This document shows positions 1 to 42,198 of a DNA stretch of 42,198 nucleotides, piece after piece. The DNA lies in NCBI GenBank assembly GCA_946546925.1, contig CAMNOS010000007.1, positions 1-42,198 of the forward strand, written 5' to 3'. The stretch comes from an uncultured Butyrivibrio sp. Its GTDB lineage: Bacteria; Bacillota; Clostridia; Lachnospirales; Lachnospiraceae. A model generated the notes under the pieces. It was not told where the DNA came from, searched no databases, and saw only the letters and a list, made by a program, of their open reading frames with translations. The position numbers were made by a program, and so were the translations under genes. Every line of letters begins with the position of its first letter. Position 1 is the stretch's first letter.

Positions 1-1238
1 GGATCCATCTGAATATGGACTACCCCTTCAACTTAAAGGGTATCCTGTACTTCCCCAAGATCAACATGGAGTTCGAGTCTATTGAAGGCACGATCAAGCT
101 CTACAACAACCAGGTATTCATCGCCGACAATATCAAGGAAGTAATCCCGGAATATCTGATGCTTCTTAAGGGCGTGATAGACTGTCCCGATCTTCCTCTT
201 AACGTATCAAGATCGGCACTTCAGAACGACGGTTTTGTAAAGAAGATATCAGAGTATATCAGCAAGAAGGTCGCAGAGAAGCTTGCAGGTCTCTGCAAGA
301 CGGACAAGGAGAACTACGACAAGTACTGGGATGACATCAGCCCATTCATCAAGTACGGGTGCCTCAGGGATGACAAGTTCTGCGAGAAGATGACTGATTA
401 TATCCTCTTTAAGAACCTTGACGGCAAATATCTCACAACCAGCGAGGCCCTTCAGATCAACAAGACTGCTGAAGAAGAAGCAGCCAAAGAGGAAGCTGTT
501 GATGAGAACGGCAACAAGGTAGAGGCAGAGGTAGTGGATGAGAACGGCAATTCTGTGAAAGATGACAAGAATGCTGACAAGCCTGCGGAGCCGGAGGCTT
601 CCAAGGATGAGGAGAAGGACAAAGAGCCACGCACCATCTACTATGTGACAGATGAGCAGCAGCAGAGCCAGTACATCAAGATGTTCAAGGCCCAGAAGAT
701 GGAAGCCTTCATTATGAACCACAACATCGATGTACCTTTCATGGAGCAGCTTGAGCGCAAGAACGAGGGCATCCACTTCCAGAGAGTAGACGCGGACCTT
801 ACAGACACCTTCAAGTCAAGGACCTCCAAGAAGGCAGCAGCTGAGCTTGAGGAAAAAGAGAAGGCTCTCGCCGAGAGAGTTAAGAAGGCTCTTAAGAATG
901 ACAAGCTCACTGTTAAGCTTGAGAAACTCAAGGATAAGAAGACTTCATCCATCCTTACAGTATCCGAGCAGTCACGCCGTATGGCTGAGATGATGAAGAT
1001 GTACGCCATGAATGGAATGAGCATGGGAGACTTCGGTAACGAGGGACAGACTCTTATACTCAATGCATCACATCCTCTTGTTGAGTATGTACTTTCACAC
1101 GACGACGATGACAACACCAGGATGATATTTGAGCAGCTCTACGACCTTGCAAGAATACAGAATGCTCCGCTGGAGGGAGAGGCCATGGGCAAATTCATTG
1201 CAAGGAGCAATGAGATAATGATGGTTCTTGCCAAGTAA
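1..1238 (+). CDS. htpG: Chaperone HtpG (Hsp90 family), 5'-truncated by the window edge
   Basis: ATP-dependent Hsp90 chaperone of the cytosol. The reading frame is open to the left edge (codons start at base 3) and reads IHLNMDYPFNLKGILYFPK, the Hsp90 middle-domain signature. The ATG at 15 is therefore internal and the N-terminal ATPase domain lies outside the window. About 411 residues are visible: middle domain (NVSRSALQND, ISPFIKYGC), then the C-terminal dimerization domain ending in FIARSNEIMMVLAK. An insert of roughly 60 residues, rich in Glu, Lys and Asp, sits between TTSEALQIN and TIYYVTDEQQQ and contains two similar VDENGN units. The bulk of the family has only a few residues there. 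The assignment is secure; the role of the insert is unknown. Confidence 0.96.
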   Translation, partial: IHLNMDYPFNLKGILYFPKINMEFESIEGTIKLYNNQVFIADNIKEVIPEYLMLLKGVIDCPDLPLNVSRSALQNDGFVKKISEYISKKVAEKLAGLCKTDKENYDKYWDDISPFIKYGCLRDDKFCEKMTDYILFKNLDGKYLTTSEALQINKTAEEEAAKEEAVDENGNKVEAEVVDENGNSVKDDKNADKPAEPEASKDEEKDKEPRTIYYVTDEQQQSQYIKMFKAQKMEAFIMNHNIDVPFMEQLERKNEGIHFQRVDADLTDTFKSRTSKKAAAELEEKEKALAERVKKALKNDKLTVKLEKLKDKKTSSILTVSEQSRRMAEMMKMYAMNGMSMGDFGNEGQTLILNASHPLVEYVLSHDDDDNTRMIFEQLYDLARIQNAPLEGEAMGKFIARSNEIMMVLAK

Positions 1239-1330
1239 TTTCTCTTGAATTTTTCTTTATGCTGTTTTATATTTTTTAGAAAGATTATTTTCAGCAGATT
1301 AAAGTGCTAAAATCGAGAGGAGTCACGACA

Positions 1331-2644
1331 ATGCCAAAGGGTGAGACAACAAGCAGGAAGTATACAGAGATGAGCCGTCAGGAGCTTGAACAGGAGATGG
1401 TCAAGCTCAAGGCTGAATATAAGAAGTATCAGGAGATGGAGCTTTCCCTCAACATGGCAAGAGGCAAGCCCTGCAGGGAACAGCTTGATCTCTCCATGGG
1501 AATGATGGATGCCCTCAATTCTGAGGCTGATCTTTCATGTGAGGACGGAACCGACTGCCGTAACTACGGAGTCCTTGACGGAATCCATGAGGCCAAGGTG
1601 CTTATCGGTGCCATGATGGAGAACAAGCCTGAGAACATCATTATCTATGGCAATTCATCTCTCAATGTTATGTATGACACCGTATCAAGGGCTTACACCC
1701 ACGGCATCATGGGCAACACACCCTGGTGCAAGCTTGATAAGGTCAGATTCCTCTGCCCGGTACCCGGATATGACAGGCACTTTGCAATCACAGAGTACTT
1801 TGGCATCGAGATGATACCTGTGGAGATGACACCCACAGGACCCGACATGGATCAGGTCGAGAAGCTTGTGGCTGACGATGAGTCAATAAAGGGAATCTGG
1901 TGTGTTCCCAAGTACTCCAACCCTCAGGGCTACTCATATTCAGATGAGACTGTAAGACGCTTTGCCCGTCTTCGTCCTGCGGCAAGAGACTTCAGAATTT
2001 TCTGGGACAACGCATACGGCGTTCATCACCTCTACGAGGGACAGCAGGATTACCTCATTGAGATTCTCGAGGAGTGCAAGAAGGCCGGAAGCCCGGACCT
2101 TGTTTACAAATTCTCATCCACTTCCAAGATAACCTTCCCGGGAAGCGGAATTGCAGCAATTGCCACATCTCTCAATAACCTCGAGGAGATCAAGGCACAG
2201 CTCACATATCAGACGATTGGTCACGACAAGGTCAATCAGCTGCGTCACGTCCGCTTCTTTGGCGACATCAAGGGCATCAAGGAGCACATGAAGAAACACG
2301 CAGCCATCATCAGACCCAAGTTTGAGGCTGTTGAAGAGATTCTGAAGAGAGACCTCGAACCCTGCGGAATCGGAACCTGGACCTGCCCCAAGGGCGGCTA
2401 TTTCATAAGCTTTGACGCTCCCGACGGATGTGCCAAGGCAATAGTTGACAGGGCCAAGAAGGCCGGAGTTACAATGACCAAGGCCGGTGCAACCTACCCC
2501 TACGGCAAGGATCCTCATGACAGCAATATTCGAATTGCGCCCACATTCCCGTCTCTCAATGACTTGAGGCTTGCGATGGACATCTTTACTGTATGTGTGA
2601 GGCTCACCGCTATAGAGAAGCTGCTGAAAGAAGACGGACAATAA
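1331..2644 (+). CDS. PLP-dependent class I aminotransferase (aspartate aminotransferase-like)
   Basis: Fold-type I, pyridoxal-phosphate aminotransferase of about 437 residues, presumably cytosolic. The start is taken at ATG 1331 because a GAGAGGAG Shine-Dalgarno ends about nine bases upstream. An in-frame GTG at 1304 would place that site inside the gene. The N-terminus (ELEQEMVKLKAEYKKYQ, then LNMARGKPCREQLDLS) resembles the single-domain actinobacterial/clostridial aspartate aminotransferase subgroup (Pfam Asp_aminotransf type) rather than classical AspC. Visible motifs are IYGNSSLNVM, VPKYSNPQGYSYS, FWDNAYGVHHL and FSSTSKITFPGSG, whose Lys should form the Schiff base. Substrate is not provable from sequence; Asp/2-oxoglutarate is the best guess. 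A hairpin terminator follows immediately, so the gene is probably monocistronic. Confidence 0.9.
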   Translation: MPKGETTSRKYTEMSRQELEQEMVKLKAEYKKYQEMELSLNMARGKPCREQLDLSMGMMDALNSEADLSCEDGTDCRNYGVLDGIHEAKVLIGAMMENKPENIIIYGNSSLNVMYDTVSRAYTHGIMGNTPWCKLDKVRFLCPVPGYDRHFAITEYFGIEMIPVEMTPTGPDMDQVEKLVADDESIKGIWCVPKYSNPQGYSYSDETVRRFARLRPAARDFRIFWDNAYGVHHLYEGQQDYLIEILEECKKAGSPDLVYKFSSTSKITFPGSGIAAIATSLNNLEEIKAQLTYQTIGHDKVNQLRHVRFFGDIKGIKEHMKKHAAIIRPKFEAVEEILKRDLEPCGIGTWTCPKGGYFISFDAPDGCAKAIVDRAKKAGVTMTKAGATYPYGKDPHDSNIRIAPTFPSLNDLRLAMDIFTVCVRLTAIEKLLKEDGQ

Positions 2645-2657
2645 TCAGATAAGTGTT

Positions 2658-2694
2658 GAGGAAGCTAAGGCTTATGCTTTGCTTCCTCTCTTTT
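2658..2694 (+). terminator. Rho-independent terminator after the aminotransferase gene
   Basis: The arms GAGGAAGC (2658-2665) and GCTTCCTC (2681-2688) pair perfectly over 8 bp around a 15-base loop. They are followed by a T-rich run (TCTTTT). The hairpin lies 13 bases past the stop codon. Confidence 0.8.
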
Positions 2695-2719
2695 AAATTT
2701 AGGAAAGTGCGGTAATAAG

Positions 2720-3214
2720 ATGCTTATGCAGGAAAAAGTAGCATTAAAGTACAGACACATAACTCAGACGCTGATAGAAAAAAAGCTCCAGATCACTACA
2801 ATGGAGAGCTGCACCGCGGGACTTATCGCATCTCTTCTGACTGACACAGAGGGATCATCGGCGGTGGTGAAGGGGGCTTTTGTCACATATTCCAATGAGG
2901 CCAAGGTGCTTCATGGGGTGCCCGGGCAGACCATAGAACGCTTCGGGGTCTATTCAAGAGAGACTGCACTTGCAATGGCCACAGCTGCCAAAAAGGCTTA
3001 TTCTGCAGACTTTGCAGTGGGTGTTACCGGGACAATGGGTAATAAAGACCCTGAAAATGAGGACTCAGTCCCCGGTGAAGTATATTTTGCAATTGATACG
3101 CCGGGGGGATGTTTTGCTTACCATATGACCGTCCCTCACATGGAGAGCAGGTACGAATACAAGCTTTTCGTCGCGGACCGCATAGCAGATGAACTTGCAC
3201 AGCTCTTACATTAA
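2720..3214 (+). CDS. CinA C-terminal domain protein (nicotinamide-nucleotide amidase, PncC-like)
   Basis: Stand-alone CinA_C domain protein of 164 residues. The family deamidates nicotinamide mononucleotide to nicotinate mononucleotide in pyridine nucleotide recycling. Visible are MESCTAG at residues 28-34 (family consensus ESCTGG, with the nucleophilic Ser), KGAFVTYSNEAK, and FAVGVTGTMG. The protein lacks the N-terminal MoCF-like domain found in full CinA, like the short PncC forms. The second Gly of the usual ESCTGG is Ala here. The start is ATG 2720, with AGGAAA at 2701 a little far away; ATG 2726 is an in-frame alternative two codons later. It sits alone between two terminators. Confidence 0.88.
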   Translation: MLMQEKVALKYRHITQTLIEKKLQITTMESCTAGLIASLLTDTEGSSAVVKGAFVTYSNEAKVLHGVPGQTIERFGVYSRETALAMATAAKKAYSADFAVGVTGTMGNKDPENEDSVPGEVYFAIDTPGGCFAYHMTVPHMESRYEYKLFVADRIADELAQLLH

Positions 3215-3233
3215 AAAGCAATTAGCGCTTTTT
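3213..3233 (+). terminator. Short hairpin terminator overlapping the cinA-like stop codon
   Basis: AAAAAGC (3213-3219) pairs with GCTTTTT (3227-3233) around a 7-base loop. The 3' arm itself supplies the T run. The stem is short, so efficiency is uncertain. Confidence 0.6.
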
Positions 3234-3257
3234 GTGACGGGGATTATATGCTATACT
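3229..3257 (+). promoter_or_regulatory. Probable extended -10 promoter of the deacetylase/bactofilin/pyrH cluster
   Basis: TGCTATACT at 3249-3257 is an extended -10 element (TGn plus TATACT). The position 17 bases upstream (3229-3234) is TTTTTG, a poor -35, as is usual for extended -10 promoters. It lies just after the preceding terminator and 43 bases before the first gene. Confidence 0.55.
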
Positions 3258-3299
3258 ATACGTCGGTAAATAATTTTTGAAAGAGATATTGTATAAGTA

Positions 3300-4262
3300 A
3301 TGGAATCGGATAAAAAGAAAGAAAAAGTTACGTACAGCAAACGTATCCGATATCTGCGAAGACTAATACTTACAACCGTGGCAGCAGCCTGCCTGATCCC
3401 TACATGTATATGTGTTATACTTGCGGTCAGATATGACAGGCTCAATGTCAGATATGAACAGGCCAAGGCGAATCTGGACTGGTACAGAGAGCGCTACGGC
3501 AGTGAGACGGATATTCTTGCGTCGGGAGATGAGACTTTACCCGATGATTCAGACGCAGTGCCTCCCGCAGCTGAAGAGATGGATATAGACTATGCTACGG
3601 TTGATGTTAGCGGAGCTCAGAATCCTGAGGATATAGAGGGCACGAGATATGTCTATCTGACATTTGATGACGGACCAAGTACCTATACGGATGAGATACT
3701 GGATATTCTGGCACAGTACGATGTGAAGGCCACATTTTTTGTGTGTGGCAAGGCAAGCAATAAATACACTGACGCCTATAAGAGAATTGTGGAAGAGGGG
3801 CATACACTTGGGATGCACTCATACAGCCACAAGTACAGCGATATATATTCATCACTGGACTCCTTTAAGGCAGATCTTGACAAGCTCAGGATCTTCCTCT
3901 ATGAGACTACGGGAGTCTGGTCCAGGTATTACAGGTTTCCCGGAGGAAGCTCCAACACAGTCACCAAGGTGGACATAAGTGAACTGATTAACTGCCTTGA
4001 TGAGTCAGAGGTTACATACTTTGACTGGAATGTGTCCGCAGGAGACGACAAGAGCGGAGCCAACAAGGACAGGATTTACAATAATATTGTGAACAATGTT
4101 CCGAGGTTCAAGCACTGCATCATTCTGATGCATGATGCTGCAGACAAGAAGAGCACGGTAGATGCGTTGCCTGAGATCATTGAAGCAATCCAGGCTATGG
4201 ATGACACAGTGATAGTTCCGATAACTGATGACACGTTACCGGTTCAACATATCAGCAATTAA
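3300..4262 (+). CDS. Membrane-anchored polysaccharide deacetylase (CE4, NodB homology domain)
   Basis: Predicted metal-dependent de-N-acetylase of 320 residues acting on the cell surface, probably on peptidoglycan or another GlcNAc polymer. A basic N-terminus (residues 1-21) precedes one transmembrane anchor (about 22-43). A linker of about 70 residues then leads to the NodB domain (about 115-300). All five CE4 motifs are visible: TFDDGPS (121-127, Asp124 metal ligand), HSYSH (173-177), RFPGGS (212-217), DWN (242-244) and LMHD (276-279). The catalytic set looks intact. The Shine-Dalgarno (AAGAGAT) is weak. The bactofilin gene follows after 23 bases, so the two are probably co-transcribed and may work together in wall remodelling (inference). 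Confidence 0.92.
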   Translation: MESDKKKEKVTYSKRIRYLRRLILTTVAAACLIPTCICVILAVRYDRLNVRYEQAKANLDWYRERYGSETDILASGDETLPDDSDAVPPAAEEMDIDYATVDVSGAQNPEDIEGTRYVYLTFDDGPSTYTDEILDILAQYDVKATFFVCGKASNKYTDAYKRIVEEGHTLGMHSYSHKYSDIYSSLDSFKADLDKLRIFLYETTGVWSRYYRFPGGSSNTVTKVDISELINCLDESEVTYFDWNVSAGDDKSGANKDRIYNNIVNNVPRFKHCIILMHDAADKKSTVDALPEIIEAIQAMDDTVIVPITDDTLPVQHISN

Positions 4263-4285
4263 TAGATTAAACGGAGGATATCAAG

Positions 4286-5242
4286 ATGGGTTTTTTTTCC
4301 GAGCTGAAAAGCGATCTCTCCCAGGCTGTTAACACTCTTATGCCTGAGGGTAAGCTGGAGCCAGAAGGGGCCGATGACGACAAGGTAAGAGAAGAGAATA
4401 AGGGACCGGTGGATCTGGGCAGTATGCTTGAGCGCCTGGACGACATAAGACTTGATGAGGAAGAGACAGAGTCCCAGGCAGAGCCTGAGGAAACAGAAGT
4501 TTATGACGAGGCAGAGGAAAATGCTGCAGCTTCCGCTAAGGAGAGCTCTTTTGCATATAACGATGAACTGATCGCAGAAGCTGTTAACCAAAAGGAAGAG
4601 GACTTAGAGCAGATGATCGAAGAGCAGACCAAGGAGGAGATCTTCGATGATGAGCCCAAGAATGCCATAGAGGCAATAAGTGCAGCCAACATTGATAATT
4701 ATGTTGCAAAGACCAATGAGGAAACTGAAAAGATAACTAAAAACGGGGGATTAGGAACAATGGATTTCGAGAATCAGACACCAACAGATGAACAGGCTGT
4801 TATTACCGAGGGAATGGTAGTAAAGGGCGACATCGCAACAACAGGTTCACTGGACCTTATCGGCAAGATCACAGGTAACATCAAATGTCTTGGCAAGCTC
4901 AGTGTGACCGGAGAGATTAACGGAGACTCCGATGCAGCAGAGGTTTATGCAGAGTCAGCCAGGATCACAGGTGAGATCAAGAGCAAAGGCAGCGTCAAGG
5001 TCGGACAGAGCACGGTTATTATCGGCAATATCTTTGGATCAAGCGCAGTTATTGCAGGTGCTGTTAAGGGCGATATCGACGTTCACGGACCGGTTGTTCT
5101 TGATACGACAGCTATAGTAATGGGCAACATCAAGTCCCAGTCAGTTCAGATCAACAACGGTGCTGTTATCGAGGGTATGTGTTCACAGTCTTATGCTGAT
5201 GTCAACCCTTCAGAGTTCTTTGATGGCATCAAGAATAAATAA
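4286..5242 (+). CDS. Bactofilin-type polymer-forming cytoskeletal protein with long acidic N-terminus
   Basis: 318 residues, preceded by a good CGGAGG site. The C-terminal part (about 172-305) is a bactofilin (DUF583) beta-helix: regular repeats such as VVKGDIATTGSLDLIGKITG, KLSVTGEINGDS, ARITGEIKSKG and VMGNIKSQSVQI. Bactofilins self-assemble without nucleotide into filaments that scaffold wall enzymes. The N-terminal 170 residues are unusual: MGFFSELKSDLSQAVNTLM looks like an amphipathic helix, and a long, highly acidic, probably disordered segment follows. Typical bactofilins have short tails. The helix may be a membrane-targeting or partner-binding tail (inference). It sits between the CE4 deacetylase and pyrH (15-base gap), in the place where rpsB-tsf are usually found. 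Confidence 0.88.
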   Translation: MGFFSELKSDLSQAVNTLMPEGKLEPEGADDDKVREENKGPVDLGSMLERLDDIRLDEEETESQAEPEETEVYDEAEENAAASAKESSFAYNDELIAEAVNQKEEDLEQMIEEQTKEEIFDDEPKNAIEAISAANIDNYVAKTNEETEKITKNGGLGTMDFENQTPTDEQAVITEGMVVKGDIATTGSLDLIGKITGNIKCLGKLSVTGEINGDSDAAEVYAESARITGEIKSKGSVKVGQSTVIIGNIFGSSAVIAGAVKGDIDVHGPVVLDTTAIVMGNIKSQSVQINNGAVIEGMCSQSYADVNPSEFFDGIKNK

Positions 5243-5257
5243 TTAAATGGAGACGAT

Positions 5258-5953
5258 ATGAGAATCTTATTAAAACTCAGCGGAGAAGCACTCGCAGGAG
5301 ACAAGAAGACCGGTTTTGACGAGGAGACTGTGCGCAGGGTTGCGCTTCAGGTCAAGACCCTTGTCGATGACGGAGTTCAGGTTGGAATCGTGATCGGAGG
5401 CGGCAACTTCTGGAGAGGCAGGAGCAGTGAGGCTATAGACAGAGTCAAGGCAGATCAGATCGGTATGCTGGCGACCATCATGAACTGCATTTACGTATCT
5501 GAGATATTCAGGAGCGTAGGCATGATGACCAATATACTTACGCCATTTGAGTGCGGTTCATTTACCAAGCTCTTTTCCAAGGACAGGGCATCCAAGTATT
5601 TTGAGAAGGGCATGGTCGTATTCTTTGCAGGAGGAACGGGACACCCTTACTTCTCAACGGATACGGGAGTTGTTCTTCGCGCAATAGAAGTTGAGGCCGA
5701 TTATATACTTCTGGCCAAGGCAATTGACGGGGTTTATGACAGCGATCCTGCCAGGAATCCTGATGCAAAGCGCTATGACACCATATCTATTGATGATGTC
5801 ATTGCCCAGAATCTCCAGGTTGTGGATATGACAGCATCAATTCTGGCAAGGGACAACCGTGTGCCTATGAGGGTATTTGCCCTTCAGGAAGAGAACAGCA
5901 TTGTGAATGCAGCAGAAGGTAATTTTAACGGCACTACAGTGACCGTAGATTAA
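5258..5953 (+). CDS. pyrH: Uridylate kinase (UMP kinase)
   Basis: Phosphorylates UMP to UDP in pyrimidine nucleotide synthesis; a cytosolic, normally hexameric enzyme of the amino-acid-kinase fold, unlike eukaryotic UMP/CMP kinases. At 231 residues it is near the usual length (about 235-240). Motifs: LLKLSGEALAG at the N-terminus, VIGGGNFWRG, FFAGGTGHPYFSTDT, YDSDPARNPDA, and VVDMTASILARDN. GGAG at 5248 serves the ATG. It is followed by frr, as in most bacteria. Confidence 0.97.
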   Translation: MRILLKLSGEALAGDKKTGFDEETVRRVALQVKTLVDDGVQVGIVIGGGNFWRGRSSEAIDRVKADQIGMLATIMNCIYVSEIFRSVGMMTNILTPFECGSFTKLFSKDRASKYFEKGMVVFFAGGTGHPYFSTDTGVVLRAIEVEADYILLAKAIDGVYDSDPARNPDAKRYDTISIDDVIAQNLQVVDMTASILARDNRVPMRVFALQEENSIVNAAEGNFNGTTVTVD

Positions 5954-6008
5954 TTGATAGTGTCAGACAGAACTTGAAACTATATACAGTATTAAGGAGG
6001 ATGAGTGT

Positions 6009-6560
6009 ATGAACGAAAGACTGAAGAGCTTTAACGACAAAATGCAGAAATCCTATGATTTTCTCAAGGACGATCTGGCATCGATCCGCGCAGGAAGAGC
6101 CAATCCCCATGTTCTTGACAAGATAAAGGTTGATTATTACGGGACACCCACGCCCATTCAGCAGGTGGGCAATGTATCAATTCCTGAGGCCAGGATCATT
6201 CAGATCGCACCCTGGGACAAGACCCTTATCAAGGATATTGAGAAAGCCCTCATGGCTTCAGATCTGGGTATCACACCGAGCAATGACGGCACTGTTATAA
6301 GACTGGTATTCCCGGAACTTACCGAGGAGCGCAGAAAACAGCTCTCCAAGGAGATCCGCAAGAAGGGTGAGGACTGCAAGGTCGCTGTCAGAAACATCAG
6401 ACGTGACGGCAATGATGCTTTCAAGAAGCTTAAAGGAACTGAAGTTTCGGAGGATGAGATCGAGGATCTCAACGAAGAGCTTCAGAAGATTACTGACAAG
6501 TTTGTAAAAGATATCGATGCTGCTGTGGAAGAGAAGACCAAAGAGGTCATGACTGTATAA
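6009..6560 (+). CDS. frr: Ribosome recycling factor
   Basis: Splits post-termination ribosomes together with EF-G. It has 183 residues, close to the canonical 185. Typical features: LASIRAGRANPHVLDKIKVDYYGTPTPI, IAPWDKTLIKDIEKAL, DLGITPSNDG, LTEERRKQL, and a helical C-terminus ending in KTKEVMTV. A strong AAGGAGG lies at 5995-6001. The 55-base gap from pyrH suggests co-transcription. Confidence 0.98.
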   Translation: MNERLKSFNDKMQKSYDFLKDDLASIRAGRANPHVLDKIKVDYYGTPTPIQQVGNVSIPEARIIQIAPWDKTLIKDIEKALMASDLGITPSNDGTVIRLVFPELTEERRKQLSKEIRKKGEDCKVAVRNIRRDGNDAFKKLKGTEVSEDEIEDLNEELQKITDKFVKDIDAAVEEKTKEVMTV

Positions 6561-6613
6561 TCCTTCCGGATTACTGCAGTCGCTGTTTCACAGACCGGAA
6601 TTATGGTGGAATT

Positions 6614-7339
6614 ATGGAAGAAAATCTGAATATACCTGCACATGTAGCGATCATTCTCGATGGCAACGGAAGATGGGCCAGACAGAAGGGAATGCCCCGT
6701 AACTACGGACATATGCAGGGCGCTAAGGCTGTTGAAGATATCCTTGTTGATGCGAGGGATATAGGCATCAGGTATCTTACGGTATATGCGTTTTCAACAG
6801 AGAACTGGAATCGTCCTGAGGCAGAGGTTTCTGCCCTCATGACGATTTTGCGCAATTACCTCAAAACAAGTATTAAAAAGTCCATGAAGAATAATGTAAG
6901 ATGCCGTGTCATCGGTGAGAGATCCAGGCTCTCTGCTGATATTCAGGATGCCATAAGGCAGCTTGAAGAAGCTACCGCCGGCAATACGGGTCTTACGTTT
7001 ACTATTGCCATTAACTATGGAAGCCGCGATGAGATTAGGAGAAGTATGATCAGCATCGCTGATAAGGTTAAGAGCGGTGAGATAGCTCCTGAGGATATCA
7101 CAGAGGATATGATATCCGAGAACCTGGATACGAATTTCCTGCCTGATCCCGATCTTCTCATCAGGACCTGCAATGAGCAGAGAATCTCCAACTTCCTTTT
7201 GTGGCAGTGCGCTTATACGGAATTCTATTACACTCCGGTTGCGTGGCCTGATTTTAACAAGGAAGAGCTCATGAAGGCTGTAGAGTCCTATTCCGGAAGG
7301 AATCGCAAGTTTGGAGGACTTAAGACCGATCAGATTTGA
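6614..7339 (+). CDS. uppS: Undecaprenyl diphosphate synthase (cis-prenyltransferase)
   Basis: Condenses isopentenyl diphosphates onto farnesyl diphosphate to make the C55 lipid carrier for wall polymers. It has 241 residues. ILDGNGRWA (Asp16 catalytic) and PRNYGHMQGAKAV form the substrate site; YAFSTENWNRP and ISNFLLWQCAYTEFYYT are also typical. One deviation: the normally near-invariant RT(S/G)GE reads RTCNE, so the Gly before the Glu is Asn. Start ATG 6614 follows GTGGA, a weak Shine-Dalgarno. The upstream deacetylase and bactofilin and the downstream cdsA and dxr fit an envelope-synthesis cluster. Confidence 0.95.
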   Translation: MEENLNIPAHVAIILDGNGRWARQKGMPRNYGHMQGAKAVEDILVDARDIGIRYLTVYAFSTENWNRPEAEVSALMTILRNYLKTSIKKSMKNNVRCRVIGERSRLSADIQDAIRQLEEATAGNTGLTFTIAINYGSRDEIRRSMISIADKVKSGEIAPEDITEDMISENLDTNFLPDPDLLIRTCNEQRISNFLLWQCAYTEFYYTPVAWPDFNKEELMKAVESYSGRNRKFGGLKTDQI

Positions 7340-7364
7340 CTAAAAGAAAAGTAGGTATGTTGCA

Positions 7365-8189
7365 TTGAAAACTAGAGTGATCAGCGGAATTGTCATAGCC
7401 CTCGCGCTGGCGGCAGTTCTTATACCGGGAGGATATATCCTTGCCGCAGCTCTTTTACTGGTATCCCTTATTGGTTTCTTCGAACTTTCAAGAGCCATGG
7501 GAGTCCATGAAGAGGGTAAGAAGATAAGTCCTCTTGAAGTCTGCGGATATGTATCGATCTTTGTACATTACATACAGATGATCGTCATCCGGGATTACAG
7601 ATACTACATCTTTTCCCTGATGTTTGCTTTCTTTCTGATAATGGCGTGCTTTGTGCTGGCTTATCCGAGATTCACAAGTACACAGGCAGTTTTCTGTTTC
7701 TTCTGCTTTATCTATGCGCCCGTCAATATCTCTTTTGTCTACCTTCTCAGGATCAGGCATCTGGGAATTTACTTTGCATGGATACCGTTTATCGCATGGG
7801 TATGTGATACCTGTGCATACTTTGTGGGAAGAGCAATTGGCAAGCACAAACTGGTGCCGCAGCTCTCACCCAAGAAGACAATTGAGGGAGCAATAGGCGG
7901 GATTCTGGGTTCAGTCCTGGTGGGATTAGTCTTCGGATACGTGCTCTGCAGGAATGTCACACATGATACGGGAGTGATCCTGGTGCTGGTACTTATCACC
8001 TTTGCGGGGAGCATAATATCACAGCTTGGAGATCTTCTTGCATCGGGAATAAAGAGAGAGCACAAGATCAAGGATTATGGCAATGTGATCCCCGGGCACG
8101 GCGGAATCATGGACAGGTTCGACAGTGTGATATTTGTGACACCCTGCATCTATTTCCTGGCTGCAGTACTGGTGCCGCTCATGAACTGA
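7365..8189 (+). CDS. cdsA: Phosphatidate cytidylyltransferase (CDP-diglyceride synthase)
   Basis: Integral membrane enzyme that makes CDP-diacylglycerol from CTP and phosphatidate, the branch point of phospholipid synthesis. It has 274 residues with about seven or eight hydrophobic segments. The C-terminal family signature is clear: GIKREHKIKDYGNVIPGHGG followed by IMDRFDS. The start is a TTG at 7365, chosen because AGTAGGT lies at a proper distance and the protein then begins MKTRVISGIV like its relatives. No ATG is better placed. Confidence 0.94.
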   Translation: MKTRVISGIVIALALAAVLIPGGYILAAALLLVSLIGFFELSRAMGVHEEGKKISPLEVCGYVSIFVHYIQMIVIRDYRYYIFSLMFAFFLIMACFVLAYPRFTSTQAVFCFFCFIYAPVNISFVYLLRIRHLGIYFAWIPFIAWVCDTCAYFVGRAIGKHKLVPQLSPKKTIEGAIGGILGSVLVGLVFGYVLCRNVTHDTGVILVLVLITFAGSIISQLGDLLASGIKREHKIKDYGNVIPGHGGIMDRFDSVIFVTPCIYFLAAVLVPLMN

Positions 8190-8298
8190 ACAATTGCATT
8201 ATAAAACGCTCTGCTTTTAAGTCAGAGTCTATGGAATGGCTGATATAGGCGCTTACTTAGGGGCAGGGTTTTTATCTTTTAATAAAAGAGGTCTTTAT

Positions 8299-9447
8299 AT
8301 GAGAAAAATAGTACTTCTGGGATCAACCGGTTCCATCGGGACCCAGACCCTTGATGTGGTCAGAAACAACAGGTCTGAGCTGGAGGTTGTGGGAATCGCC
8401 GCTCTAAAGAGCGTGGACAAGGTCGAAGAGCAGGTAAGGGAATTTAAGCCCAAATATGTCTGCATGTACGACGAGGAGGCTGCGAGGAGGCTTAAGGATA
8501 GGATTGCCGACACTAAAGTAGAGGTGTTTGCCGGAATGGACGGTCTTCTTGATATAGTTTCCGTTCCCGAGGCAGACACGGTCCTGACAGCAGTTGTGGG
8601 AATGATAGGAATAAGGCCTACGATAAGAGCCATCGAGCAGGGCAAGGATATAGCTCTTGCCAATAAGGAGACGCTTGTCTGTGCGGGGCATATAATAATG
8701 CCACTTGCCAGGGCAAAGAATGTACAGATACTTCCCGTCGACTCTGAGCACAGTGCGATCTTCCAGTCGCTGAACGGCGAGCCCCGGGACAAGGTGGAGA
8801 AAATCCTTCTGACTGCAAGCGGCGGACCTTTCAGGGGCAGGCACGCAGATGAACTTAAGGATATGACTGCAGCCGATGCCCTGAAGCACCCCAACTGGGA
8901 CATGGGTCCCAAGGTGACCATAGACTCTTCCTCACTTGTAAATAAGGGACTGGAAGTCATGGAGGCCAGATGGCTCTTTGACGTGTCACTTGATAACATT
9001 CAGGTGGTTGTTCATCCCCAGAGCATAGTTCACAGCGCAGTACAGTTTGTGGACGGAGCTGTCATCGCTCAGCTTGGCGTACCGGACATGAAGCTTCCAA
9101 TACTGTATGCACTGTTTTATCCTGACAGAAGGCCTATGGCTGAAAAGAGACTTGACCTTTTTGAACTGGGGAGCCTGACTTTTGAGGCACCTGACACGGA
9201 TACATTTAAGGGCCTTAAGCTCGCCTTTGATGCTGCCAGGATAGGAGGCAGCATGCCCACAGTATTCAATGCGGCCAATGAGATGGCGGTTAAGAGATTC
9301 TTAAAAGGAGATATCAGATATCTTCAGATTTATGACATGATAGAGCGGGCAATGGATCACCACGAAAGGGTGGACAACCCTGATGTGCCCGCAATTCTCG
9401 AGGCGGAGAGACAGACCTATGAGTTCCTCTCTTCCCTGCAGTTTTAA
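8299..9447 (+). CDS. dxr: 1-deoxy-D-xylulose 5-phosphate reductoisomerase
   Basis: Second enzyme of the MEP isoprenoid pathway; converts DXP to MEP with NADPH and a divalent metal. 382 residues from ATG 8299, which follows AAAAGAGGT. The open frame extends to an upstream ATG at 8236, but those 21 residues lie before the NADPH motif and match nothing expected. Motifs: LLGSTGSIGTQTLDV (cofactor), ANKETLVCAG, LPVDSEHSAIFQSL (metal ligands), SGGPFRG, and SSSLVNKGLEVMEARWLF. rseP follows after 21 bases, the standard Firmicutes order. Confidence 0.97.
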   Translation: MRKIVLLGSTGSIGTQTLDVVRNNRSELEVVGIAALKSVDKVEEQVREFKPKYVCMYDEEAARRLKDRIADTKVEVFAGMDGLLDIVSVPEADTVLTAVVGMIGIRPTIRAIEQGKDIALANKETLVCAGHIIMPLARAKNVQILPVDSEHSAIFQSLNGEPRDKVEKILLTASGGPFRGRHADELKDMTAADALKHPNWDMGPKVTIDSSSLVNKGLEVMEARWLFDVSLDNIQVVVHPQSIVHSAVQFVDGAVIAQLGVPDMKLPILYALFYPDRRPMAEKRLDLFELGSLTFEAPDTDTFKGLKLAFDAARIGGSMPTVFNAANEMAVKRFLKGDIRYLQIYDMIERAMDHHERVDNPDVPAILEAERQTYEFLSSLQF

Positions 9448-9468
9448 TACATAAGGATTGATCAAGAT

Positions 9469-10521
9469 ATGATAGTTAGTGTACTTATTTTTTTACTGAT
9501 ATTCGGAGTGTTGGTTACAAGCCATGAATTCGGACATTTCATCATAGCCAAGTCAGGCGGGATAAGGGTCAATGAGTTCTTTATCGGCATGGGACCGACT
9601 CTCTGGAAAAAGCAAAAGGGCGAGACCCTGTACAGCATTAAGCTTCTTCCGATCGGAGGCGCCTGCGTTTTTGACGGCCTTGATCCGATCGCAGAGGAAA
9701 AGGGAGATTACGATGAGAGGTCCTTTTTAAATGCTCCGGTATGGAGGAGGATAGCAACTCTCTTTGCAGGTCCCTTTGCCAACTTCCTGATCGCATATAT
9801 TCTGGCAGTTATCCTTGTAAGTTTCTCGGCATGGAACTTTCCGGTAGTCAACAAGATGACGGAGGATTCCGCAGCAGCGGAAGCAGGGATGCAGCCCGGT
9901 GACAAGATAATAAGCATCGACGGAGAGAAGGTGTACATGTCCGGCGAGGTCACGCTGATCTCACAGTTTGCCGAGGGAAGTCCAATGGACATTGTGTATG
10001 AGAGGGACGGAGTAAGGCACGAGACAACTCTTATCCCCAAGTTCAGCGAAGAGGACCAGCGCTACTACATGGGCGTGTACATGGGTGAGTACGGAGAGAT
10101 AAAGGGCGCCGAGGCGCTTAAGTACGCCTGGTATGAGGTGAGATATTACTTCAGGACGACTTACAGAAGCCTTGCGCTTCTGGTGAAGGGTAAGCTTTCC
10201 AAGGACGACGTGTCCGGACCTGTGGGTATGGTCAAGATGGTTGATGACACCTATGAGGAAGTGCGTCCCTACGGAATATCTGCGGTGATACTTACAATGC
10301 TTTCACTCACGGTTCTCTTGTCTGTTAACCTGGGAGTAATGAATCTTCTGCCGCTTCCGGCTCTTGACGGCGGCAGGCTGGTGTTCCAGTTCATAGAGGT
10401 GATAATCGGAAAGCCCGTACCTCCCGAGAAAGAGGGCTTTGTACATATGGTTGGAATGATCGCCCTCATGGGACTTATGGTGTTTGTACTCTTTAACGAC
10501 ATCACCAAGTTTACGAGGTAA
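9469..10521 (+). CDS. rseP: RIP metalloprotease RseP (site-2 protease, M50)
   Basis: Intramembrane zinc protease that cleaves membrane-bound anti-sigma factors or signal-peptide remnants. It has 350 residues. HEFGH at 19-23 inside the first transmembrane helix provides zinc ligands and the catalytic Glu. A single PDZ domain follows at about 115-195 ([17 protein letters not shown]). The third ligand region [15 protein letters not shown] lies near the C-terminus, followed by two more hydrophobic segments. One PDZ is normal for Gram-positives. AAGGAT precedes the ATG. Confidence 0.95.
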
Positions 10522-10580
10522 GTGAATCGGATCAGGCCGCATTCGGGCGGATAACACTCAGTGTTCATAAGGAGAAGACT

Positions 10581-11645
10581 ATGGCATATCGCGACAACAC
10601 AAAAGTAGTTCATATAGGTGACAGGGTTATAGGTGGCGGCAATCCCATACTTATCCAGTCCATGACCAATACTAAGACTGAGGATGTACAAGCCACTGTT
10701 TCGCAGATACTAAGACTCGAGGAGGCTGGCTGCGAGATCATAAGGAGCACGGTTCCGAATATGGAGGCTGCAAAAGCTCTCTCAGAGATCAAAAAGCAGA
10801 TTCATATCCCCATCGTTGCAGACATACATTTTGACTACAAGATGGCAATAGCAGCCATAGAAAACGGGGCGGACAAGATAAGGATCAACCCAGGTAATAT
10901 CGGTTCAAAGGACAGGATAGCAGCAGTTGTCTCCTATGCCAAAGAGAGGAACATACCCATAAGAGTTGGCGTTAACAGCGGCTCTCTGGAAAAAGAACTG
11001 GTTGAGAAATACAGCGGTGTCACTGCCGAGGGACTGGTTGAGAGCGCTCTGGATAAGATCGGCATAATAGAAGATCTTGGCTATGACAACATCGTTGTGA
11101 GCATCAAGTCGTCGAATGTCATGCTCTGCGTGAAAGCACATGAGCTTCTTGCAGAGAAATGCCAGTATCCTCTTCATGTGGGTATAACAGAGGCGGGAAC
11201 TCTTTACGGCGGCAATATCAAGTCATCGGTCGGACTTGGTATTATCCTGAGCAAAGGAATCGGAGACACCATAAGAGTGTCACTCTCTGGAGACCCTGTA
11301 GAAGAGATTAAGACTGCCAAGACCATACTGAGGACTCTTGGGATCAGAGAGGGCGGAATCGAAGTTGTTTCATGCCCCACCTGCGGAAGGACCAACATAG
11401 ATCTCATCGGACTTGCTAATGCAGTTGAAAACATGGTTCAGGGATATGACCTCAACATCAAGGTCGCTGTTATGGGATGTGCTGTCAACGGCCCGGGCGA
11501 AGCAAGGGAAGCTGATATAGGAATAGCAGGAGGCATAGGAGAGGGACTTCTTATCAGAAAAGGAGAAGTCATCCGAAAAGTCAAAGAGGATGAGCTTCTT
11601 GGCGCTCTTAAGGCCGAGCTTGACGCTCTTGCCGCTAAGAACTAG
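10581..11645 (+). CDS. ispG: 4-hydroxy-3-methylbut-2-en-1-yl diphosphate synthase (IspG/GcpE)
   Basis: Penultimate MEP-pathway enzyme, an oxygen-sensitive [4Fe-4S] reductase. 354 residues, the bacterial two-domain form (TIM barrel plus ferredoxin-like domain). Visible are [12 protein letters not shown] at the N-terminus, INPGNIG, and the cluster cysteines in [12 protein letters not shown] and [16 protein letters not shown]. An AAGGAG site lies 8 bases before the ATG. It is cotranscribed with rseP (59-base gap) and polC (48-base gap). Confidence 0.97.
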
Positions 11646-11693
11646 AGATCAGGGCAATTAGTCGGAATTAGTTTCATAAGGATAAACAGATTA

Positions 11694-14600
11694 ATGGGGA
11701 AGCGTTTTTTTGATGTATTTCCGGGTCTGTCTCTTGAGGGGTCAACGAGAGAGATCATGGAACAGACTGAAGTTACCAAAGTCTCTGCAACCAAAAAGCA
11801 GGACTTTATAAGGATATATATATCGAGCAGTAAGCTCATAGATAAGGCAGATATAGTCAAGACAGAGGGCTGCATCAAAAAGCAGCTCTTTAATGATAAT
11901 GACATAACGATCAAGATCTACGAGAAGTTCTCGCTTTCGGCGCAGTATACGCCTAAGAACCTTCTCGATTTATACAGGGAGAGTATCGAGCTGGAGCTGA
12001 AAGACTATGACCATATGGAGTATAGTCTTTTTCGCGCGGCTTCTTTTGCGTATCCGGATGATGATAACGTTGTAATAAAGCTTGAGGACAGCGTGGTTGG
12101 CCGCAGGAAGGCTCCTGATCTTCTGAAGAACCTGGATAAGATTTTCAACGAAAGGTGCGGCCTTTCTGTAGTCATTTCCCCTGAATATGTCAAGATTGAA
12201 AAGGACGAGAAGGCTCCCGATTACAGCGAGGAGTCTCTTGAAATAGCCAAAAAGCTCGAAGATATCGAGGAGAAGGAGAGACAAAAGCAGGAAGAAAAGA
12301 AGGAGAAAAAGGAGGCTGCCAAAGAGGCTTCGGCTCCGAATAAGGCTGCCTTTTCAGGTAAGTCTTTTGAAAAGGCCCCTTCACTTCCCGGTTCAAAGGG
12401 CAGAAGCTTCGGCAAAAGAGATTTCGGCGGAAGCTACAAAAGATCCGATAATCCTGACGTTCTCTACGGAAGGGACTTTGATGATGAGCCGATGAAGCTC
12501 TCAGATCTTGAGGGTGAGATCGGTGAGGTTACGGTTCACGGCAAGATTATTGAGTTTGATAAGAGAGATATTAGGAACGAGAAGACCATTCTCATCTTTG
12601 CCATCAGTGATTTTACCGACTCCATAGGTATCAAGATGTTTGTGAGCACCGAGGATGTTCCTGAGATCACCAAGGACATCAAGCCCGGTGTGTTCGTGAA
12701 GATTAAGGGAATTGCCACCATGGACAAGTTCGACCATGAGCTGGCCATTCAGTCGGTTGTGGGTGTCAAGAAGATACCTGACTTTACCGTCAAGAGAAAA
12801 GACAATGCGGATGTGAAGAGGGTCGAGCTCCACTGCCACACCAAGATGAGCGAGATGGATGGAGTCTCCGAAGTAAGCGACATTGTAAAACAGGCATACA
12901 AGTGGGGAATGCCGGGGATTGCCATCACTGACCACGGCGTTGTCCAGTCTCTTACAGACGCCAACCACGTCTGGGAAGATCTGTTTAAGGGAGAAAAGTC
13001 CCGTCGCAAGGAGGCCGGGGAGCCGCCTATAGAGAGACAGGATTTCTTTAAACTGGTTCTCGGTGTTGAGGCCTATTTGGTTGACGACCTCAAAGAAATA
13101 GTAGTGAATGACAAGGGACAGAGCCTGGACGATACTACATTTGTCGTATTTGATATTGAGACTACAGGCTTTTCTCCGATCAGGAACAGGATAATCGAGA
13201 TCGGTGCCGTGAAGGTCAGAAACGGCGAGATCGTGGATCGGTTCTCAGAGTTCATCAATCCTCTGGTGCCCATTCCATACAGGATAGAGAAGATAACAAG
13301 TATTACCGATGAGATGGTCATGAATGCTCCTACGAGAGATGAGATCATCCCAAGGTTTGTTGAGTTCTGTGAAGGTGCTGTTCTTGTGGGACACAATGTG
13401 GCCTTTGATATAAGCTTCATCAACCAGAACTGCAAGGAACTCGGAATAGATGTGGATTACACCACTGTGGATACACTGTGGCTGTCAAGGTTCTTTTTCC
13501 CGCTTCAGAACAAACATACTCTGGATGCGGTAGCCAAGACTCTGAATATCATTCTGGAGCATCATCACAGAGCGGTCGATGACGCTGAGTGTACTGCGGA
13601 GATCTTTATTAAGTTCCTTCCAATGCTCAAGGAAAAGGGCGCAGCAAGTCTTACTGATGTGAATATCCTTGGTAAGCCCACACCTGATATGATAAGGCAC
13701 CTTAGAAGCAACCACTGTATAATACTTGCCAAGAATACCCTTGGAAGAGTTAATCTCTATACACTTGTCAGCAAGTCGCATCTTGATTACTTCAGGAGAT
13801 TCCCGCTGATACCAAAGAGCGAACTCATCAAATACAGGGAGGGTCTGATCATAGGAAGTGCCTGCTGTGCAGGTGAGCTCTACGATGCTGTTGTGGAGAG
13901 AAGGTCACCCGAGGACATTGCAAGGATTGCGTCCTTCTATGATTACCTGGAGATACAGCCTGTCGCCAACAATCACTTCATGGTGGACTCTGACAAGCCC
14001 AAATATGAAGAGGTAAACAGCGACGATGACATAAGAGATCTTAACAGGGAGATAATTAAGCTGGGAGAACAGTTCAATAAACCTGTTGTCGCTACCTGCG
14101 ACGCCCACTTCTTAAATCCCGAGGATGAGATATACAGGACTATCATAATGGCAGGAAAGGGTATGGACGACGAGGAGCCGGCACCTCTTTTCCTGAGAAC
14201 AACCGAGGAGATGCTCAAAGAGTTCGACTATCTTGGAGGAGAGAAAGCCAGGGAGATCGTAATAGACAACACAAGGAAGATACTGGATATGTGCGACAGT
14301 ATTTCCCCTGTGCGTCCCGACAAGTGTGCGCCTGTCATCGCCAACAGTGATGAGATACTGACCAAGATCTGCTACGACAAGGCTCATGAGATTTATGGTG
14401 AAGAGCTGCCTGAGATCGTTAAGGAGAGGCTTGAAAGAGAGCTTAACTCCATTATCAAGAACGGTTTCGCGGTTATGTATATCATTGCCCAGAAGCTGGT
14501 ATGGAAGTCCAACGAGGATGGATACCTGGTTGGATCCAGAGGCTCCGTAGGGTCATCCTTTGTGGCTTTTACTTCCGGAATAACGGAGGTTAATTCCTTA

Positions 14601-16244
14601 AGCCCGCACTACGTGTGCCCGAGCTGTAAGTACAGTGACTTTGATTCCGAGGAGGTCCTTGCATACGGCGGTAATTCAGGCTGTGATATGCCTGACAAGA
14701 GATGTCCCAAGTGCGGAACCATGATGAACAAGGACGGATTTGATATCCCCTTTGAGACCTTCCTTGGATTCAAGGGCGACAAGGAGCCTGATATCGACCT
14801 TAACTTCTCCGGTGAGTATCAGTCCAAAGCCCACAAATATACAGAGGTTATCTTTGGCTACGGCCAGACCTTCAGAGCGGGTACAATCGCATCCCTTGCT
14901 GATAAGACAGCTTATGGATTCGTCAAAAAATATTTTGACGGCATCGGAGTGAGCAAGCGAAAGAGCGAGATTAACAGGATAGTTCAGGGCTGTACAGGGA
15001 TAAGGCGCGGAACAGGCCAGCACCCGGGAGGTATCATCGTGCTGCCTGTGGGTGAGGATATCAATTCCTTCTGTCCTGTGCAGCATCCTGCCAACGATAT
15101 GACTACTGCGACCATAACGACCCATTACGACTATCACTCCATTGATCATAACCTCTTAAAGCTTGATATTCTGGGACACGATGATCCCACCATGATAAGA
15201 TTCCTTCAGGACTGTACAGGACTTGATCCCAAGGAAGTGCCTCTTGATGACAAGAATGTAATGAGTCTTTTTATGAATACAATGGCTCTGAACCTTGAGC
15301 CTGAGCAGATCGGAGGAACAAAGCTTGGGTGTCTGGGACTTCCTGAGTTTGGTACCGACTTTGCCATGCAGATGGTTATTGACGCCCAGCCGAAGTCACT
15401 TTCGCACCTTATCAGGATCTCAGGTCTTTCCCACGGAACTGACGTGTGGCTTGGCAATGCCCAGACTCTGATCCAGGAGGGCAAGGCCACGATCGACACC
15501 TGTATCTGCTGCCGTGACGATATCATGATCTACCTCATCCAGAAGGGACTTGATAAGTCTGAGTCCTTCAAGATAATGGAGGCGGTAAGAAAGGGTAAGG
15601 TAGCCAAGGGCAAGGAGTCGAGCTGGGGAGACTGGAAAAAGGACATGGCTGACCACGGTGTTCCCGACTGGTATATATGGTCATGCGAGAAGATCAAGTA
15701 CATGTTCCCCAAGGCGCATGCGGCAGCCTATGTCATGATGGCATGGAGAATCGCGTACTTCAAGGTATATGTTCCACAGGCATTTTATGCAGCCTGGTTC
15801 AGTATAAGGGCAAAGGCCTTCAACTACGAGCACATGTGCCAGGGCGAGAACCACCTGCGCAGCATCATGAAGGAATACATGAACAAAAAGGACGAACTCT
15901 CCAATGCGCAGCAGGCTGAACTTGGAGATATGAGACTGGTTGAGGAGATGTATGAGAGGGGGATAGAGTTCCTTCCAATCGACATCTTCAAGGTCAAGTC
16001 AAGGGAATTCCAGGTCATCGGAGATAAGATTATGCCGTCCCTTACCAGTATTGACGGCATGGGTGAGAAGGCGGCAGACCAGATAGTTGAAGCTGCCAAG
16101 GACGGCCCCTTCCTTTCAAGGGATGACTTCCGTCAGAGAACCAAGTGTCCTCAGACGGTCATCGACAAGATGGCAGACATGGGGCTCTTGGGTGACCTTC
16201 CCGAGTCCAACCAGATGAGTATCTTTGATCTTATGAATATGTGA
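11694..16244 (+). CDS. polC: DNA polymerase III alpha subunit, Gram-positive PolC type
   Basis: Main replicative polymerase with built-in proofreading, 1516 residues. Domain order: N-terminal domain (1-180); a Lys/Glu- and Gly-rich linker (about 190-275); an OB fold (about 277-370); a PHP domain split around the exonuclease (VELHCHTKMSEMDG near 379); the DEDDh exonuclease (FVVFDIETTGF near 487, ending in HHRAVDDAECT); the polymerase core (YLVGSRGSVGSS, zinc-type CPSC and CPKC pairs near 974-1010, DKEPDIDLNFSGEYQ near 1030); and helix-hairpin-helix repeats near 1460. It is slightly longer than the usual 1430-1450, mostly from the linker. AAGGAT precedes ATG 11694. The polymerase and exonuclease acidic residues look intact. 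Confidence 0.98.
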   Translation: MGKRFFDVFPGLSLEGSTREIMEQTEVTKVSATKKQDFIRIYISSSKLIDKADIVKTEGCIKKQLFNDNDITIKIYEKFSLSAQYTPKNLLDLYRESIELELKDYDHMEYSLFRAASFAYPDDDNVVIKLEDSVVGRRKAPDLLKNLDKIFNERCGLSVVISPEYVKIEKDEKAPDYSEESLEIAKKLEDIEEKERQKQEEKKEKKEAAKEASAPNKAAFSGKSFEKAPSLPGSKGRSFGKRDFGGSYKRSDNPDVLYGRDFDDEPMKLSDLEGEIGEVTVHGKIIEFDKRDIRNEKTILIFAISDFTDSIGIKMFVSTEDVPEITKDIKPGVFVKIKGIATMDKFDHELAIQSVVGVKKIPDFTVKRKDNADVKRVELHCHTKMSEMDGVSEVSDIVKQAYKWGMPGIAITDHGVVQSLTDANHVWEDLFKGEKSRRKEAGEPPIERQDFFKLVLGVEAYLVDDLKEIVVNDKGQSLDDTTFVVFDIETTGFSPIRNRIIEIGAVKVRNGEIVDRFSEFINPLVPIPYRIEKITSITDEMVMNAPTRDEIIPRFVEFCEGAVLVGHNVAFDISFINQNCKELGIDVDYTTVDTLWLSRFFFPLQNKHTLDAVAKTLNIILEHHHRAVDDAECTAEIFIKFLPMLKEKGAASLTDVNILGKPTPDMIRHLRSNHCIILAKNTLGRVNLYTLVSKSHLDYFRRFPLIPKSELIKYREGLIIGSACCAGELYDAVVERRSPEDIARIASFYDYLEIQPVANNHFMVDSDKPKYEEVNSDDDIRDLNREIIKLGEQFNKPVVATCDAHFLNPEDEIYRTIIMAGKGMDDEEPAPLFLRTTEEMLKEFDYLGGEKAREIVIDNTRKILDMCDSISPVRPDKCAPVIANSDEILTKICYDKAHEIYGEELPEIVKERLERELNSIIKNGFAVMYIIAQKLVWKSNEDGYLVGSRGSVGSSFVAFTSGITEVNSLSPHYVCPSCKYSDFDSEEVLAYGGNSGCDMPDKRCPKCGTMMNKDGFDIPFETFLGFKGDKEPDIDLNFSGEYQSKAHKYTEVIFGYGQTFRAGTIASLADKTAYGFVKKYFDGIGVSKRKSEINRIVQGCTGIRRGTGQHPGGIIVLPVGEDINSFCPVQHPANDMTTATITTHYDYHSIDHNLLKLDILGHDDPTMIRFLQDCTGLDPKEVPLDDKNVMSLFMNTMALNLEPEQIGGTKLGCLGLPEFGTDFAMQMVIDAQPKSLSHLIRISGLSHGTDVWLGNAQTLIQEGKATIDTCICCRDDIMIYLIQKGLDKSESFKIMEAVRKGKVAKGKESSWGDWKKDMADHGVPDWYIWSCEKIKYMFPKAHAAAYVMMAWRIAYFKVYVPQAFYAAWFSIRAKAFNYEHMCQGENHLRSIMKEYMNKKDELSNAQQAELGDMRLVEEMYERGIEFLPIDIFKVKSREFQVIGDKIMPSLTSIDGMGEKAADQIVEAAKDGPFLSRDDFRQRTKCPQTVIDKMADMGLLGDLPESNQMSIFDLMNM

Positions 16245-16302
16245 AATCCACCCGGCCCTGGGCAGTGAAAGATATTTTCAGCGCTACAGAAAAGAGAAAG
16301 AG

Positions 16303-16995
16303 ATGTTTAACAATAAGCAATTGATGGAAAACCGCACAGCGGGTGCAATTATCAGGAACATGGTACTTGCTGCAGTAAGTCTTTTTATAAACGGCTTTGG
16401 TGTATACCTGACGATACAGGCTGATATTGGGGCCGGTCCATGGGATGTGCTGAACCTGGGGATTTCAAAGAGTCTTGGCATATTGTATGGGACAGCTTCG
16501 GTGGCAGTATCCTACGCGATCCTTGGAATTGACATTGCTCTTAAAGAGCCGATCGGGATAGCAATGTTCATAGACGCCTTTGTGGTGGGTAAGTCAGTTG
16601 ACTTCTTTAACAGGATAGGAGCTGTACCTAAGTGCAGCTCCCCTTCTTCGGGTATAATCTGTATGGTCATAGGCCTCTTTATCATGGCATACACCCAGTA
16701 CACATACATGAGCGCTTCACTTGGCTGCGGGCCGAGGGATACGCTTCTTGTTGCTCTGACAAAGAGGGCAGGGAAGACACCTATCGGAGTTGTGAGCATA
16801 ACTCTTCTTAGTCTTGCTACATTGGTCGGATATCTTTTAGGAGGTCCTGTGGGTATAGGTACACTTATCTGTGCGATTGCCACAGGCCCTATCATGCAGT
16901 TTGCATTTTCTTCCGTCAGGTTTGATGCGACAAGCGTACATCATCAGCATCTTACGGATTCACTGAAAGTCTTCACAGAGCATAAGGCTGCCTGA
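16303..16995 (+). CDS. YczE/YitT-like integral membrane protein
   Basis: 230-residue membrane protein with about five or six hydrophobic segments, similar in style to the YczE/YyaS family (COG2364). Recognizable are NGFGVYLTIQADIGAGPWDVLNLGIS, in which the family-typical GxGPWD occurs, and a second internal copy with SASLGCGPRDTLLVAL. This suggests an internal duplication of a transmembrane pair flanking a G-P-(W/R)-D loop. The function of the family is not established; a transporter or transporter accessory is plausible. It lies 58 bases after polC with a weak AAAGAGAAAGAG site. Its stop codon lies inside a stable hairpin. Confidence 0.75.
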   Translation: MFNNKQLMENRTAGAIIRNMVLAAVSLFINGFGVYLTIQADIGAGPWDVLNLGISKSLGILYGTASVAVSYAILGIDIALKEPIGIAMFIDAFVVGKSVDFFNRIGAVPKCSSPSSGIICMVIGLFIMAYTQYTYMSASLGCGPRDTLLVALTKRAGKTPIGVVSITLLSLATLVGYLLGGPVGIGTLICAIATGPIMQFAFSSVRFDATSVHHQHLTDSLKVFTEHKAA

Positions 16996-17013
16996 GTATA
17001 TGCTCGGGCAGCC
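16986..17013 (+). terminator. Stable stem-loop overlapping the yczE-like stop codon
   Basis: The arms 16986-16996 (GGCTGCCTGAG) and 17003-17013 (CTCGGGCAGCC) form 11 bp with one G-U wobble and a 6-base loop. There is no T run afterwards (CTTGTCAG), so it may be a transcript 3'-end protector or an inefficient terminator rather than a classical one. Its 3' arm belongs to a repeat also present near 32002. Confidence 0.5.
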
Positions 17014-17034
17014 CTTGTCAGCGGATCTATATTT
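16993..17034 (+). repeat. Dispersed intergenic repeat, copy A
   Basis: About 42 bases aligning without gaps to 32002-32043, with 34 identities. The core blocks ATGCTCGGGCAG and TGTCAGCGGAT are identical. Both copies lie at transcript ends and both carry a hairpin, but the 5' arms differ between the copies. Confidence 0.65.
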
Positions 17035-17042
17035 GCTACAAT
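17015..17042 (+). promoter_or_regulatory. Predicted promoter P1 upstream of the arsR region
   Basis: TTGTCA (17015-17020), a 16-base spacer and TACAAT (17037-17042), preceded by TGC, form a good sigma-70/sigma-A promoter with an extended -10. The predicted start is near 17049. No gene begins until 17251, so it makes either a long arsR leader or a short separate RNA. The -35 lies inside the dispersed repeat. Confidence 0.5.
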
Positions 17043-17126
17043 CCATTAAAACGGGGAAGGCACTGCCCGGTGCCTGAGGCAAAAGTATAACGAAGGCGGA
17101 AAATCTCTGAATGGTAGCAGTAAGTC

Positions 17127-17155
17127 TTGACAAAATATATATGTATGTATATATT
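17127..17155 (+). promoter_or_regulatory. Promoter P2 of the arsR-HMA-P-type ATPase operon
   Basis: A consensus TTGACA (17127-17132), a 17-base spacer and TATATT (17150-17155). The expected start is near 17162, inside the palindromic operator, so repressor binding would block initiation. The spacer is almost pure alternating A/T. Confidence 0.85.
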
Positions 17156-17183
17156 AAACGTATGAGCAGATGTTCATACGTTT
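17156..17183 (+). promoter_or_regulatory. ArsR/SmtB-type operator (13-2-13 inverted repeat)
   Basis: AAACGTATGAGCA, two bases, TGTTCATACGTTT: the arms are complementary at 12 of 13 positions. The core TGAGCA-GA-TGTTCA resembles the 12-2-1 operators (TGAACA...) bound by SmtB/CzrA-like sensors. It starts immediately after the -10 element, as expected for metal-relieved repression by the downstream ArsR-family protein. The following TTTATTTTTTG also makes it look like an intrinsic terminator for upstream transcription. Confidence 0.75.
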
Positions 17184-17250
17184 ATTTTTTGTTTGGACTA
17201 TATGAAGCTCATGATGAAAAGAGTTAGGTTCACAGAAAGGAGCCGGAATT

Positions 17251-17610
17251 ATGGCGATAAGTGATGTGGAACACTGTGATGAGATTCACAGACACGCCGG
17301 CGTGGTTCTTAAGACACAGAGGCAGATGCCGGATGAGGATGAACTCTACGATCTGGCGGAGCTGTTTAAGGTCTTTGGAGACTCCACGAGGATAAGGATC
17401 CTGTTTGCGCTTTTTGAGCAGGAGATGTGCGTCTGCGATATAGCAGAGAGCCTTGAGATGACCCAGTCTGCAATATCCCATCAGCTCAGGATACTCAAGC
17501 AGAGTAAGCTCGTGGGAAACAGGCGCGAGGGCAAGCAGATCATCTATTTCCTGGCCGATGATCATGTGAGGACCATAATTGACCAGGGACTGAACCATAT
17601 TGAAGAATGA
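17251..17610 (+). CDS. ArsR/SmtB-family metal-responsive transcriptional repressor
   Basis: 119-residue winged-helix dimeric repressor. Two metal sites can be read. The alpha5 site has Asp103, His105, His116 and Glu119, the same D-x-H...H-x-x-E set as SmtB and close to CzrA (zinc). A CadC-like alpha3N site is suggested by Cys60 and Cys62 (MCVCDI) plus His8, Cys9, His13 and His15 in the N-terminal tail. Cadmium, lead and zinc are therefore likely inducers. The recognition helix is TQSAISHQLRIL. AAAGGAG precedes ATG 17251. The consensus promoter and operator just upstream and the P1B ATPase downstream support autoregulation of a metal-efflux operon. Confidence 0.93.
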   Translation: MAISDVEHCDEIHRHAGVVLKTQRQMPDEDELYDLAELFKVFGDSTRIRILFALFEQEMCVCDIAESLEMTQSAISHQLRILKQSKLVGNRREGKQIIYFLADDHVRTIIDQGLNHIEE

Positions 17611-17644
17611 CAGAGAATATCAGAAGAGAAAGGTGGAAAAGACT

Positions 17645-17857
17645 ATGAAAAAGACATTTAAGTGTGAGGTTGATTGTGCCAACTGTGCAGCCAAGATGGA
17701 GGATGCTGTTAAGAAGATCGAGGGCGTTGTAAGCGCAAGGGTTAATTTCATGACCCAGAAGTTTACACTTGAAGCTGCCGATGACATTTTTGAGAAAGTA
17801 TTTGACGATGCGGTAAAGGCCTGCAAAAAGGTTGAGCCGGACTGTGAGATCGGCTGA
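17645..17857 (+). CDS. Small HMA-domain heavy-metal-binding protein
   Basis: 70-residue ferredoxin-like HMA domain, like CopZ or the N-terminal domain of CadA/ZntA. DCANCAAKME carries the Cys11-x-x-Cys14 metal site, preceded by an acidic Asp10, which is the pattern of Zn/Cd/Pb-binding HMA domains (DCxxC) rather than copper chaperones. An extra Cys7 and a late Cys67 could add ligands. The start is ATG 17645 after GGTGG; the frame is open further upstream but without a better start. The next gene's ATPase lacks an N-terminal HMA domain, so this protein probably supplies it in trans. Confidence 0.88.
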   Translation: MKKTFKCEVDCANCAAKMEDAVKKIEGVVSARVNFMTQKFTLEAADDIFEKVFDDAVKACKKVEPDCEIG

Positions 17858-17902
17858 TACCGGGGACGTAGACCTGAATTTCACGTCTTTGGAGGCACTA
17901 CC

Positions 17903-19798
17903 ATGACCAAAAAACAAAAGAAAGTAAGAAACAGAATTTTCATTGTACTGTGTATGTTCGCAGTGCTGATGGTACTTGAAAAGACTGGCATCTTAAGCCC
18001 GCTTCCGTGGTTTTTGCAGTTAGCCATCTTCCTGGTTCCGTATATCATCATAGGCTACGACGTCATAAGAAAGGCAGTCATAAATATCAGCCACGGACAG
18101 GTATTTGATGAGAACTTCCTGATGATGATCGCAACCTTTGGCGCCTTTGGGATCGGGGAATACTCCGAAGCACTGGCAGTCATGCTTTTCTATCAGGTGG
18201 GTGAACTGTTCCAGAGTGTTGCTGTCGCAAAATCCAGACAGTCAATCTCAGATTTGATGAGTATTGCTCCGGAATATGCCAATCTGATAGCCGAGGACGG
18301 CTCCATAAGCGAAGTGGATCCGGAGGAAGTCAGTGTCGGCGACCTTCTTCTCATAAGGGCAGGCGAGAAGATCCCTGTGGACGGAACTGTAACAGAGGGA
18401 GAGTCCTTTGTGGACACTGCGGCCCTTACCGGAGAGTCCGTACCCAGGCGCGTTCAGAAGAACGACGCAGTGATAAGCGGATGCGTAAACGGAGAGGGAA
18501 TCCTCAAGATAAGAGTGGACAAGGCCTATGAGGACTCAACTGTTGCAAGGATCCTTGAGCTTGTAGAGAATGCCAGCAATAAGAAGTCCAGGATGGAGAA
18601 TTTCATCACCAGGTTTGCAAGATACTACACACCGGTTGTCACAATAGGTGCAGTGCTTCTTGCAGTGCTCCCTCCGCTCTTTGGACAGATCCCGTTTTCT
18701 GACAGCATCAGAAGAGCCTGCATATTCCTCATCGTATCCTGTCCATGCGCCCTTGTTATCTCGGTTCCTCTGGGATTCTTCGGAGGTATCGGTGCTTCTT
18801 CCAGGAAGGGCGTACTTGTAAAGGGCAGCAATTTCCTTGAGGCTGCAGCCCTTATAGATACTGTTGTATTTGATAAGACAGGGACCATCACCAGAGGTGA
18901 GTTCAGGGTATCTGAGATTATCCCCGCTTCGGGATCAGGTATTTCGGAAAAAGAACTTCTGACTATGGCAGCTGCAGGTGAAGCTTTTTCAAATCACCCG
19001 ATCGCAAGGTCCATTATCCAGTGTTACACTGAGAAAAACGCCGCAGCACCTGACACGGCTCCCATTGATAACTCAAGGACCAGGGAGGTCCCGGGAAAGG
19101 GACTTTCCACATATTACAACGGCAAGGAGCTGCTGCTTGGAAACAGCAGACTCATAGATGTACCGGCATCCATCGGCCTTATCGATGAGAGCGCAGGGAC
19201 AGTTATATACGTCTCTTATGACGGAACATATATGGGCGCCATTGTTATTGCAGATCAGATCAAGACCGGAGTAAAAGAGGCAATAGCATCCCTTTATGCT
19301 ATCGGAGTAAAGAGGGCTGTAATGCTCACCGGAGACAACGAAGATATTGCAAGGCACGTTGCTGACAAGGTGGGAATAAATGATGTGAAGGCAGGACTCC
19401 TCCCTGCAGACAAGGTTTCAGCTGTTGAAAAAATGCTGGACAGAGGCGATAATGGTAACAGACTTGCATTTGTTGGTGACGGTATCAACGATGCGCCGGT
19501 CCTGATGAGAGCGGATGTGGGAATTGCCATGGGCAGCCTTGGAAGCGATGCCGCCATCGAGGCAGCTGACATCGTAATAATGGACGACGACCTCAATAAG
19601 ATCTCATCAGTCATCAAGATTGCACGCAAGACCGTTAGAATTGTCAAGGAGAATATTGTATTTGCACTGGCTGTAAAGCTGATCATCCTGATCCTTGGAG
19701 CCCTTGGTCTTACCACCATGTGGCTTGCCGTGTTCGGGGATGTGGGAGTGGCAGTCATTGCCATCCTCAATTCCATGCGTGCACTAGAGGATAAGTGA
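17903..19798 (+). CDS. P1B-type heavy-metal-translocating ATPase (Zn/Cd/Pb group)
   Basis: 631-residue metal-export ATPase of the inner membrane, CadA/ZntA-like but without a fused HMA domain. Motifs: TGES (176-179, actuator), CPC (280-282, transmembrane metal site), DKTGT (324-328, phosphorylated Asp324), HP (365-366, P1B hallmark), GDGINDAP (525-532). In the last helices Lys592 and Asp613 (MWLAVFGDVGVA) match the Lys/Asp pair of group P1B-2 pumps for zinc, cadmium and lead. TTGGAGG is a strong Shine-Dalgarno. It forms an operon with the repressor and metal-binding protein upstream. The exported metal cannot be fixed further by sequence. Confidence 0.94.
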   Translation: MTKKQKKVRNRIFIVLCMFAVLMVLEKTGILSPLPWFLQLAIFLVPYIIIGYDVIRKAVINISHGQVFDENFLMMIATFGAFGIGEYSEALAVMLFYQVGELFQSVAVAKSRQSISDLMSIAPEYANLIAEDGSISEVDPEEVSVGDLLLIRAGEKIPVDGTVTEGESFVDTAALTGESVPRRVQKNDAVISGCVNGEGILKIRVDKAYEDSTVARILELVENASNKKSRMENFITRFARYYTPVVTIGAVLLAVLPPLFGQIPFSDSIRRACIFLIVSCPCALVISVPLGFFGGIGASSRKGVLVKGSNFLEAAALIDTVVFDKTGTITRGEFRVSEIIPASGSGISEKELLTMAAAGEAFSNHPIARSIIQCYTEKNAAAPDTAPIDNSRTREVPGKGLSTYYNGKELLLGNSRLIDVPASIGLIDESAGTVIYVSYDGTYMGAIVIADQIKTGVKEAIASLYAIGVKRAVMLTGDNEDIARHVADKVGINDVKAGLLPADKVSAVEKMLDRGDNGNRLAFVGDGINDAPVLMRADVGIAMGSLGSDAAIEAADIVIMDDDLNKISSVIKIARKTVRIVKENIVFALAVKLIILILGALGLTTMWLAVFGDVGVAVIAILNSMRALEDK

Positions 19799-19811
19799 GA
19801 GGAATACAGAT

Positions 19812-21779
19812 ATGCCAAGAGCAGAACTATACGTGGGAGAGCTGCTTATGAAGCTGGTAGGAAGGCAGACCGGCGAGATAAGCAAGGTGGATTACAAACC
19901 TCAGAAGAAGGCTTTTAGTGCTCTCCCCTTCCCGGATGAAGAGCCTCTTAACAGAGCAACTCCTGAGTCGCAGGGCGTAAGTTCTGCTTTTTTTAGTGAA
20001 CTTTTAAGAGGTCTTTCTGAGGATAAAAAATGCAGGATGCACAGGTTCATGTGCTTAAGGCACGGGAAGGTCATCTGCGAGTGCGCTTTTGATCCCTTTG
20101 ACATGGACATGTGGCACGTTACCTACTCAATGTGCAAGAGCATTACATCTATGGCGATAGGACTTCTGATCGATGAGGGAAAGCTCTCTCTTGAAGACAG
20201 GTTAAGCGATATCTTCGGAGCCAGGATGGGCACGCTTTCAAGAATCAAAAAGCCGATCACCGTGAGAAACCTTCTCAACATGTCAAGCGGTGTCGACTTC
20301 AATGAGGCCGGGGCACTTAGCGGCAATGACTGGCGGAAGAGCTTTTTTGAGGCCTCACAGAAATTTGACCCCGGGACCAGATTTGAATACAACAGCATGA
20401 ATTCCTATATGCTCTCCGCAATTGTCACGGAGATCACAGGTAAGACCCTGTTTGATTTTTGCAAAGAGAGAATCTTCGACCCCATGGGCATCAAGAGAGT
20501 CCTGTGGGAGAGCTGTCCTCAGAGCATCACGCTCGGCGGCTGGGGGCTCTATATGCGAATAGAGGATATGGCCAGGATAGGACAGATGTATCTTGACAAC
20601 GGAATGTGGGGCGGCAGACAGATCATTCCGAGGCAGTGGGTTGTGGAATCCACGGCGCTTCAGATCGAGACGGGAGATGACAGCAACAGATACTACGGCT
20701 ATCAGATCTGGATCAACAATGACAGGCACGGATCCTACTCTTTTAATGGGATGATGGGGCAGAACGTGTTTGTGTATCCGGATGTGGACATGGTGATAGT
20801 GACCAATGCCGGCAATTCGGATGTGTTTCAGACAAGTTCCATGGCGGTGAGAATCCGTGAGATGATGAAAAAAATAGATGTAAGTGACAGCCCGCTTCCG
20901 GATGATGTCAAAGCCCGAAACCTTCTCGACGGTATCTGCAGGCGCATTGGCAACGATACTGCGGACCGGCCTGTAATAACAGGCGGCGGCTGGAAAAACA
21001 GACAGGTAGCCATGACAACCGGCTCCTGCAGGAAAAAGAATGTAACGACAGGTGCAAGGAGGCGCCTTTTCTCAGGTGATGGCACCTCTTTATCAAACAG
21101 AGACGACGCAGGCTTTATTAATGCATTCCTTAAGAGACTGTCAGGTTTTAAGTATGACATAGACCCGTCGGGCGTCGGGATAATGCCTCTTTTGATGCAG
21201 ATCGTCCACAACAATTTCACCGACGGAATGAGGAGCATCGGCTTCAGATACACTGATGACAATGCTTTTTACATCGATATCTACGAGGGTGAAGTCATAT
21301 ACAGACTTCGGTGCGGCTTTGGAGGAAGGACTTATCCGGGCGATATAAATGTTCACGGCGAGAACTACAAGGTGGCGGTAAAGAGCGTCTGCACAAGGGA
21401 TGAGTACAATCGGATCGTCCTTCGAAACGACATATACTTTCTTGAGGAGACCTGCATCAGATCCTTTAACATCCATTTCGAGGATGAGAGAGGGGGCTTG
21501 CCAGGAACCGGCGCAGACTCCCTGCTTATTCCCTCAGGGATAGAGATAAGAATGTCGGAGATGCCGGGCACGGATATGCTTCTTGATACCATAAAAAAGC
21601 TTTCCCTGACTGAACTTGCCGGCTTTGAGTCGGCAATAGTTACAAGGTTTTTGCGTGGCGGGATGAAGGAAGCTCTTGAGCACGCCGCCAAGAACACGAT
21701 GGAGCCGGTGCTTATTGGAACCATTATCAACCCGGAGCTCATTACACTCACGTCCGGGGAAAAAGATGCTGTTATGTGA
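19812..21779 (+). CDS. Serine beta-lactamase-like hydrolase (class C fold) with an unknown C-terminal domain
   Basis: 655 residues. Residues about 45-350 are a Beta-lactamase (Pfam PF00144 type) domain: Ser106-Met-Cys-Lys109 gives the catalytic SxxK, Tyr193-Asn-Ser195 the YxS/N motif, and SFNGMMGQNVFVYPD (from 310) the third-motif region. No signal peptide or transmembrane segment is visible, so it is probably cytosolic, which argues against a role as a secreted lactamase. The last 300 residues (about 355-655) match nothing I recognize; they include a basic, low-order stretch and then a mixed alpha/beta region. It starts 13 bases after the metal ATPase with AGAGGAA, so it looks like the last gene of the metal operon. 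Substrate unknown; esterase, amidase or peptidase are possible. Confidence 0.8.
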   Translation: MPRAELYVGELLMKLVGRQTGEISKVDYKPQKKAFSALPFPDEEPLNRATPESQGVSSAFFSELLRGLSEDKKCRMHRFMCLRHGKVICECAFDPFDMDMWHVTYSMCKSITSMAIGLLIDEGKLSLEDRLSDIFGARMGTLSRIKKPITVRNLLNMSSGVDFNEAGALSGNDWRKSFFEASQKFDPGTRFEYNSMNSYMLSAIVTEITGKTLFDFCKERIFDPMGIKRVLWESCPQSITLGGWGLYMRIEDMARIGQMYLDNGMWGGRQIIPRQWVVESTALQIETGDDSNRYYGYQIWINNDRHGSYSFNGMMGQNVFVYPDVDMVIVTNAGNSDVFQTSSMAVRIREMMKKIDVSDSPLPDDVKARNLLDGICRRIGNDTADRPVITGGGWKNRQVAMTTGSCRKKNVTTGARRRLFSGDGTSLSNRDDAGFINAFLKRLSGFKYDIDPSGVGIMPLLMQIVHNNFTDGMRSIGFRYTDDNAFYIDIYEGEVIYRLRCGFGGRTYPGDINVHGENYKVAVKSVCTRDEYNRIVLRNDIYFLEETCIRSFNIHFEDERGGLPGTGADSLLIPSGIEIRMSEMPGTDMLLDTIKKLSLTELAGFESAIVTRFLRGGMKEALEHAAKNTMEPVLIGTIINPELITLTSGEKDAVM

Positions 21780-21824
21780 TATACTGAATGATAACTGGAA
21801 AATTTATAGAAAAGGGGTAATATA

Positions 21825-22679
21825 ATGGCTAATTCAGTTTATGAGAAACTTTTACAATGCAGAGATGCGGTCAGGAAGGTGACAGACTTTGTACCTGACG
21901 TGGCACTGGTTCTGGGATCGGGACTTGGTGCATTTGCAGATAACATCAGAATAGAGAAAGAGATTTCTTACAGCGATATACCAGGCTTTCCTGTCTCAAC
22001 AGTTCCGGGACATGCAGGGAAGTTCATCTTCGGATATCTGGATGACAAAAAAATAGTCTGCATGAAGGGCAGAGTGCACTTCTATGAAGGGTATGACATC
22101 TCTGATGTTGTGCTTCCCGCAAGGCTTATGAAGATGCTTGGAGCAAAGATCCTGTTTCTCACAAATGCAGCCGGCGGTCTGGGCGACGGTTTTGCCGCAG
22201 GTGATCTGATGCTTATAACAGATCATGTTTCCATATTTGCTCCGAACCCGCTTAAGGGGGCTAACATCGATGAACTCGGACCAAGATTCCCTGACATGTC
22301 GGAAGTTTACAGCAGGGACCTTCAGGATATCATAAGGGGCGTTGCGAGAGAAAATGGTATCAGACTTCAGGAGGGCGTATACTGCCAGCTCACAGGTCCT
22401 TCCTTTGAGTCTCCGGCTGAGATCAGACTCCTAAAGGGACTTGGCGTATCAGCTGTCGGAATGAGTACCGTCAACGAAGCAATCGCAGCCAACCACATGG
22501 GCATGAAGATCTGCGGCGTCTCCTGCATCAGTAACCTTGCTGCAGGAATAAGCGATGTGCCTCTGTGCCATGAGGAGGTTCAGGAAGCTGCGGACAAGGC
22601 AGCCCCTCTTTTCACAAAGCTTGTGACAGAATCTATCAGGAGGTTTGACGTCTCTGACCAGGAGGAGAACAGACTATGA
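21825..22679 (+). CDS. Purine nucleoside phosphorylase (PNP-I, trimeric type)
   Basis: 284 residues. Phosphorolysis of inosine/guanosine-type nucleosides to base and ribose-1-phosphate. Motifs: LGSGLGAFAD (phosphate), PGHAGKFIFG, MKGRVHFYEGY, LTNAAGGLGDGFAAGDLMLITDH, and MSTVNEAIAANHMG. The Asn in SCISNLAAG is the 6-oxopurine-recognizing residue of trimeric PNPs. AAAGGGG precedes the ATG. The stop codon overlaps the ATG of a methylthioadenosine/SAH deaminase-like gene, so the two products may act in sequence. Confidence 0.94.
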   Translation: MANSVYEKLLQCRDAVRKVTDFVPDVALVLGSGLGAFADNIRIEKEISYSDIPGFPVSTVPGHAGKFIFGYLDDKKIVCMKGRVHFYEGYDISDVVLPARLMKMLGAKILFLTNAAGGLGDGFAAGDLMLITDHVSIFAPNPLKGANIDELGPRFPDMSEVYSRDLQDIIRGVARENGIRLQEGVYCQLTGPSFESPAEIRLLKGLGVSAVGMSTVNEAIAANHMGMKICGVSCISNLAAGISDVPLCHEEVQEAADKAAPLFTKLVTESIRRFDVSDQEENRL

Positions 22680-23977
22680 ATATAAGATTTCACAATGCCA
22701 GGATACTGACAATGGAAGATGACAGAGAGGTGTTCGAGGGTGAAGTCTGGGTTTCTGGTGACTCGATACTCTTTGTTGGAACAGCTGATGAGGCTTCGGA
22801 ATATATGCGCCTTCATCAGGGTGAGATACCTTCCTGGGACAGCGAAAGGGACTGCCACAAGAACCTTCTTATGCCCGGATTTAAGAATGCCCACACCCAT
22901 TCTGCCATGACCCTTATGAGGTCCAAGGCTGACGACCTCCCGCTGCAGGACTGGCTTGGCAATCAGATTTTCCCTGTAGAAGCCAAAATGACAGCGGAGG
23001 ATATCTACCACCTGAGCAAGATATCCATAATGGAGTACCTTACAAGCGGCATCACATCGGTCTTTGAGATGTATCTCACACCCTATTCGGTTGCAGATGC
23101 ATTCAGGGACTGCGGCATGAGGTGTGTTCAGACCAGCTGTGTCAACAATTTCAGCCAGTCGGTGGAGCTTTTAGAGAACTACTACAACGACCTCAACGGA
23201 AGGGATGAGTACAACTCCTTTATCCTTGGCGTTCATGCGGAGTACACCTGCTCCAAGGAGCTTCTTGAGAAGTGCGCTGAGCTTGTTAAAAAGTACAAAG
23301 CACCCTTCTGGGCGCACATACAGGAGACCGAGTCCGAAACCAAAGAGTGTATGGAAAGATACGGACTTACCCCTATAGAATTCTTTGACAGCCTCGGACT
23401 TTTCGAGTACGGAGGAGGCGGTTATCACCTGGTCTGGACCAATGACCGTGACAGAGAGATCATGAAAAAGAGAGGTCTCTTTGCCGTGACCAATCCCGGA
23501 TCCAACACCAAGCTTGCAAGCGGCATAGCACCCATCAGGGAGTACCTTGAAAAGGGTATACCTGTAGCCATCGGAACCGACGGACCTGCAAGCAATAACT
23601 GCCTCGACATGTTCAGGGAGATGTTCCTTGTTACCGGACTTGCCAAGCTTAAGAATATGGATGCCGGTGCGGTTGATGCCATGGAAGTTCTGAAGATGGC
23701 AACCGTCAACGGCGCGCATGCGATGGGACTTGACGACTGCGACTGCCTGAAGGCCGGCAAGAAGGCTGACATCATCATGCTTGACATGGACAGGCCCAAT
23801 ATGCAGCCGATAAACAATATCCCCAAGAATATCGTATATTCCGGTTCCAAGGACAACGTGATGATGACCATGATAGGAGGTATCATCCGCTATGAGAACA
23901 GAACCTTTAATATAGGCGCGGAGCCGGACGACATCTACAAAAAGGCAGAAGAAATCAGTAAAAGGATATACGGCTGA
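22676..23977 (+). CDS. mtaD: Amidohydrolase, 5-methylthioadenosine/S-adenosylhomocysteine deaminase-like
   Basis: 433-residue zinc amidohydrolase of the MtaD/TrzA group, expected to deaminate adenine-based nucleosides (MTA, SAH, 5'-deoxyadenosine). Motifs: PGFKNAHTHSAMTLMR (His73-x-His75 metal ligands), HAEYTCS, HIQETESE, NPGSNTKLASGIAPI, and GTDGPASNNCLDMF with the catalytic Asp. The usual SAHCV segment reads GGGGYHLVW, with the metal His kept. The start overlaps the PNP stop as ATGA, which means tight translational coupling. Guanine deaminase is less likely because the HxH context is that of MtaD. The exact substrate is inferred. Confidence 0.85.
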   Translation: MNIRFHNARILTMEDDREVFEGEVWVSGDSILFVGTADEASEYMRLHQGEIPSWDSERDCHKNLLMPGFKNAHTHSAMTLMRSKADDLPLQDWLGNQIFPVEAKMTAEDIYHLSKISIMEYLTSGITSVFEMYLTPYSVADAFRDCGMRCVQTSCVNNFSQSVELLENYYNDLNGRDEYNSFILGVHAEYTCSKELLEKCAELVKKYKAPFWAHIQETESETKECMERYGLTPIEFFDSLGLFEYGGGGYHLVWTNDRDREIMKKRGLFAVTNPGSNTKLASGIAPIREYLEKGIPVAIGTDGPASNNCLDMFREMFLVTGLAKLKNMDAGAVDAMEVLKMATVNGAHAMGLDDCDCLKAGKKADIIMLDMDRPNMQPINNIPKNIVYSGSKDNVMMTMIGGIIRYENRTFNIGAEPDDIYKKAEEISKRIYG

Positions 23978-23980
23978 CAT

Positions 23981-25669
23981 ATGGATTTTTTTACGATCAT
24001 ATTTATTATTCTTGCGGTCATGGTCATCGCCTTCGTCCTGGGACTAAGGGATAAGGCCAATGCCCGGAAGAATCTTATAAACAGACTCAAAAAGGAATAC
24101 GGCTCTGCGCCGCATATCAGATGTAAGAGCGGAGAGAGAGAGCACATAAGCGGCTTTTACAGAAATCATAAAGAAGGTTTCCGGATAGATGACATAACCT
24201 GGAATGACCTGGATATGGACAGTGTTTATGACAGAGTCAACTACTGTCTGTCTGCAGCAGGAGATGAGTACCTCTACTATATGCTCAGGACTCCCAGGCA
24301 GGCTGATGATTTTGAGGACTTTGAGAAGAAGACACAGTTCTTTCAGGATAACGGCGATATGCGTCTTAAGATGCAGGTGATCTTTTCAGATATCGGAAAG
24401 AGCAGCAAGTATTCCATTTACGACTATATCGATTACCTTCAGAAGGCAGTTGATACCGCTAACGGAAGGCACATTGCTGCACTTGTACTGATGGCTCTGG
24501 CTATTGTGCTCTGTTTTTTTAATTTCACAGCCGGATTCTTTGTGCTCATTGCGATCATGCTCTTTCAGATATTTACCTACTTCAGGATTAAGAGCGATAT
24601 CGACCCATATCTTGTGACCTACGGCTATATCATGAGGGTCATTAAGAGTATAGACAGCTTCAGGGGTATAACTGATGAGGTCTTTGCCGAAGATGTAAGG
24701 GAACTTACTGAGATATCCAAGGAGTTTTCGTCTTTCAGGGCCTTTGCGGATATTCTTCTCGCACCAACAAGGATGAATTCGGTAGGCAACCCTGCAGACC
24801 TTCTGATGGACTATATCAGAATGGTGACTCACGCAGACATAATCAAGTTCAATCAGATGTACAAGGAGATCCTGCGAAGGAAAGACAAGCTTGACAGGAT
24901 ACTTGAGATAACAGGAAGAATTGAGGCTGCAATCTCTGCAGCGTGCTTCAGGGCATCCTTTGAAGGGAAGAGCTGTGTGCCGGTTCTGACAGGGGATTCT
25001 TTTTGCGCAAAAGAGCTCTTCCATCCCCTTATCAGGGATGCGGTTGCCAATGACATTGAGTCCAAGAGGGGTGTTCTTCTTACCGGCTCCAACGCTTCGG
25101 GAAAATCAACCTTCCTTAAGTCCTGCGCCATCAATGCTATCCTTGCACAGTCCATTCACACGGCCCTTGCCTCTTTTTACCGGGCACCGGTCTATCGCAT
25201 CTATTCTTCAATGGCTCTCAAGGATGACATTTTTGAGGGGGACAGCTACTACATAGTTGAGATCAAGTCCATCAAGAGGATACTGGATGCGGCAGCCGAA
25301 AGCGGGCAGCAGGTGCTGTGCTTTGTGGATGAAGTCCTTCGCGGCACCAACACGGTGGAGAGGATAGCGGCATCAACGCAGATCCTTAAGAAGCTGTCTC
25401 TTGACCACGTGCAGTGTTTTGCAGCAACACATGACATCGAGCTGACTTCTCTTCTTAAAGATTTCTACGACATCTATCACTTTGAGGGAGATGTGACAGA
25501 TAACGACGTTCACTTTGACTATAAGATTAAGGAAGGTCCCGCAACTACGAGAAATGCCATTAAGCTTCTTGGGGTACTTGGATATGACAACAGTGTTGTC
25601 ACAGATGCTCAGAATATGGCTGACGGATTTCTTAGAAACGGAACCTGGGTGACTGATTATGAAAGTTAG
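23981..25669 (+). CDS. Membrane-anchored MutS-like ATPase
   Basis: 562 residues. Only the core and ATPase domains of MutS are present; the mismatch-binding N-terminal domains I and II are missing. Hydrophobic segments at about 3-22, 165-181 and 183-200 suggest membrane attachment, which is foreign to classical MutS. The C-terminal half holds Walker [11 protein letters not shown] (368-377), a signature region with [18 protein letters not shown], Walker [12 protein letters not shown] (447-457) and the His switch ATHD (482-485). It is 3 bases after the deaminase and overlaps rnhA by 11 bases. Related proteins are known in Firmicutes but have no clear role; mismatch repair is not supported. Confidence 0.85.
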
Positions 25670-26153
25670 TATATATTCGGACGGATCGGCCAGGGGCAAC
25701 CCTGACGGCCCCGGAGGATACGGCGTTGTGATGCGCTATATCGACTCAAAGGGAGAAACCCATGAAAAAGAAATAAGCGCCGGTTACGATAAGACCACCA
25801 ACAACCGCATGGAACTCATGGGGGCAATAGTGGGACTTGAGAATCTGAACCGCCCCTGCGAAGTAGAAATGTACTCTGATTCCAAGTATGTGATCAGTGC
25901 ATTCAATGAGGGGTGGTTAGACAACTGGATGAGAAACGGATGGAAGACCGCAGGCAAAAAGCCGGTTAAGAATGTTGAGCTGTGGCAAAGGCTTATAAAG
26001 GCAGCAGGCCCGCACAGGATATCCTGGATATGGGTCAAGGGTCACAACGGCCATCCGGAGAACGAAAGATGCGACGAACTTGCAACAACTGCGGCTGACC
26101 AGACGGCTGATAAGCTCCTCCATGACGACGGAGCGGGATTGTACCTGAAATGA
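25659..26153 (+). CDS. rnhA: Ribonuclease HI
   Basis: 164-residue endonuclease that degrades RNA in RNA-DNA hybrids. The catalytic set is complete: Asp8 ([17 protein letters not shown]), Glu52 ([10 protein letters not shown]), Asp74 (YSDSKYV), His129 and Asp139 ([16 protein letters not shown]). It has a handle region ([13 protein letters not shown]) like E. coli RNase HI. Its start lies inside the end of the MutS-like gene and its stop overlaps the next gene's ATG. Confidence 0.97.
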
Positions 26154-26755
26154 TCTATTACATAGCAGACTGTCATTTTTTCCACAGCGCCCTCAATACC
26201 AAGATGGATATGCGCGGCTTTTCATCAGTGGAAGAGATGAACGATCACATGATTAAAAAATGGAATGACAAGGTCCAGAAGACGGATACGGTCATAGTTA
26301 TCGGAGACCTTTCCCTTGGCAAAGCCAAAGAGACGATGGAGCTTTTAGATACTCTTAAGGGCAGGATATGCCTCATCAGGGGGAACCACGACAAATATCT
26401 TGATGCAGCTGATTTTGACAAGTCAAGGTTTGAGTGGATAGACAGCTACAGGGAGATAGCGGATTCCCAGAGAAAGGTGGTCCTTTGCCATTACCCGATT
26501 CCCTTCTACAATGGGCAGTACAGGCTTAAGAAAAACGGTGACCCCAGGACTTACATGCTCTACGGTCATGTTCATGAGACCAGGGATGAAACTCTTATGA
26601 GAAAGTTCATAGATATGATCAGAAAGACCGAGTATACTCCTATCCATGGTGAGCATACGTCTTTTATCCCCTGCAATATGATCAACTGCTTCTGCAAGAG
26701 GTCGGACTACGAGCCGCTGTCTTTATCAGAGTGGATAAATCTTTCCCGGAGCTGA
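26150..26755 (+). CDS. Calcineurin-like metallophosphoesterase
   Basis: 201 residues. The dimetal phosphoesterase motifs are in order: Asp7-x-His9 (IADCHFFH), GDLSLG, GNHDKY, the His in [11 protein letters not shown], and GHVHETRD. The family includes phosphodiesterases and nucleases on varied substrates, so the substrate is open. The start overlaps the rnhA stop (ATGA), which indicates translational coupling; it is the last gene of the operon and is followed by an A/T-rich terminator. Confidence 0.88.
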
Positions 26756-26784
26756 AAAATAATTTTTATATAAAATTATTTTTT
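26755..26784 (+). terminator. A/T-only hairpin terminator
   Basis: AAAAATAATTT (26755-26765) pairs with AAATTATTTTT (26773-26783) over 11 bp, all A-T, with the T run built into the 3' arm. It directly follows the stop codon of the phosphoesterase gene. Confidence 0.65.
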
Positions 26785-26811
26785 GCGATATTTCGCCTTT
26801 GCATATTATAG

Positions 26812-26820
26812 TGATATACT
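26812..26820 (+). promoter_or_regulatory. Extended -10 promoter of the DHH phosphoesterase gene
   Basis: TGATATACT at 26812-26820 (TGn plus TATACT). The -35 region at the proper spacing (TTCGCC, 26792-26797) is weak. The start would be near 26827, giving a 33-base leader. Confidence 0.6.
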
Positions 26821-26859
26821 ATATAAGGATACGTAAATTTTTTTCTGATCGGGGGCAAT

Positions 26860-27795
26860 ATGAGCGATAAGATGAGACTGGTAACAAGAAGTGATTTTGA
26901 CGGTTTGGTTTGCGCGATGATCCTTAGGGAATGTGACCTGATAGAAGAGATCAAGTTTGTTCATCCCAAGGATGTACAGGATGGGAAGGTAGAGCTTTCA
27001 GGCAATGATATAACTACCAATCTGCCTTATGATTCCAGAGTGTTCATGTGCTTTGACCACCATGAATCCGAATTGACCAGAAATGCGGATATGAAGAACA
27101 ATGACAACTGGCACATCGATGGATATGCCAAGTCTGCCGCAAGGGTTGTATATAACTATTACAAGGAAGCCGGCTACGACCTCAAGAGGATTTCCGATGA
27201 GATTATGACGGCTGTTGATAAGGGCGATTCTGCTGACTTCACGGAAGAAGAGATCCTTGATCCCAAGGACTGGGTTCTGATGAACTTCCTCATGGATGCA
27301 AGGACTGGTCTTGGAAGATTCCACGATTTCAGAATATCCAACTATGATCTGATGATGGAGCTCATCGGCTACTGTGTTAATCATGACATCAAGGATGTGC
27401 TTGAGCTTCCCGATGTCAAGGAGAGGGTTGACCTGTATATGGAACAGGCAGAGCTCTTCAAGAAACAGCTCAAAGAGATCTCCCACATGGAAGGCAAGGT
27501 TGTTGTGGTTGACCAGAAGGCAGCAGGAGATGTTATCTACGCCGGCAACAGATTTATGGTATATGCTCTTTATCCTGAGGCAGAGATCTCGGTTCATGTT
27601 GCATGGGGATTCAAGAAGCAGAACACGGCAGTTATGATCGGAAAGTCAATCATCAATAAGGCGTCTGATTTCAACATCGGCGATCTGTGCCTTGAGTACG
27701 GCGGAGGAGGTCATGCCAATGCCGGAACCTGCCAGCTTGACAATGATAAAGTAGATGATCTTCTTCCTGAGATCATTAAGAAACTTAATTCATAA
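26860..27795 (+). CDS. DHH/DHHA1-family phosphoesterase
   Basis: 311 residues. N-terminal DHH domain: RSDFDGLVCA (Asp12, Asp14) and FDHHESE (Asp66-His67-His68), with a further metal site near VDKGDSADF. The C-terminal DHHA1 domain ends with YGGGGHANAGTCQ. It resembles exopolyphosphatase-related and oligonucleotide/cyclic-dinucleotide phosphodiesterases of the NrnA/GdpP kind, but without membrane, PAS or CBS parts. The substrate cannot be told from sequence. A weak GGGGG precedes the ATG. It is transcribed alone, between its own promoter and a strong terminator. Confidence 0.88.
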   Translation: MSDKMRLVTRSDFDGLVCAMILRECDLIEEIKFVHPKDVQDGKVELSGNDITTNLPYDSRVFMCFDHHESELTRNADMKNNDNWHIDGYAKSAARVVYNYYKEAGYDLKRISDEIMTAVDKGDSADFTEEEILDPKDWVLMNFLMDARTGLGRFHDFRISNYDLMMELIGYCVNHDIKDVLELPDVKERVDLYMEQAELFKKQLKEISHMEGKVVVVDQKAAGDVIYAGNRFMVYALYPEAEISVHVAWGFKKQNTAVMIGKSIINKASDFNIGDLCLEYGGGGHANAGTCQLDNDKVDDLLPEIIKKLNS

Positions 27796-27809
27796 ACCGT
27801 AATGAATGT

Positions 27810-27840
27810 AGCGCCTCGCTCTTGCTGCGAGGCGCTTTTT
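27810..27840 (+). terminator. Strong Rho-independent terminator
   Basis: AGCGCCTCGC (27810-27819) and GCGAGGCGCT (27827-27836) make a perfect 10-bp GC-rich stem with a 7-base loop, followed by a T run. Confidence 0.93.
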
Positions 27841-27860
27841 AAGTATATGGAGTATTTACA

Positions 27861-28934
27861 ATGAAGAAAGCTTTGATAGCCATGAGCGGCGGAGTTGACA
27901 GCTCTGTGGCTGCTTACATCATGAAAGAGAAGGGCTTTGAGTGCATGGGATGCACAATGAGGCTCTATGAAAACGACATGATTGGCGAGGACCTGTTCGG
28001 AAGCTGCTGTAGTCTTAATGACACGCAGGATGCCAGAGCTGTCTGTGATAAGATAGGGATTCCCTACAATATCTACCACTATGAGGCAGAGTTCAGGCAG
28101 AAGGTGATAGAGCCCTTTGTGTGCAGCTATGAGAAGGGGGAAACACCCAATCCCTGTATTAGGTGCAACCGCTACCTTAAGTTTGATCTTCTCTATGAGA
28201 AAGCCGTAGAACTGGGATACGAGAATATCGTGACCGGGCACTACGCAAGGATTGAAGAGAGAGACGGACACATGTATCTGTTAAAGGCTCTTGACCTGTC
28301 CAAGGATCAGAGCTATGTGCTGTACGACCTGACCGAAGAACAGCTCTCTCACACATTTTTCCCCCTGGGGGATATTCCGAAGACGAGAGTAAGGCAGATA
28401 GCCGACGAGAACGGTTTTGTCACGTCCCATAAGAAGGAGAGCCAGGACATCTGCTTTGTGCCTGACGGTGACTATGCCGGCATGATAAAAAGATACAGGA
28501 ACCATGATTATCCCAAGGGTGATTTTGTGGATCTTGATGGAAATGTCCTGGGAAGGCATGAGGGAATAATCAATTACACCATTGGTCAGAGGCGGGGACT
28601 TGGAATACCTGCAGACAGAAGGCTGTATGTCTTTAGAATTGATGCAGAGAATAACAGGGTGATCCTGGCTGATGATAAGGACCTTTTCAGCAGACAGGTC
28701 AAGGTCAGGGATTTTCACTGGATTACGGGAGGGGCACCCGCAGAAGAGTTCAGGTGCAGCGCCAAAATACGTTACAGGCACAGGGAACAGCCCGCTCTGG
28801 TTAAGATACTGGATGAGGGAAATGCAAGGATAGTATTTGATGAGCCTCAGAGAGCAGCGACCCCCGGACAGTCGGCAGTTCTTTATGATGGCGATATTGT
28901 CCTCGGCGGAGGAATTATTGTAGGAATGTGCTAA
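27861..28934 (+). CDS. mnmA: tRNA-specific 2-thiouridylase MnmA
   Basis: ATP-dependent thiolation of U34 in the anticodons of Lys, Glu and Gln tRNAs. 357 residues. PP-loop AMSGGVDSSVAAY at the N-terminus, GSCCSLNDTQDA, TPNPCIRCNRYLKF with the catalytic Cys, TGHYARI, ALDLSKDQSYVLY, and SQDICFVPDGDY with the second catalytic Cys. The C-terminal beta-barrel is present. GGAG at 27849-27852 serves the ATG. Confidence 0.97.
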   Translation: MKKALIAMSGGVDSSVAAYIMKEKGFECMGCTMRLYENDMIGEDLFGSCCSLNDTQDARAVCDKIGIPYNIYHYEAEFRQKVIEPFVCSYEKGETPNPCIRCNRYLKFDLLYEKAVELGYENIVTGHYARIEERDGHMYLLKALDLSKDQSYVLYDLTEEQLSHTFFPLGDIPKTRVRQIADENGFVTSHKKESQDICFVPDGDYAGMIKRYRNHDYPKGDFVDLDGNVLGRHEGIINYTIGQRRGLGIPADRRLYVFRIDAENNRVILADDKDLFSRQVKVRDFHWITGGAPAEEFRCSAKIRYRHREQPALVKILDEGNARIVFDEPQRAATPGQSAVLYDGDIVLGGGIIVGMC

Positions 28935-28985
28935 AAATTATAAAATATATCTATGGGAAATAGTAAAAATGTATTGGAGGAAAAT

Positions 28986-29291
28986 ATGCTTCAAATTTCT
29001 AAGGAACTGATCGGTGATCATCTTACAGTTTCTATTGCAGGACGCCTTGACATAAACACGGTGCCGGAACTTGAATCCCAGCTGGACTCGTCATTTGACG
29101 GAGTGAGCAAGCTTACATTTGATTTTTCGGATCTGGAATATATTTCATCCGCAGGGCTTAGAATAATTCTGTCCGCAAGGAAGAAAATGAAAAGTGATAA
29201 CGCTGTTGTGATAAAGGGAGCATCCAAGGAAGTAAGGGATATTTTTGAAGTGACAGGCTTCTCGAGCATCCTTGATGTCGGCTTGCTATGA
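28986..29291 (+). CDS. STAS-domain protein (anti-anti-sigma factor-like)
   Basis: 101 residues, a single STAS domain like SpoIIAA/RsbV. The pattern is typical: GRLDINTVPELESQL, LTFDFSDLEYISSAGLRIIL. Ser54/Ser55 in ISSAGLR is where RsbW-type kinases phosphorylate such proteins. The start is ATG 28986 because TTGGAGGAAAAT precedes it; the frame is open to 28953 without a site. The stop overlaps the ATG of the ABC lipoprotein/permease gene (ATGA). No anti-sigma kinase or sigma factor gene is adjacent, but the ABC ATPase two genes on carries an RsbW-like extension, which may be its partner (inference). Confidence 0.9.
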   Translation: MLQISKELIGDHLTVSIAGRLDINTVPELESQLDSSFDGVSKLTFDFSDLEYISSAGLRIILSARKKMKSDNAVVIKGASKEVRDIFEVTGFSSILDVGLL

Positions 29292-30868
29292 GGATCGGAA
29301 GCAAATTCTGCATCTTTTTGCGAAAGAGTACAGTGCCCATAATTTTTGCACTTATTCTTTCGCTTTCCGGGTGCGGTTCAAATGGCAGCAGATCGGAGTC
29401 ATCGGGAAGTGACGTTACCGTAAGAACCCCGGAGTATACTGAGTTTTCTGAATTAAAAGGCAAGACACTGTCCATGCTTACCGGAGCTCCTTTTGAGGAA
29501 CTGATCCTGTCTAAGGTTCCTGAGGTCAAGGAGTTTACTTATTATGCTTCAATGCCTGATATGACTCTTGCTGTTAAATCGGGCAAGACCGATGCGGCTC
29601 TGACCAACAACGCACTTTCAGAGCTGGCGGTAAACAGGGAGGAGTCTCTTGCTCTTTTCCCAACGCCTCTTAAGGAGGCTTCCTTCGGAATTGCCTTTTC
29701 CAAGGAAAACAAAGATCTTGCAAAGTGGCAGGCCGCCTATGATTCAATCTCACAGGAGACAAAAGATCTCCTGTGGAAGAAGTGGACAGGATCAGACGAG
29801 AGCAAAAAGGTGATGCCACAGCAGTCCTGGGAAGGCAAAAACGGAACGGTAAAAGTTGCTGCAGGTGACACTCTGGAACCGATGAGCTACGCCGGTGAGG
29901 GCGGCAGAATCTGCGGCTTTGACGCAGAGATGATTCTGCTCATGGCCAAAGAGCTGGATGTGCACGTGGAGTTTACCGGAATGGAATTTGCAGCTGTTCT
30001 TTCCTCAGTTCAGTCGGGAAAGGCAGATATGGCCTGCGGCTCCATAATCATCACAGATGAGAGAAGGCAGGCAGTTAATTTTGTTGAGTATTATCCCGCA
30101 GCATTTGTTCTCATAGTACGAGCGGCAGATGCAGAAGTCTCTTCCAAAGACTTCCTGACGAGTGTTGGGGAGAGTTTCGAGAAGACCTTTATCAGGGAAG
30201 AGCGCTGGAAACTATTTATATCGGGAATAGAAACGACACTTATTATTACAGTTCTTTCAGCTCTTTTTGGAACAATACTGGGATTTGGCGCCTTTATGGC
30301 CTGCAGAAACGGCAACAGGGCAGCAAATGTCATAACGCGGTTTGCCGTCTGGCTGGTGCAGGGCACGCCCATGATGGTCCTTCTTATGATCCTCTATTAC
30401 ATTATCTTTGACAAAGTGGACATAGACGGGGTGGGTGTTGCAATAGTCGGCTTCACTCTTGTTTTTGGTGCCGGAGTTTACGGAATGTTCAAAGTCGGCG
30501 TTGGTGCTGTGGACAAGGGACAGCTCGAGGGAGCTCTGGCTCTGGGCTATGGAAACGGCAAGGCCTTCCTCAATATCATCCTGCCGCAGGCAATTCCTCA
30601 CATCCTTCCGCTTTATCAGGGTGAGCTTACTGCTCTTTTAAAATCAACAGCCATAGTCGGATACATTGCAGTGCAGGATCTCACGCGAATGGGAGACCTC
30701 ATAAGGGCAAGGACATACGATGCATTTTTCCCGCTTATTGCGGTGGCTGCCATCTATTTCATTCTTGCTGCAGTGCTGATAGCTCTTTTCAAGAGACTCA
30801 CTTTTAAATTTGATTACACTAAGCGGAACAGAGAAACTATTATGAAGGGGATTTCCATGCATGATTGA
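29288..30868 (+). CDS. Amino-acid ABC transporter: lipoprotein solute-binding region fused to permease, with swapped binding halves
   Basis: 526 residues. A signal peptide with lipobox LSGC (Cys29) is followed by two solute-binding segments and a permease. Residues 54-168 (FSELKGKTLSM ... SFGIAFSKENKDLAKW ... LLWKKWTG) match the second half of a SBP_bac_3 protein. Residues 185-282 (NGTVKVAAGDTLEPMSY ... GFDAEMILLMAKEL ... SGKADMACGSIIITDERRQAVNF) match the first half. The order is thus inverted compared with a free binding protein. The permease (about 308-505, five hydrophobic segments) has the EAA loop QLEGALALGYGNGKAF and IILPQAIP of polar amino-acid transporters. It overlaps the STAS and ATPase genes at both ends. 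Confidence 0.9.
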   Translation: MRIGSKFCIFLRKSTVPIIFALILSLSGCGSNGSRSESSGSDVTVRTPEYTEFSELKGKTLSMLTGAPFEELILSKVPEVKEFTYYASMPDMTLAVKSGKTDAALTNNALSELAVNREESLALFPTPLKEASFGIAFSKENKDLAKWQAAYDSISQETKDLLWKKWTGSDESKKVMPQQSWEGKNGTVKVAAGDTLEPMSYAGEGGRICGFDAEMILLMAKELDVHVEFTGMEFAAVLSSVQSGKADMACGSIIITDERRQAVNFVEYYPAAFVLIVRAADAEVSSKDFLTSVGESFEKTFIREERWKLFISGIETTLIITVLSALFGTILGFGAFMACRNGNRAANVITRFAVWLVQGTPMMVLLMILYYIIFDKVDIDGVGVAIVGFTLVFGAGVYGMFKVGVGAVDKGQLEGALALGYGNGKAFLNIILPQAIPHILPLYQGELTALLKSTAIVGYIAVQDLTRMGDLIRARTYDAFFPLIAVAAIYFILAAVLIALFKRLTFKFDYTKRNRETIMKGISMHD

Positions 30869-31952
30869 GATTGTTTCCCTGAGAAAAGAATATGACAACA
30901 TAACGCCTCTTACCGATGTAAACGCAGTGATAAATGACGGCGATATCATATCTGTGATAGGTCCTTCCGGCATGGGTAAATCGACCTTTCTTCGCTGTAT
31001 CAACATGCTTGAAAAGCCAACCTCCGGAAAGATCATTGTAAACGGACAGGATATCACAGCGCCCGGCTGCAATCTACAGAAAATCAGGCAGAAGATGGGA
31101 ATGGTGTTTCAGTCCTTTAACCTCTTTTCGCACATGACTGTGATAGAGAACATAATGGCTCCCCAGACTGACCTGCTCCGAAGGACAAGGCAGGAGGCCT
31201 ACGACGAGGCAGTGCGGCTTCTTAAGCTTGTGGGATTGTCTGAAAAGGCCTTTAGCTATCCTGATGAGATGTCCGGCGGTCAGAAGCAGCGTGTGGCAAT
31301 AGCCAGGTGTCTTGCGATGGACCCCGACACAATCCTGTTCGACGAGCCTACAAGCGCGCTTGATCCCACGATGGTTGGTGAGGTGCAGGCAGTTATATCA
31401 GAGCTTGCCGGGACCGGTAAGACCATGATCATAGTGACCCACGAGATGGGTTTTGCACGTGCCATAGCAAATCGAGTTTTCTACATGGACGAGGGTGGCA
31501 TCTACGAGGAGGGCACCCCGGAAGAAATATTTGAAAGCCCCAGAAAAGAGAAGACCAGACAGTTCATACGCGGACTCAAGGTTCTGGAACTTACTGTCCG
31601 GGAACAGAGATTTGATTTTCTTGGAATGCAGACTGAGATCGAGAGCTACTGCAGGAAAAATCTCATTCCTTATCGCATGTCCAGGCATCTGCACCTTGCG
31701 TTTGAGGAACTGGTGCAGCAGATCTTAGTGCCCGGAATGGATAGACCTGATATCTTTTGCAGCATTGAATACTCTGAAAAAGATGAGAAGGTTCTCTTTA
31801 GTGTATCCTATGGCGGAGATGAGATAGATATGTCAGGAGAGGACAGCAGCCTTGCGTTATCAGTGTTAAAGAGCGCGGTGACTGATCTTGGGCATGAAGT
31901 ATCTGCAGAGGGCGCAAGGAAAAACCACGTATCAATGACAATACTTCCCTGA
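30861..31952 (+). CDS. Amino-acid ABC transporter ATPase (GlnQ-like) with a C-terminal RsbW-like domain
   Basis: 363 residues. Residues 1-240 are a complete ABC ATPase of the polar amino-acid type: Walker A GPSGMGKST (34-42), Q-loop Gln84, MSGGQKQR (137-144), ILFDEPTSALDP (158-169), switch His194. GlnQ-type proteins normally end near 240-245. Here about 120 residues follow. They look like a GHKL/HATPase_c_2 fold of the RsbW/SpoIIAB kind: HLHLAFEELVQQIL fits the N-box (consensus E-x-x-x-N, Asn replaced by Gln287), then VLFSVSYGGDEIDM and LALSVLKSAVTDLGHEV fit the later parts. Key Mg- and ATP-binding residues are lost, so kinase activity is doubtful. The start overlaps the permease gene by 8 bases. 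Confidence 0.88.
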   Translation: MIEIVSLRKEYDNITPLTDVNAVINDGDIISVIGPSGMGKSTFLRCINMLEKPTSGKIIVNGQDITAPGCNLQKIRQKMGMVFQSFNLFSHMTVIENIMAPQTDLLRRTRQEAYDEAVRLLKLVGLSEKAFSYPDEMSGGQKQRVAIARCLAMDPDTILFDEPTSALDPTMVGEVQAVISELAGTGKTMIIVTHEMGFARAIANRVFYMDEGGIYEEGTPEEIFESPRKEKTRQFIRGLKVLELTVREQRFDFLGMQTEIESYCRKNLIPYRMSRHLHLAFEELVQQILVPGMDRPDIFCSIEYSEKDEKVLFSVSYGGDEIDMSGEDSSLALSVLKSAVTDLGHEVSAEGARKNHVSMTILP

Positions 31953-31974
31953 GGAAGAGCAGAATAGCAAAATA

Positions 31975-32038
31975 AAAATCCGCTGACAAGGGTCAGTGCG
32001 CTGAGCGAATGCTCGGGCAGTCCCTGTCAGCGGATTTT
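31975..32038. terminator. Bidirectional terminator between convergent genes
   Basis: AAAATCCGCTGACAAGG (31975-31991) pairs with CCCTGTCAGCGGATTTT (32022-32038), 16 of 17 positions. An inner stem (GAGC/GCTC at 32003-32006 and 32011-32014) fills the loop. A and T runs on the two flanks allow it to act for both the ABC operon (plus) and the binding-lipoprotein operon (minus). Confidence 0.85.
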
Positions 32039-32043
32039 AATTT
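32002..32043 (+). repeat. Dispersed intergenic repeat, copy B
   Basis: Aligns without gaps to 16993-17034 with 34 of 42 identical. In this copy the repeat forms the 3' half of the bidirectional terminator and the matching 5' arm is present, whereas copy A keeps only the 3' half. Confidence 0.65.
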
Positions 32044-32090
32044 ACTTCAAAATATTGGATCGTGAAGGCGGTTCTTTCTGATCTATACGT

Positions 32091-33089
32091 TTAGTTGATG
32101 GATGCTGCGTTGCTCTTATCTACGGGTGCAAAGGGAACCCATACATACAGTCCGTCTTCAGTTACGTACTGAACATCCTTGCAGGTGCCTTTTTTGGCAA
32201 GTGCTATAGCTGCTTCGATGCAGGACTGGCCCTGTCCTACGGCTGACTGGTATACGGTGAACTGCATTCCGTTTTCAAGGATGGACTTACATCCGTCAAC
32301 AGTTGCATCGATTCCTACTACAGGAACAGACTGGGGATCTATTCCAAGCTCGTTCATGGCCTGGACAACGCCAAGTGCCATGGAGTCGTTGTTGCAGATA
32401 ACGCAGTCATATGGTTGGCCTGTCTTTAAGAAGAGTTTGAACTCGTCGCAGGCTTTCTGTGTGTCCCAGTAAGCGGTGTCGTTGAATACGAAGTTTGCGT
32501 TAACTCCTGCGTTCTTGAAATACTTCTTTACCGCCTTGGTCCTGTTGATCGCGGCGGGGTGGCCGGGCTGACCCTGGAAGAGCACTATGTTGAGACTTGA
32601 GGGCTTACCGAGCTTGTTCCACACGTATTCAGCCTGCATTGTTCCCGCGTCGATCTCATAGCTTCCCACATACATATATTTGTCAGCCTTAAGATATGCT
32701 GCATCGGGCTGGGAATTGGTGAAGAGGATAGGAGTGTCACCTGCTGTAACCTCAAGCTGCAGGGCAGTGTCTGTGTCCACCGGGTTGCAGATGATGGCAT
32801 CGTAGCCTTTTGCTACAGCGTCCCTTATCTGGTTTACCTGTTCATCAACCGATTCGCAGGGAGCGCCCACATCAACCGTGACTCCGCTTTTTGCGCCGGC
32901 ATCGATTACCGAATTCATTACAAGGGTCTTGAAATCATCAAGGGTAAGGGTGGAAAAGAATACCTTCACACCGGATCCGTCTATCTGTCCGCCCGAACTT
33001 TTGCTGCCGCATCCTGCGATTGAGACAGCAAGCAGCAGTGCAGCCAGGGCGCATGTCAAAAATCTTTTTAATGATCTGTTCTTTAACAT
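32091..33089 (-). CDS. Sugar-type periplasmic-binding lipoprotein (RbsB-like), without transporter
   Basis: 332 residues; signal peptide with lipobox SIAGC (Cys27), then a Peripla_BP_4-type fold: VDEQVNQIRDAVAKGYDAIICNPVDTDT, QGQPGHPAAINRTKAVKKYF, DCVICNNDSMALGVVQAMNELG, PVVGIDATVDGCKSI, MQFTVYQSAVGQG. These are the ribose/galactose/AI-2-type binding-protein signatures. No permease or ATPase gene is near. It begins 13 bases after the stop of the chemoreceptor gene, behind GAGGAGG, so the two are co-transcribed. The natural reading is that it presents a sugar or related ligand to the receptor rather than to a transporter (inference). Confidence 0.9.
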   Translation of the reverse strand: MLKNRSLKRFLTCALAALLLAVSIAGCGSKSSGGQIDGSGVKVFFSTLTLDDFKTLVMNSVIDAGAKSGVTVDVGAPCESVDEQVNQIRDAVAKGYDAIICNPVDTDTALQLEVTAGDTPILFTNSQPDAAYLKADKYMYVGSYEIDAGTMQAEYVWNKLGKPSSLNIVLFQGQPGHPAAINRTKAVKKYFKNAGVNANFVFNDTAYWDTQKACDEFKLFLKTGQPYDCVICNNDSMALGVVQAMNELGIDPQSVPVVGIDATVDGCKSILENGMQFTVYQSAVGQGQSCIEAAIALAKKGTCKDVQYVTEDGLYVWVPFAPVDKSNAASIN

Positions 33090-33102
33090 AGCTCATCCCT
33101 CC

Positions 33103-35121
33103 TCAAATCTTAAACTTCTGAACATAGGATGTAAGAGTCTGCGATGTCTCTGCAAGCTCGTGGGAATTATCTGCCACATCCTGACTGCTCTTTGTGATGT
33201 TGTTGGCCATTTCAACCATGTTCTCACTGGTTGCAAGGATCTCATCGGCACTGGCTGCCTGTTCCTCGGAAATGGCTGCAACGTTGGTGGCTACGTCATC
33301 GACTTTCTGGATGTCATCGAGCATGTTCTCAATGAGTCCGTTCGAAGTCTGGATATTGTTGTAGATCTTGTCAAAGGTTCCGACAGCTACATTGATAAGC
33401 TCAGAATTCTCTCTTATGCTGTCAGCACTTTCGTTGGCCTGTCCAACCGCTTCACCGATGAGCTTTCTGACTTCGTCGATGAGCATGGAGATGTTCTGGG
33501 CGCTCTCGGCTGATGTCTGGGCGAGCTTGGCGATCTGGGTTGCGACAACTGCAAAGCCCTTGCCTGCATCGCCGGCTCTTGCAGCCTCGATCGAGGCGTT
33601 GAGAGACAGAAGATTGGTCTCTTCGGCGATCTCTCCGATCATGCCAACGATGTTGGTGATCTCCTCCGATGCAGAGCCTACCTTGTTGATGGACTCAACG
33701 AGTCTCTCGTTTGCATTGGAGATACCGTCCATGGCATCGCTGAGCTTATCCATATCCCGTCTGCCCTGCTGGGAGATGTCGATAGTCTCCTTCATGCTGG
33801 CATTGGCCTTGTCGCTGTTCTCTCTGGTGTCGGCAACAACCTGTGCGAGAGTAGTGGCATTTGATGCGATGTCGTTGACTGCGGTGGCGAGCTGGTCAAC
33901 TGTGTCGTTGAGCTGGCGCATCGCCTCGGCCTGTGACTGTGATGCCTCAAACATAGTCTTTGAAACTCTGTCGGAGTTATCCGACTCCTCCTGGAGTTTG
34001 TCTGATTCCTGACTGATGCTGGAGAGCATACTCCTCATGGATGCTACAAAGTCTGAGACCTTGCTGCCCATGACACCAATCTCGTCGTTGCTTGAAGAAT
34101 CGATATTGATCGTGAAATCACCTTCTGACATGGATGCGATATTGTTGGAAATATTGCCGAGAGGTGCAATAACTCTTTTGACAACAAAGAGTATCAGTAT
34201 CACGATGAGAACTATTGCGGCTGCTCCGACTGCAAACAGGATAAATCCCATCTGGGATACCGATCTGAGAATTATATTCGTGGGGATGTAAGATACAAGA
34301 ACCCAGTCAGTTCCGGCAATCTCAGAGAATGCAACCATGTTGTCGCTGATCTCTTTGCTTGATAAATCTCCTGAGTTGATCGCCTTGGCTGCGCCGGATA
34401 AAAGAGCATCCTGGCTGCTCTCTGAAAGCGTCGTGCCGACCAGGGAGATGTTTCTGTGTGCAAGTATCTTGTTGTCGTTGGTATCTACGAGGAAAGAACT
34501 GGCATCCGACATCTTAACACCTGAGTTGACAATGATGGTGATCTTGTTCAGGGTAACGTCTGCGCCTATGATCTTGATGACATCTGATCCGTCATTGAGG
34601 ATACCTGTCGCACTTATAACAGTCTCGCCCTGCTCGTTGGTATAGGCAGTTCCGTATGCCATTGCGATTCGGCTGATACCCTGTTTGAACCAGGTGCTTT
34701 CGGTCACATTGGCGTCGGACATATCAGACTCTGTCGCCTTGTAGAGCTTTCCATCAGTAGTACCAATATAGAAGCCCTTAGGTGAATTGGAATTGTATCC
34801 GTAGAAGGAATCAAGAATTCTTGTGAGTTCTTCTTCAGTCGGATTGGCGCTCTCGATGGAGTGTTTTACCGTCTGGAAGTAGGTCAGATTTTCGGCAAGC
34901 CACGCCTCGATGTTGTCGGCCTGGTTGGAGATGGAAGACTCAAGAGTCTCCGTGGCCATTTCCGTCATTCTGTGCTTGGAAACAGACGCTGCTATGTTTA
35001 CCAGCGCCAGTACTGTGATGATTACTACAGGAAGAATGTACATAAGCAGCTTGCTGCTGATCTTCTTGTTCTTTTTCTTCACAGTTGTGGATGATGCTTT
35101 GCTTTTTGTGTTTTTGCTCAT
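33103..35121 (-). CDS. Methyl-accepting chemotaxis protein (dCache-HAMP-MCPsignal)
   Basis: 672 residues from ATG 35121, preceded by AAGGGG at good spacing; an in-frame GTG at 35130 lies inside that site. A basic cytoplasmic start is followed by a transmembrane helix (about 27-47), an extracellular dCache-type sensor (about 50-290, with [17 protein letters not shown] and [11 protein letters not shown]), a second transmembrane helix (about 300-325), HAMP ([20 protein letters not shown]), and a long signalling coiled coil. The hairpin tip is [32 protein letters not shown]. The presence of a chemoreceptor implies a motile organism. The binding-protein gene follows in the same operon. Confidence 0.95.
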
Positions 35122-35180
35122 GATTTTCACCCCTTGTACTATAAAGTTGTTTGAGTATATACATACAAGACTGTCCTATA

Positions 35181-35189
35181 ATTATAGCA
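35181..35189 (-). promoter_or_regulatory. Extended -10 promoter of the chemoreceptor operon
   Basis: Read on the minus strand, TGCTATAAT is a perfect -10 (35186-35181) with the extended TGC (35189-35187). It lies about 60 bases before the ATG. No good -35 and no sigma-28 flagellar motif (TAAA...GCCGATAA) was seen. Confidence 0.6.
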
Positions 35190-35234
35190 CTTGGGGTGAA
35201 TGATTGACTGTATAACGTAATATTTTATTTTATT

Positions 35235-36230
35235 TTAAGAATGCATCACTGTGTCATTGCCTATATAGCTAAAGAGCACACTTAATACATCCGCATAGTA
35301 TTTTTTGCGGGTGACATCATCGGAATTGAATATCTCGTGCCTTGATGTGGGGTAGGGGTGGATGTTTGCATGGGGAACTTTTTCTTTGAACGCTTCATAT
35401 CCGGCGGGATCTATCAGGTGGTCACATCCGGCAGTCATTACGGTTACAGGCGTTTTTATCTTCCCTGCGTTTTTTATGACTTTAGTAGTTGCGCTCATGC
35501 TTGCAAGAGCCCAGCTAAGGGATGCCCCTGTCATCTGATAGTGCGGGTCGTTTTTCCTGAGACCGAGCTGGAAATAGTAGCGGGCAGGGGACATGGCGCT
35601 GCTTCCCTCGACTCTGGAATCGGGGTTGAAGTGCTTCTGCCCCGGAGCAAGCTTTTTCATCCTGCCGGTAAGAAGGCCGAATACCCTTATCAGGAGCCTT
35701 GCGATGGGAGGATAGCTGGCTCCCTTAAGCTTCAGCATAGGAGATGAGAGGATGGCGCCTTTGAAGACATCCGTGTGTTCCTCGAGGTAAAGAGCACCTA
35801 TGCATCCGCCCATGGAGTGCGCGATCATTAAAAGCGGTCTGCCCTCTGTCAGGGGCTTAACCTTTTCTTTTATAAAAAGAGAAAGGTCATTGACGTAGGT
35901 GCGGTAGCTGTCAATATATATAACGTCCATCTCGGGAGCCTTGCCGCCTGAGTAGCCGTGCCCGCGCTGCTCCATAAAGAATACTTCAAACCCTTCCCGG
36001 TAGAGGTACCAGATGTACTCTCTGTACTTGCCGAAAAATTCGGCCATGCCGTGGACTATCACCACGCTGGCTTTTGGGTCGTCGGGACATGCGTGGTAGA
36101 AGTTTAGGACTGTGCCATCATCTGCCTTTAAGGCATCTCTTTTTACATGATCCCTGACAAATGCTTCGTTTTCTGTTGTCATTACTTCGGTAAAATCGTC
36201 TTCGCCTAAAAAACACAGATTCTTATTCAT
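35235..36230 (-). CDS. Alpha/beta hydrolase (lysophospholipase/monoacylglycerol lipase-like)
   Basis: 331 residues, serine hydrolase of the Hydrolase_4 type. VIVHGMAEFFGKY is the oxyanion region, EQRGHGYSGG the strand-4 motif, AHSMGG holds the nucleophile, and the Asp of AGCDHLIDPAG and the His of SRHEIFN complete the triad. No signal peptide is visible. Typical substrates are monoacylglycerols, lysophospholipids or other esters. Its ATG overlaps the stop of the symporter gene (ATGA), suggesting that it acts on what the symporter brings in (inference). Confidence 0.9.
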   Translation of the reverse strand: MNKNLCFLGEDDFTEVMTTENEAFVRDHVKRDALKADDGTVLNFYHACPDDPKASVVIVHGMAEFFGKYREYIWYLYREGFEVFFMEQRGHGYSGGKAPEMDVIYIDSYRTYVNDLSLFIKEKVKPLTEGRPLLMIAHSMGGCIGALYLEEHTDVFKGAILSSPMLKLKGASYPPIARLLIRVFGLLTGRMKKLAPGQKHFNPDSRVEGSSAMSPARYYFQLGLRKNDPHYQMTGASLSWALASMSATTKVIKNAGKIKTPVTVMTAGCDHLIDPAGYEAFKEKVPHANIHPYPTSRHEIFNSDDVTRKKYYADVLSVLFSYIGNDTVMHS

Positions 36231-37708
36231 TTTCTTTTACCCGGTCTTGTATTATCTTTGTTCCAGAGACTGTCGTAGGACATTCCGGTTACTTTTTCGC
36301 AGATCCTTATTTCTTCATCGGTGGCTTTAGCGGGGATTTCGCCCCTGCGCCTTGCTATCTCGGTCTGGATGACCTTGAATTCCTTTCTTGTGAGAGGGAA
36401 GATTATACCCGATATAAGGAGCAGTGTTATGAGTATTGCCGGCACAAACACGTATATGTAGACAATGCCGTGCTGGGTTGCAAGGCTCTGCCTCTGTCCC
36501 TCGTTGGCGAGCACTTCATCGTAGCCTGCGGCTGAGAGAAGGAAACCAATGATGGCAGCTGAAAGACCCGATGAGATCTTTCTTGCAAAGGTAGCCATGC
36601 CGGATACGATGCCGGGGCGTCTGACTGATGTTATGAGCTCGTCAACCTCAGCCATATCGGCCATTATCGAGAAGATACTGGTAAGTGTCGCTGCGTTTCC
36701 AAGTCCTATGAGGGCTGTCATAAGAAGAATCGGAACGATGGGTGCACTTTCATATGAGATAAAGAATAGACCCAGGGTTCCTACGAGCCTGATGGGAGCG
36801 CCTATGAGAATGGTGGTCCGCTTGGAAGTAGCAGCCATTACAGGGCCGAATATCAGCATGCCTACAAGCTGTGAAATCAGGATGACTGCCATCAGATATG
36901 TGAAATAGCCGTTGGCGTAGCCGTTAAGTACATCGTCCACGTAGTAGACGGCCATTCCGGAGACGAAATCCATACCGCACTGGCCAAAGAGGTAGAGACA
37001 GATGAACAGTCTGAAGGAACGGCTTCGAAAGACGCTTACTGCCTGTGGAAAGCTCTCCAGGATGCTGGTCCTGACCGGTTCCTTGGGGTGCTCCCAGGTC
37101 CCTGCGAAGGTCACCATGGATGCCACAAAGAAAAGGAAACCAAAGAGCAGGGCACATTTAAGATATGCTGAGGTGTCCAGATTGTCCTTGATGATAAATG
37201 TCGGCACGAGGCCGCAGACCATAGAACCCAGCGTTGACCAGATCATGCGCACATTGGAGAACCTGGCGCGGATCGTGTAGTCGTCTATCATATCGGGGAG
37301 AAGTCCGTTGTAGGGCACCGTTATGATGGTGAAGCCGGTTGAGAACAGGCAGTACATGAACAGATAGAACAGGTAAAGACCTGCTACGGACTTTGTGGGG
37401 ATGGTGACCCACATGACGATGAAGGTTAGGGCAGATACGATACCGCCGACCATGATATAGAATCTCTTGGGACCAAAGCGGGAGACTGTTCTGTCGGTTA
37501 TGTTGCCCATGACAGGGTCAGTGACAGCGTCCCAGATCTTGCCCACAAGCGGTATGGTCCCCGCAAGGGCAGCAGGCATTCCCAGTGCCTTGGTCAGAAA
37601 GACTGTAAAGAAGGTATTGATAATGACGAATGCGCCGCCGCCGTAGAACTCAGCCATTCCGTACATCATTCTTCTTCCCAGACCATAGTTTTCTTTTTTT
37701 TCTCCCAT
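36227..37708 (-). CDS. GPH-family (glycoside-pentoside-hexuronide):cation symporter
   Basis: 493 residues with about twelve transmembrane segments, MFS superfamily. GKIWDAVTDPVMGNITDRT and KRFYIMVGG in loop 2-3 are the GPH signature, as in MelB, XynB or UidB transporters, so the likely cargo is a glycoside or uronide taken up with Na+ or H+. The start is ATG 37708, behind GGGGG; the open frame extends to 37768 but would run through the operator and the -10 element. It forms an operon with the hydrolase gene and is divergent from a TetR regulator. Confidence 0.9.
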   Translation of the reverse strand: MGEKKENYGLGRRMMYGMAEFYGGGAFVIINTFFTVFLTKALGMPAALAGTIPLVGKIWDAVTDPVMGNITDRTVSRFGPKRFYIMVGGIVSALTFIVMWVTIPTKSVAGLYLFYLFMYCLFSTGFTIITVPYNGLLPDMIDDYTIRARFSNVRMIWSTLGSMVCGLVPTFIIKDNLDTSAYLKCALLFGFLFFVASMVTFAGTWEHPKEPVRTSILESFPQAVSVFRSRSFRLFICLYLFGQCGMDFVSGMAVYYVDDVLNGYANGYFTYLMAVILISQLVGMLIFGPVMAATSKRTTILIGAPIRLVGTLGLFFISYESAPIVPILLMTALIGLGNAATLTSIFSIMADMAEVDELITSVRRPGIVSGMATFARKISSGLSAAIIGFLLSAAGYDEVLANEGQRQSLATQHGIVYIYVFVPAILITLLLISGIIFPLTRKEFKVIQTEIARRRGEIPAKATDEEIRICEKVTGMSYDSLWNKDNTRPGKRK

Positions 37709-37735
37709 AATTAAAACCCCCGTCACAATTATTCG

Positions 37736-37751
37736 GGCGCAGGTCTGCGCC
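37736..37751. promoter_or_regulatory. Perfect 16-bp palindrome, probable TetR-family operator
   Basis: GGCGCAG-GT-CTGCGCC is a perfect 7-2-7 inverted repeat. It covers about +1 to +16 of the predicted symporter transcript, a typical repressor position. The neighbouring divergent TetR gene is the obvious candidate regulator. No second copy was seen at the TetR promoter. Confidence 0.55.
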
Positions 37752-37758
37752 ATAATTA

Positions 37759-37787
37759 ATTTTACCAAAAAACAACTCTGGTGTGGA
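37759..37787 (-). promoter_or_regulatory. Promoter of the symporter-hydrolase operon
   Basis: On the minus strand, TCCACA (37787-37782), a 17-base spacer and TAAAAT (37764-37759). The start would fall at the edge of the palindrome. Confidence 0.55.
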
Positions 37788-37801
37788 GAGATCCTCGCCG
37801 G

Positions 37802-37830
37802 TTGACACTGCTATTTTCTTTGGGTAAAAT
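37802..37830 (+). promoter_or_regulatory. Promoter of the TetR-family gene
   Basis: TTGACA (37802-37807), a 17-base spacer, TAAAAT (37825-37830). The expected start is near 37837, 33 bases before the ATG. It is back to back with the symporter promoter, with 14 bases between the two -35 elements. Confidence 0.8.
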
Positions 37831-37869
37831 AATAACGCACGTAATTAAAAACGGCATGGGAGGAGCAAA

Positions 37870-38421
37870 ATGTCCAGAAAAGCGACAATCACGCAGGAAG
37901 AAATAGTAAATGCGGCTTTTAAGATAACAAGGAAAGAGGGCTTTGAACAGATAACGTCCAGGAAGCTTGCGGCAGCCGCAGGCTGTTCTACACAGCCCAT
38001 TTTCCGTATCTATGAGAACATGGATGCCCTTAAGAAGGATGTGTACGAGAAGGCAGCTGAGAATTATCTTGAGTACTACGACAAGTGCGAGAAGACTCAT
38101 GAGACTCCGTTTGTTGATATGGGACTTGCTTACATCGGTTTTGCCCAGAAGTATCCTCATCTTTTCAGACTCCTTTTTATCTCACAGGAAGGCTCCGGAC
38201 AAAAGAGCATGTACGACCTTGTCAACGGCAAGAACGAGAATGTGGTAAAAGAAATAAACAGAGCGGCAGCCCTCGGTGTCGTTGATGCCCAGGATCTCTT
38301 TATGCAGATGTGGATCTTCATTCACGGCGCAGGATGCATGGCTGTCACAGGTGACTATGACCTGGACGAGGCTGCATCAGTTGAAAAGCTCGAGTCTGCC
38401 TTTAAGGCTTTCAGCCGCTGA
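37870..38421 (+). CDS. TetR/AcrR-family transcriptional regulator
   Basis: 183 residues. N-terminal helix-turn-helix at about 10-55 (ITQEEIVNAAFKITRKEGFE, then ITSRKLAAAAGCSTQPIFRIYENMDAL), followed by an all-helical ligand domain. GGGAGGAG precedes the ATG. Divergent to the symporter/hydrolase operon, which it probably represses through the palindrome at 37736-37751. The ligand is unknown. The next gene starts 10 bases after its stop. Confidence 0.92.
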   Translation: MSRKATITQEEIVNAAFKITRKEGFEQITSRKLAAAAGCSTQPIFRIYENMDALKKDVYEKAAENYLEYYDKCEKTHETPFVDMGLAYIGFAQKYPHLFRLLFISQEGSGQKSMYDLVNGKNENVVKEINRAAALGVVDAQDLFMQMWIFIHGAGCMAVTGDYDLDEAASVEKLESAFKAFSR

Positions 38422-38431
38422 CGGTACTGCC

Positions 38432-39373
38432 ATGAAATTTGACAGGGATACAGATGTAATAACAAGGATAAACGAGAGCTACTCAAGGATGAGCAAGGGC
38501 AAGAAGAACATTGCCACCTACGTGACCGAGCACTATGAACAGGCCGTATTTATGAAAGCGGCAGAACTCGGCAAGATCGTTGGGATAAGCGAATCCACAG
38601 TTGTGAGATTTGCGATGAGCCTTGGGTACGAGGGGTACCCGGAGTTTCAGAAGGCACTTGCAAACTGGGTCTCCGACAAGTTCGGATCCGTTGAGAAGGT
38701 TGGAAGAAGATTTGGCAAAAGCAGCGAGGGGGAGATCCTCTCCGCAATTCTGAAGTCCGATATTTCCAACATTGAGCACACAATAGGAAGCATTGATGTG
38801 GCGGCCTTTAAGACAGCCGTGGACATCATCCTGAAGGCAAGGTGCGTATATATAGTGGGACTTAGAAGCTGCGAGCCGCTGGCTGATTTTCTGCACTTTT
38901 ATCTCAATATGATAAGAGGCGGCAATGTGCTCATAAAGACCACCAGTGTCAGCGAGATGTTCGAGCAGATGATAAGGATCGGTGACAGGGACTGCATCAT
39001 AGGTATCAGCTTTCCGAGGTATTCCATGAGGACATTGAAGTGCCTTGAATTTGCCAATGACAGGAATGCCAAGGTGATAACCATTACGGATTCCGTCCAT
39101 TCTCCCATGAATCTTTACTCCTCCTGCAACATACTTGCAAAGAGTGAGATGGCTTCAATAGTGGATTCTCTTGTTGCACCGCTGAGCGTTATCAATGCCC
39201 TTGTGGTTGCGCTTTGCATGAGGCGGCCAGGCGAGGTGCAGGCAGACCTCAAGATGCTTGAGGAAACCTGGAACAACTATCAGGTCTATCTCAATGATGA
39301 AATAGATTTTGCCTCTGATGATGTGGGAATGAACATATACAGCGGCAAAAAGCTTATGGATGACAGGGAATGA
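38432..39373 (+). CDS. MurR/RpiR-family transcriptional regulator (HTH plus SIS domain)
   Basis: 313 residues. N-terminal HTH_6 domain (about 1-80: SKGKKNIATYVTEHYEQAVFMKAAELGKIVGISESTVVRFAMSLGYEGYPEF, quoted here only by its ends SKGKKNIA and GYEGYPEF) and a C-terminal SIS sugar-phosphate-binding domain (about 115-265: CVYIVGLRSCEPLADFL, GDRDCIIGISFPRYSMRT). Such regulators sense phosphosugars. Start ATG 38432; the open frame runs upstream into the TetR gene in another frame, but the family begins here. The Shine-Dalgarno is poor, so coupling to the TetR stop is likely. Its own target is not evident here. Confidence 0.9.
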   Translation: MKFDRDTDVITRINESYSRMSKGKKNIATYVTEHYEQAVFMKAAELGKIVGISESTVVRFAMSLGYEGYPEFQKALANWVSDKFGSVEKVGRRFGKSSEGEILSAILKSDISNIEHTIGSIDVAAFKTAVDIILKARCVYIVGLRSCEPLADFLHFYLNMIRGGNVLIKTTSVSEMFEQMIRIGDRDCIIGISFPRYSMRTLKCLEFANDRNAKVITITDSVHSPMNLYSSCNILAKSEMASIVDSLVAPLSVINALVVALCMRRPGEVQADLKMLEETWNNYQVYLNDEIDFASDDVGMNIYSGKKLMDDRE

Positions 39374-39374
39374 T

Positions 39375-40661
39375 ATGAGAAGAATAGCAGTTATCGGCTG
39401 CGGCGCAGCCGGTATGATGGCGGCGCTTGCTGCTGCGCAGAGCGGCGGGAGCGTCACTGTTTTTGAAAAAAACGAAAAGCCAGGGAAGAAGATCTATATC
39501 ACCGGAAAGGGCAGATGCAACGTTACGAATGCTTGCGACATTGCTGACTTTTTTGACAGCGTAAGGAGAAATCCGAGGTTTTTGTACAGTGCAGTCTATG
39601 GCTTTGACAACAGTGCCGTCATGGATTTCTTTGAAAAGAGAGGATGCAGGCTCAAAGTAGAGAGAGGAGAGAGGGTTTTTCCGGTTTCGGACCACTCTTC
39701 GGACATCATTAAGACTCTCTTTGATGCCGTTAAAAAAGAGGGCGTCACCGTTCTTTTTAACACTAAGGTCCACTCGGTTGAGATTTCCCGGGGCGAGTTT
39801 GCGGCAGTGACCTATGCCTCTGAAGACGACCCCATAACCAGGGAGGAGTTTGATGCCTGTATCGTGTGTACCGGCGGCTTATCGTACCCTTCCACAGGAT
39901 CAACGGGAGACGGGTACAGGTTTGCCAGGGAGGTCGGACACAGCGTGATCGAGCAGACACCGTCGCTTGTTCCCTTTGAGATAAAAGAGGCGTGGTGCCG
40001 GGATCTTCAGGGACTGTCCCTTAGGAATGTAGCACTGAAACTATATCAGTTCAAAGATGACGAAGAGATGGAAAAGGCTTTTGCACCTTCAGCTAAGAAG
40101 AAAAAGCCCGTCTGTGAAGGCTTTGGAGAGATGCTCTTTACCCACTTCGGGATAAGCGGTCCGATCGTCCTGACAGCCAGCTGCTACTATGACAAAGCCA
40201 AAACGGCGCTTTTGATGCTTGACTTAAAGCCTGCGCTTTCTCTTGAACAGCTGGATAAGAGAATTTTAAGGGACTTTGACGATGCCCCCAACAGGCAGTT
40301 TAAAAATGCGGTGTCATCTCTTTTCCCCGCAAAGCTTGTGCCGGTAATGGTGGCTCTTTCAGGTATAGACCCGGAAAGAAGCGTCAACAACATAACGCGG
40401 GAAGAGAGGCTGTCTTTTGCATCTCTTATTAAGAACCTGCCCATGACAATTCTTGGCACAAGAGGATTTAATGAGGCTATAATAACAAGAGGAGGGATCA
40501 ATGTAAAAGAGATAGATCCCTCGACCATGGAGTCCAGGCTTGTAAAGAACCTGTACTTCGCGGGAGAAGTTCTTGATGTGGACACCGAGACTGGCGGCTT
40601 CAACCTTCAGGTGGCATGGTCCACGGGACACCTTGCCGGGGTGAGCTCGGCAGAAGAATAG
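39375..40661 (+). CDS. HI0933-family flavoprotein (NAD(P)/FAD-dependent oxidoreductase)
   Basis: 428 residues. N-terminal Rossmann motif IAVIGCGAAGMMAAL and VTVFEKNEKPGKKIYITGKGR with the family signature GKGRCNVTNA. Also CTGGLSYPSTGSTGDGY, TPSLVPFEI, ILGTRGFNEAIITRGGI, and at the C-terminus FAGEVLDVDTETGG and NLQVAWSTG (FAD). Members are often named aminoacetone oxidase-like or BaiN-like; the real substrate is uncertain. ATG 39375 is preferred over 39360 because AGGGA lies before it and it directly follows the regulator's stop. The order flavoprotein-cmk-ispH is common in clostridia. Confidence 0.9.
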   Translation: MRRIAVIGCGAAGMMAALAAAQSGGSVTVFEKNEKPGKKIYITGKGRCNVTNACDIADFFDSVRRNPRFLYSAVYGFDNSAVMDFFEKRGCRLKVERGERVFPVSDHSSDIIKTLFDAVKKEGVTVLFNTKVHSVEISRGEFAAVTYASEDDPITREEFDACIVCTGGLSYPSTGSTGDGYRFAREVGHSVIEQTPSLVPFEIKEAWCRDLQGLSLRNVALKLYQFKDDEEMEKAFAPSAKKKKPVCEGFGEMLFTHFGISGPIVLTASCYYDKAKTALLMLDLKPALSLEQLDKRILRDFDDAPNRQFKNAVSSLFPAKLVPVMVALSGIDPERSVNNITREERLSFASLIKNLPMTILGTRGFNEAIITRGGINVKEIDPSTMESRLVKNLYFAGEVLDVDTETGGFNLQVAWSTGHLAGVSSAEE

Positions 40662-40676
40662 ATTTGGAGGAACATA

Positions 40677-41342
40677 ATGAGCAAAAGCATAGCAATTGAT
40701 GGACCTGCAGGAGCAGGCAAGAGCACAATAGCCAAAAAGGTAGCAAAGAGTCTTGGATTTATATATGTGGATACCGGGGCAATGTACAGGGCAATGGCTC
40801 TTTATATGATAAAGAATAAAGTTGATGCGTCTGATTCCGAGAAGATAAGCGCAACCTGTAAGAGTGCTGACATCACGATAAAGCATGAGAACGGAGAGCA
40901 GGTTGTCTACCTGAACAAAGAGAATGTAAACGGCCTCATCCGCACCGAGGAAGTCGGCAACATGGCATCAGCAAGCAGCGTGAACGCAGATGTAAGAGCC
41001 AAGCTTGTGGAGCTTCAGCAGAAGATGGCAGAGACGACGGATGTAGTCATGGACGGAAGGGACATCGGGACCGTTGTTCTTCCCGGAGCTGATCTCAAGG
41101 TATATCTTACAGCCAGCTCCAAAGTAAGAGCCGAGAGGCGCTATAAAGAGCTGACCGAGAAGGGAACACAGTGCAATCTCGATGAGATCGAGAAAGATAT
41201 AATCGACAGGGATTACCGCGACATGCACAGGGAGAACTCTCCGCTCAAGCAGGCTGAGGATGCAGTCCTTGTTGACTCTTCCTATATGACCATAGACGAA
41301 GTTGCAGATGAGATACTCAGACTTTATAAAGAGAGAGCATAA
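40677..41342 (+). CDS. cmk: Cytidylate kinase
   Basis: Phosphorylates CMP and dCMP. 221 residues, P-loop GPAGAGKST at 9-17, VDTGAMYRAMAL, DGRDIGTVVLPGADLKVYLTAS, and the lid region RAERRYKEL. DRDYRDMHRENSPLKQAEDAVLVDSS is a typical C-terminal block. TTGGAGG precedes the ATG. ispH begins at the base after the stop codon. Confidence 0.97.
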   Translation: MSKSIAIDGPAGAGKSTIAKKVAKSLGFIYVDTGAMYRAMALYMIKNKVDASDSEKISATCKSADITIKHENGEQVVYLNKENVNGLIRTEEVGNMASASSVNADVRAKLVELQQKMAETTDVVMDGRDIGTVVLPGADLKVYLTASSKVRAERRYKELTEKGTQCNLDEIEKDIIDRDYRDMHRENSPLKQAEDAVLVDSSYMTIDEVADEILRLYKERA

Positions 41343-42194
41343 ATGGAAGTTATAGTAGCTGAACATGCGGGATTCTGTTTTGGTGTCACCAAGGCTGTTG
41401 AGACCGTATACGAACAGATTGAAAAGGACAAAAAGAATATTTATACATTCGGACCCATAATCCACAACGAGATCGTGGTGGGTGATCTTCAGAAAAAGGG
41501 TGTCCGTGTGATTGAGGATGTGAGCGAACTTGCGGGCATCACCGACGGAATAGTTGTGATAAGATCTCACGGTGTGACCAAGGAGATCCACAAAAAGCTC
41601 ATGGATACAGGGCTTGAGATAATCGATGCCACCTGTCCCTTTGTAAAGAGAATCCACAGAATAGTGGATGAAGAGAGCAAAAAGGGCAAGAGCATCATAG
41701 TTGTCGGCAGCAGCACACACCCGGAAGTTGAGGGAATTGTGAGCTACGCCCAGGGCCCTGTTTATGTGGTGGAATCGCCCAAAGAGGCAGCAGATTTTGA
41801 TGGCGATAAGGAAACGGAATATGTGATAGTGTCCCAGACCACATTTAACATGAATAAATTTAAAGAAACCATTGAAATCTTTAATAATAATAGTTACAAT
41901 ATTAATATTGTGAATACTATATGCAACGCCACAGACGAAAGGCAGTCGGAAGCTGAGGAAATTGCTGCCAAAGCTGACGTGATGATCGTCATAGGCGGGG
42001 CGCACAGCTCAAATTCAAGAAAACTCTATGAGATATGCGCTGCGAGGTGTTCCCGCACATATTTTATTCAGACACTGGATGACCTTAAACTGGAGATTCC
42101 AGAGGGGGCCAATCTGGTGGGCATAACCGCCGGGGCTTCAACACCAAAGAACATTATTGAGGAGGTTCAGAAACATGTCAGAACAAACTTTTGA
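41343..42194 (+). CDS. ispH: 4-hydroxy-3-methylbut-2-enyl diphosphate reductase (IspH/LytB)
   Basis: Last enzyme of the MEP pathway, gives IPP and DMAPP; [4Fe-4S] protein of 283 residues. Cluster cysteines: Cys12 (AGFCFGV), the Cys of IIDATCPFVKRIH and the Cys of NTICNATDERQ. Substrate-binding parts: GPIIHNEIVV, RSHGV, GSSTHPEVEG, SQTTFN, GGAHSSNSRKL, GITAGASTP. The gene is complete and its end overlaps the next coding start. It is not fused to S1, unlike in some clostridia. Confidence 0.97.
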   Translation: MEVIVAEHAGFCFGVTKAVETVYEQIEKDKKNIYTFGPIIHNEIVVGDLQKKGVRVIEDVSELAGITDGIVVIRSHGVTKEIHKKLMDTGLEIIDATCPFVKRIHRIVDEESKKGKSIIVVGSSTHPEVEGIVSYAQGPVYVVESPKEAADFDGDKETEYVIVSQTTFNMNKFKETIEIFNNNSYNINIVNTICNATDERQSEAEEIAAKADVMIVIGGAHSSNSRKLYEICAARCSRTYFIQTLDDLKLEIPEGANLVGITAGASTPKNIIEEVQKHVRTNF

Positions 42195-42198
42195 ACAG
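42175..42198 (+). CDS. Start of a downstream gene, probably ribosomal protein S1 (rpsA), 8 codons only
   Basis: ATG 42175 is preceded by a strong GAGGAGG (42159-42165) at 9 bases, inside the end of ispH, and the frame reads MSEQTFEQ to the window edge. The identification rests on position: cmk-ispH-rpsA is the usual clostridial order. The residues alone do not prove it. Confidence 0.5.

Follow-up and report, generated by a model that had tools for sequence, protein, structure and literature searches.

Partner switching is known mainly for freeing sigma factors, and the importer ATPases MetN (NIL/ACT) and those of MalK/ModC type (TOBE) have regulatory C-terminal tails. In the SulP/SLC26 carriers a STAS domain is likewise linked to a transporter. 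SypE-SypA and SiaB-SiaC unite an RsbW-type kinase with a STAS protein (SypA) or another small partner, and SypA acts on biofilm formation by a mechanism given as unknown (PMC10120452; PMC4517449). The locus described here belongs to a rumen bacterium, in which the ATPase of an amino-acid importer ends in a predicted RsbW-shaped domain with an eroded ATP site. Like RsbV-RsbW and SpoIIAA-SpoIIAB (6m36, 1th8), it combines a STAS protein bearing a conserved phospho-serine with a tail of RsbW fold, and a kinase and phosphatase of that type are found in six clusters of other genomes; unlike in those systems, the tail forms part of a transporter ATPase and lacks the ATP-site residues, and no sigma factor was recognised by eye in the clusters examined. 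It shares with MetN and MalK/ModC an additional C-terminal domain on an importer ATPase, but the tail model matches RsbW, and a STAS protein is proposed as its partner. SypE and SiaB differ in being kinases rather than transporter domains, and in SulP/SLC26 it is the STAS domain that is fused to the carrier, whereas here it is the RsbW-type partner. As in MlaF-MlaB, a STAS gene is paired with an ABC ATPase gene and might control its activity, but the domain concerned is a 120-residue one of RsbW fold on an importer of another family, whereas the extension in MlaF counts about 25 residues (PMC7367683). No publication on such a transporter was among the matches listed in the open-licence literature, which is weak evidence of absence.

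The window, that is the whole stretch of DNA analysed (42,198 nucleotides), is contig C7 of a 2.98-Mb draft genome made up of 260 contigs, and the part of interest contains the following features:

27861..28934, + strand: upstream gene, mnmA-like by reading its sequence (ORF list)
28986..29291, + strand: lone STAS protein, 101 aa, with an SSAGLR phospho-acceptor motif whose Ser55 aligns with RsbV Ser56 (Pfam PF01740, TIGR00377, alignment to the STAS chains of solved complexes)
29288..30868, + strand: 526-aa fusion of a lipoprotein-like substrate-binding protein (SBP) domain of family 3 with an ABC permease of amino-acid type (Pfam SBP_bac_3, BPD_transp_1)
30861..31952, + strand: GlnQ-type ABC ATPase with a C-terminal tail, 363 aa (NCBIfam GlnQ, full-length model)
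31587..31949, + strand: putative pseudo-RsbW tail, ATPase residues 243-363 (AlphaFold, fold matches, hhalign)

The ORF list places the STAS, permease and ATPase genes where the earlier note had put them, and the overlapping operon that it described is present: the sequence ATGA at 29288-29291 is common to the STAS stop and the permease start, and the permease and ATPase genes overlap by 8 bases (30861-30868). A GGAGG stands at 28976-28980, five bases 5' of the STAS ATG, and an ORF scan gave 28953 as an alternative, longer STAS start. The terminator scan, which returned 11 sites versus 4.4 in shuffles, found no terminator-like site in the gap between the mnmA-like gene and the STAS gene, and the two are possibly co-transcribed; the strongest same-strand site is at 27810, 5' of the mnmA-like gene, and weak five-pair matches fall inside the end of that gene (28900-28913) and inside the permease gene (30742).

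The transporter has the features of an amino-acid ABC importer of GlnQ type, namely Walker A and signature motifs, a HEQRo-type permease (TIGR01726, 42.7 versus a cut-off of 42.2 bits) and an SBP of family 3. The ATPase had been called GlnQ-like, and its residues 1-237 indeed match the NCBIfam GlnQ model (2.6e-80), although at 269 bits the match is below the equivalog cut-off of 379, so that the substrate is not assignable from it. The full-length ATPase model reached a pLDDT of 91.1, with a nucleotide-binding domain (NBD) that superposes on 4yms_A at an rmsd of 0.9 and 52% identity. The permease protein has a lipoprotein-like N-terminus by reading, followed by Pfam matches to SBP_bac_3 (3.5e-22, residues 188-297) and BPD_transp_1 (9.8e-17, residues 331-505). 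Its residues 45-185 match lobe 2 of ordinary SBPs weakly (BLAST; 4/6 among the SBPs listed, best 0.002 and 0.003), and on this weak evidence the SBP part is apparently permuted, lobe 2 and then lobe 1 preceding the permease. Relatives have one to three SBP copies, and their permease ORFs group near 520 and 760 aa.

The earlier note had likened the tail to RsbW/SpoIIAB and proposed a structure prediction as a check; the AlphaFold model (pLDDT 93.7) and a fold search, in which the best matches were anti-sigma/serine-kinase chains, both gave an RsbW-type domain and lent no support to another fold. By hhalign the tail scored 92.7% to RsbW kinases and 96.5% to HATPase_c_2 domains borne on MATE proteins. 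On its own it matched nothing in Pfam or NCBIfam, its profile gave two chance matches only against solved structures, and HATPase_c_2 was weakly matched in 20 of 68 homologous tails (best 5.9e-4); NIL, ACT and TOBE were not among the 25 families listed out of 34 Pfam families for these 68 tails, an absence that does not amount to exclusion. The modelled tail is almost certainly of RsbW/SpoIIAB fold. The ATP-binding residues of that kinase family are missing from it: the N-box Asn position holds Gln in 67 tails and Asn in one, the G1-box Asp position holds Tyr in 57 and Asp in none, and the glycine-rich ATP lid is shortened in the profile alignment. An active kinase was rejected on the basis of these losses, because of which the tail was not filed as a kinase; judged by its residues, it looks like a pseudokinase.

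The STAS protein was described in the earlier note as a lone domain with an ISSAGLR motif, and this motif is present, together with matches to Pfam PF01740 (4.5e-16) and to the anti-anti-sigma family TIGR00377 (67.6 bits versus a cut-off of 53.45) and with the phospho-acceptor Ser in place. In the crystal structure of RsbV-RsbW, residues Arg23, Asp42, Lys44/Ser48, Glu49 and Tyr118 of RsbW contact Asp23, Arg84/Arg87, Tyr53, Ser56 and Ile91 of RsbV (PMC7340262). RsbV Ser56, Tyr53 and Asp23 align with STAS Ser55, Tyr52 and Asp22, conserved in 12/12, 12/12 and 11/12 aligned tail-linked STAS proteins, respectively. On the other side, RsbW Glu49 aligns with tail Glu41, which is kept in 68/68 tails; since GHKL kinases use this Glu as their base as well, its conservation may have structural reasons. 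RsbW Asp42 falls on tail position 34, which is Arg or His in 62/68, and would face an acid at the Arg87-equivalent position of STAS, giving a reversed charge pair. This acid occurs in 12/12 tail-linked STAS proteins and also in 23/23 other STAS proteins of these genomes; being so general, it was rejected as proof of specific docking, and the reversed pair fits docking by any STAS of these genomes. Against docking, RsbW Arg23 aligns without a gap to a position at which at least 60/68 tails have a small or neutral residue. On balance, the STAS protein probably docks on the tail.

The genomic neighbourhood was compared across 109 distinct tailed ATPases, in 97 of which the permease is either fused (14) or directly upstream (83), an arrangement too widely shared to be due to chance. 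By HMM annotation, a STAS gene lies within 10 kb of 13/109 tailed and 0/35 untailed GlnQ-type ATPases (Fisher p 0.022; one of the 13, in genome G070, sits in a separate stretch, and 12/109 gives p 0.03), within 6 kb of 10/109 versus 0/35 and within 3 kb of 5/109 versus 0/35; any partner-switch gene was found within 10 kb in 20/109 versus 1/35 (p 0.016). Flanks averaged about 12 kb for tailed and untailed ATPases alike (1298 and 419 kb, respectively), and the controls comprised 42 untailed ATPases above 230 bits, from 40 analyst-chosen stretches with one untailed match per genome (40 genomes), reduced to 35 by removal of near-duplicates. A Poisson estimate, indicative only since its STAS density was hand-summed from 30 genomes of one genus, gave 1.1 STAS genes expected versus 12 seen. 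The co-occurrence of STAS genes with tailed ATPases that the earlier note set as a test therefore exists as an enrichment; it is uncommon and not universal, as 96/109 tailed ATPases have no STAS gene in the flank covered, many of these flanks being short, and the closest relative (G009, ATPase 75% identical) has none within the 12 kb examined. A STAS gene is unlikely to be a chance neighbour in general; for the window alone chance adjacency keeps some weight, because its closest relative is without STAS. Mere presence of STAS in a genome does not discriminate tail status, since it is found in 29/30 genomes of the genus and in 11/12 tail-negative genomes.

These counts bear on two other readings of the operon. 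The tail might be a structural or dimerisation domain, or bind a ligand other than STAS, with the STAS gene acting on the RsbW of the genome; the loss of the ATP site, the majority of tailed ATPases without a STAS neighbour in the flank covered, and the dimerisation of RsbW in the RsbV-RsbW complex (PMC7340262) all suit this reading. It is nevertheless unlikely in view of the enrichment near tails over the 0/35 controls, the position of STAS on the ATPase strand in 12/12 loci measured, its recurrence across the tree and the association with phosphatases at the genome level. In a quick tree of 100 rows (11 with STAS, 79 without, 10 not counted), which carries a long-branch warning, the STAS state changes 8 times, a number that cannot separate gain from loss. 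Alternatively, STAS could bind the NBD itself in the manner of MlaB on MlaF, the tail being irrelevant: MlaFB shows that a STAS protein is able to bind an ABC ATPase (PMC7367683), and on contig C12 of the window's own genome a STAS gene overlaps that of a tail-less 217-aa ABC ATPase (L259:3838-4784, beside genes that by reading suggest a contractile or phage-baseplate cluster). Set against the absence of STAS neighbours from the untailed controls, and given that MlaF uses its short extension and not a folded RsbW domain, binding to the NBD appears highly improbable.

A tail match was found in 24/245 genomes of the order, and a SpoIIE match better than 1e-40 in 23/24 of these versus 45/221 of the others (p 1e-13; rank test over all 245 genomes, p 1.4e-11), although these genome-level tests retain shared ancestry. 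One match (G188), in a frame of 152 residues, probably represents a free RsbW, and moving it gives 22/23 versus 46/222. The association recurs by family code, with 11/12 tail-bearing versus 13/30 other genomes in f11, 8/8 versus 14/37 in f1 and 4/4 versus 18/154 in the rest. Within the genus (79 genomes), the median number of SpoIIE genes is 5 in 19 tail-bearing genomes versus 2.5 in the other 60 (p 1e-4), and the 10 genomes without SpoIIE are all tail-negative (p 0.05). A match in a 589-aa frame (G018) was placed in the tail-negative set, as was a genome with a divergent tailed ATPase missed by the profile (G041).

The window operon is not a complete partner-switch system, having STAS only, without an RsbW-type kinase or a SpoIIE-type phosphatase. 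Elsewhere in the same genome there are further STAS genes (contigs C19, C91, C16, C24 and C12), a free RsbW adjoining the STAS gene on C19, where inspection of 12 kb by eye revealed no sigma factor, and eight SpoIIE matches, none of them in the operon; the window's STAS could thus be switched, though not from its operon. A second tailed ATPase, fused, is encoded on C94. Nine HATPase_c_2 matches were obtained in this genome: the C19 RsbW, three on transporters (C17 and C83, MATE by Pfam; C59 by resemblance), three that are histidine-kinase-like by reading (L005, L006, L008) and two left unassigned (C1, C10). MATE proteins with C-terminal HATPase_c_2 were seen at L257:5057-6811 (C17), L268:5068-6825 (C83), L267 (C59), L143, L154, L188 and L176, being MATE by Pfam in five cases and by resemblance in L267 and L176; 6/7 of their domains keep the N-box Asn, and on C17 the MATE and SpoIIE genes overlap. 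At L258, L260, L261 and L262 a conserved 400-aa protein with two LxEE(V/T)-type helices is encoded directly before a STAS gene; it may, from these helices, be a double degenerate RsbW-like protein, and the two examples searched matched nothing in Pfam.

Complete clusters, with STAS, SpoIIE phosphatase, RsbW kinase and tailed ATPase, were identified in six genomes (L075/L054, L110, L115, L116, L143, L188); no sigma factor was recognised by eye among their genes, and they occupy two places on the tree, from which L115 was left out as too short. Four of these genomes (L075/L054, L110, L115, L116) share one family code and one gene order: STAS comes first, next a SpoIIE-HATPase_c_2 protein, which in L075, the only one tested, has a 5TMR_LYT sensor, then an SDF symporter, and last a fusion of SBP, permease, ATPase and tail about 900 residues long, which in L115 is not one open frame within the stretch examined. 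In all four (L054:2021-3607, L110, L115, L116) the symporter is extended at its N-terminus by a domain of some 125 aa, whose resemblance to RsbW is only weak (hhalign 60.6% to tails, no Pfam match). The L143 cluster contains STAS, a MATE protein with C-terminal HATPase_c_2, a SpoIIE phosphatase, a free RsbW and a tailed ATPase, the last two of which stand 2.7 kb apart, and L188 contains a tailed ATPase, a phosphatase, a STAS-APH-RsbW fusion, STAS and MATE-HATPase_c_2. L154 and L156 have a tailed ATPase, a phosphatase and STAS, L154 also MATE-HATPase_c_2, with no free kinase in the stretch. STAS is fused to an APH-type phosphotransferase domain in L044, L120, L155 and L188 (by Pfam in L044 and L188, by sequence in the others), the L188 protein being additionally fused to an RsbW-type domain.

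From this anatomy we infer STAS-tail binding, its control by phosphorylation and the gating of transport. The tail would be a catalytically dead, RsbW-type docking site to which unphosphorylated STAS binds, supplied by the adjoining gene here and from elsewhere in the genome for most relatives. A true RsbW kinase encoded elsewhere, in this genome on C19, would phosphorylate Ser55 and release STAS, and binding would be restored by phosphatases of SpoIIE type, many of which have sensor parts. Bound STAS would alter the activity of the ABC ATPase, most probably by undoing an arrangement in which the two tails inhibit it, although for relief rather than inhibition the odds are near even and our choice is little better than a guess. 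That STAS controls transport at all we judge an evenly balanced matter, while the reading as a whole, in which STAS proteins encoded in cis or in trans occupy a receptor on the transporter and, switched by phosphorylation, gate transport, is slightly favoured. The transporter could instead be the sensor, its tail binding STAS or letting it go as transport runs through its cycle; amino-acid supply would then be an input to the partner-switch network, made up of the C19 kinase, eight SpoIIE phosphatases, several STAS proteins and MATE-borne RsbW domains. The anatomical evidence for tail-STAS binding fits this equally, and the genome has the STAS-RsbW pair beside which no sigma factor was recognised, with further STAS and SpoIIE genes; but the L075 phosphatase already has its own sensor part, two transporters of that cluster carry additional domains, which resembles output, and no further output of the network came to light, making a sensing role improbable.

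In the receptor reading, partner switching would act directly on transport: amino-acid ABC importers, MATE exporters and possibly SDF symporters of gut and rumen anaerobes would carry RsbW-type domains, occupied by a shared STAS pool according to phosphatase signals, and uptake and efflux would be reset without transcription, a generalisation that we offer tentatively and hold somewhat less probable than its opposite. Should the receptor domain indeed sit on importers and exporters, nutrient flux could come under post-translational control by the same signals, and in anaerobes of rumen and gut those STAS, SpoIIE and RsbW genes that have no sigma factor beside them would acquire targets open to testing.
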